A stretch of 42,537 nucleotides of DNA from a virus. Of this stretch, positions 1 to 42,537 are shown one piece after another; positions within the stretch are counted from its first letter, which is position 1, and the number at the start of each line of letters is the position of its first letter. Below the pieces are notes generated by a model. It did not search any database and was not told the origin of the DNA. It worked only from the letters and a program-made list of their open reading frames with translations. The stretch covers positions 1 to 42,537 of the IMG/VR virus record IMGVR_UViG_3300048834_000471, one strand, 5' to 3'. Both the position numbers and the translations under genes were made by a program.

Positions 1-1
1 G

Positions 2-3000
2 GCGCGCGCGGCATATACTCAGCTCGGTTTCCAGATTCAGGATATAACGCAAAGCCTCGCGCTCGGGATTAACCCGCTCGTCGTCTTTGGACAGCAAGCG
101 GGACAGACGGCCGCCGCCGTTTCCGGAATGGGCGGCCGTCTCGGAGCGGTCGGCGCATTTCTTGCCGGACCCTGGGGCTCGATCATTCTCGGGACCGTTA
201 CCGTTGTCGGCTTTTTGACCGCAGCTCTTTGGGATAATACCGAGGCGGCGGCGGCGGCCGAGGCAGGTTCCGACGGCTTGTCGCAAGCTCAGTCGGTCCT
301 CGGACAGATATTCGACGAGACCTCGGGCAAGATCGCCAAGCAAAACGAACTCCTCATTCTGAACGCGCGCCTTACCGCTATCAATTTGCGCGCCGAGGCT
401 CTTAAGCAACGGCAATCGTCGGCCGAGGCATTCTCGAGCGCCGGAAAAACTCCGTTTACCGATCGGTTAAAGGCAGGCGCGAGCGGATTTGGCGCGCTCG
501 GTCCGGCTGGTCTATTTCTCGGCCTCCGCAACGGTTCGGCTCAGAGTCAAAAGTCGACCGCAAATCTCCGACAAATTATTGCAGGGGTCAAAGACGGCTC
601 GGTCTCGTCGGAAACCGCGCTCCGCTTGTCCGAAACGCTCGACTTTCGCGGCGCCGGAGTGTCGCGGAATGAATTTCAGCAAGCCATAATTGACGCGGTT
701 AGCGCCGACGCGAAGTCTCAAACGGCCGATCTTATCGACCAGTCGCTCAACACAGGCTCGCTCGCCTCCGAGTTCCGGAAAGGCGGCCGCAAAACCGGAG
801 GCCGAAAGACGCGCGGCTCAGGCTCAGGCGCGCGCGAGGCTCAACAATTGGCTGATTTCGGACAGAAAGCCGAGGAGCGGGTTAAGCGGCTGAACGAGGC
901 GTTCGACGAAACGCCGAAACTTGTCGACAAAGCAAATCAGGCGACGCGCGAACTCGACGATATTATCGCAGATCTCGCGAAGCGGAAACCGCCGGGTTTC
1001 GAGCAAACGATCAAGGAAGCCGAGGCCGCAAAGCTGGTCGTTCAAGAGGCGCTTGTCCGACCATTTAACGACCTCCTCAAGCAATCCGAACAACGGATGA
1101 ATGTCGAGCGCCTTATCGCGGCGGGACGAGAGGACGAGGCTCGGGCGCTCGAGATCATTTATCAGCTCGAGGAGCGGGTCGGAGAGGTCAAAGAGGAGCA
1201 ACGCCGCGCCATTGTCGACCAGGTAAGGCAAGAGCGCGAGCTGAACGAGGTTCTCGAGCGCCGTCGCGAACTGACGGACGCATATCTCAGCGTTACGCGC
1301 GACGTCCGCGCCGAGCTCGAATCCATCCTTTCGGGCAGGGGCGGAAATATCCTTAAGACGCTCAAGCAAGGGTTCCTCGACATACGGGGGAAAATCTTGA
1401 CCGAGCGCCTATTCGGACCGGCTCTGCGCGAGCTTGACGAGTTTGTGAAAGGCGAGAACGGCGTCAAGACGAGCGTCGATATCATGTCGACAGAAACAAA
1501 GCGCGCCGGCGCGGTTGCTGGCGACTTTGCCGATTCGGTCGGTCGCGCAATTGACAAGATCGACGCCGTCGTCTCGGGAGGAACGGCCGGCGCTGGTATT
1601 GCTACGCCTCCCCCTCCTGAAGAAGCCTCGGCCGGAGGGCAGGGAGACGAGATCGTCGTCAATGGCCTAAACCTTAAGCGGACCGTTTACGGCCTCGACC
1701 CGAAAGATTATTTCGAACGCCTTACCGCCTCGATCGCCGGACCCGTCCTCGAGGGGCTTGACCAGGCTCTCGGGGTCAAATTCTTTTCAGGCCTGCAAAG
1801 CGTATTGTCCGGCGTTTTGTATGGCCTAGCAACCGGAGGAACGCCGGGAGGGGTTCTCGGCGGCCTTAAGGAGCTGAACGAGAAATTCGGGACTGAGATA
1901 TTCGGCGACAAATTCGCGTCGAAGCTCGGGGAGAAGCTCGGCGGCGCGCTTAGCGGGGCTCAGACAGGGACTCAAGTCGCGGCCATAGGAAAGGCGCTCG
2001 GCGTCAAAACGTCGACGGTAGGGGCTCAGATTGGCGGCGCTATCGGTTCTTTTATTCCTATTCCGGGCGGCGATATTATCGGCTCGGTTATTGGCGGCTT
2101 GCTTGGCGGCGCTCTCAAAAAGACGCCTTACGGAACCGCGGTCGTATCCGGCTCGGGAGACCCGACAATTCGCGGAAACAAGGCCCAGGCGCGCGAGATC
2201 GCAACAGGGCTCGGCGGTTCGGTTCAAGACGCGATTGCAAATATCGCCGACGCTCTCGACGCCGATATCGGAAAGTTTCTGGTCTCGATCGGAACCGTAA
2301 ACGGCAAGGCTCGGGTCTCGACAACTGGTCGCTCCGGCAAGTTGAAAACCAAGTTCGGAGACGTCAAGGACTTTGGCAAAGGTGGCGAGGAGGAGGCTCT
2401 CGCCTTTGCTATCTCGACCGCTATCGGACAAGGCGCAATTGCTGGAATTTCCGAGGCGATGCAAAAGGCGCTGCGCTCAAATCCCGATATTGACAAAGCG
2501 GTCCGCGAAGCTCTTTCGGTTCGAGATCTCGAGGACTTAATTGCAGGCCTTACCGATCTCGAAAAAGCATTCCGGGACGCTGACAAGGCGGCGGCTGAGC
2601 GGGTTCGCCTTGCTAAAGCATACGGTCTAGATCTTATCGCGGTTGAGCGCATCAATGCCGAGGAACGGAAAAAGCTCCTCGACGCGGCGCTCGAGGCTCA
2701 GGTCGGCTCATTGAAAGATCTCCTCGACGATCTCAGTTTCGGCGCGTTGTTTGAGGGGTCGGCGTCGCAACGTCGTTCGCAGCTCTTGAAAGAAATAGGC
2801 GACGCTCAGGCAGATATTGACGCCGGGGTCGAGGGTGCGATTGACCGATACGCCGATTTGCAACGCCGCCTTGTCGAGACGTCTCGAGAAGCGTTCGGAA
2901 CCGCGGGTCCGGAGTTTGCAAATGATCGAGCCCAGGCAATCGCGAACGCTGAGCGCATTATCAAGGCCGAGGAGGAGCGGATTCAAAAGGCCGCGGAGCA

Positions 3001-3187
3001 ACAGGTCGCGCAACTAAACGCCTTGACCGAAAACAACGTCCTTACAAACGAGACGAACGACCTTCTCGCGACAGCTAACACTCGACTCGAGTCGATAGGG
3101 AACTTGCTCTCCTCGCAAGGGTTCGGCGCGTTTTCCGGCCTTGGCGATACCTCGTCGCTTCTCCGCGGCGTGGCGGTGGCTTTCTAA
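2..3187 (+). CDS. Tail tape measure protein (5' end cut by window)
   Basis: Runs in frame from the left edge, so the N-terminus is missing; about 1061 codons are visible. The segment near the edge (GFQIQDITQSLALGINPLVV, then a QQAG stretch) is typical of lambda-type tape measure proteins, which set tail length and line the tail lumen before DNA ejection. Long charged alpha-helical stretches follow. A glycine-rich hydrophobic section lies around nucleotides 2030-2130 (IGGAIGSFIPIPGGD), as expected for the membrane-penetrating part. An ATG at 128 exists but has clear coding sequence upstream, so it is not the start. The stop overlaps the next start as TAATG, indicating coupling to the tail hub gene. 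Confident family call. Confidence 0.9.
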   Translation, partial: ARAAYTQLGFQIQDITQSLALGINPLVVFGQQAGQTAAAVSGMGGRLGAVGAFLAGPWGSIILGTVTVVGFLTAALWDNTEAAAAAEAGSDGLSQAQSVLGQIFDETSGKIAKQNELLILNARLTAINLRAEALKQRQSSAEAFSSAGKTPFTDRLKAGASGFGALGPAGLFLGLRNGSAQSQKSTANLRQIIAGVKDGSVSSETALRLSETLDFRGAGVSRNEFQQAIIDAVSADAKSQTADLIDQSLNTGSLASEFRKGGRKTGGRKTRGSGSGAREAQQLADFGQKAEERVKRLNEAFDETPKLVDKANQATRELDDIIADLAKRKPPGFEQTIKEAEAAKLVVQEALVRPFNDLLKQSEQRMNVERLIAAGREDEARALEIIYQLEERVGEVKEEQRRAIVDQVRQERELNEVLERRRELTDAYLSVTRDVRAELESILSGRGGNILKTLKQGFLDIRGKILTERLFGPALRELDEFVKGENGVKTSVDIMSTETKRAGAVAGDFADSVGRAIDKIDAVVSGGTAGAGIATPPPPEEASAGGQGDEIVVNGLNLKRTVYGLDPKDYFERLTASIAGPVLEGLDQALGVKFFSGLQSVLSGVLYGLATGGTPGGVLGGLKELNEKFGTEIFGDKFASKLGEKLGGALSGAQTGTQVAAIGKALGVKTSTVGAQIGGAIGSFIPIPGGDIIGSVIGGLLGGALKKTPYGTAVVSGSGDPTIRGNKAQAREIATGLGGSVQDAIANIADALDADIGKFLVSIGTVNGKARVSTTGRSGKLKTKFGDVKDFGKGGEEEALAFAISTAIGQGAIAGISEAMQKALRSNPDIDKAVREALSVRDLEDLIAGLTDLEKAFRDADKAAAERVRLAKAYGLDLIAVERINAEERKKLLDAALEAQVGSLKDLLDDLSFGALFEGSASQRRSQLLKEIGDAQADIDAGVEGAIDRYADLQRRLVETSREAFGTAGPEFANDRAQAIANAERIIKAEEERIQKAAEQQVAQLNALTENNVLTNETNDLLATANTRLESIGNLLSSQGFGAFSGLGDTSSLLRGVAVAF

Positions 3188-5715
3188 TGGCGAGGACAAT
3201 ACTCGTCGAGGCGAGCCCTTGGAACGCGACAACCGGTGCAACCGTTCCCGTCGCTCTCGCCGGCGGCGGCGTCAAAGCGTATCGCCATAGATCAAGGAAC
3301 GATTGGCTTTCCGGAATCGTTTCTGAGCCGCGGTTCTCGGCAAAGGTCGAGTTCGATCAAAACGGCTTCTCCGGCGGCGCGCGGCCGCAATTAGGACCGC
3401 TCGAGTTCTTTCCAGCGTCTCAAGCAACAATTGCCAGCCTGAGCGCCCTTTTATGGGCCGGAGCTGCGATAGAGGTTTTTGTCGGGGACGACGAGCTCGC
3501 GGTTCCTACTTGGACGACGCTTGTAAAGGGAACCGTCGTCGACGTCACGGTTCGCAACGGACAAATGTCTTTCGCGCTCAGGGACGCCTCGGCGGCTCTT
3601 GACGACCCCGCTCTTACGGAAAGGTTCGCCGGGACCGGAGATATCGAGGGAGATTCAACCGTTGCGGAACGGGTAAAGCGTCGCTCCTTTGGTCGGGTTT
3701 TCAATGTCGAGGCTCGATTGCTGAACGCGGCCGAGCTGATATTCGAGATCGGAGATCCTTCAAAGCCGCTACAGTCGATCGACGACGTAAAGGATATGGG
3801 CCGTTCAGCCTCGAGCCTTGTTTCGGTTGCGTGGCAAGGAAGCGTGACAGCGACCCTTAATGCCTTGATCGCCACAACAGCGCCTCAGGGTGGCGGGGTT
3901 ATCGCGCCGTCTATTGCTTGCGTCAAATGGTGGACAACGCCTCAGGGACCTTTGACGGTCGATTTCAAGGGAGAAATCGGGTCGGGATATGTCGAAACCG
4001 CGGCTTCGATTGCTGAGCGCATTGTCTCGGCCGCTTCGAGTCTCACAATATCGAACGTCGCGGCTATCAATGGGGTTCGCGGCGATGTTGCCGGGATACA
4101 CCTCGACAACGCCTCGGAAAGTTCGGCCCAGGCGCTTGACCGGCTCCTCAAGGGAGTTTCTATCCTATGGCAGGCGCGCGCCGACGGCGTTATCGAGCTC
4201 TCAGAAATCAAATTGACCTCGCCGGTCGAAGCTGTCCGCATAGTCGACTATAACCGCGAGCGGACGTTCAAGCCGGTAAAAAACCGCCGCCTCGGATATC
4301 AGCGGAATCACAGGCAACACTCGGACGCCGAAATCGCTCAGATCGAGGGCTTTTTGTCATGGTTACAAGCGTCGGCTCCGTCATGGGATGAAACCGAGGC
4401 GGGTCAACGCTGGATTGATACCGACGACGGAAACCGGGAATATCAGCGAACCCTCGGACCTATAACTATCGGCTCGGCGAGGCCGACTATCGGAGGAAAT
4501 CCGATTTTCATTACATGGCGCGCGATTAGCGATATTCGTATCGAGCAAAGCGTCATTTCCGCAGCTCAGGCTCTTACTCAAGCGACACAAGCCCTTGCCG
4601 AGCTCGACAATATAGCGAGCGACAACGTCCTTTCGGCAGGGGAAAAGCCGGACGTTGTTCAGAAATATAACGCGATTCTCGGCGAGCAATCGGGGATTGA
4701 GGCCCAGGCAACAAGCTATGCCATAACGACCGAGAAAACCGCTTATACGACCGCCGTTTCCGCGCTGACAACCTATCTCAGCGGCCTCTCGCCGGCATAT
4801 AATAATTATGCGGCCGATACCGCCGTCGTCCGGGTAACATTCAATTCGAAATTTACCGACGTCTATAACGCTCGGCAAACTTTGCTCAATAAGATCGCCG
4901 AGATTGCAGGGACGCGCGCGACTTGGTCGACCGTTTCCGGAACTGGTCGACCCGAGGATAACGCCGACGTTACCATGCTGGTAAGCGGCTCGACCGCGCT
5001 CGAGGTAAAGGTCGATTTTGCAGGCGAGCCGAAATCGGGAGAGCTTTCGAAAACCTTATATTTCAAACTCATTCGCGGCGCTTCGACCGATGTAACAGGG
5101 TCGGCGACCTGGTCGCGGACCCTTATCTCCGGCGACGCCTCGTCGACCATAGGGTCGGCAACCGGTGCGCTCACAATAACCGATATCAGCGTTAATTCAG
5201 TTATCGAGATCTCGGCGAGTTATCTCGGAACGACCAGAACGGCGCGCTTGACGATTTCGGTTTTGCCGGACCCGCCTCCGGCTCCGGACCCCGGCGGCGG
5301 AACGGTAGATTATACCTCAACAATAACGAACCCGAACTCTTCCTCTTACGGCTCAGCAAATACGCGCGTTCTAAAATGCAAGGCCGGTCCGGGCGGCGTT
5401 GTCGACCTAACATTTCCAGCCTCGTTCGACCGCGCGAACGGGTCGAACGGGTCGACGCATGCTTACGGCAAGTGGCAATGGCGCACGATCGGGGGTTCTT
5501 TCGCCGATGTTGCGTCGGAAATCATATCGTCGACCGCGTCAACTGAGTTCGGCTATCCAAGCGAACCGGAAAGCTCTCCCGGCTCGATCGCGGTCACTAT
5601 GCAAAAAACCGGCTTGACCAATGGCACAGAATACGAATTTCAGCTATTGCTCAGGCGAGCCGGGGGTTCCGTGACCATGTATTTTTACGGAACCGCAACA
5701 GCGCAAGGGAGTTAA
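3187..5715 (+). CDS. Tail hub / tip protein with C-terminal fibre-like domains
   Basis: 842 aa, directly after the tape measure and coupled to it by TAATG. The position is that of baseplate hub or tip-attachment proteins of siphophages. Residues about 1-370 are beta-rich. A long helical section around 455-590 (EQSVISAAQALTQATQALAE) resembles the helical spacer of central tail fibre proteins. It is followed by Ig-like beta sequence, a proline/glycine linker (LPDPPPAPDPGGG, about 695-707) and a C-terminal beta domain that could contact the host. No enzymatic motif is visible. The role in host contact is inferred from position and architecture, not from a recognised signature. Confidence 0.7.
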   Translation: MARTILVEASPWNATTGATVPVALAGGGVKAYRHRSRNDWLSGIVSEPRFSAKVEFDQNGFSGGARPQLGPLEFFPASQATIASLSALLWAGAAIEVFVGDDELAVPTWTTLVKGTVVDVTVRNGQMSFALRDASAALDDPALTERFAGTGDIEGDSTVAERVKRRSFGRVFNVEARLLNAAELIFEIGDPSKPLQSIDDVKDMGRSASSLVSVAWQGSVTATLNALIATTAPQGGGVIAPSIACVKWWTTPQGPLTVDFKGEIGSGYVETAASIAERIVSAASSLTISNVAAINGVRGDVAGIHLDNASESSAQALDRLLKGVSILWQARADGVIELSEIKLTSPVEAVRIVDYNRERTFKPVKNRRLGYQRNHRQHSDAEIAQIEGFLSWLQASAPSWDETEAGQRWIDTDDGNREYQRTLGPITIGSARPTIGGNPIFITWRAISDIRIEQSVISAAQALTQATQALAELDNIASDNVLSAGEKPDVVQKYNAILGEQSGIEAQATSYAITTEKTAYTTAVSALTTYLSGLSPAYNNYAADTAVVRVTFNSKFTDVYNARQTLLNKIAEIAGTRATWSTVSGTGRPEDNADVTMLVSGSTALEVKVDFAGEPKSGELSKTLYFKLIRGASTDVTGSATWSRTLISGDASSTIGSATGALTITDISVNSVIEISASYLGTTRTARLTISVLPDPPPAPDPGGGTVDYTSTITNPNSSSYGSANTRVLKCKAGPGGVVDLTFPASFDRANGSNGSTHAYGKWQWRTIGGSFADVASEIISSTASTEFGYPSEPESSPGSIAVTMQKTGLTNGTEYEFQLLLRRAGGSVTMYFYGTATAQGS

Positions 5716-5718
5716 GGC

Positions 5719-6114
5719 ATGCGTCATTGGCTAGTAACGCGCCGGGATGAACTCGAGCAATTCGAGGTTATTACTCAGCAAGGCAAGACTCCTCAGTCGT
5801 CGGGATACGACAAAGAGTTCTATCGTTGGCGCGAGCTCGGAGAGGACGAGGTCGAGGCGCGCGAGGTTGAAAAGCATAGGCCGGGGCTTCTCGATTATGT
5901 CCGTCGTCGCGCCGGCGAAAAGATCGTCGAAACCGCGCCTCTTTGGCAACAGATTAACGACCTCGCCGAACCGAACGCGGTCGGAGCTCAGGCTCGCAGG
6001 GAGCATGTAGCAACTATTCGCGCCTGGTCGAATACGATCGAGGAAAAGATCTCGGCCGCGACAACAATCGCAGATCTCGACGCGGTTCGAGCTGATATCG
6101 AGGAGCTTCAATAA
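5719..6114 (+). CDS. Small tail-associated protein, possible fibre accessory or chaperone
   Basis: 131 aa, starting 4 nt after the tail hub gene and overlapping the S74 fibre gene by TAATG. Charged and mainly helical. The second half (ETAPLWQQINDLAEPNA and onward, ending DAVRADIEEL) resembles the C-terminal layout of many small phage proteins encoded beside fibre genes. I recognise no defined domain. A tail-fibre accessory or assembly role is inferred from its position between the hub and the fibre genes. Confidence 0.7.
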   Translation: MRHWLVTRRDELEQFEVITQQGKTPQSSGYDKEFYRWRELGEDEVEAREVEKHRPGLLDYVRRRAGEKIVETAPLWQQINDLAEPNAVGAQARREHVATIRAWSNTIEEKISAATTIADLDAVRADIEELQ

Positions 6115-7088
6115 TGGCCGACCAGCCTTTCGACGGGTTTACCGATACGACCGAGGTTCAAGACGCCGACGTTTTGCTCGGACAGCGCGGCGCGGGGGGC
6201 GTCAATTATACCGGCTCGCAATTCTTCGCAGTCTCGAGCCTTGGCTATTATCATGCGAAGCCTAAAAATACGGCGGTTGGCGGTTACAACCTTGTTTTGG
6301 AAAGCACACAAGGCGGTTACGGCTCTGGACTGAGCTTTCAATCAAAACTTTGGGGGGGTGGTGTATTAACAGAAATGGCGCGAATAACCGCCGATGGAGA
6401 AAACGCCTGGGACACAACGCTAGCCAATCAAGATGCTGGTTTGCGCTTTTATACTGCGCGCGATGGCGTTTCAGAGGAACGCGTGCGGATCAATAATTTA
6501 GGCAATATCCGCCCGACAGCTGACAATAGCCAGTCTATCGGCGAAGCTCCTTTTCGCTGGTCGGTTATATACGCTGGAACCGGAACGATTAACACTTCCG
6601 ACGAACGAGAAAAGGCGTGGCGTGGCGCGTTGAATGAAGCTGAGTTGCGCGCCGCAAGCCGCATTGCTAGCGAGATTGGCGTTTATCAATGGAATGAAGC
6701 GGTCGAGAAAAAAGGTCCGGAGAAAGCGCGCTTGCATGTCGGAGTCCGAGCGCAAGCGGTTTGGGCCATTATGGCTGAGGAAGGGCTCGCGGACCCGATC
6801 GGAGAGGACGGCAAGCCGGGGTTAGCGCCCTATGCGTTCCTTTGTTGGGATGAATGGGACGAGCAACGCGAGTCAGTGTTCGAAAACATTCAAATCCCGG
6901 CAATTCTGGATGATGAGGGCAACGAAACCGATCTGCCGCGCACTGAGCAGCGCGCTACCGGCGAAACCCGCGTAGTCATGGCGGATGGGAACCGCTTCGG
7001 CGTCCGCGTTGACCAGCTCGCCCTTTTTATTGCGGCGGCTCAAGAGCAGCGACTAGCCGCTCTCGAAAACCTGGTCGAGATCGAGTAA
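6114..7088 (+). CDS. Tail fibre/spike with S74-type intramolecular chaperone domain
   Basis: 324 aa. The C-terminal half carries the signature of the peptidase S74 (endosialidase-type) chaperone domain: SDEREK at about residues 163-168, then a helical coiled region with VGVRAQAVWAIMAEEGL. In this family the domain drives trimer folding and often cleaves itself off. The N-terminal half is a short beta-rich body. Nucleotides about 6240-6560 are visibly AT-richer and use different codons from the neighbouring genes, which suggests that the receptor-binding part was acquired horizontally. The gene likely encodes a host-range determinant. The start overlaps the previous stop (TAATG). Confidence 0.8.
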   Translation: MADQPFDGFTDTTEVQDADVLLGQRGAGGVNYTGSQFFAVSSLGYYHAKPKNTAVGGYNLVLESTQGGYGSGLSFQSKLWGGGVLTEMARITADGENAWDTTLANQDAGLRFYTARDGVSEERVRINNLGNIRPTADNSQSIGEAPFRWSVIYAGTGTINTSDEREKAWRGALNEAELRAASRIASEIGVYQWNEAVEKKGPEKARLHVGVRAQAVWAIMAEEGLADPIGEDGKPGLAPYAFLCWDEWDEQRESVFENIQIPAILDDEGNETDLPRTEQRATGETRVVMADGNRFGVRVDQLALFIAAAQEQRLAALENLVEIE

Positions 7089-7100
7089 GGCTCGGACCGC

Positions 7101-7463
7101 ATGACAGCCGTAAATCCCGGATATGCGCTCTATCTGCGCTCGCTCGCGTTATTCGTATCGTCGAACGATTCCGGATTCTCGGCAACCTGGGGGGACAGGG
7201 CGGTCGATAGCGAGATCATTTCTCCTCTTGCAACCATTGCCGGAGCGAATGCCGAGGCGGCTCGGCAATTCGCTTTTCTCAAGGGGCCGCTTGTCGAGGA
7301 CCGCTTGACCGTCGCCGGGGCTCGCCGAGATCTCGCCGGAAAGGTTATTACGGCTCAGGGGAGCCTCGGAGATTACGGCTCAGGCGTCGCCGCTCTTGTC
7401 ATTGGATACCGAGAGGACGAAACGACAACCGACCTTTTCGTCATTAGAAAGCTGTCTCCATGA
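7101..7463 (+). CDS. Hypothetical tail-region protein
   Basis: 120 aa, lying between the S74 fibre gene and a tail protein, with its stop overlapping the next ATG (ATGA at 7460). Mixed alpha/beta composition with no signal peptide, membrane segment or recognisable motif. Codon use matches the neighbouring virion genes. Conserved position within a coupled tail operon suggests a virion or tail-assembly role, but no function can be assigned. Confidence 0.7.
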   Translation: MTAVNPGYALYLRSLALFVSSNDSGFSATWGDRAVDSEIISPLATIAGANAEAARQFAFLKGPLVEDRLTVAGARRDLAGKVITAQGSLGDYGSGVAALVIGYREDETTTDLFVIRKLSP

Positions 7464-8197
7464 GCGTTATGTCATTTCTCCGACCAGTGGCGGCAATAGT
7501 CGCGGCCTCGACCCTTACCGACGCGACGAGGGTATTGACCTCGGACCCGAAAGAGGTTGCCTATATGGCAGGGGCCGGGACTGTAACAATCGACCTGGAC
7601 CTCGGCTCGGTTCAGGAGATCTCGGCCGTATTTATCGGCGCGATGAGCTCGGCTCTTACCTTTACCGTAACCGGTGGCGCGGCCGCATACACGACAGAAA
7701 GCGCCGGCTCGATATCGGTTGCGGACAAGCTAAAGGCAGTCGCGCCGCGCCGGAACTTTGCGCTCTTTGCTCCGAAAAATTGGCGATATATCCGATTAGA
7801 GGCGACAGGGGCTCCGGCGGGGCTTGAAATCGGGAACGTAGTCGTCGGCGACGCTTTTCAACCGACCTGGGGGCATGAATGGGGAGCGGGTCGAGGCGTT
7901 GGCGATACCGGCACGGCTCAGCGACTTTTGTCCGGCGGCTTTGGAATTAACCGCGGCGCGCGTTTCAAAACTTGGGATTGGACTCTCGGAGATATTACCG
8001 ACGCCGAGGTTCGCGAGTTGACCGACCTTTGCTTGACCGTCGGAGAAACCGCTCCCCTTGTCATTTGCGAGGACCCCGACCAAACAGCAGGGCTTGACGA
8101 GCGGTTATATTACGGCAAATTCGCCAAGCTCGAGCGATACGAACGGCTCGTTCCCGGCGCGACTAGGTGGAGTTTCAAAGTCGAGGAGTGGGTTTAA
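7460..8197 (+). CDS. Predicted minor tail protein with beta-sandwich fold
   Basis: 245 aa, coupled at both ends (ATGA upstream, TAATG downstream). The first half is a run of short beta strands with small residues (GAGTVTIDLDLGSVQEISAV, then FRYIRLEATG-like strands), compatible with a jelly-roll or galactose-binding-like sandwich. The second half contains RFKTWDWTLGDITDAEVREL, a pattern common in siphophage tail-tip proteins. No catalytic motif is seen. Assignment to the tail tip rests on location after the fibre genes; exact function unknown. Confidence 0.65.
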   Translation: MSVMSFLRPVAAIVAASTLTDATRVLTSDPKEVAYMAGAGTVTIDLDLGSVQEISAVFIGAMSSALTFTVTGGAAAYTTESAGSISVADKLKAVAPRRNFALFAPKNWRYIRLEATGAPAGLEIGNVVVGDAFQPTWGHEWGAGRGVGDTGTAQRLLSGGFGINRGARFKTWDWTLGDITDAEVRELTDLCLTVGETAPLVICEDPDQTAGLDERLYYGKFAKLERYERLVPGATRWSFKVEEWV

Positions 8198-8646
8198 TGC
8201 TTACGCTGAACGTCTTGGCATTCATCGCGGCGCTTTACATTTGCCGGAACCTTTGCTCCCGACCCGTCATTGTCGACGCTCTCGCGCTCAACTGGCTTGT
8301 TTGCCAAACAATCGTTATCGCGAACGGAGGTTATGCAAGGCCGGACCTCTTTGTCGCGGTCGATTTCGTCACAGCCGTTTTCCTTGCTGCCTATGTCCAG
8401 GGCCGCCGCGCTCGGACAATCTCGAGCCTTTTTATTCCGATGCTAGTAATAAACGGGTTCCGCTATGTAATTCCCGCCGATACTCCTCCGATCTTGACTA
8501 ACTCGCTTGACGTTTTGGCATGGTCTCAACTCGTCGTCGCATATATAGGGGGAAAAAATGGAGCCTTGGCGACTATGGATATTCGTTTTCATTTTCGCCG
8601 CGGTCTATTTGCTCGGGCGTTTTCTGCGATATGGGGCCGCGAATGA
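8197..8646 (+). CDS. Multi-pass membrane protein (lysis-region)
   Basis: 149 aa when started at the ATG that overlaps the preceding stop (TAATG). An upstream in-frame ATG at 8167 lies inside the previous gene and lacks spacing for a ribosome site. Hydrophobic segments occur at about residues 2-17, 28-45, 50-68, 75-91 and 100-117, giving four or five membrane passes. The last 30 residues are hydrophilic and overlap another small reading frame (8558). The location just before a TM peptide and the endolysin suggests a lysis or holin-related role; this is inference. Confidence 0.65.
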   Translation: MLTLNVLAFIAALYICRNLCSRPVIVDALALNWLVCQTIVIANGGYARPDLFVAVDFVTAVFLAAYVQGRRARTISSLFIPMLVINGFRYVIPADTPPILTNSLDVLAWSQLVVAYIGGKNGALATMDIRFHFRRGLFARAFSAIWGRE

Positions 8647-8683
8647 CAGGATTAAGCGAGAGCGAAATCGAAAAGATCGCTGA
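8558..8683 (+). CDS. Candidate 41-aa single-pass membrane peptide embedded in frame 2
   Basis: Reading frame ATG to TGA of 41 codons, overlapping the end of the 149-aa gene and the start of the 63-aa gene. It begins MEPWRLWIFVFIFAAVYLLG, a textbook single membrane segment, and ends in a strongly basic tail (RIKRERNRKDR). It is preceded by TAGGGGGAAAAA, a strong Shine-Dalgarno-like sequence. Size, topology and position fit a small lysis protein such as a pinholin or regulator. Overlap on both sides means it could be chance, so confidence is moderate. Confidence 0.4.
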   Translation: MEPWRLWIFVFIFAAVYLLGRFLRYGAANDRIKRERNRKDR

Positions 8684-8834
8684 AAAAGTTATCGACAGGC
8701 TCGGCGACGAGTTCGAGAAGCATGCCTCTTTGACCATTGGTCGGGGCGTCTGGAAAATGTTTGTTAATGCAATGATTTCAGCTTGCCTCGTCTTTCTCGT
8801 TTACGGCGCTACTCAGGGATGGTTCAAACAATGA
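8643..8834 (+). CDS. Small single-TM protein, possible holin component
   Basis: 63 aa from the ATG overlapping the preceding TGA (ATGA at 8643). An upstream in-frame ATG at 8520 would lie inside the previous gene. The N-terminal 30 residues are charged and helical (SESEIEKIAEKVIDRLGDEF). A single hydrophobic segment (FVNAMISACLVFLVYGATQG) lies near the C-terminus. It directly precedes, and overlaps by ATGA, the endolysin gene, the usual place for a holin or antiholin. Function inferred from topology and context. Confidence 0.65.
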   Translation: MTGLSESEIEKIAEKVIDRLGDEFEKHASLTIGRGVWKMFVNAMISACLVFLVYGATQGWFKQ

Positions 8835-9607
8835 TCGACAATCGCTCTTTGCAACGCGCCTTTGCGGCCGAGGGATACTATTCGGGGCAGATCGACGGAA
8901 AATTCGGTCCTCGGTCGCGCCTCGCCGGTCTAGCCGCTCTCCGCGCCGCCGGCGTCGACGCGAGGGCATGGCCTGAGAAGCGACAAGATATCGCCTTTTC
9001 GCAATGGCTTTTGAAACGCGCAAAGTTCGACCCTGGAAAGATTGACGGTTTCGCCGGTCCGTCGACAAAGTTTGCGCTTGAGCAATGGCAAAACGCGCTG
9101 CGCGACATAGTTCCGAAACCGTCCGAGATCTCCCATTTGCCGACAATATGGCCGAGGCAATCGGAGCTCGAGGGATTTTACGGAAAGCCTGGGACGAACC
9201 TTGTCCGGCTCGATCTGCCGTTCGAAATGCGTATCGCCTGGGACCTTGACCAGAAAGTTAAGTCGTTTCTCATTAACGAGAAATGCGCCGAAAGCGCGGC
9301 TCGGATATACGGCCGCATTCTTGAGCTTTACGGCTATCAGCGCCTTGTCGATCTCAACCTTGACCGGTTCGGCGGTTGTTACAACAATCGCAAAATGAGG
9401 GGCGGCAACTCGCTCTCGACGCATGCTTACGCATGCTCGATCGACCATAACCCCGAGTTCAATCAATTGCGCTGGGGAGCGGATAGGGCTCACATGGCTA
9501 AGCCGGAATGCGCGGCGTTTGTAGACGCCTTCGAAGCGGAGGGATGGATTTCGCTCGGCCGAGAGCTAAACTATGACTGGATGCACTTTCAAGCGGCGAG
9601 GCTATGA
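8831..9607 (+). CDS. Endolysin: peptidoglycan-binding repeats plus M15 D,D/L,D-carboxypeptidase
   Basis: 258 aa from the ATG coupled to the previous gene. Residues about 1-45 (FAAEGYYSGQIDGKFGPRSR) and 55-95 (KFDPGKIDGFAGPSTKFALE) look like two PGB_1-type peptidoglycan-binding repeats. The C-terminal part has the zinc site of the M15/VanY family: H198 and D205 in SLSTHAYACSIDHN and H252 in DWMHFQ. Members cleave peptide stems of the cell wall at the end of infection. There is no signal peptide, so release would need a holin, consistent with the flanking membrane genes. Confidence 0.88.
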   Translation: MIDNRSLQRAFAAEGYYSGQIDGKFGPRSRLAGLAALRAAGVDARAWPEKRQDIAFSQWLLKRAKFDPGKIDGFAGPSTKFALEQWQNALRDIVPKPSEISHLPTIWPRQSELEGFYGKPGTNLVRLDLPFEMRIAWDLDQKVKSFLINEKCAESAARIYGRILELYGYQRLVDLNLDRFGGCYNNRKMRGGNSLSTHAYACSIDHNPEFNQLRWGADRAHMAKPECAAFVDAFEAEGWISLGRELNYDWMHFQAARL

Positions 9608-9864
9608 TGCAAAATCGTTCGATCATGACGGCCGCTCTTTGGCTATACGCGCTCCTCGGAGCGGGTCTCCTCGCGCTGGCTTGCTGGTTAATTTACCAAA
9701 TGATAAGAGCTCAGGCGATAGAGGTCGATCTCGTCGCGTTTCTGACTGTCATTTTCATGGCTTTTCGCGACGTCATTTCGAAAATGGGAGAGGTTGTCCG
9801 GGCGGTTAACGGACAGAAAATCGAGACCTCTTTCGACAACGCAACCGACGCGCCGCCGTCGTAA
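9604..9864 (+). CDS. Two-TM holin-like membrane protein
   Basis: 86 aa, coupled to the endolysin by ATGA. Hydrophobic segments at about residues 8-32 (ALWLYALLGAGLLALACWL) and 42-54 (VDLVAFLTVIFMAF), followed by a polar C-terminus. The small size, two membrane segments and position immediately after the endolysin make it the best class II-type holin candidate in the window. No sequence-level family match is claimed. Confidence 0.7.
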   Translation: MMQNRSIMTAALWLYALLGAGLLALACWLIYQMIRAQAIEVDLVAFLTVIFMAFRDVISKMGEVVRAVNGQKIETSFDNATDAPPS

Positions 9865-9877
9865 CAGGAGGGCCGAT

Positions 9878-10246
9878 ATGCGCCTGATTCGAACTATACT
9901 GGTCGCGGCGGCTTTGTCGCTTGCCGCATGCACTCCGGCAATTTTGGACAGCGGACAATCTCCGTCGTCCGTTGCCGATTCAACCGTCATTGACGAGAAA
10001 GCAATGCTCGGTCTCGAGACGCTTTACCTTTCCGCAAATCAGCTCGCACAAACGGCGCTCGATCTCGGAATCGTCAAGGGTGACGAGAGCCGCGCCGAGG
10101 TCAAGGAAGCGGACCGGAAAGCCTATAACGCCTTGCTCGCAGCTCGAGCGGCGTATCGAGCCGGGAACTCGCGTTCGTTTTCAGAAGCGACGGCCGATCT
10201 CGCGGGGTTAACCGACCAAATCCGCTTACTCACAAGGAAGCCTTAA
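9878..10246 (+). CDS. Phage lipoprotein, possible outer-membrane lysis factor
   Basis: 122 aa from the ATG preceded by CAGGAGGGCCGAT, a strong ribosome site; an upstream in-frame ATG at 9794 lies within the holin-like gene. The N-terminus (MRLIRTILVAAALSLAACTP) is a lipoprotein signal with cysteine at residue 18 as the lipidation site. The mature part is helical and rich in Ala, Glu and Arg. In lysis cassettes such proteins can act as outer-membrane spanins, but this one is longer than typical Rz1 proteins, so that role is only possible. Confidence 0.75.
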   Translation: MRLIRTILVAAALSLAACTPAILDSGQSPSSVADSTVIDEKAMLGLETLYLSANQLAQTALDLGIVKGDESRAEVKEADRKAYNALLAARAAYRAGNSRSFSEATADLAGLTDQIRLLTRKP

Positions 10247-10247
10247 A

Positions 10248-10442
10248 ATGTTGAAATCAATCCTCGAGCTTTTGCCGATTATCGGTCCTATCACCGCGCG
10301 CGCTCCGCAATTTATCGCGCTGGTCGAGCAAATCTCCGCTACCCTGAACGAGGACGATCAAGCAACGCTGAAATCTGAACTCGAGAAGGCTCAGGCGGCC
10401 TCGGACGAGGCGCATAAGGAATTGCAGGAAAAGCCATCCTGA
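10248..10442 (+). CDS. Small helical protein, last gene of the lysis/tail transcript
   Basis: 64 aa, one base after the lipoprotein stop, with AAGGAAG upstream of the ATG. It has a hydrophobic N-terminal part (LKSILELLPIIGPITARAPQ) followed by a charged helix (DQATLKSELEKAQAASDEAH). This layout is frequent in small proteins at the end of phage lysis modules; the function is unknown. Most of the gene is overlapped in antisense by the C-terminal extension of the zinc-ribbon reading frame on the - strand. Confidence 0.65.
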   Translation: MLKSILELLPIIGPITARAPQFIALVEQISATLNEDDQATLKSELEKAQAASDEAHKELQEKPS

Positions 10443-10634
10443 GCCGGTGACGGCTTCGAAAAAAGGATATCTGGTAACAGACCAGGCGCGCGAGCCGCAT
10501 TTCTCGCAATCGTAACGATATTGCGGCGGGACTGTCATTTTGGGAGTCCCGCCGCTTTTCATTTCCCCGCCGCAACTGCAAAAGATACGAACGAGGACGA
10601 CGGGAACCGGTTTTCGTTCCTCGCGGAAAATCAT
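10257..10634 (-). CDS. Zinc-ribbon protein, last gene of the leftward operon
   Basis: 125 codons. The first 50 residues form a compact zinc ribbon: a CSCGGEM pair, a Gly/Pro loop (SGGTPKMTVPPQYRYDC) and a second CEKCG pair. The start overlaps the HNH gene stop (ATGA at 10634), strongly supporting translation. The conserved-looking part ends near TRYPF; the remaining 70 residues read antisense through the + strand gene at 10248-10442 and may be a non-conserved extension. Likely a small nucleic-acid or protein-binding zinc protein; function unknown. Confidence 0.55.
   Translation of the reverse strand: MIFREERKPVPVVLVRIFCSCGGEMKSGGTPKMTVPPQYRYDCEKCGSRAWSVTRYPFFEAVTGSGWLFLQFLMRLVRGRLSLLEFRFQRCLIVLVQGSGDLLDQRDKLRSARGDRTDNRQKLED
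10523..10565 (+). terminator. Rho-independent terminator between convergent operons
   Basis: An 11-bp perfect stem (GCGGCGGGACT / AGTCCCGCCGC, 10523-10533 and 10545-10555) with an 11-nt loop is followed by TTTTCATTT. It lies 80 nt after the last + strand lysis gene and would end that transcript. The stem lies inside the coding frame of the convergent zinc-ribbon gene, where it encodes its Gly/Pro-rich loop. On the - strand it has no U tract. Confidence 0.8.
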
Positions 10635-11113
10635 ACCAAGGGCTCGCCGTGACGATCGGAAAAGCCAAGCCTCAACTTTTCAGCGTTGCGAGCCGACCTA
10701 GCGGCTTCAAAGGTCGGGAAATATCCGATATGCTTTCCGCAAATATAAGCCCTAAAACGACCCGTCCTCATGTGATAACTAACGCCTGAGCAGCAACTAG
10801 ACGCTCGACCATGACGCCGCATATTCTTACTATTTTCGGACGCGCTCGACCTCCTCAAATTGGAAAAGCGATTATTGCCTCGATCGCCGTCGATATGGTC
10901 AATTTGAGGCGGCTCGTCTCCCTCGACCATTTTCCAGATTATGCGATGTGCATAATATAAGACGCCGGAAATCCGACCTTGATAGTAACCCGCCGCCGTC
11001 TTTGTCGTGAATGCCCGTCGACCATGCTTGTAATAGATCAAGCCAGTTTCCGGCTCATATCTTAACATTGCGACCAATGTATCTTGCTCGGGAAGTGGTA
11101 TAGGAACGGGCAT
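10631..11113 (-). CDS. HNH homing-type endonuclease
   Basis: 160 aa from the ATG that overlaps the upstream stop (TAATG); the longer frame to 11224 would lie inside the neighbouring gene. The HNH core is QIDHIDGDRGNNRFSNLR with H73, N80/N81 and N85, preceded by AHRIIW (H56). The C-terminal part (GVSYHMRTGRFRAYICGKHI) resembles the AP2-like DNA-binding region seen in many phage HNH proteins. It may cut DNA as a selfish homing enzyme. It sits at the end of the leftward operon, coupled to a zinc-binding protein on each side. Confidence 0.8.
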   Translation of the reverse strand: MPVPIPLPEQDTLVAMLRYEPETGLIYYKHGRRAFTTKTAAGYYQGRISGVLYYAHRIIWKMVEGDEPPQIDHIDGDRGNNRFSNLRRSSASENSKNMRRHGRASSCCSGVSYHMRTGRFRAYICGKHIGYFPTFEAARSARNAEKLRLGFSDRHGEPLV

Positions 11114-11499
11114 TATCCGAACTCCCTTTCTATTGCCTTGACGTCGAGAAACTCCCCGGCTCGCAAAGCCATGACAGCGCGCCGCCATATCCGCGAATGA
11201 CGGTTGCAAAGATCGTCGGTCCATCCGTAGCGCCGACCGCGCCTCCTTATCCTGTTGAGCGCGTCTCGAATCCGCTTAGGAACTTGCCGCCAATGTCGGC
11301 CGCAAATGACTTGCGCTCGATAATCGTCTCCCTCGAGTAAAGCATAGGTCCGGCCGCAACCCTCAACAATGCAGGGGAGCCGGTTCCTATGCCTTAAGCA
11401 GCGATACTCCGGCGGGTCGGGTAAGACCCGCCAAAGAATAACGCCGAGGCCTCCGGCTCCGCAGCAATGGCATTGCGGATTATGCTCGGAGCGCCGCAT
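11113..11499 (-). CDS. Cysteine-rich zinc-binding protein
   Basis: 128 aa with three metal-binding-like clusters: CHCCGAGG near the N-terminus, CLRHRNRLPCIVEGC in the middle and CGRHW after it. A basic stretch follows (IRDALNRIRRRGRRYGW). Small proteins with a CxxxGC...CxRHWR pattern are common in phage accessory regions and probably bind nucleic acid. The start lies one base after the upstream stop and the stop overlaps the HNH start, so it belongs to the same coupled operon. No specific function assigned. Confidence 0.7.
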   Translation of the reverse strand: MRRSEHNPQCHCCGAGGLGVILWRVLPDPPEYRCLRHRNRLPCIVEGCGRTYALLEGDDYRAQVICGRHWRQVPKRIRDALNRIRRRGRRYGWTDDLCNRHSRIWRRAVMALRAGEFLDVKAIEREFG

Positions 11500-11500
11500 T

Positions 11501-12136
11501 TCATGCCTCGACGATCGAGAGTTGAACCCGAATGTTTGACGGGTCCTTATAGACGAGGAAAACGTCCCCGAGCGTCGCGTCGTATCCGGTCAAGTCAAAA
11601 TCCGGCAAGGTTGGCTGATTATCGCCGGCGAGCTTTTCGAATTTTTCCTCGCTTTGAATCCGGAAATAGTGTCGCCGGACCGCAAAACCTCCGACCGACC
11701 AGGAGTTGACGACATGCTCGACGATAGAAATCGCCGCGGTTCCGCTCATGCACATTTGAGCAAGGGATTGCCTGAGCGCGTCGGAAACGGCTTCCTTGAG
11801 GGCCGGGTCGATATCGCCGAGCCTTGGCCTCGGAGGCGCTCCGTCCCGCCATGCTCCCTCGTTTGAGTTGCGCCAAGCAACCATGCGGCCGGCGAGCTCG
11901 TCCGCCTCGGTGCATTGCTGCAATTCTCGTCGACGCACTTTGAAAAACTCGGAATCGTCCTCGAGCTTGTCCGAATTATCGACAAGATCTTTCATAATGT
12001 CGCGCCGCCGCCTGTCCGCCCATTCGACCAGCAACTTAGGCGCGGACGGGTCGCGGCCGAGAATAATAAACATAGGTTCGTCGGGTAAGGCTCGGCGGTA
12101 ATAATTGCCGAGGCCGGGATTGATTTTCGAGACCAT
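11501..12136 (-). CDS. Hypothetical protein of the leftward operon
   Basis: 211 aa, preceded on its own strand by GAGGGGAGGGAATAA, a good ribosome site. N-terminal half helical and charged, C-terminal third beta-rich (DATLGDVFLVYKDPSNIRVQ). No signal peptide, membrane segment or catalytic motif noticed. It lies immediately downstream of the dam-like cassette and has normal phage codon use, unlike that cassette, so it was probably next to the 12712-13095 gene before the insertion. Confidence 0.65.
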   Translation of the reverse strand: MVSKINPGLGNYYRRALPDEPMFIILGRDPSAPKLLVEWADRRRRDIMKDLVDNSDKLEDDSEFFKVRRRELQQCTEADELAGRMVAWRNSNEGAWRDGAPPRPRLGDIDPALKEAVSDALRQSLAQMCMSGTAAISIVEHVVNSWSVGGFAVRRHYFRIQSEEKFEKLAGDNQPTLPDFDLTGYDATLGDVFLVYKDPSNIRVQLSIVEA

Positions 12137-12156
12137 TTATTCCCTCCCCTCTTTTT

Positions 12157-12724
12157 GGGAATTATATACTTGAGTCCCTGTCATGCTCGCACCATCGGCA
12201 CACCGAGTGAGCGAAGCGGGGTTAGGTCAACGCCGAACCCGAACAGAGCGGAGCCGTGACTGGCGGCCTCTTGTCGTCTGTTTTCCCGAAGGACGCCAAA
12301 CCTCAATCTCGCCTTGAAAAACAGAACGCTAGAACAAGCCTCTAGCGCAGTCTGAAAAATCCGCGTTTCGGTGTGCGATGGGATGAGCAGCACTACTTTC
12401 GAGACTTTGCCTACCTCAATACACCGCTCAACCCAACGATTTCGCGCCTCTCCATAGGGAGGATTGCAAAACACATTTCTTGCGTCCCACGGAAGCGAGC
12501 AACCGTCATCAGGCAAATGGTAAAACCGCTCTGAGCGCGTTGGATTGTCTGGGTCGGTGCATGGGTCTAGCGCGATGCCGCCCAACAATTCTCGAATTGG
12601 CTCAAGCACGTAGGAAGGGGTAAGCATCGCTTGCCGAGCGTGATGCTCGGGACGCCGGCGCTTGGCATTGTCGAAGCGGTGCGATGCGTTGATGTGGTCA
12701 AAGGTGGCCATCTATATAATTCCC
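12157..12724. repeat. 12-bp perfect inverted repeat bracketing the dam-like gene
   Basis: GGGAATTATATA at 12157-12168 is matched exactly in reverse complement at 12713-12724 (TATATAATTCCC). The two copies frame the low-GC methylase gene almost exactly: one ends 12 nt before its stop codon end and the other begins next to its start. Pyrimidine-rich TTCCCTC/CTTTTT sequence also recurs beside both copies on the + strand. This looks like a duplicated flank left by insertion of a gene cassette. Confidence 0.7.
12181..12711 (-). CDS. Phage N6-adenine DNA methyltransferase (Dam-like cassette)
   Basis: 176 aa with the features of the phage Dam family (PF05869-like): IALDPCTDPDN around residues 47-56 and the catalytic NPPY at 83-86, followed by an LLIPSHTETRIFQ strand-helix and VLFFKARLRFG. 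Members methylate adenine in DNA and can shield the phage from restriction. GC and codon use are noticeably different from the flanking genes (fewer TCG/CTC/GTC codons). With the bracketing inverted repeat, this points to recent acquisition. Confidence 0.85.
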   Translation of the reverse strand: MATFDHINASHRFDNAKRRRPEHHARQAMLTPSYVLEPIRELLGGIALDPCTDPDNPTRSERFYHLPDDGCSLPWDARNVFCNPPYGEARNRWVERCIEVGKVSKVVLLIPSHTETRIFQTALEACSSVLFFKARLRFGVLRENRRQEAASHGSALFGFGVDLTPLRSLGVPMVRA

Positions 12725-13095
12725 TCTTTTTTTAGCTGCCTCGAGACACTGGCAAGGCCTCCCGAGATCTCGGATAGCATGGCGGGGAAAAGGTCGCGGA
12801 TATCCTCAACCTCCCGAGCAAGGCGTAGCAGCTCGCGCCGCCGAGCCTTGTTTGCCTCGCATACCTCGAACCCGATCATTTCCGACATTGTCCGATCGAC
12901 AACGGCCTCGAGGTCCTCAACCCCGAAACCGCCTCGCATATAAGCCTCGAGCTTTTTCGGTTCGGGTCTGAGCTTTTTGATTACTGCCTCGCGTCGCTCA
13001 GGCAAGGTTTGAGCAAGCCGAACCTCATTCCATATTCGTTGCAGCCTTTGCTGCATCGCGGAGAGACTGTTTCCCATGTCCTCAAGAGTCTGCAT
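12712..13095 (-). CDS. Hypothetical helical protein downstream of the Sak4-like ATPase
   Basis: 127 aa, overlapping the end of the ATPase gene by 14 nt and ending directly before the dam-like start. Almost wholly alpha-helical and charged (MQQRLQRIWNEVRLAQTLPE; REVEDIRDLFPAMLSEISGG). No motif recognised. Coupling to the recombination genes suggests an accessory role in DNA metabolism, but nothing in the sequence demonstrates it. A second in-frame ATG (MGNSLSAM) seven codons in is an alternative start. Confidence 0.6.
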   Translation of the reverse strand: MQTLEDMGNSLSAMQQRLQRIWNEVRLAQTLPERREAVIKKLRPEPKKLEAYMRGGFGVEDLEAVVDRTMSEMIGFEVCEANKARRRELLRLAREVEDIRDLFPAMLSEISGGLASVSRQLKKEGII

Positions 13096-14137
13096 TTGAA
13101 TCCTCGCTTTCTTGGTCGTCGTCGATCATCGGGGAAAGTTGTTCAGCGCGGCGCCGGTTCGCCTCGATAATCCGGTCGACCAGGTCGTCGCGGCCGCTCG
13201 CCTTGATCTTTTCGACAAATGCGACCGTTTTTTCGTTCAACTGGAAATTGCGAAGCGCGTCGCGACCATTAACAAGGTCGTCGGCTCCGTCGCCGTCGCG
13301 ACCGGTCCGGTTGACCGCGGCGACATAGTCGTCGACCATTTGCTCAGGGGTGCGCTTACCATCCTCTCGAGAAGCTCGAGGAGGAGCGTCGTCGCCGAGC
13401 GCCCATCTAGCAAACTCCTCGCCGAGGTCCTCGTTCAAAACCTCGCCGGACCTCAGGAACCGGAGGAGGCTTTCCGGCTTTTTGATAATGAACGACTCCT
13501 CTTGCGTCGAGGCGTTCCAATCCGCGCGACCCTGGGCATTCGGGGGGAGTTTGCACATAAGGTCGAGCGCGTAAACGATCTCGGCCGGTGCGACTGGCTG
13601 ATAACCGATATTGAAGATTTTCTTTCCGACTTGCTTTGTCTTTTCGCGCGCTCGGAAAGTGAAAATCAGCGGAACCTTGATACGCTGGAAACCGGAAACG
13701 AGCTCTCGCCTCGAGCCGGACGGCCGAGCCCAGGCCGCCCATTTATTGCCTCCGACTTTCGGCTCGTCCTCGTCGTGCATTGCAAGATATCCGCCCTTGC
13801 CCTCATGCTCATCTGACAAGGAGTCGACAATGATCGCGGCCGGATTGTGCTTTAGCTGAGCCTCGATCGCCTCGAGGAAATGCTTAGGCTCGTAAGGCGG
13901 CTCGAACTCGACATGCAAAAACTCGTATCCGTTCGGATTGCTTGCCGATTTGGCATATTTGATCGCTCGCCGCGCCTCGGTATCAATCAAGATTATCGGC
14001 CCAGGCCTTACGCGCTGCATACCAGCGGCGAGCCTGAGCGCGGATTTAGTCTTTCCCCCTCCCGGCGGTCCGGCAAGGCCGATAGAGAGCGGCATGCTGC
14101 CAAAATGCGGCGTCTTAGCTTCAAAGTTCCTTGCCAT
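13082..14137 (-). CDS. RecA-core AAA ATPase, Sak4-like recombinase
   Basis: 351 aa. Walker A is GPPGGGKTKS at residues 23-32; a Walker B-like strand AAIIVDSLSDEH follows near 99-110. The single RecA-type core and the position beside a PD-(D/E)XK nuclease match the Sak4-like single-strand annealing/recombination ATPases of many temperate and lytic siphophages. The C-terminal 110 residues are acidic and disordered-looking (DDDQESEDSNADS), as in ssDNA-protein-interacting tails. It probably acts with the two upstream genes in phage recombination or replication restart. Confidence 0.8.
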   Translation of the reverse strand: MARNFEAKTPHFGSMPLSIGLAGPPGGGKTKSALRLAAGMQRVRPGPIILIDTEARRAIKYAKSASNPNGYEFLHVEFEPPYEPKHFLEAIEAQLKHNPAAIIVDSLSDEHEGKGGYLAMHDEDEPKVGGNKWAAWARPSGSRRELVSGFQRIKVPLIFTFRAREKTKQVGKKIFNIGYQPVAPAEIVYALDLMCKLPPNAQGRADWNASTQEESFIIKKPESLLRFLRSGEVLNEDLGEEFARWALGDDAPPRASREDGKRTPEQMVDDYVAAVNRTGRDGDGADDLVNGRDALRNFQLNEKTVAFVEKIKASGRDDLVDRIIEANRRRAEQLSPMIDDDQESEDSNADS

Positions 14138-14139
14138 GA

Positions 14140-15129
14140 TTAGACCTCGTCCTCTTGCAGCTCTCGAGCGAGCCGGCGGTTTTCAATCCAAGGCGGCATA
14201 GCGACAAGCTCGGCCTCCTCGGGATATCCCGGCCATACGCCGCGCTTCTGGCACTCGGCAAAGGTCCGGAACGCTTCTCGACATTCGAATATCGCGGTCC
14301 GGAGGAATGTCCGGTCGTAAGATATCCGGCGAGCAACAAAGGGCTCCTTTGGTCGAACGAGGAGGTTCTCGAACCGGACTCGATTCTCGGCCTCGGGCAT
14401 CAATTGCTCGATTCCCCGCATGTAAAGCGAGGCTTGCCGGTCGTATCCCATTTCGACCAAATGGTTTTGCAGCGCAAACTTGCCCGGAGGTCCGTTGCTT
14501 ATCCGGTCGGTTATTTTCGGGTCGAGAATGATAAGGCGCTCAGGACACCAAACGTCGAGCATGCCGCGCAAATAGATATATTGGCCAGCTCCCCCGACCG
14601 GCTCTTTCCAGACGATCGGAACCTCGGTCATATAGTCCGCGCCGTCGAGCGCGACCCTGATTTTTTCCTTAACGACCTCGGCCATAACCTCGGCCTCCTC
14701 GAAATCGGCGCGCTTGATCGGCGTTAATCCCGCCTCAATTGCATTGTCCCGAAACGCCTTAGCCTCGTTCGACTGCCAAGCCTTGAAATCCCCGACAGCG
14801 TATCCCCTGCCCTTGCCTAGTGCGAGCTGGTGAACAATATCGCCGCGCCGACCCGCGGCCGTATCGGCAACAATTGTCGGTTGCGCGGCTGGATTAAGGC
14901 GGGGATGCTGCCAAGCAAACTCGAGCGGCGTATCGGCGAGGAGGATTTTTATGCCGGAGTTCGACAAGCTCCCCTCCTCGATCGGGTCGGCAAAATACTC
15001 CTCGACCGTCATGTCTGGAAAGAAGCCGCAACGCGGGTCGGTTTGGCTAGGGGTTTTCCGCTCCGTAACGGGGCCGAGGTTCTCGAAATCGACCCCGAAA
15101 CCGTCGTTTGCATTGTCCGACATATTCAT
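14140..15129 (-). CDS. PD-(D/E)XK exonuclease (RecE/Exo VIII-like)
   Basis: 329 aa. Visible nuclease elements in order: GDIVHQL (H100), TEVPIVW (E169), LRGMLDVW (D192), ILDPKIT (D203-x-K205) and the Q-motif GYDRQASLYMRGI (Q232, Y236). This is the RecB/lambda-exonuclease-like fold (DUF3799/RecE group), which makes 3' ssDNA ends for the annealing partner. Start overlaps the upstream ATPase stop (ATGA), and the Sak4-like ATPase begins 2 nt downstream, so the three form one translational unit. Confidence 0.83.
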   Translation of the reverse strand: MNMSDNANDGFGVDFENLGPVTERKTPSQTDPRCGFFPDMTVEEYFADPIEEGSLSNSGIKILLADTPLEFAWQHPRLNPAAQPTIVADTAAGRRGDIVHQLALGKGRGYAVGDFKAWQSNEAKAFRDNAIEAGLTPIKRADFEEAEVMAEVVKEKIRVALDGADYMTEVPIVWKEPVGGAGQYIYLRGMLDVWCPERLIILDPKITDRISNGPPGKFALQNHLVEMGYDRQASLYMRGIEQLMPEAENRVRFENLLVRPKEPFVARRISYDRTFLRTAIFECREAFRTFAECQKRGVWPGYPEEAELVAMPPWIENRRLARELQEDEV

Positions 15130-16694
15130 TCTCCTGTTGGCTTTGTTCTGAGTTCAGTAACGGCGCGGGGACGCTTCTCCGGCTCGACCGGCTTTGCAAG
15201 GTCCGACATGCGCTCGAATAAGGTTGACGGTCCGCCCGAGCCGGACATTGCACCTCCGACCGGACCTCCGAACGCGGTTTCACGTGGAACCGGCGCGAGC
15301 TCTCCCGTATCGGGGTCGAACGGCTCGTCGCCATTTTCGGGAGATGGCTTGACCCCGACCGCCTCTTTCTGGACTCCGCTTGCATTTTCATCCTCGGCAA
15401 CCTTGTGGCGCTTTGGTCGATCAAGAGGCTCAGGGTCCGCCGCGCCGCGAACCTTTCCCGATTCCATGATAACGCCGACCCCTTCTCCCTCGCCGACAAA
15501 CTCTCCCCATATCTGGAAATCATTGTCGGCCGCCATTTGCCGGAGCGTTGCGAGCGAGTTCTTATCGAGCAAGCTCCCGTCTTTGACCCTGAGAACGCGC
15601 AATTTCGGATTTGCGGCCATTGCGATTGCGGTCGAGACCTTGAGTTGCTCCGCGCTCGACGCTTGGCTAAACGGAATGCCGTTCAGCGTAACGCTTAAGC
15701 GATTGTCCTCGTCGATCTCGAGAGCAAGCCCTTCAACCGGCATTTTTGCCGCCGCAATCGCCGCTTTGCGCCGAGCTTCGCGTTCGTTCATCCTTGCCGA
15801 GAGCTGGTCGGATTTTGTGACAAGCTCGGCGTGTTGCGTCGTAAGGCCTTCGCGCTCGCGAATTTGCTGAGCAATGGCCGCTATCTGGTCGGCCTGAGCA
15901 ATGCGCTCGCGCAACTCGTCGACGTCGACAGGATGGGGGACGGGGCTTTCGTCGAAACCAGCGATTTCCTCGCCAACTTTTTGAGCCTGAGCCTTGAGGT
16001 CGGCGAGCCTATCCTCGAGAACGCCTATCTGGTCGACAAGCCCGCCTTTCTTGTGTCGAACCGCGAGACGCCTTTCGTTCTCGCGTTGAACGGCCGAATT
16101 GTGTTCGGCGGCATTTGTAAGCTCGTCGACCAATGCTTGACGGTCCGGTAACGTCTCGGGCTTGTCGACCAAAGGAATTGCGTCAAGCCTCGCCTCGAGC
16201 GCCTTTGCGTCGCGGTTGATATCCCGCCGCTCCTGATAATCGGCTTTCTGAGCCTGAGCGAACTCGTCGAGGTCGATATCTATATCGACCAGTTTCCGAA
16301 GCTCGTCGGCTTGCTCCTCAGGCTTGAGCCTCGCAAAGGCGAGCGGGTCAAAAGAGATATGTCCGACAAGCTGGTCGAGCATGGTTTGACCGCTCGAAAA
16401 TGTCGCCGAGCCGTCCGCATTTGTTACCTTGAGCCTTGTCGTCCCGTCGTCGGTAAAAATGCGCGTTACAACAATCTCTCCGAGATCGAGGCGGATAATC
16501 GCCATTTCCTCGCCTTGCCGGACCGGCTTAACCGGAGCGGCCGACGCTCCGGCAAGAGCTGCGAAAATTGCGTCGAGAACCGACGACTTTCCGTTTCCAT
16601 TATCACCGCGGACCTCGACGAGATCTCCGTCCGGAGTGATATCGACAGCAACCAGGCGCTTAAAGCCCTCGGCCTGCAATCTAATTATTCGCAT
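15126..16694 (-). CDS. SMC/RecF-like coiled-coil ATPase
   Basis: 522 aa from the ATG preceded by GGAAAGGTTTTTCTC; the frame extends to 16760 but those residues would overlap the promoter region. Walker A is GDNGNGKSS (residues 30-38). A long coiled coil spans about 120-320. An SSAEQLKVS signature-like motif (Q-loop/ABC signature) and LRVLRVKDGSLLD follow near 370-400. The C-terminal 110 residues are proline/acid-rich and probably disordered. It is first in the leftward operon, upstream of an exonuclease and a recombinase, resembling SbcC/RecF-type partners that handle DNA ends. Confidence 0.83.
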   Translation of the reverse strand: MRIIRLQAEGFKRLVAVDITPDGDLVEVRGDNGNGKSSVLDAIFAALAGASAAPVKPVRQGEEMAIIRLDLGEIVVTRIFTDDGTTRLKVTNADGSATFSSGQTMLDQLVGHISFDPLAFARLKPEEQADELRKLVDIDIDLDEFAQAQKADYQERRDINRDAKALEARLDAIPLVDKPETLPDRQALVDELTNAAEHNSAVQRENERRLAVRHKKGGLVDQIGVLEDRLADLKAQAQKVGEEIAGFDESPVPHPVDVDELRERIAQADQIAAIAQQIREREGLTTQHAELVTKSDQLSARMNEREARRKAAIAAAKMPVEGLALEIDEDNRLSVTLNGIPFSQASSAEQLKVSTAIAMAANPKLRVLRVKDGSLLDKNSLATLRQMAADNDFQIWGEFVGEGEGVGVIMESGKVRGAADPEPLDRPKRHKVAEDENASGVQKEAVGVKPSPENGDEPFDPDTGELAPVPRETAFGGPVGGAMSGSGGPSTLFERMSDLAKPVEPEKRPRAVTELRTKPTGE

Positions 16695-16831
16695 GAGAAA
16701 AACCTTTCCGAGTCGAGATTGACGTTTCGACATTACGCGCCGAGCGTAATTTCGCAACAAGATTTTTCGCGTTGCGCGCTTTTTATGTTCGCGCTATGCG
16801 TATCTCGCGGACGCATTCGAAAAGGTGCAAA
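16695..16831. promoter_or_regulatory. Divergent promoter region of the early operons
   Basis: A leftward promoter is suggested by TTGCGA (- strand, 16757-16752), a 16-nt spacer and TAATGT (16735-16730). The palindrome ATTACGC-GCCGA-GCGTAAT (16732-16750) fills the spacer. A rightward promoter is suggested by TTGCGC (16772-16777), 17 nt, TATGCG (16795-16800). A second inverted repeat, CGCAAC-N12-GTTGCG (16753-16776), lies between them. The HTH gene at 16832 is the first rightward gene and a natural candidate to bind here. Promoter hexamers are weak matches read by eye. Confidence 0.6.
16733..16749. promoter_or_regulatory. Operator TTACGC-N5-GCGTAA, copy 1
   Basis: TTACGC GCCGA GCGTAA. The palindrome matches in arm sequence and spacing the two copies at 36428 and 36461, 20 kb away. 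Here the arms extend by one base each side. It occupies the spacer of the leftward early promoter, so a bound protein would block RNA polymerase. Confidence 0.7.
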
Positions 16832-17101
16832 ATGACTGACACAGCCAAAGAATACGACGAGGGCTCCCCGGCGTGGCGAACTATTATGAAATGGGGAACG
16901 AACGCGCGTTTCGCGCGCTCGATCGGACGGACCCCGTCGACGACGCAACGCTGGTTAGAAAACGGTTGGATACCTTCGCAGAATCACGCCGAGGTTATTG
17001 AGGCGGCGCGGAGAGACGACATTATTGTCCGGCCGCTCGATTTTGTCGACGTCCGGCTTTTCAATGATACCGAACTCGAGCCTTATTCGGGGAAGGTATG
17101 A
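16832..17101 (+). CDS. HTH regulator, CarPH-isopro-like (Cro/repressor candidate)
   Basis: 89 aa from the ATG preceded by AAAAGGTGCAA; an upstream in-frame ATG at 16772 falls on the -35 region of its own promoter. Residues about 20-60 (WGTNARFARSIGRTPSTTQR, then WLENGWIPSQNHAEVIEAAR) match the pattern of the short Cro-like 'carph-isopro' helix-turn-helix proteins, which bind operators as dimers. It is the first gene rightward from a divergent control region containing a clear palindrome. Overlaps the methylase gene by ATGA. Probably the early regulator of this phage. Confidence 0.75.
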   Translation: MTDTAKEYDEGSPAWRTIMKWGTNARFARSIGRTPSTTQRWLENGWIPSQNHAEVIEAARRDDIIVRPLDFVDVRLFNDTELEPYSGKV

Positions 17102-17751
17102 CAAAGCGCGCAAAGGTCGAATATCCCGCCGACCCTTATCAATGGTATCGCGAGCCTCGGTTTTGCGTCGAGCAACTTTTCGACGTAATGGATTTTCGCG
17201 GCTCTTTGATATGGGACCCTAGTTGCGGCTCCGGAAATATACTCGACGTCGCCAAGGCGCGGGGATACGAAACCGTCGGCTCCGATATCATTGATCGGAA
17301 CCCGGCCCATAGGTTCTTTCGAGCAAACTTTCTCAAACAAAACCGGTTCCCGAAACCGGTCGACAAGCCGCTCTCGATAATCTGCAATCCCCCTTACGGC
17401 ACGGTCGACAACGTCCCTTTCATGGCGAATAAATTTGTCTTTAAGGCGCTTCGCGACGTCGAGTTTTACCGCGCCGCCTTTCTCGTTCCGATCGAGTTCG
17501 TTTGCGGACAGGACAGATATAATCAGATCTATTCGAGGCGTCCGCCCTCGCATTTCCTGCCATGCGTTCAGCGACCAAGCATGCCGCCGGGAGCGGCGGT
17601 CGAGGACCTCGGCTCCGACGCTTTCAAAGGCGGAATGGCTGATTATTGCTGGTTAGTATGGACCTCCGGCGGTCCTTATCGGACCGAGCTCGTTTTTCTG
17701 CCTCCCGAATCGGACGCTCCGGCGCCGGTCGAGAAGCGTATCCGAAATTAG
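17098..17751 (+). CDS. N6-adenine DNA methyltransferase
   Basis: 217 aa. The AdoMet-binding motif I is WDPSCGSGNILDVAKARGY (from residue 39) and the catalytic motif IV is SIICNPPYGT (N97-Y100), typical of class I amino-methyltransferases acting on adenine. It differs in sequence from the Dam-type gene at 12181, so the phage has two separate adenine methylases. Early position next to the regulator fits modification of phage DNA before replication. No partner nuclease is adjacent. Confidence 0.83.
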   Translation: MTKRAKVEYPADPYQWYREPRFCVEQLFDVMDFRGSLIWDPSCGSGNILDVAKARGYETVGSDIIDRNPAHRFFRANFLKQNRFPKPVDKPLSIICNPPYGTVDNVPFMANKFVFKALRDVEFYRAAFLVPIEFVCGQDRYNQIYSRRPPSHFLPCVQRPSMPPGAAVEDLGSDAFKGGMADYCWLVWTSGGPYRTELVFLPPESDAPAPVEKRIRN

Positions 17752-17807
17752 GGGTTTTTCCCTATACCGACGCCGAGCGGCTTCTCGGCAACATTTGGAG
17801 AAATACC

Positions 17808-18791
17808 ATGCGTCTAGACGACGAACCCGAAACCGATATCGACCAGGTCGAAGAAACCGCCGAGGAAACCGGAGAAGCCGGAGCCGGCGACGGAAACGAA
17901 CCGGCCGATCATATCGAAGCGTTCGACAATCAAATGGACCGGCTCGAAACAATGGCGGTCGAGGCCGAGTTTGAGAGCGGAACGCTGGTCGGCGATATCC
18001 GAGATCTCATTGTCGGCATTTTCAAGGAACGGCCGAAACCTTGGTCGCAAATGTCGCAGTCGCAGCAACGCGACGTCGGCAAAATGGCCGAGGCGGTCGC
18101 GGAAAAGGTTATCCGCAAAGCGGTTCGCGTCATTGCCGAGCAAGACGACATTACGGTTCACGCTGCGCTCAAATCCTATAGCTCCGGCGACGGGTTCGAT
18201 ATCAAGCTCAAGGCCGCCTCGGACGAGGAAACCGCTTTACAGCTATACCGATTGCAGGGCCATGACGTTGTATTGATCTCGGCCGATTCGAACCGGTTCA
18301 AGGGGCAGAAAAAGCCGATTGATACTCAGCCGGACGAGCCCGACCTCCCGTTCAGCGACCCGCGACCCGAAATTCCGGAAAGCGACGGGACCGAAACCGA
18401 TCTCGCCGACGCCGCGGAGGGGCTTGACGAGGTGGACGAGGAAACGGCCGAGACCGAGGAAATAGTCCAGGAAGAAGCGGAAACCGCAGAAAACCTCGGC
18501 TCCGAGGTGGAAGAGTCCGTCGATTACGAAAGCCGAACCAATCCGGACGACGACGCAACGGCGCCTTATGTGCCGACCGACGACGACGGAAACGAGATCA
18601 CGCTCGAGCAAGAGGAGGCATGGTCTCAGGTGACGCATGTAACGGCGAAAGAGCCTGAATTTCCCGATATCGGGGCTTCATGGGTCAAGCCGGACGAGGG
18701 GGAGGTCCGTTATTGGCATGGTCAAAAATGGTATCTGAAACCGCCAAGCGCCGGCCGTTCACCGCCTGAGGACGAGGGCGACGAGGCGTAA
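17808..18791 (+). CDS. Acidic early protein of unknown function
   Basis: 327 aa from the ATG preceded by TTTGGAGAAATACC; the longer frame from 17646 lies inside the methylase gene. N-terminal and C-terminal thirds are very acidic and low-complexity (ETDIDQVEETAEETGEAG; DEVDEETAETEEIVQEEAE). A folded central part (about 70-170) contains MAEAVAEKVIRKAVRVIAEQ and ALQLYRLQGHDVVLISADS. The end (GEVRYWHGQKWYLKPP) looks like a short WxW-type motif. Extreme acidity can mimic DNA in anti-host proteins, but that is speculation; no family recognised. Confidence 0.65.
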   Translation: MRLDDEPETDIDQVEETAEETGEAGAGDGNEPADHIEAFDNQMDRLETMAVEAEFESGTLVGDIRDLIVGIFKERPKPWSQMSQSQQRDVGKMAEAVAEKVIRKAVRVIAEQDDITVHAALKSYSSGDGFDIKLKAASDEETALQLYRLQGHDVVLISADSNRFKGQKKPIDTQPDEPDLPFSDPRPEIPESDGTETDLADAAEGLDEVDEETAETEEIVQEEAETAENLGSEVEESVDYESRTNPDDDATAPYVPTDDDGNEITLEQEEAWSQVTHVTAKEPEFPDIGASWVKPDEGEVRYWHGQKWYLKPPSAGRSPPEDEGDEA

Positions 18792-18809
18792 AACCCTTTC
18801 GCTCCCGGA

Positions 18810-18849
18810 ACCCGCCGTCGCAAATAGTCCGCAACTAGCGGCGGCGGGT
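18810..18849 (+). promoter_or_regulatory. Long hairpin in the ACP leader (attenuator or processing site)
   Basis: ACCCGCCGTCGC (18810-18821) pairs with GCGGCGGCGGGT (18838-18849): twelve pairs including one G-U, with a 16-nt loop. No U tract follows, so it is not a normal terminator. It lies in the 83-nt gap before the ACP-like gene, the longest gap in this early operon, and may control or separate expression of the downstream genes. Confidence 0.5.
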
Positions 18850-18874
18850 CGAGGATAGCAAAAGGAGAAAGAGC

Positions 18875-19162
18875 ATGCAGAAACCGGAAATCGAGCAACG
18901 GGTAAGGACCGCTATTGGTCAACTATTCGGACCCGCCGCCTCGGAAATAGCCGCGGAAACGCCGCTTTTTGATTTCAAGACGGAACGGAGGAAGGGGACC
19001 GATCTCGCGCGTATCGAGGGGACTATGCCCGATCTCGACTCTCTCGACCAAGTCGAGCTTGTAATGTTTGTCGAGGACGAGTTCGATATCGAGCTCCCCG
19101 AAAGCGTTTCGCATCCGTTGCGGACCATTGCACAATTTGTCGACGCGATTTTCGAAGCATGA
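18875..19162 (+). CDS. Acyl carrier protein-like protein
   Basis: 95 aa, preceded by AAAGGAGAAAGAGC. The second half matches the ACP helix II signature: DLDSLDQVELVMFVEDEF, with S56 in the DSL motif that carries 4'-phosphopantetheine in cellular ACPs, then DIELPESV and a final helix (LRTIAQFVDAIFEA). The protein is longer than cellular ACPs (about 78 aa) because loop I holds an extra charged stretch (FKTERRKGTDLARIEGT). It overlaps the RusA gene (ATGA). No acyltransferase or synthase is nearby, so it may use host enzymes, or act as a protein-interaction module. Confidence 0.8.
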   Translation: MQKPEIEQRVRTAIGQLFGPAASEIAAETPLFDFKTERRKGTDLARIEGTMPDLDSLDQVELVMFVEDEFDIELPESVSHPLRTIAQFVDAIFEA

Positions 19163-19710
19163 GAATAGATTTCTCAATTCCTGGTCGACCAAGGGCAAAG
19201 GAGCGGCATAGGCAGGGACAGGGCCGGAGCTATTCCTCCGACGAGCTGGTCGCGGAAACGGTCCATATCCGGAAAATTGCCAGAAAGGCGATTGAGGCTT
19301 TAGGCGTCCCGCCTTTAACCGGTCCGGTCCGAATGATTGTCGAGAGCGTTTTCGAGACGCCGGCGTCATGGAATCGAGAAGCGAAAGCGGCCGCCCTTGC
19401 TGGTGACGTTCCTCATATCTCCGTTCCCGATCTCGACAATATCGAGAAGCTGATAGCCGACGCTTGTAACGAGGTCGTTTATGTCGACGATAGCCAGATT
19501 GCGGAAAAGATCTCGCGCAAGCGATACGGCTCAGGCGCGCGGGTCGACGTCGCGTTCGAGCCGATTATCAATCCGTTCCTGAGCAACTATGGACACCCCG
19601 GCGAGGCTTCGAAAATCGAGAGGTTGAGAGCCGGACCGAAAAAGAAAGCGCGGCGCAAGGCAAAGCCTGCCGAGAAACCTTCGAACGACATTGGAAAGCG
19701 CATAAAATGA
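19159..19710 (+). CDS. rusA: RusA-type Holliday junction resolvase
   Basis: 183 aa. The RusA signature PDLDNIEKLIADACN (D91, D93, N94, K97, D101) is followed by VVYVDDSQI with D110/D111, the metal-binding acidic residues of the family. RusA dimers cut four-way DNA junctions formed in recombination and replication. The C-terminal tail is lysine-rich and extends beyond the core of about 120 aa. Coupled to the ACP-like gene upstream and overlapping the replication gene downstream by 4 nt. Confidence 0.85.
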   Translation: MRIDFSIPGRPRAKERHRQGQGRSYSSDELVAETVHIRKIARKAIEALGVPPLTGPVRMIVESVFETPASWNREAKAAALAGDVPHISVPDLDNIEKLIADACNEVVYVDDSQIAEKISRKRYGSGARVDVAFEPIINPFLSNYGHPGEASKIERLRAGPKKKARRKAKPAEKPSNDIGKRIK

Positions 19711-21005
19711 CAATCCCGCCGCTAACCCCTCCGAACTGCGACCTCCGCGATTTCGGCTTTATGCCTCTCGATGTTGTCCGGTTCCGGCAATCCGATCTCG
19801 TTACTCAGGCAGACCCTGAGTCGATTGTTGCCGCTATTCTGCTATGGGGTTCGGCGTGGCACAGTGTCCCCGCGGCTTCATTGACCAATGACGATCGTTC
19901 GCTTGCTCAGGCGGCGGGATATGGGCGCGCGGTTGAGGCATTTCTCAAGATAAAGGATGACGCGCTTAAGGGTTTCGTCCTTTGCAGCGATAACCGGCTT
20001 TATCATCCCGTTGTCGCTGAGAAAGCTCGCGAGGCTTGGAAAGGCAAGCTCGAGCGGCGTTGGCGGACCGAATGCGCTCGTATTCGCAAGCATAACGAAC
20101 GCAACAAAAACGACCCCGCCGCGCAACAATCGACGCCGACATTCGAGGAATTTTTGTCGCGTGTGACGTCACAAGTTGTCGCATGTGACAGCAAAGGGAC
20201 GTCACAACCCGAGCAAGAGCAACTGCCCCTCGATAGAGACGCATCGGACGAGGAGTTGATCGAATACGTCGATAAGTTGGCTGAGAACTTATCGGAAACG
20301 TCAATGTCACATGCGACAATTGATAATGTCGCGCGTGACAATAAACCTAGTCACACAAATGTCGCGCGTGAAATGCCCTCCAAGGGACAGGGAGAGGGAC
20401 AGGGACAGGGAGAGGGAGACTCTATAGGAGAAGATATCCTATCTTCTCCATTAGCCGGAGACGGAATTGTTTCGAGGGTCGAGATCATTTCGAGACTTTC
20501 CGGCCTCAACATTACTATCCCGAGAAACCTCAATAACGCGCTTGAGCAACTGAAATCTTGGGAAGCGGAGGGGATTAGTTTCGAGGAGACTATCGTCCCC
20601 GTCGTGAAGGAAAGGACAGCGGAGAGCCCTACCGAGCCGATATACTCGCTGAGATACTTTGACGCCTCGGTTCGCAAACGGCATGCTTTGTTGCTACAGG
20701 GTATCTCGAGAAAGGCTCCTGAGCCGGTTAAGCCTCGCGCTCCGAAACCTCCGATCGAGGAGAAAGACGACGAAAGCGAGATTGTGACAAAGTTCCGCGA
20801 CCGGTTAAGAGCGAGCCTCGGTCCCGCTTATGACGAGAAGCTCTCGACCAAAGACGTTGCGGTTAAGCTGGTCGATGGTCGGTTTCTGCAATTGGTTTTC
20901 CGGAACGACGCCGAGAGGTCGATAGCGCAATTCTCTTACGACGACCCCGTCGGCCGAGCCGCGAGATCTCTTGGATTGACCGCGACGTTCGAGTCGCTGA
21001 GATAG
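19707..21005 (+). CDS. Replication initiation protein (DUF1376 N-terminal domain) carrying an internal origin
   Basis: 432 aa. Residues about 18-115 (FMPLDVVRFRQSDLVTQADP to AREAWKGKLERRWRTE) match the DUF1376/YdaU-type domain of phage replication proteins. A low-complexity linker follows (KGQGEGQGQGEG). The C-terminal 80 residues (FRDRLRASLGPAYDEKLSTK; FLQLVFRNDAERSIAQF) resemble a DnaA N-terminal-like domain found in similar proteins. The coding DNA of the linker contains iteron-like repeats and an inverted repeat, as in lambda O. There is no helicase, primase or polymerase nearby, so host replication enzymes are probably recruited. Confidence 0.75.
   Translation: MTIPPLTPPNCDLRDFGFMPLDVVRFRQSDLVTQADPESIVAAILLWGSAWHSVPAASLTNDDRSLAQAAGYGRAVEAFLKIKDDALKGFVLCSDNRLYHPVVAEKAREAWKGKLERRWRTECARIRKHNERNKNDPAAQQSTPTFEEFLSRVTSQVVACDSKGTSQPEQEQLPLDRDASDEELIEYVDKLAENLSETSMSHATIDNVARDNKPSHTNVAREMPSKGQGEGQGQGEGDSIGEDILSSPLAGDGIVSRVEIISRLSGLNITIPRNLNNALEQLKSWEAEGISFEETIVPVVKERTAESPTEPIYSLRYFDASVRKRHALLLQGISRKAPEPVKPRAPKPPIEEKDDESEIVTKFRDRLRASLGPAYDEKLSTKDVAVKLVDGRFLQLVFRNDAERSIAQFSYDDPVGRAARSLGLTATFESLR
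20154..20373. repeat. Iteron-like repeats, candidate replication origin
   Basis: Five 15-bp copies related to TTGTCGCRYGTGACA are seen: 20154-20168, 20176-20190, 20305-20319 (inverted, exact complement of the second), 20326-20340 and 20359-20373. Two GACGTCAC boxes (20166, 20199) lie among them. They are inside the replication gene, the usual place for an iteron origin recognised by its own product. Confidence 0.75.
20384..20419 (+). repeat. Six tandem purine-rich hexamers
   Basis: GGGACA and GGGAGA units in the order A-B-A-A-B-B (A = GGGACA, B = GGGAGA) immediately follow the iterons and encode the Gly/Gln/Glu linker of the replication protein. The strand bias (purines on the + strand) could help duplex opening or form unusual structure at the origin. 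Confidence 0.8.
20427..20449. repeat. 10-bp perfect inverted repeat at the origin
   Basis: GGAGAAGATA, 3-nt spacer, TATCTTCTCC, right after the purine hexamers and in the most AT-rich stretch of the gene. It resembles the hairpin/AT element beside lambdoid iterons and may mark the unwinding region. Confidence 0.7.
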
Positions 21006-21015
21006 GAGCTCGGTT

Positions 21016-21273
21016 ATGGCATGCAAGACGGTCAAGCTCCCGAGCGGAGGAACTGCCATTGTTTGCGGCGTAAGGTCCAAGCGACAACCTTGCGTCTCAT
21101 GCGGCCGACCCGCGAGCAATCTTTGCGACTGGAAAGTTCAGGAGCGAGTGTCCGGGACATGCGACGCCCCGGTTTGCGACGCCTGCACTCATTCCCCCGC
21201 TCCGGAGAAAGATCTTTGTCCCGATCATGCGCGCGCCTGGAAAGACATGCTGGCGGCGAGGTCGCGCAAATGA
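21016..21273 (+). CDS. Small cysteine-rich zinc-binding protein
   Basis: 85 aa, preceded by TAGGAGCTCGGTT. Cysteine pairs CVSCG, CDAPVCDAC and CPDH suggest two zinc sites (treble-clef-like). Residues between are basic. The stop overlaps the nuclease start at 21270 (ATGA). Small zinc proteins of this type often accompany replication genes in phages; the specific role is unknown. Confidence 0.7.
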   Translation: MACKTVKLPSGGTAIVCGVRSKRQPCVSCGRPASNLCDWKVQERVSGTCDAPVCDACTHSPAPEKDLCPDHARAWKDMLAARSRK

Positions 21274-21863
21274 GCTCGGCGTCTGAGGAGCGGATAAGGC
21301 TCAAGGCCGAGCATGCGTTGCGCGCCGCCTATCCCGAGGCGCGTATCATTCACGAACTGGTCGTCGAGCAAGGCTCTTGCCGCCTAGATCTCGCCGCGGT
21401 TACGCCGACCAGGTTAATTCTTGTCGAGGTCAAATCGGAAAAGGACGTCCTCGATCGACTGGAAAAACAGGTTCGCAAAGCGAAAGCCGTTGCGGACGGG
21501 GTTCTCGTCGTCACTACTCATAAGCATATCGACAAGGCTCGAAAGGTTGCGGGATATCGCACAACATGCCTCGAGGACGACGTATCGAGATTTCTCGAGG
21601 GTTATCACCGGAGAGACGTTCTCGAGGCCGCGACAAACGCTCCGGCTCGCCTGGGCATGCTATGGGCGCAAGAGCTGCGGATTGTTGCCGGCATGGGGAG
21701 AAAGTCGACGAGGACGCATTGCATAAGGTTCGCGGCCGACAATTTGACCGGAGCCGAATGCCGCATGAGGGTTTGCGCTGCGCTCAGGGCGCGAGAGTTC
21801 CCGAGAGCCGACCCTCCCGTCCTTTCCGAACTGTTCAGCTCTCCGACAAGGTTCCAGCCATGA
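21270..21863 (+). CDS. PD-(D/E)XK nuclease-like protein (MmcB/sce7726-type)
   Basis: 197 aa from the ATG coupled to the zinc gene; the frame is open further upstream but that part is antisense-like shadow. The nuclease core is HELVVEQGSCRLDLAAV (E29, D40) and LILVEVKSEKD (E53-x-K55), the D...ExK arrangement of PD-(D/E)XK enzymes. Similar short proteins are linked to DNA repair or phage recombination. The C-terminal 80 residues are basic with a few cysteines and not recognised. Overlaps the Mor-like gene by ATGA. Confidence 0.7.
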   Translation: MSSASEERIRLKAEHALRAAYPEARIIHELVVEQGSCRLDLAAVTPTRLILVEVKSEKDVLDRLEKQVRKAKAVADGVLVVTTHKHIDKARKVAGYRTTCLEDDVSRFLEGYHRRDVLEAATNAPARLGMLWAQELRIVAGMGRKSTRTHCIRFAADNLTGAECRMRVCAALRAREFPRADPPVLSELFSSPTRFQP

Positions 21864-22213
21864 GCGACCCTCTCGATATCCTCGGTCCGGAGCGCGCCGC
21901 GCGCGTCAAAGCCATTGCCGGCGGGACAAGGATATCGGTCCCGAGCGACGTCGACTCGCCGTTCAACCGGGCAAGATCTCTCGAGAGCCGGTTCGGGCGC
22001 GAGATTGCAATCCTCCTCGTCTTTCATTTCGCCGGCCGAGTGATTTACGTTCCGCGCGCCGAAACCTCGGCTCAGGTCGATATCCGAAAAGTCGCGCGAT
22101 TGACCAAACGAAAAAAGAGCGCCCAGGAGATCGCGCGCAAGCTGGAATGCTCCGAACGCGCCGTTTATGCGGCTCGGGCTCGAGCAAAGGCGCGCGGCCT
22201 TTTGCCGACTTGA
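21860..22213 (+). CDS. Mor-like transcription activator candidate
   Basis: 117 aa. The middle (REIAILLVFHFAGRVIYVPR) resembles the beta-strand dimerisation part of Mu Mor/C activators. The C-terminus (ARLTKRKKSAQEIARKLECS, then ERAVYAARARAK) is a clear helix-turn-helix. Mor proteins activate middle or late promoters by binding next to the -35 region. It could therefore be the activator acting at the conserved 17-bp element upstream of the virion promoters at 36493 and 40830; that link is inference. Confidence 0.6.
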   Translation: MSDPLDILGPERAARVKAIAGGTRISVPSDVDSPFNRARSLESRFGREIAILLVFHFAGRVIYVPRAETSAQVDIRKVARLTKRKKSAQEIARKLECSERAVYAARARAKARGLLPT

Positions 22214-22232
22214 CGAGTTGCGCGTTTTACTG

Positions 22233-22249
22233 TTACGCAAAGGGCGAAA
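22233..22249. promoter_or_regulatory. Degenerate operator-like site
   Basis: TTACGC-AAAGG-GCGAAA differs from the TTACGC-N5-GCGTAA operator at one arm base. It lies in the 47-nt gap after the Mor-like gene, overlapping the ribosome-site region (GGGCGAAAGGAG) of the next gene. It may be a weak site or a coincidence. Confidence 0.3.
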
Positions 22250-22260
22250 GGAGAATCAAT

Positions 22261-22422
22261 ATGCGAACCTCGATAGTTCGAGGCCTTAAGGGTCTCGTCG
22301 CTTGGTTAGGGCGGCGCAATTGCCGCTATAACCATCGCGACCAATGGGAGCGGACGGCGCGCGGCAAGCGCAAATGCAGAAAATGCGGCCGGACATGGAC
22401 TAAGGGTTATTCCCGTTCATAT
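22261..22422 (+). CDS. Small zinc-ribbon protein; 3' end of reading frame uncertain
   Basis: Starts with ATG after GAAAGGAGAATCAAT. The protein begins with a short basic amphipathic part and has a zinc ribbon: NCRYNH...RKCRKCGRTW. After codon 48 or so the sequence turns into unlikely Ser/Arg-rich text and stays open without a stop to 22965, where it merges with a separate gene. The true end is therefore not visible. A TAA exists in the -1 frame at 22401, right after the ribbon. An indel or a frameshift is likely. Confidence 0.5.
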
Positions 22423-22559
22423 CTGAGGAGGTCGAGAACGCCGTTCGGGAGCAATTCGCCTACGTCGATCAATGGCAAAACGAAATGCTCGAGCAAGAGC
22501 AACTCGAACTTGAACGCCGACGCTATGAGGCCGAGGCTATGGAAAACGGAGAATTTTAG
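22404..22559 (+). CDS. Helical reading frame lacking a normal start codon
   Basis: Frame 0 from 22404 to the TAG at 22557-22559. It reads as a convincing charged helical protein (SEEVENAVREQFAYVDQWQN, then EMLEQEQLELERRRYEAEAM) with normal phage codon use, and its stop overlaps the next gene's GTG (TAGTG). No ATG, GTG or TTG lies near the beginning; the first ATG (22485) leaves 24 aa. Either a non-canonical start (ATA at 22419), a -1 frameshift from the zinc-ribbon gene, or an assembly error is needed. Confidence 0.45.
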   Translation, partial: GLFPFISEEVENAVREQFAYVDQWQNEMLEQEQLELERRRYEAEAMENGEF

Positions 22560-22753
22560 TGTCACCTCTCGCAAATCTCGCCATGCTGTCCGGAACGATT
22601 TTCGGCCTCGTCGCAATAGGGCATGCGCTGCGCTCGCTCTTGGCAAAAGAGCTCGACGATACCGAGCGCAACCTCAACCGAGCGTTCGGGTTTGGCGCTA
22701 TGGAGTTCGTCTTTCTGGTCTCGGCCGGCATTCTGCAATGGTTTCAGCTATGA
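22559..22753 (+). CDS. Two-TM small membrane protein
   Basis: 64 aa with a GTG start overlapping the preceding TAG. Hydrophobic segments at about residues 5-22 (ANLAMLSGTIFGLVAIGHAL) and 47-61 (FGAMEFVFLVSAGILQW), joined by a charged loop. The stop overlaps the next ATG (ATGA at 22750). Small membrane proteins in early operons are often superinfection-exclusion or host-takeover factors; there is no direct evidence for either here. Confidence 0.65.
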   Translation: MSPLANLAMLSGTIFGLVAIGHALRSLLAKELDDTERNLNRAFGFGAMEFVFLVSAGILQWFQL

Positions 22754-22965
22754 GCCTGGTCGACGATCTTGTCGTGATTATGCGACGGTTCACTGTCCGC
22801 AAATTGTCCGGCGGGACCTATCGCGGCTCGAGATCTCCGTCGCAATATGCGGTTTTTGTCGACGGCAAGAAAGCAACCGCCGGCGCAACGCATATCGAGA
22901 CCGCACTCGCTCGAGACGAAATGGTCGCGCGCGAGATACTTTGCGCGCTCGGAGTCGACCAGTGA
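22750..22965 (+). CDS. Hypothetical 71-aa early protein
   Basis: Begins at the ATG overlapping the membrane protein stop. The frame is open far upstream, but only this part has convincing composition. It reads MSLVDDLVVIMRRFTVRKLS, then beta-like YAVFVDGKKATAGATHIE and a final helix. No motif recognised. The stop overlaps the GTG of the next gene (GTGA at 22962), giving a chain of coupled genes. Confidence 0.6.
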   Translation: MSLVDDLVVIMRRFTVRKLSGGTYRGSRSPSQYAVFVDGKKATAGATHIETALARDEMVAREILCALGVDQ

Positions 22966-23207
22966 ATGAGGCTCTCCCTCGTCGACCGCGAAAACGCGCG
23001 CCAAACAATCCGGCGCCGAAACCGAAATTTCGTCCCGATATGAGGCGGCAAAGGCTTTTTGCTTCAATTGCCGGAAAGAGCCTTATTCACATTTCGGAAC
23101 TGGTCGAGGCCTCAGGATGGACGGAGGCAATAGTCGCGAAAGAGCTCAAGCGGCTCGGATGGAAAAAACAGCGGCCGCCTCATGCCGACAAATGGGGTAT
23201 CTCATGA
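22962..23207 (+). CDS. Small winged-helix-like DNA-binding protein
   Basis: 81 aa with a GTG start in a GTGA overlap. Basic, proline-rich N-terminus (RRPRKRAPNNPAPKPKF) followed by RQRLFASIAGKSLIHISELV and EASGWTEAIVAKELKRLGW. The latter reads like a helix-turn-helix/winged-helix with the recognition helix at EAIVAKELKRL. It may bind DNA near packaging or late-control sites, as it precedes the terminase genes. The DNA-binding call is by pattern only. Confidence 0.55.
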   Translation: MNEALPRRPRKRAPNNPAPKPKFRPDMRRQRLFASIAGKSLIHISELVEASGWTEAIVAKELKRLGWKKQRPPHADKWGIS

Positions 23208-23512
23208 ACGAGATTTGCCGCGCCGACGAGCTCAGGGTCGGAGGCGTTGTCACGTTGCGCGAATATCGGGTAAGGGCTCGGATAGCGTCGATCTCGGAGG
23301 CCTGCCTTTCCGAGTTTCTGCCTGAGCATTTGCGAAAGCATGCGCGCCGCGCGGCTCAAGTTGTCCTCGATCTCAACCTCGAGGAGCCGATCGAGAACCC
23401 GGCGACGCGCTGGAAACAATCTTTCCTCCGGCTCCCTCTCGACCCCGAAACGCTGGTCGCGTATCGCAGAAACGAGACTCGCGCTCGAAATCGCGATATT
23501 GGGAGACCATGA
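23204..23512 (+). CDS. Hypothetical protein upstream of terminase
   Basis: 102 aa, coupled on both sides (ATGA at 23204 and 23509). Starts MNEICRADELRVGGVVTLRE; mixed alpha/beta with many arginines and several acidic patches. No recognisable domain. Its place directly before terS in an unbroken coupled chain suggests expression with packaging genes. Confidence 0.6.
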   Translation: MNEICRADELRVGGVVTLREYRVRARIASISEACLSEFLPEHLRKHARRAAQVVLDLNLEEPIENPATRWKQSFLRLPLDPETLVAYRRNETRARNRDIGRP

Positions 23513-24039
23513 GCGTAAAGGACCCGCCAAAGCGACCGCGACAAAGACGGTCGGAGGAGTTGACGGAGCGCGAAAAGCGGTTTGTCGACGAATATCTTAT
23601 CGACTTGAACGCAAAGGAGGCCGTCCTCCGCGCTGGCTATCAATCCGCATATCCCCGACAACAGGGATATGAAATGTTGCAAAAGCCGAAAATCGTCGAG
23701 GCTATTACTCGAGCCCAGGCGAAACGCGCGCGGCGAACTCGAATCGATCAAACAGTCGTTCTCGTCGAGGCGTTCAGGCAATACAAGCTCGCGGCGGATA
23801 GTGCCGGCCGTGGCAAAGAATCGAGACCCGCGGAACGAGCTCAGGCTCTCAAGGCTTTAGAAATGGTCGGTCGGCATGTTGACGTTATGGCTTTTCGAAA
23901 TCAAATCGGGGTCGGGAACCTTGACGGTTCGAACTTTGACTTTTCAGGCCTGAACGATGCTGAACTCGCCGATCTTGAGCGACTCCTCGCCAAAGCTGCC
24001 ACCTCTGAGCAAGGTTCGGGCGGAGATAGCGAGGCGTAA
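23509..24039 (+). CDS. terS: Terminase small subunit
   Basis: 176 aa. The N-terminal region (LTEREKRFVDEYLIDLNAKE, then AVLRAGYQSAYPRQQGYEML) is the helix-turn-helix DNA-binding domain of the Terminase_2 family, followed by a helical oligomerisation region and an acidic C-terminus (NDAELADLERLLAKA). It recognises phage DNA and hands it to TerL. The large-subunit gene follows in a different frame with an 83-nt overlap. Confidence 0.88.
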   Translation: MSVKDPPKRPRQRRSEELTEREKRFVDEYLIDLNAKEAVLRAGYQSAYPRQQGYEMLQKPKIVEAITRAQAKRARRTRIDQTVVLVEAFRQYKLAADSAGRGKESRPAERAQALKALEMVGRHVDVMAFRNQIGVGNLDGSNFDFSGLNDAELADLERLLAKAATSEQGSGGDSEA

Positions 24040-25669
24040 AGCGGTTGCGGAGCGCGAGCGCGTAATGCGCGAGGCCGAGCATATCCGCGAGCGTTGCCAA
24101 TCCCTTTACGAGTTTGTTCAAGAATTTTGGTCGGTTCTCGAGCCGTCGACCCCGTTTGTCGGCGGATGGGCGATAGAGACGGTTTGCAAGTTCCTCGAGG
24201 CCGTTACTGAGGACCGCATTCAATATCTTTTGATTACAATTCCTCCCGGCATGGCGAAATCGCTTATCGTCTCGGTTTTCTGGCCTGCCTGGGAATGGGG
24301 GCCGAAAGGCCGAGCCTCTCTCCGATATTTGACCTCGTCGTTCTCGCGGCCGAACGTGATTCGCGACAATCGGAAAATGCAACGCCTGGTCGAGTGCGAA
24401 AAATATCAAATGCTTTGGGGGGACAAGGTCCGTCCCTCGAGCAAATGGGGTGAGGAAAAGTTCGAGAACCTCGCGACCGGAAACCGGGAGGGTCGCGCGT
24501 TCGAATCCATGACAGGCGGCCGCGGCGACCGAGTAATAATCGACGACCCGCATTCCGTTGACAGTGCCGAGAGCGAGGCTCAGCGAAAAGGCGTTGTCCG
24601 GACATTCCGCGAAGCTATCCCCGATCGCCTGAACGACCTCGCGGTTTCGAAAATCGTCGTCATTATGCAGCGTCTCCATAAGCAAGACGTCGCCGGAACT
24701 ATTCTCGAGCTCGGCCTCCCCTACGTTCATCTCAACTTGCCTATGATGTTTGAGGAGGAGCGGATTAACGAGGCGACGGGACAGAAAACCGGCGGACCTT
24801 GCGAGGTATGGCTCGAGAACAAAGAAACCGGAGATCTCGAGCTATTTTTCCGCGACCCGAGAACAAAAGACGGCGAACTCCTATTCCCTGAACGCTTCCC
24901 CGCCGAGCGCCTCGCCGTTCTCAAAAAGACAAAAGGTTCCTATGCCTGGGCGGGTCAATACCAGCAAAGGCCGACCGAGCGCGAGGGCGGCATGTTTAAG
25001 CGCGCATGGTTTGAGGGGAAAATCATCCCGAGGTCGGCAATACCAGCCTCGGCGCGCGCGCGTTGCCGTGCATGGGATAGGGCGGGGACCGCAAAGAAAA
25101 AGGAGGCGTCGAGCGAACCGGACTGGAGCGCCGGCGTCCGCATGGTTAGGGACGGACCGGACTATTATATCGAGCATGTCTCGCGGTTCCAATCGTCCCC
25201 CGGCGTTGTCCGAAAGACAATGAAATCGCTCGCCGAGACCGACCCCGTCGGAACTATTATCCGCATTCCTCAGGACCCCGGACAAGCCGGCGTTGACCAG
25301 ATCGAGCGCGACGCCGCGTATTTCTCGGGATACCGGCTCTCGTTCGTGAGGCCGATAAACGACAAGGCAATGAGAGCGGAGCCTTTCTCAATTCAGGCCG
25401 AGTTCGGGCATGTCTATCTCGTCGAGGGCTCTTGGAACGAGGATTTCCTCGAGGAGCTTTGCTCGTTTCCTAACGGTCCCGACGACCAGGTCGACGCCGC
25501 GAGCGACGCATTCGCCGAGCTGGCAGGGGTTAAGGCGGTCGGCTTTGACGGTGACTCCGCGGGCTCGAGGGTAACGGTCGAAACGTCGGCTCGTGACTCG
25601 AGATATAATTTCGGCGATAAGGCGACGAGTTGGGGGTCCGCCTCGTCGTTAATGCAAGGGTTTGGTTAA
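23957..25669 (+). CDS. terL: Terminase large subunit
   Basis: 570 aa. Walker A-like PPGMAKS at residues 96-102 and Walker B RVIIDDPHS (D196/D197) form the packaging ATPase. The C-terminal half has the RNase H-fold nuclease pattern (CRAWDRAGT; FPNGPDDQVDAASDAF). It pumps DNA into the capsid through the portal and cuts it. The 83-nt overlap with terS depends on the first ATG; an in-frame ATG at 24065 lies beyond the terS stop and is an alternative, but would remove a helical N-terminal part. Coupled to the portal gene by TAATG. Confidence 0.92.
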   Translation: MLNSPILSDSSPKLPPLSKVRAEIARRKAVAERERVMREAEHIRERCQSLYEFVQEFWSVLEPSTPFVGGWAIETVCKFLEAVTEDRIQYLLITIPPGMAKSLIVSVFWPAWEWGPKGRASLRYLTSSFSRPNVIRDNRKMQRLVECEKYQMLWGDKVRPSSKWGEEKFENLATGNREGRAFESMTGGRGDRVIIDDPHSVDSAESEAQRKGVVRTFREAIPDRLNDLAVSKIVVIMQRLHKQDVAGTILELGLPYVHLNLPMMFEEERINEATGQKTGGPCEVWLENKETGDLELFFRDPRTKDGELLFPERFPAERLAVLKKTKGSYAWAGQYQQRPTEREGGMFKRAWFEGKIIPRSAIPASARARCRAWDRAGTAKKKEASSEPDWSAGVRMVRDGPDYYIEHVSRFQSSPGVVRKTMKSLAETDPVGTIIRIPQDPGQAGVDQIERDAAYFSGYRLSFVRPINDKAMRAEPFSIQAEFGHVYLVEGSWNEDFLEELCSFPNGPDDQVDAASDAFAELAGVKAVGFDGDSAGSRVTVETSARDSRYNFGDKATSWGSASSLMQGFG

Positions 25670-27744
25670 TGGTCGACGACAGTCTTTTCTCGCGCATGCG
25701 CGCTCTCGTTTCATGGGCCGGACCGAATAACGGCGCGGTCCCCGAGGACGAAACGGCTCCGGCCGAGCAAGGCGCGGTCTATTCCAGATCGGGCGAATCC
25801 TTCTCAATCCCGGACGCATGGCTTAAGCAGCTCGCGGTTAACGACGACACAATCCTCGCTCGCGAGGGAAATCGAGATCTCAAACTTTACGAGGCCTTGC
25901 TCGACGACGACGTCGCGTTCTCATGTTTCCAGCAACGCCGACTCGCCGTTGTCTCAAAAGATTGGGAGGTTGAACCCGGCGACGAGAACGACCCGAGATC
26001 GGTCGAGGCGGCCGAGCATTTGCGGCAACAGCTCAAGCAAGTCGGTTTCGATCGCGCATGCAATCTCATGCTCTTTTCGGTTTGGTTTGGCTATTCGGTC
26101 GCGGAATTTGTCTGGAAAGTCGGTCCCGACGGCAAAATATGGATAAGCGACATAATCGTTCCGGACCGGCGTTGGTTTGGTTTTACCAATGGCGGCGAGC
26201 TGAGGTTCAATCCGACCATTTCGGTTATGGGCGGCGAGACCGTTCCTCCTAACAAGTTTTGGCTATGCCGGAACGGCGCGTCGCATGATTTCGCCTTTTA
26301 CGGAATAGGTCTCGGCCATTGGGCATACTGGCCAGTCTGGTTTAAGCGGCAAGTTATCCGCTTTTGGGCCGTTTACCTCGAAAAGCTCGGCTTTCCGACC
26401 GTTGTCGGCGGTCAAGAATCCAATTGGACCGAGACCGAGAAAACCGATTTCCTCAAGACGCTGGTCGCTATCGGCCGCGACCGCGCGGTTCGGGTCCCGT
26501 CCGAGGTTTACGATAAAATTCAGCTCCTCGAGGCGCAACGCTCCGGCGCCGGAACCTCGTCCTATAGCGACTTTGTAACCGAGCAAAACGAGGCGCTTAT
26601 GCGCGTAATTCTCGGACAGACGTCGACGACCAAGGCAACGCCGCAAGGCCTGAACGGTCGCGGCGCCGAGGTGCATCAAGACGTCAAAGAGGAGATCGTC
26701 AAAGCCGATAGCGACCTCCTTTCCGAGAGCTTTCCCGCCGCAAAATGGCTTACGCGCTGGAATTTCGGCGAGGACGTCGCGCCGCCTCGGGTCTATCGCA
26801 AGCTCGAGAAAGAGGAGGATCTCGATACGGTCGCTGAGCGCGACGTTAAGCTCGACGGTATCGGAATCAAGCGGACAAAGGCCTCCGTTGCCGATGTTTA
26901 CGGCGCGGGATACGAGCTCGACGATCGAGAGCCGGTCGACCATCCGTCCGGAAAGACCGGACAACTCCCGACCAGCGCGAACGACGACGAGAAAGACGAC
27001 CGGGAAGCGGAGCGCGCCGCATTCGCGGCTCGAGACGTTGCGCCGCTTTACGTTTACCGAAAGCTCGTCAATGCGCGCGCCCTTCTCGCCTGGGCAAAGG
27101 CTCAGGGTATCCCGAACCTCGTTCCGGCAAAGGAATTGCATGTAACTTGCCTATATTCGAAACGGCCGGTCGATTGGTTTGATCTTGCCGGCGGCTGGTC
27201 ATGGGAGGGCGGGGTTAAGGTTGCGGCCGGAGGTCCTCGCAAGGTTGAGCTTCTCGGCGACGAGAACTCCGCGCTCGTTCTGAGGTTCGCCTCGAGCGAG
27301 CTTGAATGGCAACACAGGGAGAAAATTGAGAAAGGCGCTTCTCATGATTATCCCGAATATCTGCCTCATGTAACCTTGAGCTATGACGCCTCCGGCTTCG
27401 ATCTCGATAGCGTCGAGCCTTACAACGGCGAGCTCATTTTCGGACCGGAGATATTTGAGGATATCGACCCCGAGTTCGGCGCTCTTGTCGACGCGCTCGT
27501 TTTCGAGGCTGGCGAGGAGGATGCTATCGAAAAGATCGCTCGCGCCCTTGCCGAGGAAACAAATCCAATCCTCCTCGAGTTCGGCGCTGCGCTTGCCGAA
27601 TCGGTTAAAGGCGTGAAATCGGCCGAGGGTCTCAGGGTCGCGCTTCTCGAGGCGTTTGAGCGATTGCCAGCCTCGCGCCTTGCTCAGGCGGCCGGACTGC
27701 CTTTGCTATCGGAGCGCATGCGAGCCGAGGCCGGGGTCGACTAA
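25669..27744 (+). CDS. Mu-like portal (DUF935) fused to a C-terminal 2H phosphoesterase (Acb1-like) domain
   Basis: 691 aa from the ATG overlapping the terL stop. Residues about 1-400 match the Mu gp29/DUF935 portal family (VAFSCFQQRRLAVVSKDWEV; FAFYGIGLGHWAYWPVWFKR). These portals form the dodecameric DNA entry ring and are usually near 500 aa. After an acidic linker, residues about 465-600 form a 2H phosphoesterase: ELHVTCLYSKRPVDW (H491-V-T493) and LPHVTLSYD (H567-V-T569), with both catalytic HxT motifs intact. The sequence around them resembles the anti-CBASS Acb1 group that hydrolyses cyclic nucleotide signals. A helical tail of about 90 residues follows. Confidence 0.85.
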   Translation: MVDDSLFSRMRALVSWAGPNNGAVPEDETAPAEQGAVYSRSGESFSIPDAWLKQLAVNDDTILAREGNRDLKLYEALLDDDVAFSCFQQRRLAVVSKDWEVEPGDENDPRSVEAAEHLRQQLKQVGFDRACNLMLFSVWFGYSVAEFVWKVGPDGKIWISDIIVPDRRWFGFTNGGELRFNPTISVMGGETVPPNKFWLCRNGASHDFAFYGIGLGHWAYWPVWFKRQVIRFWAVYLEKLGFPTVVGGQESNWTETEKTDFLKTLVAIGRDRAVRVPSEVYDKIQLLEAQRSGAGTSSYSDFVTEQNEALMRVILGQTSTTKATPQGLNGRGAEVHQDVKEEIVKADSDLLSESFPAAKWLTRWNFGEDVAPPRVYRKLEKEEDLDTVAERDVKLDGIGIKRTKASVADVYGAGYELDDREPVDHPSGKTGQLPTSANDDEKDDREAERAAFAARDVAPLYVYRKLVNARALLAWAKAQGIPNLVPAKELHVTCLYSKRPVDWFDLAGGWSWEGGVKVAAGGPRKVELLGDENSALVLRFASSELEWQHREKIEKGASHDYPEYLPHVTLSYDASGFDLDSVEPYNGELIFGPEIFEDIDPEFGALVDALVFEAGEEDAIEKIARALAEETNPILLEFGAALAESVKGVKSAEGLRVALLEAFERLPASRLAQAAGLPLLSERMRAEAGVD

Positions 27745-27947
27745 TGCGGATAAGAGGAGGGAGAAACGGCCTCCTCGCGGCAATAGATCACGGCGTTGTC
27801 GACCCTGAGAACGCAGATCTCCCCGAGGATTTGCCGAGAGGTCGACGCCTTACTCGCGCCGAATTGCGAAAGGTGCTAAGCGCCGAGAAAGAGCGCGAAC
27901 GGTTGCGCTCGAAAAGACAGAAAAAGCGCGAGCGGAGTCCGTTCTGA
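27744..27947 (+). CDS. Small basic protein between portal and gpF
   Basis: 67 aa, coupled to the portal by TAATG and ending 1 nt before the gpF start. Arg/Lys-rich with a strongly basic C-terminal helix (SAEKERERLRSKRQKKRERS). No motif identified. Could bind DNA or the acidic portal tail; this is speculative. Confidence 0.6.
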   Translation: MRIRGGRNGLLAAIDHGVVDPENADLPEDLPRGRRLTRAELRKVLSAEKERERLRSKRQKKRERSPF

Positions 27948-27948
27948 C

Positions 27949-28839
27949 ATGCCGGTTCTATTTCCCATTTTCGACGGTCCCTCGGTAAGGCTTTTGCAAT
28001 TTGAGGCGCGCGACCCTCGTCTAAACCCGCTCAGCGTTTCAATCGAGGACCTGGTCAAGTGGATAGGCGAACGCGACCCTCGAGCTATCGGCTCTTGGCG
28101 CGAGCTCGGCGCGGAGGAATATACGCGCTCGTTCGCCGCGGCTCAGACGGCCGGATATTCGGTTGTCGGAGATCTTTATCGGGAATTTCAAACGACGATC
28201 GAGACACAGGGGACCGAGGTCGATTATGCCGAGCGAGTCTTGCCTATCCTACGCCGCAAAGGTTGGCTTGCCGGGACCGGCGTCAATGTCGCGAAGCGGG
28301 TTCAACTCATTTACGACACAAATCTAAGGCTCGCGCGCGCGGCTGGTCAATGGAACCGCTACAAACGAACCGCCTCCGCGCTTCCCTATCTCCGCGGCGT
28401 CACGGCGCGCGACGAGAGGGTAAGGCATCCCCCGAAAGCCGATAGTGACCATCGCGCATTTGACGGAATTATTCTCCCGATCTCGCATCCTTTCTGGACT
28501 CGCTGGTTTCCTCCGCTCGGGTTTCGTTGCCGTTGCTCCGTTATCCAAATGACGAGATCTCAGCTCGCGCGCTGGAATAGCGGAATCACCTCGGCCGCAG
28601 ATCTCGCGGAACGAGAAGCGCGACTCGGCGAACCGATATTCGCGACCCCAGGTTCGTTTAATGCTCAGCTCGCGACGATCGCAGGCATTGCGAACGAAAA
28701 CCGCATTCCGGGACAACCGGCGTTTGACATTCGAGGCGCGGCCTATAGAGGTTCGCAGCTATGGCAAGCCGAGCTGGTCGACCAAGCCGTCGACGATATC
28801 GCGGATTTCCTGAACCGGCTCCTCGGGCGCGCGGCTTGA
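27949..28839 (+). CDS. Minor head protein, Mu gpF-like
   Basis: 296 aa with the Phage_Mu_F domain: NLRLARAAGQWNRYKR, TARDERVRHPPKADSDHRAF and PPLGFRCRCSVIQ near residues 183-196. This is the usual Cys/His-containing core of the family. Members are head morphogenesis proteins encoded next to the portal and ejected or retained with the portal vertex. The stop overlaps a TTG-started lipoprotein gene. Confidence 0.88.
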   Translation: MPVLFPIFDGPSVRLLQFEARDPRLNPLSVSIEDLVKWIGERDPRAIGSWRELGAEEYTRSFAAAQTAGYSVVGDLYREFQTTIETQGTEVDYAERVLPILRRKGWLAGTGVNVAKRVQLIYDTNLRLARAAGQWNRYKRTASALPYLRGVTARDERVRHPPKADSDHRAFDGIILPISHPFWTRWFPPLGFRCRCSVIQMTRSQLARWNSGITSAADLAEREARLGEPIFATPGSFNAQLATIAGIANENRIPGQPAFDIRGAAYRGSQLWQAELVDQAVDDIADFLNRLLGRAA

Positions 28840-28961
28840 GACTCTCTCTCTCCTTTCTCCTATGTCTCTGCGCATGCTCGAGGGCCGAACCTATGAGCGA
28901 AGCCGAATTTTGCGCTCGCGCGCCGCATGATTGGCAATGTAAGGACGCGGCTAGACGCTGA
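28836..28961 (+). CDS. Tiny lipoprotein with TTG start
   Basis: 41 aa from a TTG that overlaps the gpF stop (TTGA). The N-terminus RLSLSFLLCLCACS is a short lipoprotein signal with the likely lipidated cysteine at residue 14 (LCAC). The mature part (EPMSEAEFCARAPHDWQC) has two more cysteines that could form a disulfide. It resembles small phage lipoproteins such as Rz1 or exclusion proteins. Not found by standard length cut-offs; support comes from the overlap and the signal. Confidence 0.5.
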   Translation: MRLSLSFLLCLCACSRAEPMSEAEFCARAPHDWQCKDAARR

Positions 28962-29015
28962 TAGTTGAGCAATGATATAGGCCTTGCTCAGCATTGAACG
29001 AGAGACCGAGCCGCT
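28962..29015. promoter_or_regulatory. 54-nt gap with partial copy of the virion promoter element
   Basis: Contains TCAGCATTG (28988-28996), the core of the 17-bp element at 36493 and 40830, and an inverted repeat TGAGCA-N13-TGCTCA (28966-28971 / 28985-28990). No convincing -10 is placed correctly before the ATG at 29016, so promoter activity is uncertain. Confidence 0.35.
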
Positions 29016-29366
29016 ATGCCTGAAATCGTCGACAGTTATCCGCGAGGCTCGTTGGTCAAGATCTCCTATGTCGTCGAGGAGGGCAGTCTCGCCGGAGTGA
29101 CAACGGCGCAAGCCTATTGTCGGAAAATTTCTCAGGGAAACCGCCGCGAACTGGTCGGAGACGACCCGATCGCCGTCGCCATGACGACAACGTATCGAGC
29201 CGCAACTATCGACCTCGGAGAGGGTTACGATTGCTCCCTTTCGCCTGGTCAATCGGCTGGTTTGACAGTCGGGAACTATGCCGTCGATCTCAAGTTGAAC
29301 GGCGAGGACGTAACCGAAACGGTCCTTATCCATATTCACGAGGCGGCAAGCTCGCGAATCTCATGA
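29016..29366 (+). CDS. Hypothetical virion/fibre-associated protein
   Basis: 116 aa, first gene of a fibre cluster. Beta-rich with alternating polar and hydrophobic residues (GSLVKISYVVEEGSLAGVTT; GNYAVDLKLNGEDVTETVLI), like the attachment domains of fibre or baseplate proteins. Coupled to the next gene by ATGA at 29363. No ribosome site better than GAACGAGAG is seen upstream. Confidence 0.6.
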   Translation: MPEIVDSYPRGSLVKISYVVEEGSLAGVTTAQAYCRKISQGNRRELVGDDPIAVAMTTTYRAATIDLGEGYDCSLSPGQSAGLTVGNYAVDLKLNGEDVTETVLIHIHEAASSRIS

Positions 29367-29689
29367 CACTAACGCTGCGCCTCCTCCCTGTTAAGCGCGT
29401 CCGGGGTCGCTGGATAACCTCGGGGTCGCGCGTTATCGCGGCAAAGGTCGAGGGAAAAACGCCGCTTGTCGGAGTGATTTCGAGCTCAGGCGTTGCTCGA
29501 TATGAGCATTTGCAAAGCTCTCCGTCCGATCTTTGGACCGTTAATCACAATCTCGGATTGAAACCGGTCGCGGTTTCGGTTCTCTCGCCGGGAGGAGTCG
29601 AGGTCGGCGCGCTGGTCTCGCATATCTCGGAAAATCAGTTAACAGTCGCGTTCGCCGTACCATATACCGGCTCGGTCCGCATTTTGTAG
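29363..29689 (+). CDS. Short fibre/appendage-domain protein
   Basis: 108 aa. The C-terminal 55 residues (SPSDLWTVNHNLGLKPVAVS, then VLSPGGVEVGALVSHIS) follow the 'W-x-x-x-HNLG' pattern common at the ends of phage appendage proteins. The N-terminal half is basic and beta-rich. A related HNL pattern occurs in the next gene (CDHNLNTRDVIVSVF), suggesting the two are paralogous or assemble together. Confidence 0.65.
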   Translation: MTLTLRLLPVKRVRGRWITSGSRVIAAKVEGKTPLVGVISSSGVARYEHLQSSPSDLWTVNHNLGLKPVAVSVLSPGGVEVGALVSHISENQLTVAFAVPYTGSVRIL

Positions 29690-29701
29690 GAGCTCGCCGA
29701 A

Positions 29702-30505
29702 ATGGCAAAGTCACAAATGGTAGATCTCGATTTCGGCGGCGTTGCAAAGGCAACCGGCCTTGCCAATCCGACCGCAGCTAGTGACGCCGCGACAAAAGCG
29801 TATGTCGATTCGGCGGTTGAGGGGCTGAACTGGAAAGATAGCGTCCGGGTCGCATCGGTCGCGAATATCAATCTCGCCGGCCCAGGCGCGACGATTGACG
29901 GCGTAGCAATGGCGGCGAACGATAGGTTCCTTGCCAAAGATCAAACGACCGGTTCGCAAAACGGGATTTACGTTTGGAACGGCGCCGGAGTAGCAGCGAC
30001 CCGCGCGCTCGATATGAACAGCGCGGCCGAGGTCGAGCAAGCCGTTGTCACGGTCGAGGAAGGGACGAGCGCGGGTTCGACATTCCGTCAAACTCAAGTC
30101 AATGTCACGCTCGACACGACGAGCCTCGCCTTTACCTCGTTCGGAACGTCGACTCCGTCCGCCTCGGAAGCGACCGCCGGCGTTCTCGAGATCGCTACTC
30201 AGACCGAAACCGATACTGGAACCGACGACGCGCGCGCCGTGACGCCGCTCAAACTCAAAAACTCGAAGCTCTTTAACAAGACGGCCGCATTCAATATCGG
30301 CGACGGTTCCGCGACATCGTTCAATTGCGACCATAATCTGAATACGCGCGACGTTATCGTCTCAGTCTTTCGCAATTCGGGCAATTTCGACGACGTTATC
30401 GTCGAAATTCAGCGGCCGACGGTCAATCGCGTAACGATTGTAACCTCTCCGACCGTTCCGGCGGCGGCGGCGCTCAGGGTCGTTATTCAGGGAACGCAGG
30501 CCTAA
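29702..30505 (+). CDS. Fibre protein with KAYVD-type repeat start
   Basis: 267 aa, preceded by TAGGAGCTCGCCGAA. The segment NPTAASDAATKAYVDSAVEG, then LNWKDSVRVAS and DRFLAKDQTTGSQNGIYVW, is characteristic of phage fibre shafts. The C-terminus has FNCDHNLNTRDVIVSVFRNS, shared in style with the previous gene. The cluster sits between gpF and the capsid block, so it may be a head fibre rather than a tail fibre. Trimeric fibre is inferred. Confidence 0.75.
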   Translation: MAKSQMVDLDFGGVAKATGLANPTAASDAATKAYVDSAVEGLNWKDSVRVASVANINLAGPGATIDGVAMAANDRFLAKDQTTGSQNGIYVWNGAGVAATRALDMNSAAEVEQAVVTVEEGTSAGSTFRQTQVNVTLDTTSLAFTSFGTSTPSASEATAGVLEIATQTETDTGTDDARAVTPLKLKNSKLFNKTAAFNIGDGSATSFNCDHNLNTRDVIVSVFRNSGNFDDVIVEIQRPTVNRVTIVTSPTVPAAAALRVVIQGTQA

Positions 30506-30508
30506 GCC

Positions 30509-31612
30509 GTGCCTACGTCTCTGGTCGATATTCAGCGCGAAGGCGATAGCAAGAGCGCGTTTGAGGATCTTCAGGGCGGGAGCGGCGGCGATACCCTTGT
30601 CGTCACTCCGTCGGCAAATCTCGACGATTACGACCCGGTCGGCTTGTCGACCGCAGCGCGGCTCGGCATCAATGCGAGCGCCTCGATAACGCTTTCCGGT
30701 CTAGCAGGCGGGACCGACGGGAGATCTATAACGATCTCGAACCGCGCGACCGACTATCTCCTGATAATCGAGCACCAATCGACCGGGTCGGCAACGGCGG
30801 CGAATCGCTTCGATCTCCCGAACGCATTTCCCCTTATGCTCATGCCTGGGGACCGCGCGACTTTCACTTATTCGACAACCTCGAGCTGTTGGCAACTGAA
30901 GTCGGCGAGCTTCAATGTCTCGCAAATGGGATTGACCGAGTTCTCCGATTTTGTGTCTGGTGTTTCGCCGGGAAATGGCGGCAGCCTCGGACCTTTCGGC
31001 GTATCAACGGGCGGAACCGGCGCGTCGTGTCAGCCATCAACCTATCTGGTCAACACAACGGAGAAACCCCTCGGGGTTCAACAAATCGACACAGGGACGA
31101 CCGCAACGGGTCGCGCGACAATCGGTTCGGCGGGAACCGACCAGATTGTTAGGGGAGCCGGACCCGCCCTATCTATCTCGAGACTTGCGGCCGAGGCCTT
31201 GCCGACCGCGACCGAGACTTTCGCCTTATGGGCCGGTTTTGCAGACATTGCAGCGGGGACCGTTACCGACGTCGTCGCCTGGGAATTGCGATGGAACGGC
31301 TCGGCCGCGGAATGGTCTCAAACTCGCGCTTCAAACGCCGCGGCCTCGAGAGACGCCGCCGGATCTCCGTCTCCCGATACCAATTACATTTGGTTAGGCG
31401 TTTTCATAAATGCCAATTGGACAAGAGCGGATTTTTTCTATTCGACAGACTCGATCAATTGGACCTTTGCAGGCTCGAGAACGACAGGCATTCCGGCGGC
31501 GGGTCGCAATACCGGATTTTGCGCCGCCTCAATTATCAAGAGCGTCGGAACTACTCAGCGGAACGCCTCGATCGACCTTGCCGGATATCGCGTCGACTAT
31601 GCTCGAGGATAG
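30509..31612 (+). CDS. Second fibre/receptor-contact protein
   Basis: 367 aa with a GTG start 3 nt after the preceding stop. Serine/threonine/glycine-rich beta sequence throughout. The first half (ASITLSGLAGGTDGRSITIS) resembles shaft modules of fibres. The second half (AETFALWAGFADIAAGT-like; NYIWLGVFINANWTRADFFY) looks like a folded lectin-type beta domain that could bind a surface. Last + strand gene before the convergent cargo genes. Confidence 0.7.
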   Translation: MPTSLVDIQREGDSKSAFEDLQGGSGGDTLVVTPSANLDDYDPVGLSTAARLGINASASITLSGLAGGTDGRSITISNRATDYLLIIEHQSTGSATAANRFDLPNAFPLMLMPGDRATFTYSTTSSCWQLKSASFNVSQMGLTEFSDFVSGVSPGNGGSLGPFGVSTGGTGASCQPSTYLVNTTEKPLGVQQIDTGTTATGRATIGSAGTDQIVRGAGPALSISRLAAEALPTATETFALWAGFADIAAGTVTDVVAWELRWNGSAAEWSQTRASNAAASRDAAGSPSPDTNYIWLGVFINANWTRADFFYSTDSINWTFAGSRTTGIPAAGRNTGFCAASIIKSVGTTQRNASIDLAGYRVDYARG

Positions 31613-31684
31613 CAAAGGGGCCGCCGGTTCCCCGACGACCCCGACCCTCGCGACCCGAGGGCGATAGGGAATCAAGTTCCCTGT

Positions 31685-31837
31685 TTATTGCGGCAACTGA
31701 CACTCTCCGGACGGGAGGCAGTCTTTCGGCTTACCAGGCGACGAGGTCGGCTGAGACGGCGCCGATTTTGGCGAGCAAGCCGTAACAGCAACAGCGACAA
31801 GCGCCGAGCTCAGAAGAAAGCGAAATTTGCGGCTCAT
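31685..31837 (-). CDS. Small proline-rich lipoprotein
   Basis: 50 aa from the ATG preceded by AAAGGAGTTTGACC; the longer frame to 31894 would overlap the upstream gene. The signal is MSRKFRFLLSSALVAVAVTA, with C21 as lipidation site (VTAC). The mature part is proline-rich (SPKSAPSQPTSSPGKPKDC), as in Rz1 outer-membrane spanins or surface-exclusion lipoproteins. A spanin function would require an inner-membrane partner, which is not next to it. Confidence 0.65.
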   Translation of the reverse strand: MSRKFRFLLSSALVAVAVTACSPKSAPSQPTSSPGKPKDCLPSGECQLPQ

Positions 31838-31853
31838 GGTCAAACTCCTTTGA

Positions 31854-31888
31854 CGGGGAGTTGCAAGACTGCCCCTCCCCGCCTTTTT
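31854..31888 (+). terminator. Rho-independent terminator after the fibre genes
   Basis: CGGGGAG (31854-31860) pairs with CTCCCCG (31875-31881), followed by CCTTTTT. It would stop + strand transcription coming from the head/fibre operon, within the gap between two - strand genes. A second, weaker hairpin at 31666-31682 (AGGGAA-TCAAG-TTCCCT, then GTTTATT) precedes it. Confidence 0.65.
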
Positions 31889-31890
31889 CG

Positions 31891-32436
31891 TCAAGCCTCG
31901 GCCGCCTCGAGCTCTTGCGGCGCATTTGGTCGAGCCTTTTCGACCAGCTCGGAAACTGGTCGCTCAGCGCGATAAAACATTAACCAGTAATGCGATTGCG
32001 GGACGAATTGCGTCGAAGCGGCCGGATTGTCGATCGCCATTTTGAGGTTAATAGCGACCGCGCCTTTTTTCCGCATACGCAGCTCGTCCGGCACTTTGTC
32101 GCTCTCGGAATAGGCCGAATGCAATTCGACATTGCGGCTAGTTCCGCCGAAATCCGTCAAGCTATGGCAACGGACAAGCGCCGCCATGATTGCGCCGGCG
32201 AAATCCGGATCGTCCTCGGACGGGTGAAAGACGAGATAAAGGTTCTCGTCGAACGCGAGGTCGACCATGTTGTCGATCGAGAAATGAGCCTCTCCCCAGG
32301 GCGTCGCCTTGGTAAAGCGAACGTCCTCGTTCTCGGGCTTGGAAAGATCATTATCATATACACAGGACAGGGTTACAAGGCGGCCGTCGCCAAAGACTCG
32401 AGTCCCCGCAACGCGCATTTTCGCAATTACTGCCAT
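31891..32436 (-). CDS. Hypothetical 181-aa protein
   Basis: Preceded on its strand by TAGGAGCTGCGAA. Mixed alpha/beta, no signal or membrane segment. Recognisable segments such as AKMRVAGTRVFGDGRLVTLS and VPQSHYWLMFYRAERPVSEL do not point me to a family. It is separated from the upstream RNase H operon by a terminator, so it probably has its own promoter, and it is followed by the lipoprotein gene. Confidence 0.6.
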   Translation of the reverse strand: MAVIAKMRVAGTRVFGDGRLVTLSCVYDNDLSKPENEDVRFTKATPWGEAHFSIDNMVDLAFDENLYLVFHPSEDDPDFAGAIMAALVRCHSLTDFGGTSRNVELHSAYSESDKVPDELRMRKKGAVAINLKMAIDNPAASTQFVPQSHYWLMFYRAERPVSELVEKARPNAPQELEAAEA

Positions 32437-32572
32437 TTCGCAGCTCCTACAGATTTAAGGGATTGCTCAGCTCGGGGCCGGGATACGGGAGCCGGAATGT
32501 CACATCGGCGCGCGCTCTCCGACTTGTCCTCATGAGCGCGGATTGAATGAACCCGATCAAGAGCCTGGTCAA

Positions 32573-32605
32573 CAAAAAAGGCGGCGCTCGGGGTGAACGC
32601 CGCCT
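32573..32605 (-). terminator. Rho-independent terminator of the cargo operon
   Basis: On the - strand AGGCGGCG, an 11-nt loop and CGCCGCCT (32605-32598 / 32586-32579) are followed by TTTTTG. This is a perfect 8-bp GC-rich stem with a U tract, about 90 nt downstream of the RNase H stop. The rest of 32437-32694 holds no convincing gene. Confidence 0.85.
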
Positions 32606-32678
32606 CGGTTGTCATAAGGGGGGAGGGGTCTCATTTCATGGCGGCAACTCCTCAAAAGGCTCGAGAGCTATAACCTAG

Positions 32679-32700
32679 CGGTGACTAGATATTGTCACCG
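32679..32700. repeat. Inverted repeat at the 3' end of the RNase H gene
   Basis: CGGTGAC, 8-nt AT-rich spacer, GTCACCG, spanning the RNase H stop codon. No U tract follows. It may be a protein-binding site or an mRNA 3' structure. Confidence 0.45.
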
Positions 32701-33255
32701 TCCCGAAAGCTGCGCAACTGCATTTTTGAGCCGGTCGACGCGCTCGCTTGCCCTTGCCGATGGTCGCGGCCGAGCTCCCTCGAGCAACACTTTCGAGCAT
32801 AGCTTATCGACCCGGCGATTTCCCTCGGCGTGAATATCGCTTGAGGTCAAGGGCTGGTGTCCCTTTACGTGCCTGCAATGCAGTTCGAACTTGCCCTTTT
32901 TGGCGAGCTTGCGGGCATAATCGGCCGCTTCCCATATATGCCTTTTTGCTGGTTTCCGCGCAAAAGTCCGGTCGTTTATCCGTTGAACCGCGCCCATATT
33001 GTCGGACCGGATAACGACGAGATCTCCGGCGTCGATATAGCCAGCGAGAAAGACGGCATGCAATGCGTTCGCTATGGCGCGGGTTTCGCAAGACTCCGAG
33101 TTGTCGAGGAAACCGCGAAGCGGACCGGAGCGTTCAAACTCCCCGCCTCGACCGTCTTTCCGGAGAGCGTAGCAGGCCCAGGAGCCGACCCCGTTCCGGT
33201 TTCCCGCATCGGTATAGATCTCGACGTCGCCGCGCCTTTTCCTACGCCTCGCCAT
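32695..33255 (-). CDS. rnhA: Ribonuclease HI
   Basis: 186 aa from the ATG overlapping the upstream gene by 14 nt. All four catalytic carboxylates of RNase HI are in place: D16 (IYTDAGN), E57 (SCETRAI), D85 (IRSDNMGA) and D150 (GNRRVDKL), with HVKGHQP and the H142 loop before the last. It degrades RNA in RNA-DNA hybrids, which may clear R-loops or primers, or act against host or mobile-element transcripts. The C-terminal extension is basic. It is the last gene of the leftward cargo operon. Confidence 0.87.
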   Translation of the reverse strand: MARRRKRRGDVEIYTDAGNRNGVGSWACYALRKDGRGGEFERSGPLRGFLDNSESCETRAIANALHAVFLAGYIDAGDLVVIRSDNMGAVQRINDRTFARKPAKRHIWEAADYARKLAKKGKFELHCRHVKGHQPLTSSDIHAEGNRRVDKLCSKVLLEGARPRPSARASERVDRLKNAVAQLSGR

Positions 33256-33442
33256 TGTTTGCGGTCTCGAACTCCTCCTCGATCTTGGCAATAACCGCAA
33301 AAGCTATGGCCAAGACTGCAAATATCACGCCGCCGCGCCATAACGCCGAGGAAATGTCGGGAGCGGACAGGGTCGAAACGACGAGAAACAATATCGCGAG
33401 ACCCGAAAAACCGACCCTTAGCCGGTCTAAAATTTGTTTCAT
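33242..33442 (-). CDS. Small two-TM membrane protein of the cargo operon
   Basis: 66 aa, coupled by ATGA to the gene upstream and overlapping the RNase H start. Hydrophobic segments FSGLAILFLVVSTLSA (about 12-27) and WRGGVIFAVLAIAFAVIA (about 35-52), then a short acidic tail (KIEEEFETANNGEA). One of four tiny membrane or secreted products in this operon. Function unknown. Confidence 0.65.
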   Translation of the reverse strand: MKQILDRLRVGFSGLAILFLVVSTLSAPDISSALWRGGVIFAVLAIAFAVIAKIEEEFETANNGEA

Positions 33443-33636
33443 GCTTTGACTCCTATTGGTTTAGGCGCTCGATAGGTTTCGCGCCGTATTGTGAAAGGAC
33501 GACCAGCGGCAAGGCGCGAGGCCTCTTGCTCGGCCGCTTGTGTTGAGGGGAACGGGAGGTTCCCGAAATCCCCTTGTCGAGAAAGCCGCGCTCCCTCGAT
33601 TCCGACATGCGTCGAAATGATATACTCGAGGCTCAA
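33439..33636 (-). CDS. Hypothetical 65-aa protein with TTG start
   Basis: Started at TTG overlapping the upstream TGA (TTGA); the longer ATG-started frame to 33720 runs through the neighbouring gene in another frame. Sequence begins SLEYIISTHVGIEGARLSRQ and ends basic (PFTIRRETYRAPKPIGVKA). No motif. Coupled at both ends in the cargo operon. Confidence 0.55.
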   Translation of the reverse strand: MSLEYIISTHVGIEGARLSRQGDFGNLPFPSTQAAEQEASRLAAGRPFTIRRETYRAPKPIGVKA

Positions 33637-33761
33637 GATACGAGACCGAGTTTCATCGCTGCCCAAAGGGCAAGAGCGAAAGTTGCTGAGATCGCGATAA
33701 CGAGAGCGTCGTCGCGCCAAGTATTGACCGGCTCGAACCGGTTTCGAGGTTTCTTGCTCAT
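33633..33761 (-). CDS. 42-aa single-TM protein
   Basis: ATG overlaps the methylase stop (ATGA at 33761). Begins MSKKPRNRFEPVNTWRDDAL, then one membrane segment VIAISATFALALWAAMKLG near the C-terminus. The basic N-terminus suggests it faces the cytoplasm. Function unknown; size and topology match small phage membrane effectors. Confidence 0.6.
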   Translation of the reverse strand: MSKKPRNRFEPVNTWRDDALVIAISATFALALWAAMKLGLVS

Positions 33762-35587
33762 TTCAGTTCGCCTTTCATTTCGAGGTAGATACGCTCGATA
33801 ATCCATCGGCCGCAATTGCGCGCCCATGAGTTGCCGAGCGATTTGTAGCGCGGCGCGTCGGCGGCGAGGTCGGTCCGATCATTGTCGACGCTCAGGCCGT
33901 GAATCGAAACCATATATTCCCGCATTTCGGGCGATATCTTGCGCTTTGCTCCCCAGGGAATAGCGGTAAAGTTATCAGGAAAGCCTTGCAAACGCTCGTC
34001 CTCGACCGGCGTTAACCGGCGAACCGCGAGGCGCAATCCATCTTGCAACACATAGGAGCGGCTCGAACCTCCCGAGCTAGATCTCAAATTCGCGGTTGAA
34101 TGAGGTCCCTCGAAAGCAGCTCCTCCCTCTCTCCCCCCGAGATCGTATGCAACGGCCATTTGTCCGCCGCCGTTCGGTTTCGAGTTCGCGTCATTCATGG
34201 CGCGGAGTGTCGGCGCAATATCAATCTGAGCGTCTGAGCTGCTATCATTGCTCGAGAACGCAATCGCGACGGATTGAGGTCGTCTAGCCTCGATTGTGTA
34301 AGCTAACTCCTCTTGAAAACCTTTTCCCTGAGGTCCGGTCGTCGGCTTTTCTGCGACCGCTCTTTCCTGAATTGCATACGATACAGGAATGAAATGTCCG
34401 ACCGACGCTCCCTCTGGTCGCCCCCCTGCCCCTCCGGAAAAACTGTCCGCGCAAATTGCTCCTACTATCTGAGGAATTAGCGTTGTCCGGCCGGTTCCGT
34501 CCTCGCTCGCGTCAAAGCCCTCGGCTCGAAGCGTCGCGGCAAGCTCAGGCGGCGAGCTTATGACGAGATCGGTTGCGTCTTTCCAGTCGCGCGCCTTTAT
34601 GGTCGAAGCGGTCTCGTCGATCTCATACTCGCCGAACCCGAGCATTCGCGCGCCTACTGGCTGTAGTCCTCCCTCAAGCTCGAAATCGGTTCCGAGGCCG
34701 CCACCGCCTTTAGTGCGAGAGCTAAGGGTTCCGGCAATGTCTTTTGCTTTCCGCGATTGGCGGCGCGATTTAGAATGCCCTTGCATGCTCCGGCGCTCAA
34801 ACAGTATTCGGGCGGGATCGTCGTCTCCAAAACTGACGACAACAAACACTCGCCGCCGTCGTTGGGCGAGTCGGAAGTGTTGAGCGTCGAAAACCCGCCA
34901 TGCAACCCTTGCCCTTGGCCCGGAAGCCATACCAGAATCCGGCCATTTTCCCCCGAGAGGGTTAGGCAAGGGAGCATTTGCTCCGATAATTGCTCCCAAG
35001 AAACAGCCGAAAGCGTTGTCTTTTGTTGAGAGCCATCCGGGGACGTTTTCGACAAGTAGGATTCGAGGTCTAATTGCATGCGCTATTTCCACAAAACGGA
35101 GGGACAGATTGCCTCGATCGTCGTCGAGACTTTCGCGAAGGCCTGCAAAGCTGAATGCTTGGCAAGGCGGACCTCCGACAAGGAGATCTATACGGCCTAG
35201 GGTCAAGGCCTCGGCGATGAAATCGGGGTTCGATACGTCGCCGAGATTGATTGACCGGTTCCCTCCCTTGATCGTGGCAACTGCCTTGATCGCAGCTCGG
35301 CGAGCCTGCCTCTCGAGAAAAGGCTCAAGCGCCTCGGTTTCGGATTTTGTCCGGTCCGTCGATTTCTTTTTCAGTATGCGCGCCGCCTCCTCGTCTGAGA
35401 TCTCGACGACAATGTCGTCCGGCGACGGCATGAAGCGCGGGGCGCTTGCGCCGAACCGCGCCGCGAGAACGGCGGCGGGGAACGGTTCAATCTCGGCGCA
35501 CCATTTCCAATCGAACTCCGGACCTCCGAGCTCAGGCGCTCCGATACCGGAAAAGCATGTCGCGCCGGTAAACTGAGGCTCGATCAT
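33758..35587 (-). CDS. DNA cytosine-C5 methyltransferase
   Basis: 609 aa from the ATG overlapping the upstream stop. Motif I is CFSGIGAPE (11-19). The catalytic motif IV is VGGPPCQAFSFAG (C142), motif VI LLVENVPG, motif VIII QRRRRVFVV, motif IX RRLTPVEDERLQGFP and motif X GNSWARNCGRW. The family is usually 330-450 aa. Extra length lies between motifs I and IV (about 50-110, charged) and in a 250-residue region before motif IX that should hold the target-recognition domain. No cognate nuclease adjoins it, so it is probably protective modification of phage DNA. Confidence 0.9.
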   Translation of the reverse strand: MIEPQFTGATCFSGIGAPELGGPEFDWKWCAEIEPFPAAVLAARFGASAPRFMPSPDDIVVEISDEEAARILKKKSTDRTKSETEALEPFLERQARRAAIKAVATIKGGNRSINLGDVSNPDFIAEALTLGRIDLLVGGPPCQAFSFAGLRESLDDDRGNLSLRFVEIAHAIRPRILLVENVPGWLSTKDNAFGCFLGAIIGANAPLPNPLGGKWPDSGMASGPRARVAWRVFDAQHFRLAQRRRRVFVVVSFGDDDPARILFERRSMQGHSKSRRQSRKAKDIAGTLSSRTKGGGGLGTDFELEGGLQPVGARMLGFGEYEIDETASTIKARDWKDATDLVISSPPELAATLRAEGFDASEDGTGRTTLIPQIVGAICADSFSGGAGGRPEGASVGHFIPVSYAIQERAVAEKPTTGPQGKGFQEELAYTIEARRPQSVAIAFSSNDSSSDAQIDIAPTLRAMNDANSKPNGGGQMAVAYDLGGREGGAAFEGPHSTANLRSSSGGSSRSYVLQDGLRLAVRRLTPVEDERLQGFPDNFTAIPWGAKRKISPEMREYMVSIHGLSVDNDRTDLAADAPRYKSLGNSWARNCGRWIIERIYLEMKGELK

Positions 35588-35751
35588 GCCGCTAGTTGCT
35601 TTGCGCTGGTTATCGCGTCGAGGATTTCGCAAGCAGCCATTTCGACAGAGTCGATAGACTGACCATTATCAAAAAGAACCTCGACAGAAACGGCGAGCAA
35701 ATTCGCGCGTTCCTTGAGCTGGTCGATTACGTCGATTTGTTGTTTCGTCAT
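35584..35751 (-). CDS. Small helical protein upstream of the methylase
   Basis: 55 aa; the ATG at 35751 overlaps the upstream stop and is preferred to the ATG at 35766. Mostly helical: TKQQIDVIDQLKERANLLAV, then VEMAACEILDAITSAKQLAA. Similar small phage proteins of unknown function have this length and amphipathic pattern. Coupled to the methylase (ATGA). Confidence 0.6.
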   Translation of the reverse strand: MTKQQIDVIDQLKERANLLAVSVEVLFDNGQSIDSVEMAACEILDAITSAKQLAA

Positions 35752-36071
35752 GGTTTCCCTTTCCAAGAGAGTTCGAATTTACCGTTTTGAACCTTTGCGT
35801 CTATCCGTCCCCGAGCAATATCCTTGAACAAGAGCTGATAGATAATCAGCGAATAAAGCCGGTTCCGCGCGGCAAGCGAGCGGGTCGACTCGATGAACCC
35901 GAGAGGCTCATAAAAGCCATGCGGAGTCCTGCCATGCTTGCCAAATAGGCGGGTTATGATTTTCTCTGCTTTGCGGCCATGACTAGCGGCGCGGCTGAAA
36001 ACGTCGCGGTCGCTGAGATAAACCCCGTAAGGCCGAGGAGGGAGCGTTTCGATATTCGGGAGCGGCCTCAT
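35748..36071 (-). CDS. Hypothetical basic protein of the cargo operon
   Basis: 107 aa from the ATG at 36071, which overlaps the stop of the 35-aa membrane gene; the frame is open upstream but without a supported start. Rich in Arg, Tyr and Phe (LPPRPYGVYLSDRDVFSRAA; FIESTRSLAARNRLYSLIIY). No motif recognised. Confidence 0.6.
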   Translation of the reverse strand: MRPLPNIETLPPRPYGVYLSDRDVFSRAASHGRKAEKIITRLFGKHGRTPHGFYEPLGFIESTRSLAARNRLYSLIIYQLLFKDIARGRIDAKVQNGKFELSWKGKP

Positions 36072-36175
36072 GGCTGGCTTGTCCCGATTGCGAGGACAAT
36101 GAAAAGGGCGGTCCCGATTGCGGTCAAAACGCATTGATCGAGTCCGCGAATAAACGAGGGCGCGCGGCGGCTCAT
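36068..36175 (-). CDS. 35-aa single-TM peptide
   Basis: A 36-codon frame with ATGA overlaps at both ends (start with the 73-aa gene, stop with the 107-aa gene). Basic N-terminus SRRAPSFIRGLDQ, then the membrane segment VLTAIGTALFIVLAIGT and a three-residue tail. Perfect coupling on both sides is the main evidence that it is translated. Confidence 0.6.
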   Translation of the reverse strand: MSRRAPSFIRGLDQCVLTAIGTALFIVLAIGTSQP

Positions 36176-36393
36176 TCTGCAAACTCCGCAGCAAGATATT
36201 CGAGTTCCTCGTCATATTCAAAACAACGAGATTGATCGTCTCCGGTTAATTGTTCGCGCTGAGCGTCGGTTATGAAAGCGAAAGCGTCGTAAAGATCGAG
36301 AATGTCGCCGTCATTGTTGCGGGGAATGGCTATAAACTCCGCTTGCGAAAACATAGCTCCGGGCTCGCGTTCGTTTAGATAGTTTGTTTGCAT
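36172..36393 (-). CDS. Acidic 73-aa protein, first gene of the cargo operon
   Basis: Preceded by ATCGGAGTTAGGAC on its strand. Contains a strongly acidic C-terminus (CFEYDEELEYLAAEFAE) and MFSQAEFIAIPRNNDGDILD. No family recognised. It is the first gene leftward of the operator-bearing divergent region, so it and the operon are likely controlled by the same repressor as the early genes. Confidence 0.65.
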   Translation of the reverse strand: MQTNYLNEREPGAMFSQAEFIAIPRNNDGDILDLYDAFAFITDAQREQLTGDDQSRCFEYDEELEYLAAEFAE

Positions 36394-36427
36394 GTCCTAA
36401 CTCCGATTCGCTTTCGATAAACATTCC

Positions 36428-36444
36428 TTACGCGCAGCGCGTAA
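36428..36444. promoter_or_regulatory. Operator TTACGC-N5-GCGTAA, copy 2
   Basis: TTACGC GCAGC GCGTAA; with the two inner bases each side it is a perfect 8-bp palindrome around a central A. It lies between the -35-like and -10-like hexamers of the leftward cargo promoter, the same placement as copy 1 at 16733. Confidence 0.7.
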
Positions 36445-36460
36445 CGCTTGCAACAGATAT

Positions 36461-36477
36461 TTACGCGAGAAGCGTAA
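36461..36477. promoter_or_regulatory. Operator TTACGC-N5-GCGTAA, copy 3
   Basis: TTACGC GAGAA GCGTAA, centred 33 bp from copy 2, close to three helical turns. Two sites on the same DNA face would allow cooperative binding and control of both the leftward and rightward promoters. Confidence 0.7.
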
Positions 36478-36492
36478 GAAATGCGCGAACGC

Positions 36493-36509
36493 TCGTTCAG
36501 CATTGCCGC
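36493..36509 (+). promoter_or_regulatory. Conserved virion-promoter element, copy 1
   Basis: TCGTTCAGCATTGCCGC, identical to 40830-40846. Its right half supplies the -35-like TTGCCG, so it may be an activator site overlapping the -35 region. Confidence 0.6.
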
Positions 36510-36537
36510 GAAACCGGCGCGCGCATAATTTGCGCCT

Positions 36538-37521
36538 ATGGACGAAATCGAGATCGAAGTTTTCCGAGCTGATACGCGAGCCTCGCGCGGCATAACGTCG
36601 CGCGACATTGCCGAGCTCGCCGAGGCTTACGACCCTGAGACCAATCCGGCTCCGCTTGTTATCGGGCATCCGAAAGACGACAGTCCCTCCGAGGGCGTCG
36701 TTTCCAAGTTCAGGGCCGAGGGGAATGTCCTTTTTGCGACGTTGAAAGACGTCTCGGACAAGCTGGTCGACAAGGTCAAAAATTCCGAGATCATTAACCG
36801 GTCAATGGCCTTTTTCTCGAAATCGCATGAAGCGAACCCGACGCCGGGAAAGCTCGCGCCTCGTCACCTCGGCTTTTTGGGAGGTTCGGCTCCTGGTATT
36901 CCGGGCATGTCGAGCTTGAAAAAGGCTCTTTCGTTCTCGGCTGAGGGCGATATTCTCGTCGTCGACGGCGACCCCGCCGACGCAATCATTTTCGAAGCGG
37001 CCGGAACGCCGGTCCTATCAGTGCAAGAGGAGTTCGCAGCAATGCCGGGCGAAAAGACAGCAGAAGAAATCGCGGCCGCAAACGAAGCCGAGGCAAAGCG
37101 CCTTGCCGACGAGCGCGCCGATCTCGAGGCGAAACAACAGCAGTTCGCCGCCGACCAGGAAAAGGCAAAGAAAACCGCCGCCGAGGCTCGCGTCGATACG
37201 CTGGTCGCGGCTGGTAAGGTTCTCCCTGCCAATCGCGACGCGCTCGCAATGGTTTTCGGCGCATTGTCCGACGACGAGCTCGAGTTCAGCGCCGACGACA
37301 AGGGAACCGCGGCGGACAAGCTCGCCTCGATCATAGCCTCGGGACCCGCGCTGGTCGATACGACCGGCAAACAACTTTCGCCGAAAGACAAGTTCAGCTC
37401 GTCGACCGGCAACGCCGAGGCCGACGCGCAAACGATCGACGCCAAGGCGCGAAAGCTCATGGAAGAAACCCCCGGCCTCTCATTCCAGGCGGCCGTCGAA
37501 CAAGTAAGCGAGGAGGCGTAA
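36538..37521 (+). CDS. Mu gpI-like capsid protease/scaffold
   Basis: 327 aa. The N-terminal half (APLVIGHPKDDSPSEGVVSK, then SEIINRSMAFFSKS and LGFLGGSAPGIPGM) has the pattern of Mu I/Z-type prohead proteases. The C-terminal 150 residues are a long Ala/Glu/Lys helix (EEIAAANEAEAKRLADERAD), typical of the fused scaffold part. It would assemble with the capsid protein and be removed at maturation. No Shine-Dalgarno sequence is visible; the promoter -10 is so close that the mRNA may be nearly leaderless. Confidence 0.83.
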   Translation: MDEIEIEVFRADTRASRGITSRDIAELAEAYDPETNPAPLVIGHPKDDSPSEGVVSKFRAEGNVLFATLKDVSDKLVDKVKNSEIINRSMAFFSKSHEANPTPGKLAPRHLGFLGGSAPGIPGMSSLKKALSFSAEGDILVVDGDPADAIIFEAAGTPVLSVQEEFAAMPGEKTAEEIAAANEAEAKRLADERADLEAKQQQFAADQEKAKKTAAEARVDTLVAAGKVLPANRDALAMVFGALSDDELEFSADDKGTAADKLASIIASGPALVDTTGKQLSPKDKFSSSTGNAEADAQTIDAKARKLMEETPGLSFQAAVEQVSEEA

Positions 37522-37522
37522 A

Positions 37523-37906
37523 ATGGGCCGCACTACCGGATTTTTGCAAAAGGGTTACACCGCAGGCGGTGCAATCTCCGCTCGTCGTATTGTCAAAATG
37601 GGCGCGGCCGACGGAGCCGTTGTCGTGGCAACGGACGGCTCAGCTCCCCTTATCGGGATTCAGTCGGAACTCGACGTCGCGTCGGGTGAACGCGCCTCGG
37701 TCGCAATGGTCGGCAATATCGAGGAAGTCGTTTACGGCGGCAACGTCGCGCGCGGCGACGAATTGACCGCCGACGCTCAGGGTCGCGCCGTCAAGGCAAC
37801 GCCGGCGGCCGGTGCAAACGCATATTGCATCGGCTTCGCTGAGGTCTCCGGCGTGTCCGGCGATATCGGGACCGCCATTATCTCGCCTTTCATGAAGCAA
37901 GGCTAA
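37523..37906 (+). CDS. Head decoration protein (DUF2190-like)
   Basis: 127 aa, preceded by GAGGAGGCGTAAA. Repeating small beta strands with Gly/Ala (GAAISARRIVKMGAADGAVV-like; VVYGGNVARGDELTADAQGR) match the DUF2190 capsid-cement fold. These proteins bind the outside of HK97-type capsids and stabilise them. The location between protease and capsid genes is the usual one. Confidence 0.8.
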   Translation: MGRTTGFLQKGYTAGGAISARRIVKMGAADGAVVVATDGSAPLIGIQSELDVASGERASVAMVGNIEEVVYGGNVARGDELTADAQGRAVKATPAAGANAYCIGFAEVSGVSGDIGTAIISPFMKQG

Positions 37907-37921
37907 CAGGAGACTCACGAA

Positions 37922-38884
37922 ATGCCTCAGGCTCCCTTTGTTACAGTCCCGGCGCTTATCGCCATTGCGAACGATTATTCGCGCATCAATGCCGCTCAGC
38001 GTGGCTATGTTGCCGATATCCTCGTCCCTCGCGTCCGGGTCGACGCTCCCGAGTTCCGTTATCCGGAATACAAGCTCGAGGAAGCATTCACCGTTCACGA
38101 TAACCAGGTCGACCGCCTCGGCCGCCTGAACGAGATCCTCGAATCCGCGACCGAATCGACCGGCGCGGTTAAGGATTTCGGTCTCGCTCAGCCTATCCCG
38201 TTCCGCGATGAAGCGGCGGCGTCGGCTGGCGTTATCTCGTTCGACCCGAAAGCTCGAGCGGTCCGCAACGTCGAGGACAAAAACCAGCTCGCGCGTGAAA
38301 TTCGCGTCGCTGCCATGCTGCAAAATACGGCGAATTATCAGGCCGGATATTTCGAGGACGAAACGGCGACTCCTTGGTCGGCCGATACGTTCGACGTTCC
38401 GGAAAAGGTCGAGCAGATCAAAAACAACATGCTCCTCCCCCCGAACGTCGCGTTCATGTCGCAAGCCGTGAAAACCATCCTCCGGCGTCACCCCTCGGTC
38501 GGCGAGGCTCTCGGCGGAACCTTTACCAAGGGTAAAGCCATGAGCGACGAGGAGCTCGCGGTTGCGCTCGGCGTCGACAAGATCGTTGTCGGTAACACCC
38601 TCAAGCAAACGTCGAAGCGCGGACAGACGCTTACAACCGGCGCGATTTGGGGAAATCATTTCGGCTTGTTGCATATCCCGCCGGTTCAGGCCGACGGCTT
38701 TGTGAACGATACGAATCAACCCGCATTCGCTCTTACGTTCCAATGGGGTTCGAAGGTTGTCGGCGAGGTTCCCGACCCCGAGATCGGCCTTTGGGGCGGC
38801 GTCCGGGTCCGCAACGGCGAAAGCCTGGTCGAGAAAGTTGTCGCTCCGTTCGGCGGCTATCTCGCTCAGAACGTCCTCGGTTAA
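37922..38884 (+). CDS. Major capsid protein
   Basis: 320 aa, preceded by ACAGGAGACTCACGA. Size, high-quality ribosome site and place after protease and decoration genes identify the major capsid. The sequence has the HK97-like order of an extended N-arm (YVADILVPRVRVDAPEFRYP), a P-domain and a beta-rich C-terminus (VVGEVPDPEIGLWGGVRVRN). Assembles the icosahedral head around the scaffold. Codon use is the most even and GC-rich of the window. Confidence 0.88.
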   Translation: MPQAPFVTVPALIAIANDYSRINAAQRGYVADILVPRVRVDAPEFRYPEYKLEEAFTVHDNQVDRLGRLNEILESATESTGAVKDFGLAQPIPFRDEAAASAGVISFDPKARAVRNVEDKNQLAREIRVAAMLQNTANYQAGYFEDETATPWSADTFDVPEKVEQIKNNMLLPPNVAFMSQAVKTILRRHPSVGEALGGTFTKGKAMSDEELAVALGVDKIVVGNTLKQTSKRGQTLTTGAIWGNHFGLLHIPPVQADGFVNDTNQPAFALTFQWGSKVVGEVPDPEIGLWGGVRVRNGESLVEKVVAPFGGYLAQNVLG

Positions 38885-38897
38885 GGGAGCCTGAGCA

Positions 38898-39299
38898 ATG
38901 GGCGATATCCGTAAGCAAAAGTTCGCAACCCTTTTCGACGGCGACGAGATCGACGGCAAACGCTATCCGATCGACGCCGTTGTTACGGGTCTCGACCTCC
39001 TGACCGCCGCCTTTTTGCAGGAACAAGGCCGTATCGAAGCCGTAAGCGACGAGCGCGCTAAGATATTGGAAAAGAACCTCGCCGATAAGGAAGCCGAGGA
39101 GGAGGCGAAAGCCAAGGTCGAGAAGGAAGCTCAGGAAAAGGCAGACGCCGAGGCAAAGGCTGAGGAAGAAGCTAAGGCCGCGGCCGAGAAGGAAGCCAAG
39201 GCGAAAGCCGAGGAGGAGGCGAAAGCCAAGGTCGGGGACGTTTCTGCAAACAGCGGAAATCAGACGCCGCCTCCCCCGCCGGCGGCGACCAAGCCGTAA
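38898..39299 (+). CDS. Capsid-associated protein with long Ala/Glu/Lys helix
   Basis: 133 aa, preceded by AAGGGAGCCTGAGCA. The N-terminal 50 residues are ordinary; residues about 65-110 are an uninterrupted helix of Lys, Glu and Ala (EEEAKAKVEKEAQEKADAEA), encoded by internally repetitive DNA. The end is proline-rich (TPPPPPAATK). Function unknown; possibly a linker or a structural spacer of the head. Confidence 0.65.
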   Translation: MGDIRKQKFATLFDGDEIDGKRYPIDAVVTGLDLLTAAFLQEQGRIEAVSDERAKILEKNLADKEAEEEAKAKVEKEAQEKADAEAKAEEEAKAAAEKEAKAKAEEEAKAKVGDVSANSGNQTPPPPPAATKP

Positions 39300-39322
39300 C
39301 GGCTCAGGCATAAAGACAAAGG

Positions 39323-39357
39323 AGGCGCTCTCGGCTATGGTCGAGGGCGCCTTTTTC
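39323..39357 (+). terminator. Rho-independent terminator after the capsid genes
   Basis: AGGCGCTCTCGG (39323-39334) pairs with TCGAGGGCGCCT (39340-39351) through 12 pairs including two G-U, followed by TTTTTCTT. It would reduce read-through from the capsid genes into the head-tail joining genes and so set their relative amounts. Confidence 0.85.
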
Positions 39358-39373
39358 TTATGGAGTTGCGAGC

Positions 39374-39844
39374 ATGGCCTATTTGACCGATACCGAATAT
39401 CTCAACCGATACGGAAACGCGGAAACTATCCGCTTGACCGACGAGAATCGCTCCGGCGCGGTTGACACTCAAAAGCTCGAGAATGCCATTGCGGACGCCT
39501 CGGACATTGCCGACTCCTATCTCGGGAAACGCTATGTCGTTCCCGTCCTCTCTCCTCCGGCGCTTCTCAAGCATGTTGTCGCCGCTCTTGCTCGCGAGAT
39601 TCTGCATACGTCGCGACCGATCGAGGCGGTTACGAACGAGGCGAATCGGGCAAGGCATCAACTCGAGCTCATATCGAAAGGAACTATTGTTTTGCCGGTT
39701 CCCGAGAACGCGACGCCGCCGACCGAGACCGGCTCTTTCTCGTCCGCCTCCTCCGGCGATGGAACGGCTCCCGTTTTTACCGAGGCGGCGCTTTCCGGCT
39801 TCGATATCAATACCGGTTATCCTAATTCGGCTTGGAAAGCCTGA
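39374..39844 (+). CDS. Head completion protein, Mu gp36-like (DUF1320)
   Basis: 156 aa, preceded by TGGAGTTGCGAGC. The pattern YLTDTEYLNRYGNAETIRLT, then ADASDIADSYLGKRYVVPV and LLKHVVAALAREIL, is diagnostic of the DUF1320/gp36 family, which forms the connector between portal and tail. The C-terminal 50 residues are Ser/Thr-rich and probably flexible. Confidence 0.87.
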   Translation: MAYLTDTEYLNRYGNAETIRLTDENRSGAVDTQKLENAIADASDIADSYLGKRYVVPVLSPPALLKHVVAALAREILHTSRPIEAVTNEANRARHQLELISKGTIVLPVPENATPPTETGSFSSASSGDGTAPVFTEAALSGFDINTGYPNSAWKA

Positions 39845-39847
39845 GCC

Positions 39848-40393
39848 TTGCGCGCTCCTGTTCATATTCAGATCAAGGGGCTCGAGGGTGCGCGGAGATT
39901 GTTTGCCAAGGTTCGTGAGCTTGGCGAGGACCCTCAAGAGCTTTTGCACATTGCCGGCGCGGTTCTCGAGGCATCGGTCCGGGCAAGGTTTGACAATGGT
40001 CGGGGACCGTTCGGCGTTCCTTGGCCAGTCTCTAGGCGCGCGGCGCGCGACGGAGGAAAGACGCTGGTCGATACCGGCGGCCTCGAGGGTTCTATCCGAC
40101 ATGAGGTTCGACCAGGCGTTCTCGAGATCGGGGTCGACGCTTTGACCGAAAGCGCCAAGCATGCGAAATCGCATCAATTCGGGGTGAATGAAACGGTTAC
40201 GGTCTCGGCCCATAGCAGAACGATAAACGAGGCGTTCGGCGTTCCATTGCCCGGACCTTTAACAATCAATGTCCGGAATCACTCTCGCGCTATGCAAATC
40301 CCGGCGCGGCCTTTTTTGGGAGTCGACGACGACGATCGCCGCGACGTAAAAGAGGCGTGGCGCGACCATCTAAGGACCCTTTTCAATGGCTGA
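39848..40393 (+). CDS. Virion morphogenesis protein, Mu gpG-like
   Basis: 181 aa from a TTG start 3 nt after the gp36 stop. It contains LLHIAGAVLEASVRARFDNG and PWPVSRRAARDGGKTLVDTG, then HQFG and IPARPFLGVDDDD near the end, all hallmarks of the phage_tail_S/gpG family. It takes part in joining tails to heads or completing the tail top. Overlaps gp37 by 8 nt. Confidence 0.85.
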   Translation: MRAPVHIQIKGLEGARRLFAKVRELGEDPQELLHIAGAVLEASVRARFDNGRGPFGVPWPVSRRAARDGGKTLVDTGGLEGSIRHEVRPGVLEIGVDALTESAKHAKSHQFGVNETVTVSAHSRTINEAFGVPLPGPLTINVRNHSRAMQIPARPFLGVDDDDRRDVKEAWRDHLRTLFNG

Positions 40394-40829
40394 CCCTTTA
40401 TCCCTTTCCGGCGTAGATCTTGCCGAGGTTCGAGACCGGTTAACGCAGCTCGACTTTTTCCTGAGTGTGACGGATATCCAAGCCGCGACGCAAGTTATCG
40501 AGGGGAATCTTTCCTTTACCCCGCCGGCGGCCTTTGTCTCGATACCGAACGAGACTTTCGAGCCGAACCGATACGCGGCCGGAGGGCATGGCCAAAGGGG
40601 GATAGTGACTATCTCGGTCCTTTACTGCATACCGTCGCAAAGGGCGGCCGACGACGTCTCGGACGAGGTCGAGCAAGCAAAGCGCGCGGTTCGGGATATT
40701 CTCAAGGCTTGGACCCCGAAAGGCGCGGGAAAGCCGCTCGACCTTTACCGATACGCTATCCGGCTCAACTCAGACGGCCTTATCTGGCCTGAGTGGCTTT
40801 TTCGGACAAGTTACGATCTCGTCTCCTAA
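40386..40829 (+). CDS. Tail terminator-like protein, Mu gp37-like (DUF1834)
   Basis: 147 aa. Size, order after gp36 and gpG, and the central beta strands (PPAAFVSIPNETFEPNRYAA; RGIVTISVLYCIPSQRAADD) followed by an acidic helix match DUF1834 proteins. These cap the tail tube and set the neck end. The stop codon is followed at once by the conserved promoter element. Confidence 0.75.
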   Translation: MADPLSLSGVDLAEVRDRLTQLDFFLSVTDIQAATQVIEGNLSFTPPAAFVSIPNETFEPNRYAAGGHGQRGIVTISVLYCIPSQRAADDVSDEVEQAKRAVRDILKAWTPKGAGKPLDLYRYAIRLNSDGLIWPEWLFRTSYDLVS

Positions 40830-40898
40830 TCGTTCAGCATTGCCGCCAAATTTGGCGCTCTCTATTCTCGTCGAGACATTTTCCGAGGAGTTTAGATC
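40830..40898 (+). promoter_or_regulatory. Tail operon promoter with conserved 17-bp element
   Basis: TCGTTCAGCATTGCCGC (40830-40846) ends in the -35-like TTGCCG (40840-40845). After 17 nt comes TATTCT (40863-40868). The spacer contains the perfect palindrome CGCCAAATTTGGCG (40844-40857). A ribosome site (CGAGGAG) precedes the ATG at 40899. The element is shared with 36493, suggesting a common activator for head and tail genes. Confidence 0.65.
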
Positions 40899-41225
40899 AT
40901 GGCGCGAGCAAAGGTTACGACTGAGACCGAAAGCGTTGTCGAGGAGCGGTTCCCAGGCATCGCAACGGAGGGCGCGAGCGGTTATCCGCATAATCACCGC
41001 CTCCGCGCCGAGGCCTTTGTCGCGGACGGTATCGAGACCGACCCCGACGGATTAATTTCCGACGAGCTGATCGCCGATACTCGCGCGCGGCTCGAGGCCG
41101 AGGCCGCCGCGCCGATTGCCAGCGAAACCGAAACCGCCGACGATACCGGCGGCGACGAAACTGAAACCGAAACCGAAACCGCCGACGAGCCGAACGACCA
41201 AGCGGTCGACGGCGTGACGGCATAA
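40899..41225 (+). CDS. Hypothetical acidic protein before the tail tube gene
   Basis: 108 aa, preceded by CCGAGGAGTTTAGATC. A folded-looking N-terminal half (RFPGIATEGASGYPHNHRLR) is followed by a repetitive Glu/Thr tail (ETETADDTGGDETETETETA) encoded by tandem GAAACC units. Position in the neck/tail block suggests a structural or assembly role. Confidence 0.6.
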   Translation: MARAKVTTETESVVEERFPGIATEGASGYPHNHRLRAEAFVADGIETDPDGLISDELIADTRARLEAEAAAPIASETETADDTGGDETETETETADEPNDQAVDGVTA

Positions 41226-41241
41226 GAGGAGATTTTCCGAA

Positions 41242-42180
41242 ATGCCTAAGTCATGGGATAAAAAGGTTATCCTCCTTAAGGAGGAAGTAACCGAGGGAAC
41301 CGATTCGACCCCGACCACAGCAGCGAACGCGCTTCGCGTTTTGAATTATCAGCCTACTTTCATGGACGCCGATCAAAAGGTCCGGAATATCGAAAAGGCG
41401 TTTTTCGGCGCGGACCCGGTCCTTATGGCCTCGATCAAGCGTGGCGCGTCGTTCGACATGGAAATGCACGGCGCCGGAGCGGCGGGAACCGTTGCTCAGT
41501 GGCAAAAGGCTCTCGAATATGCAGGCTTTGCCGCCGCCTCGGTTTCGGCCGGCGTATCGGCAACCTCGACCCCGACCTCGACCGTTAAGTCGGCGACGCA
41601 TTGGGGTTATTTGGACAATCTCCTCCTCAAATCCATCGGTTGCCGGATGAATGTCGGCTTTACGATCGAGGACGACGAGTTCCCGATTTTCAACTGTTCA
41701 CTACTCGGTCGCGCTCCGACGAACCTTGCCGAGGAAGCGACCCCCGGCGCGGTCACGCTTTCCGGCATTACCGACCCGGTTATCGCGTCGTCGGAGAATA
41801 CGACGTTCACGCTCGACACTTTCGCTTTGCCGTTGCGGCGAATTGCGCTGAACGCGAATGTCGATCTCCAATATCGCTCGCTTATCGGTCCTCAGGACAA
41901 GGTCGCTTATCGCGAACGCTCTTGGTCGGGACAGATTGTCGCCGAGCTGCCCGACCTTACCTCGAAAAACTATTTCTCGATGATTCGACCCGGAACGACA
42001 ATGGTCGCGGACATTGTTCACGGCACGGTCGCGGGGAATATCGTCGAGATCGACATTCCGAAAATTCAGATCTCCGGCAATGTCGAGCTCTCCGAGGAGC
42101 AAGGTATCGTCATGATGACAATACCGGTGACAGCTCTCCCGAACGCTGGTAACGACGAGATCGTCTTTATCAGCAAATAG
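41242..42180 (+). CDS. Major tail tube protein
   Basis: 312 aa, preceded by AGAGGAGATTTTCCGA. The beta-rich sequence (ALRVLNYQPTFMDADQKVRN; ASFDMEMHGAGAAGTVAQWQ) with a late beta domain (IDIPKIQISGNVELSEEQGI) matches the tail tube proteins that stack as hexameric rings around the tape measure. It directly precedes the chaperone gene, as in siphophage tail operons. Confidence 0.8.
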   Translation: MPKSWDKKVILLKEEVTEGTDSTPTTAANALRVLNYQPTFMDADQKVRNIEKAFFGADPVLMASIKRGASFDMEMHGAGAAGTVAQWQKALEYAGFAAASVSAGVSATSTPTSTVKSATHWGYLDNLLLKSIGCRMNVGFTIEDDEFPIFNCSLLGRAPTNLAEEATPGAVTLSGITDPVIASSENTTFTLDTFALPLRRIALNANVDLQYRSLIGPQDKVAYRERSWSGQIVAELPDLTSKNYFSMIRPGTTMVADIVHGTVAGNIVEIDIPKIQISGNVELSEEQGIVMMTIPVTALPNAGNDEIVFISK

Positions 42181-42190
42181 GAGAAATCTC

Positions 42191-42537
42191 ATGTTTGACC
42201 TCGCCGACCGGCCCCTCGTTTGGATTCCGGTAAAGTGGACCGTTTTACGACCAGGCGAGGGAGACAAAGAGGAAGCGGTCGAGACCGAGGTCTCGATCAA
42301 GATCGAGGTCGAACTTAAGGACCGCGACGATATCGCGGAGCTCTCCGTTAAAATGTTCGGCCTCGACGCTGAGGAAAAACCCGAGGCGTCGATTGCCGAC
42401 CAGCTCAAGGAAGCGAAAAAAGGTCGGGAGAAAGAGGTCGAGTTGTTTATGCAGCTCGTCACGAACTGGAAAGGCGTCAAGAAATCCGGCGTCGAGCAAG
42501 AGTTCAATGCCGAAAATGTCCGCGTAATGCTCGGCGT
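42191..42537 (+). CDS. Tail assembly chaperone-like protein (3' end cut by window)
   Basis: 115 codons visible from the ATG after TAGGAGAAATCTC; open to the right edge. Compact beta start (FDLADRPLVWIPVKWTVLRP) and a charged helical part (DQLKEAKKGREKEVELFMQL). In siphophages the gene between tail tube and tape measure encodes the assembly chaperone, often with a frameshifted longer product whose slip site would lie beyond this edge. Confidence 0.65.
   Translation, partial: MFDLADRPLVWIPVKWTVLRPGEGDKEEAVETEVSIKIEVELKDRDDIAELSVKMFGLDAEEKPEASIADQLKEAKKGREKEVELFMQLVTNWKGVKKSGVEQEFNAENVRVMLG

Follow-up and report, generated by a model that had tools for sequence, protein, structure and literature searches.

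How can an enzyme be delivered by a structural ring? The question is raised by a virus record of the IMG/VR collection, 42,537 bases in length (hereafter the window, meaning the whole stretch of DNA analysed), in which a gene for a Mu-type portal protein also encodes a domain resembling Acb1, the anti-CBASS nuclease of phage T4. The question had lacked an answer; excision of the domain from the portal tail by the head protease would provide a concrete mechanism.

The portal gene and its additional domain

A stop-free open reading frame at positions 25669..27744 (all features described here lie on the + strand) encodes a protein of 691 amino acids by translation. Residues 72-412 (25882..26904) constitute a Portal_Mu (DUF935) core (Pfam PF06074, E 6.2e-80), and the portals of JBD30 and Mu are Foldseek matches of the full-length predicted model. 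The gene occupies the place of a DUF935 portal gene, between that of the terminase large subunit (23957..25669; PHROG 38, E 2.7e-67), whose end coincides with the portal gene start, and that of a MuF-like minor head protein (27949..28839; PF04233, E 8.1e-9). The surrounding region is a Mu-like head module. A scaffold-like protein is also encoded farther downstream, as are the head maturation protease, which includes a scaffold part (36538..37521; PHROG 976, E 7.7e-47), and the major head protein (37922..38884; PHROG 1005, E 8.8e-61).

Residues 459-602 (27043..27474) correspond to an Acb1 (2H phosphoesterase) domain. They match Pfam PF23474 with an E value of 3.7e-38 and a score of 130.9 bits, well over the cut-off of 27, and a Foldseek search leads to 7t27/7t26 (E 4e-9). 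PHROGs agrees with Pfam, assigning the portal to phrog_113 and residues 461-601 to phrog_755, which is labelled 'RNA ligase'. An initial annotation, made from the letters of the window, had proposed a DUF935 portal with a 2H domain of the Acb1 type, 170-180 amino acids longer than its Mu relative. Both statements hold, the excess over Mu gp29 (512 amino acids) being 179 amino acids. The same annotation had regarded the domain as an extension of the portal. The extra domain is real, but it is an internal insertion rather than a C-terminal extension, since the DUF935 tail resumes past it at residues 615-691 (27511..27741), as revealed by alignment with the tails of two relatives devoid of Acb1 (L116 and L126; see below).

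Identity and active site of the Acb1 domain

The closest solved chains in a sequence search of the PDB are the portal of phage Pam3 (8hds, E 6e-35) and the Acb1 protein of phage FBB1 (7t26, E 1e-11). An AF2 model of residues 455-614, built from 67 sequences, has a pLDDT of 88 and a pTM of 0.81. Its Foldseek matches are, in order, FBB1 Acb1 (E 4e-9, TM 0.66-0.77), Acb1 of Burkholderia phage BCSR5 and E. coli LigT. The fold prediction that had been suggested as a check of the Acb1 assignment thus places the region within the 2H fold, with FBB1 Acb1 at the top.

The catalytic tetrad of T4 Acb1 consists of two HxT motifs (PMC9117128). Motif scan and alignment locate their counterparts in the window at H491-V-T493 (27139..27147; T4 H44/T46) and H567-V-T569 (27367..27375; T4 H113/T115), each starting at exactly the histidine that the initial annotation had named. 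The tetrad is kept in all 110 aligned Acb1 domains, the second threonine being replaced by serine in 11 of them. One set of these loci was gathered by a pattern that included the second histidine, so that histidine conservation is partly built in for that set; the other set was gathered by portal-core patterns and is free of this bias. Among the stacking and contact residues of T4, Y12 corresponds in the alignment to Y461, F107 to Y561 and E141 to E597, and the E141 equivalent is found in 31 of 32 DUF935 Acb1 domains. Judged from the alignment, the active site is intact. Pairwise dN/dS values for the Acb1 part range from 0.10 to 0.47, indicating that the domain is under purifying selection. 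Sequence, predicted fold and active-site residues agree, and they support the assignment of the window domain to the 2H phosphoesterases of the Acb1 kind, as had been proposed.

Two of the four aromatic residues that stack on nucleobases in T4 Acb1 (Y12, W74, F107 and W147) are another matter. W74 aligns with E527 of the window and W147 with F603; in the Acb1 domains compared, conservation does not extend to W74, and the W147 position has phenylalanine or no counterpart. The substrate range may therefore differ from that of T4 Acb1. A rival reading, with which the lack of a conserved W74 would agree, is that the domain is an RNase or an RNA-end enzyme, or that it degrades the signals of other systems, such as type III CRISPR or TIR-based ones. 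LigT and Usb1 also belong to the 2H enzymes, LigT structures being the next fold matches, and an RNase or 2-5A-degrading role is suggested in the available text of Iyer et al. 2017 (PMC5512222). However, the closest solved relatives both by sequence and by fold are Acb1, and the equivalents of Y12 and E141 are kept, which makes a substrate of another class unlikely.

Insertion, exchange and absence of the domain

Amino-acid identity between the portals of L116 and L126 and those of L027, L120 and L108 is 98-99%, and DNA identity 95%. L116 and L126 have the same tail, without Acb1: about 501 bases in L027 stand in place of about 21 bases in L116. The Acb1 domain of L027 is only 65% identical in amino acids to those of L120 and L108, whereas core and tail are 98-100% identical. 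The comparison of these five portals indicates that Acb1 is gained, lost and swapped as one piece among portals that hardly differ elsewhere. Because Acb1-free portals exist and appear intact, the domain is not needed for the portal itself.

Distribution of portal-Acb1 fusions

The initial annotation had stated that Acb1-like domains are known on other portal families, had considered that the DUF935 arrangement may be a distinct case and had called for a count. Other portal families do bear the domain. Used alone as a query, it matches many portals in phage records, of the DUF1073 type where checked, as is the Pam3 portal, which has a PDB entry. The best 80 Acb1 relatives in viral contigs are mostly DUF1073 portals, with three of the HK97 type (L023, confirmed by Pfam, and the similar L047 and L079). 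The DUF935 arrangement stands apart from these. The fusion is absent from the 811 deposited phage records that match the DUF935 portal, none of which covers 80% of the protein, and 33 distinct fused proteins, the window's included, were counted in contigs of uncultured viruses. One of the 33 is also present in a genome of Sphingobium faniae (L173), and one further genome with a DUF935-Acb1 fusion (L259) comes from the same bacterial family. Single-protein patterns returned no matches when run against genome and viral collections; alignments were required.

On a tree of Acb1 domains the DUF935 label needs four changes; well-supported branches force only one. One or several acquisitions of Acb1 by DUF935 portals are possible on this topology.

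Two stand-alone Acb1 genes (L015 and L016) carry the label 'prohead protease'. These look like misannotations, and they were not retained as protease fusions. A SMODS cyclase exceeds the cut-off in 32 of the 299 genomes of the bacterial family of Sphingobium faniae; this slight sign of an association with host defence proves nothing for the window phage.

Phenylalanine motifs around the insertion

Two short motifs bracket the domain. F-A-A (residues 452-454, 27022..27030) lies just 5' of Acb1 and F-E-A (residues 612-614, 27502..27510) just 3' of it. Each falls in a linker (421-454 and 606-631) with pLDDT below 50 that is predicted to be disordered, and each is a predicted head-protease site, the first by motif and linker disorder, the second by motif conservation and linker disorder. 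In all 33 fused proteins the 25 residues ahead of Acb1 contain a motif of this type, which is F-x-A in 26 proteins, F-x-V in 6 and Y-x-A in 1. All 33 have another behind the domain, which is F-x-A in 28 proteins and F-x-E in 5. F612 is invariant, and A614 nearly so, in the 31 aligned fused proteins. The Acb1-free L116 and L126 have the second motif only, the upstream one being missing along with Acb1. Relaxed motifs arise by chance in 40% (before Acb1) and 52% (after) of shuffled linkers, so that the flanking motifs of any single protein prove nothing.

The cleavage site follows L/I-x-E for T4 gp21 and S/A-x-E for phiKZ gp175 (PMC9026906). The flanking motifs have the same three-residue layout, which points to the head protease. 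The scaffold of the phage itself is a second place where the motif is found. In the scaffold part of the window protease, 7 of 8 phenylalanines stand in F-x-A, as compared with 19 of 185 across ten further proteins (p 3e-6). For nine phages with the fusion the corresponding figures are 63 of 86 in the scaffold and 94 of 988 elsewhere. Scaffold and portal tail also have the same motif in Mu (LSA), B3 (F-x-E, as FAE) and YPCBV-1 (F-x-E). Among 58 decidable phages, F-x-A in the scaffold goes with F-x-A in the portal in 16 of 16 cases, and F-x-E with F-x-E in 38 of 42. The Fisher p-value for this match is 6e-11, and 4e-6 for the Acb1-free phages alone, but the phages are not independent. Only four independent contrasts exist on the tree, of which about three agree and none opposes, which is not significant; the Fisher values therefore overstate the match, and we do not take the strong p-value as proof of it. 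What appears from the sequences is a correlation between the flanking motif and the phage's own scaffold. In JBD30 the scaffold contains AAL-type repeats and the portal tail a looser AALAT; this pair was not counted as support.

No mapped head-protease sites for Mu-like phages were found in the literature searched. Matching scaffold and portal motifs could serve as a simple predictor of such sites in this group.

Fate of the portal tail

The virion structure of Mu is devoid of the last 124 portal residues, which the authors attribute to cleavage by protease I (PMC11915804). A cut at the LSA motif of the Mu portal (residues 429-431) would take off 81 residues, or 9 kDa. The JBD30 portal is modelled over 405 of its 526 residues. 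The window Acb1 falls in the portal segment that corresponds to the part missing from both virion models.

This bears on the proposal of the initial annotation that Acb1 stays on the portal, with up to twelve copies per virion. The enzyme would then remain on the portal crown and act from there. Such tethering may be the rule in DUF1073 portals like that of Pam3, where Acb1 is found at the very C-terminus, mostly without a flanking F-x-A. Since most of them lack the motif, the excision model was rejected for the DUF1073 family, and excision is thus no general rule for portal-Acb1 proteins. Even so, 8hds is not among the top 50 of a fold search with the Acb1 domain, suggesting that the domain is unmodelled in the Pam3 structure. 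In DUF935 portals, Acb1 sits in a segment absent from the virion models of Mu and JBD30 (PMC11915804), between two conserved motifs that are common to the scaffold. The missing segment and the two predicted protease sites make release likelier than tethering, which we regard as improbable for this family.

That the domain is a structural spacer or a remnant without enzymatic role, as its location in a structural gene might suggest, is hardly credible, given catalytic residues kept in all 110 domains, dN/dS below 0.5 and portals that do without it.

Proposed release of Acb1 as an excised cargo

The reading that we favour, with only slightly better than even confidence, is that the head protease excises a portal-borne Acb1 cargo as a free anti-CBASS nuclease. 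Between its core and its short C-terminal tail, the Mu-type portal would bear a complete cyclic-nucleotide nuclease of the Acb1 type. As the portal has twelve subunits, each prohead would receive twelve copies at most. In this phage group the head maturation protease would cut the scaffold at F-x-A motifs and remove the portal tail. We infer that it also recognizes the motifs on each side of Acb1. Cleavage at the two sites would set free residues 455-614 (27031..27510), a predicted fragment of 160 amino acids and 17.8 kDa, about the size of T4 Acb1 (152 amino acids). The free enzyme would then destroy the cyclic oligonucleotides that serve CBASS-type defence as alarm signals. This may occur in the assembling cell, or in the next cell if the enzyme is retained in the head, as T4 IPI and Alt are before their ejection.

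A broader model, to which we give somewhat less than even credence, assumes that the DUF935 tail is a cargo dock, where an anti-defence enzyme is swapped, gained or lost between two protease sites and freed in the prohead. The prohead protease of phage Bas13 is reported, in work cited in PMC12409349, to interact with a CBASS sensor and to trigger type I CBASS. With a protease of this kind as the trigger, protease-released Acb1 would be an antidote set free where the alarm starts, at the same place and time.

Relation to known systems and implications

The window domain shares with T4 and FBB1 Acb1 the fold, the HxT/HxT tetrad and the equivalents of Y12 and E141. Unlike T4 Acb1, which is the product of a stand-alone gene, it is embedded in a portal, has no W74 equivalent and is known here from sequence and model. 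The Pam3-type DUF1073 portal (PDB 8hds) also has a fused Acb1, 44% identical to that of the window, but it belongs to another portal family, with no tail after the domain and mostly no F-x-A before it. Fusions of 2H domains to portal or MuF proteins, with a proposed role in RNase activity or in degradation of defence nucleotides, are reported in the available text of Iyer et al. 2017 (PMC5512222), so the concept of an enzyme on the portal is not new. That text contains no DUF935 case, no bracketing by protease sites and no swap or absence alleles.

Mu gp29 has the same DUF935 core and tail as the window, a tail that is reportedly removed by protease I and a scaffold-type LSA motif within it; it differs by having no cargo domain and a single motif. 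The closest functional parallel is offered by T4 IPI and Alt, counter-defence or takeover cargo of the prohead, which are trimmed by the protease at short motifs and ejected into the host (PMC9026906). These are encoded by separate genes and have their own targeting sequences, whereas in the window the portal itself would carry the cargo, as an internal part of its own chain. No description of the DUF935 insertion, the double motif or the swap and absence alleles was found in the literature searched, mostly open-access papers. The DUF935 arrangement thus appears to be new, although the idea of an enzyme on the portal is known.

Acb1-plus and Acb1-minus alleles in near-identical phages provide a natural comparison for any benefit that the enzyme may confer. 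If the proposed release is true, head maturation would set the copy number, the timing and the place at which the enzyme is set free, and Mu-like portals would be carriers of exchangeable counter-defence cargo, comparable to the internal proteins of T4.

Acb1 in other portals and outside portals

The Acb1 domain is found in portals other than those of the DUF935 family. HK97-type portals with a C-terminal Acb1 occur at three of the loci compared with the window (L023, assigned to this type by Pfam, and L047 and L079, assigned by similarity) and, judged from these sequences, constitute a third portal family carrying the domain. A single 980-aa ORF (L024:4549-7488) joins a DUF1073 portal, Acb1 and a downstream ADP-ribosyltransferase domain (PF03496, E 1e-24; Pfam). 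The 1153-aa ORF of L035 resembles it, with no extra domain that has a name.

One ORF (L080:5821-6882) joins Acb1 to a Gp49/RelE-like domain (PF05973, E 6e-6), and in another (L020:5848-6897) Acb1 is N-terminal to a domain that has no Pfam match and that by eye resembles prohead-protease proteins. Stand-alone Acb1 genes of an Agrobacterium plasmid (L015:5001-5438) and of phage DSS3P8 (L016:4992-5444) are annotated as 'prohead protease', a label that is likely a misannotation.

Other genes in the window

The head module is interrupted by a DNA-methyltransferase-like gene on the opposite strand (33758-35632, minus), between MuF and the head protease, and also by a tail-fibre/decoration-like ORF (29702-30505). 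Searches of Pfam and PHROG with the 1019-aa ORF at 128-3187 gave no match.

Variants of the DUF935 portal

In a Magnetococcales genome, a single ORF (L241:9893-12103) comprises a DUF935 portal and a MuF domain; that of L240 is similar in look. Another DUF935 portal (L175:9773-12193) has a tail of about 350 aa without Pfam match, within which lies HEMGH, a zinc-peptidase-like motif; from its sequence, this tail possibly holds another cargo. A DUF935 portal without Acb1 (L114:2528-4129) carries two F-x-A motifs, the predicted head-protease motif, only a few residues apart, a pairing that looks like an empty cassette site.
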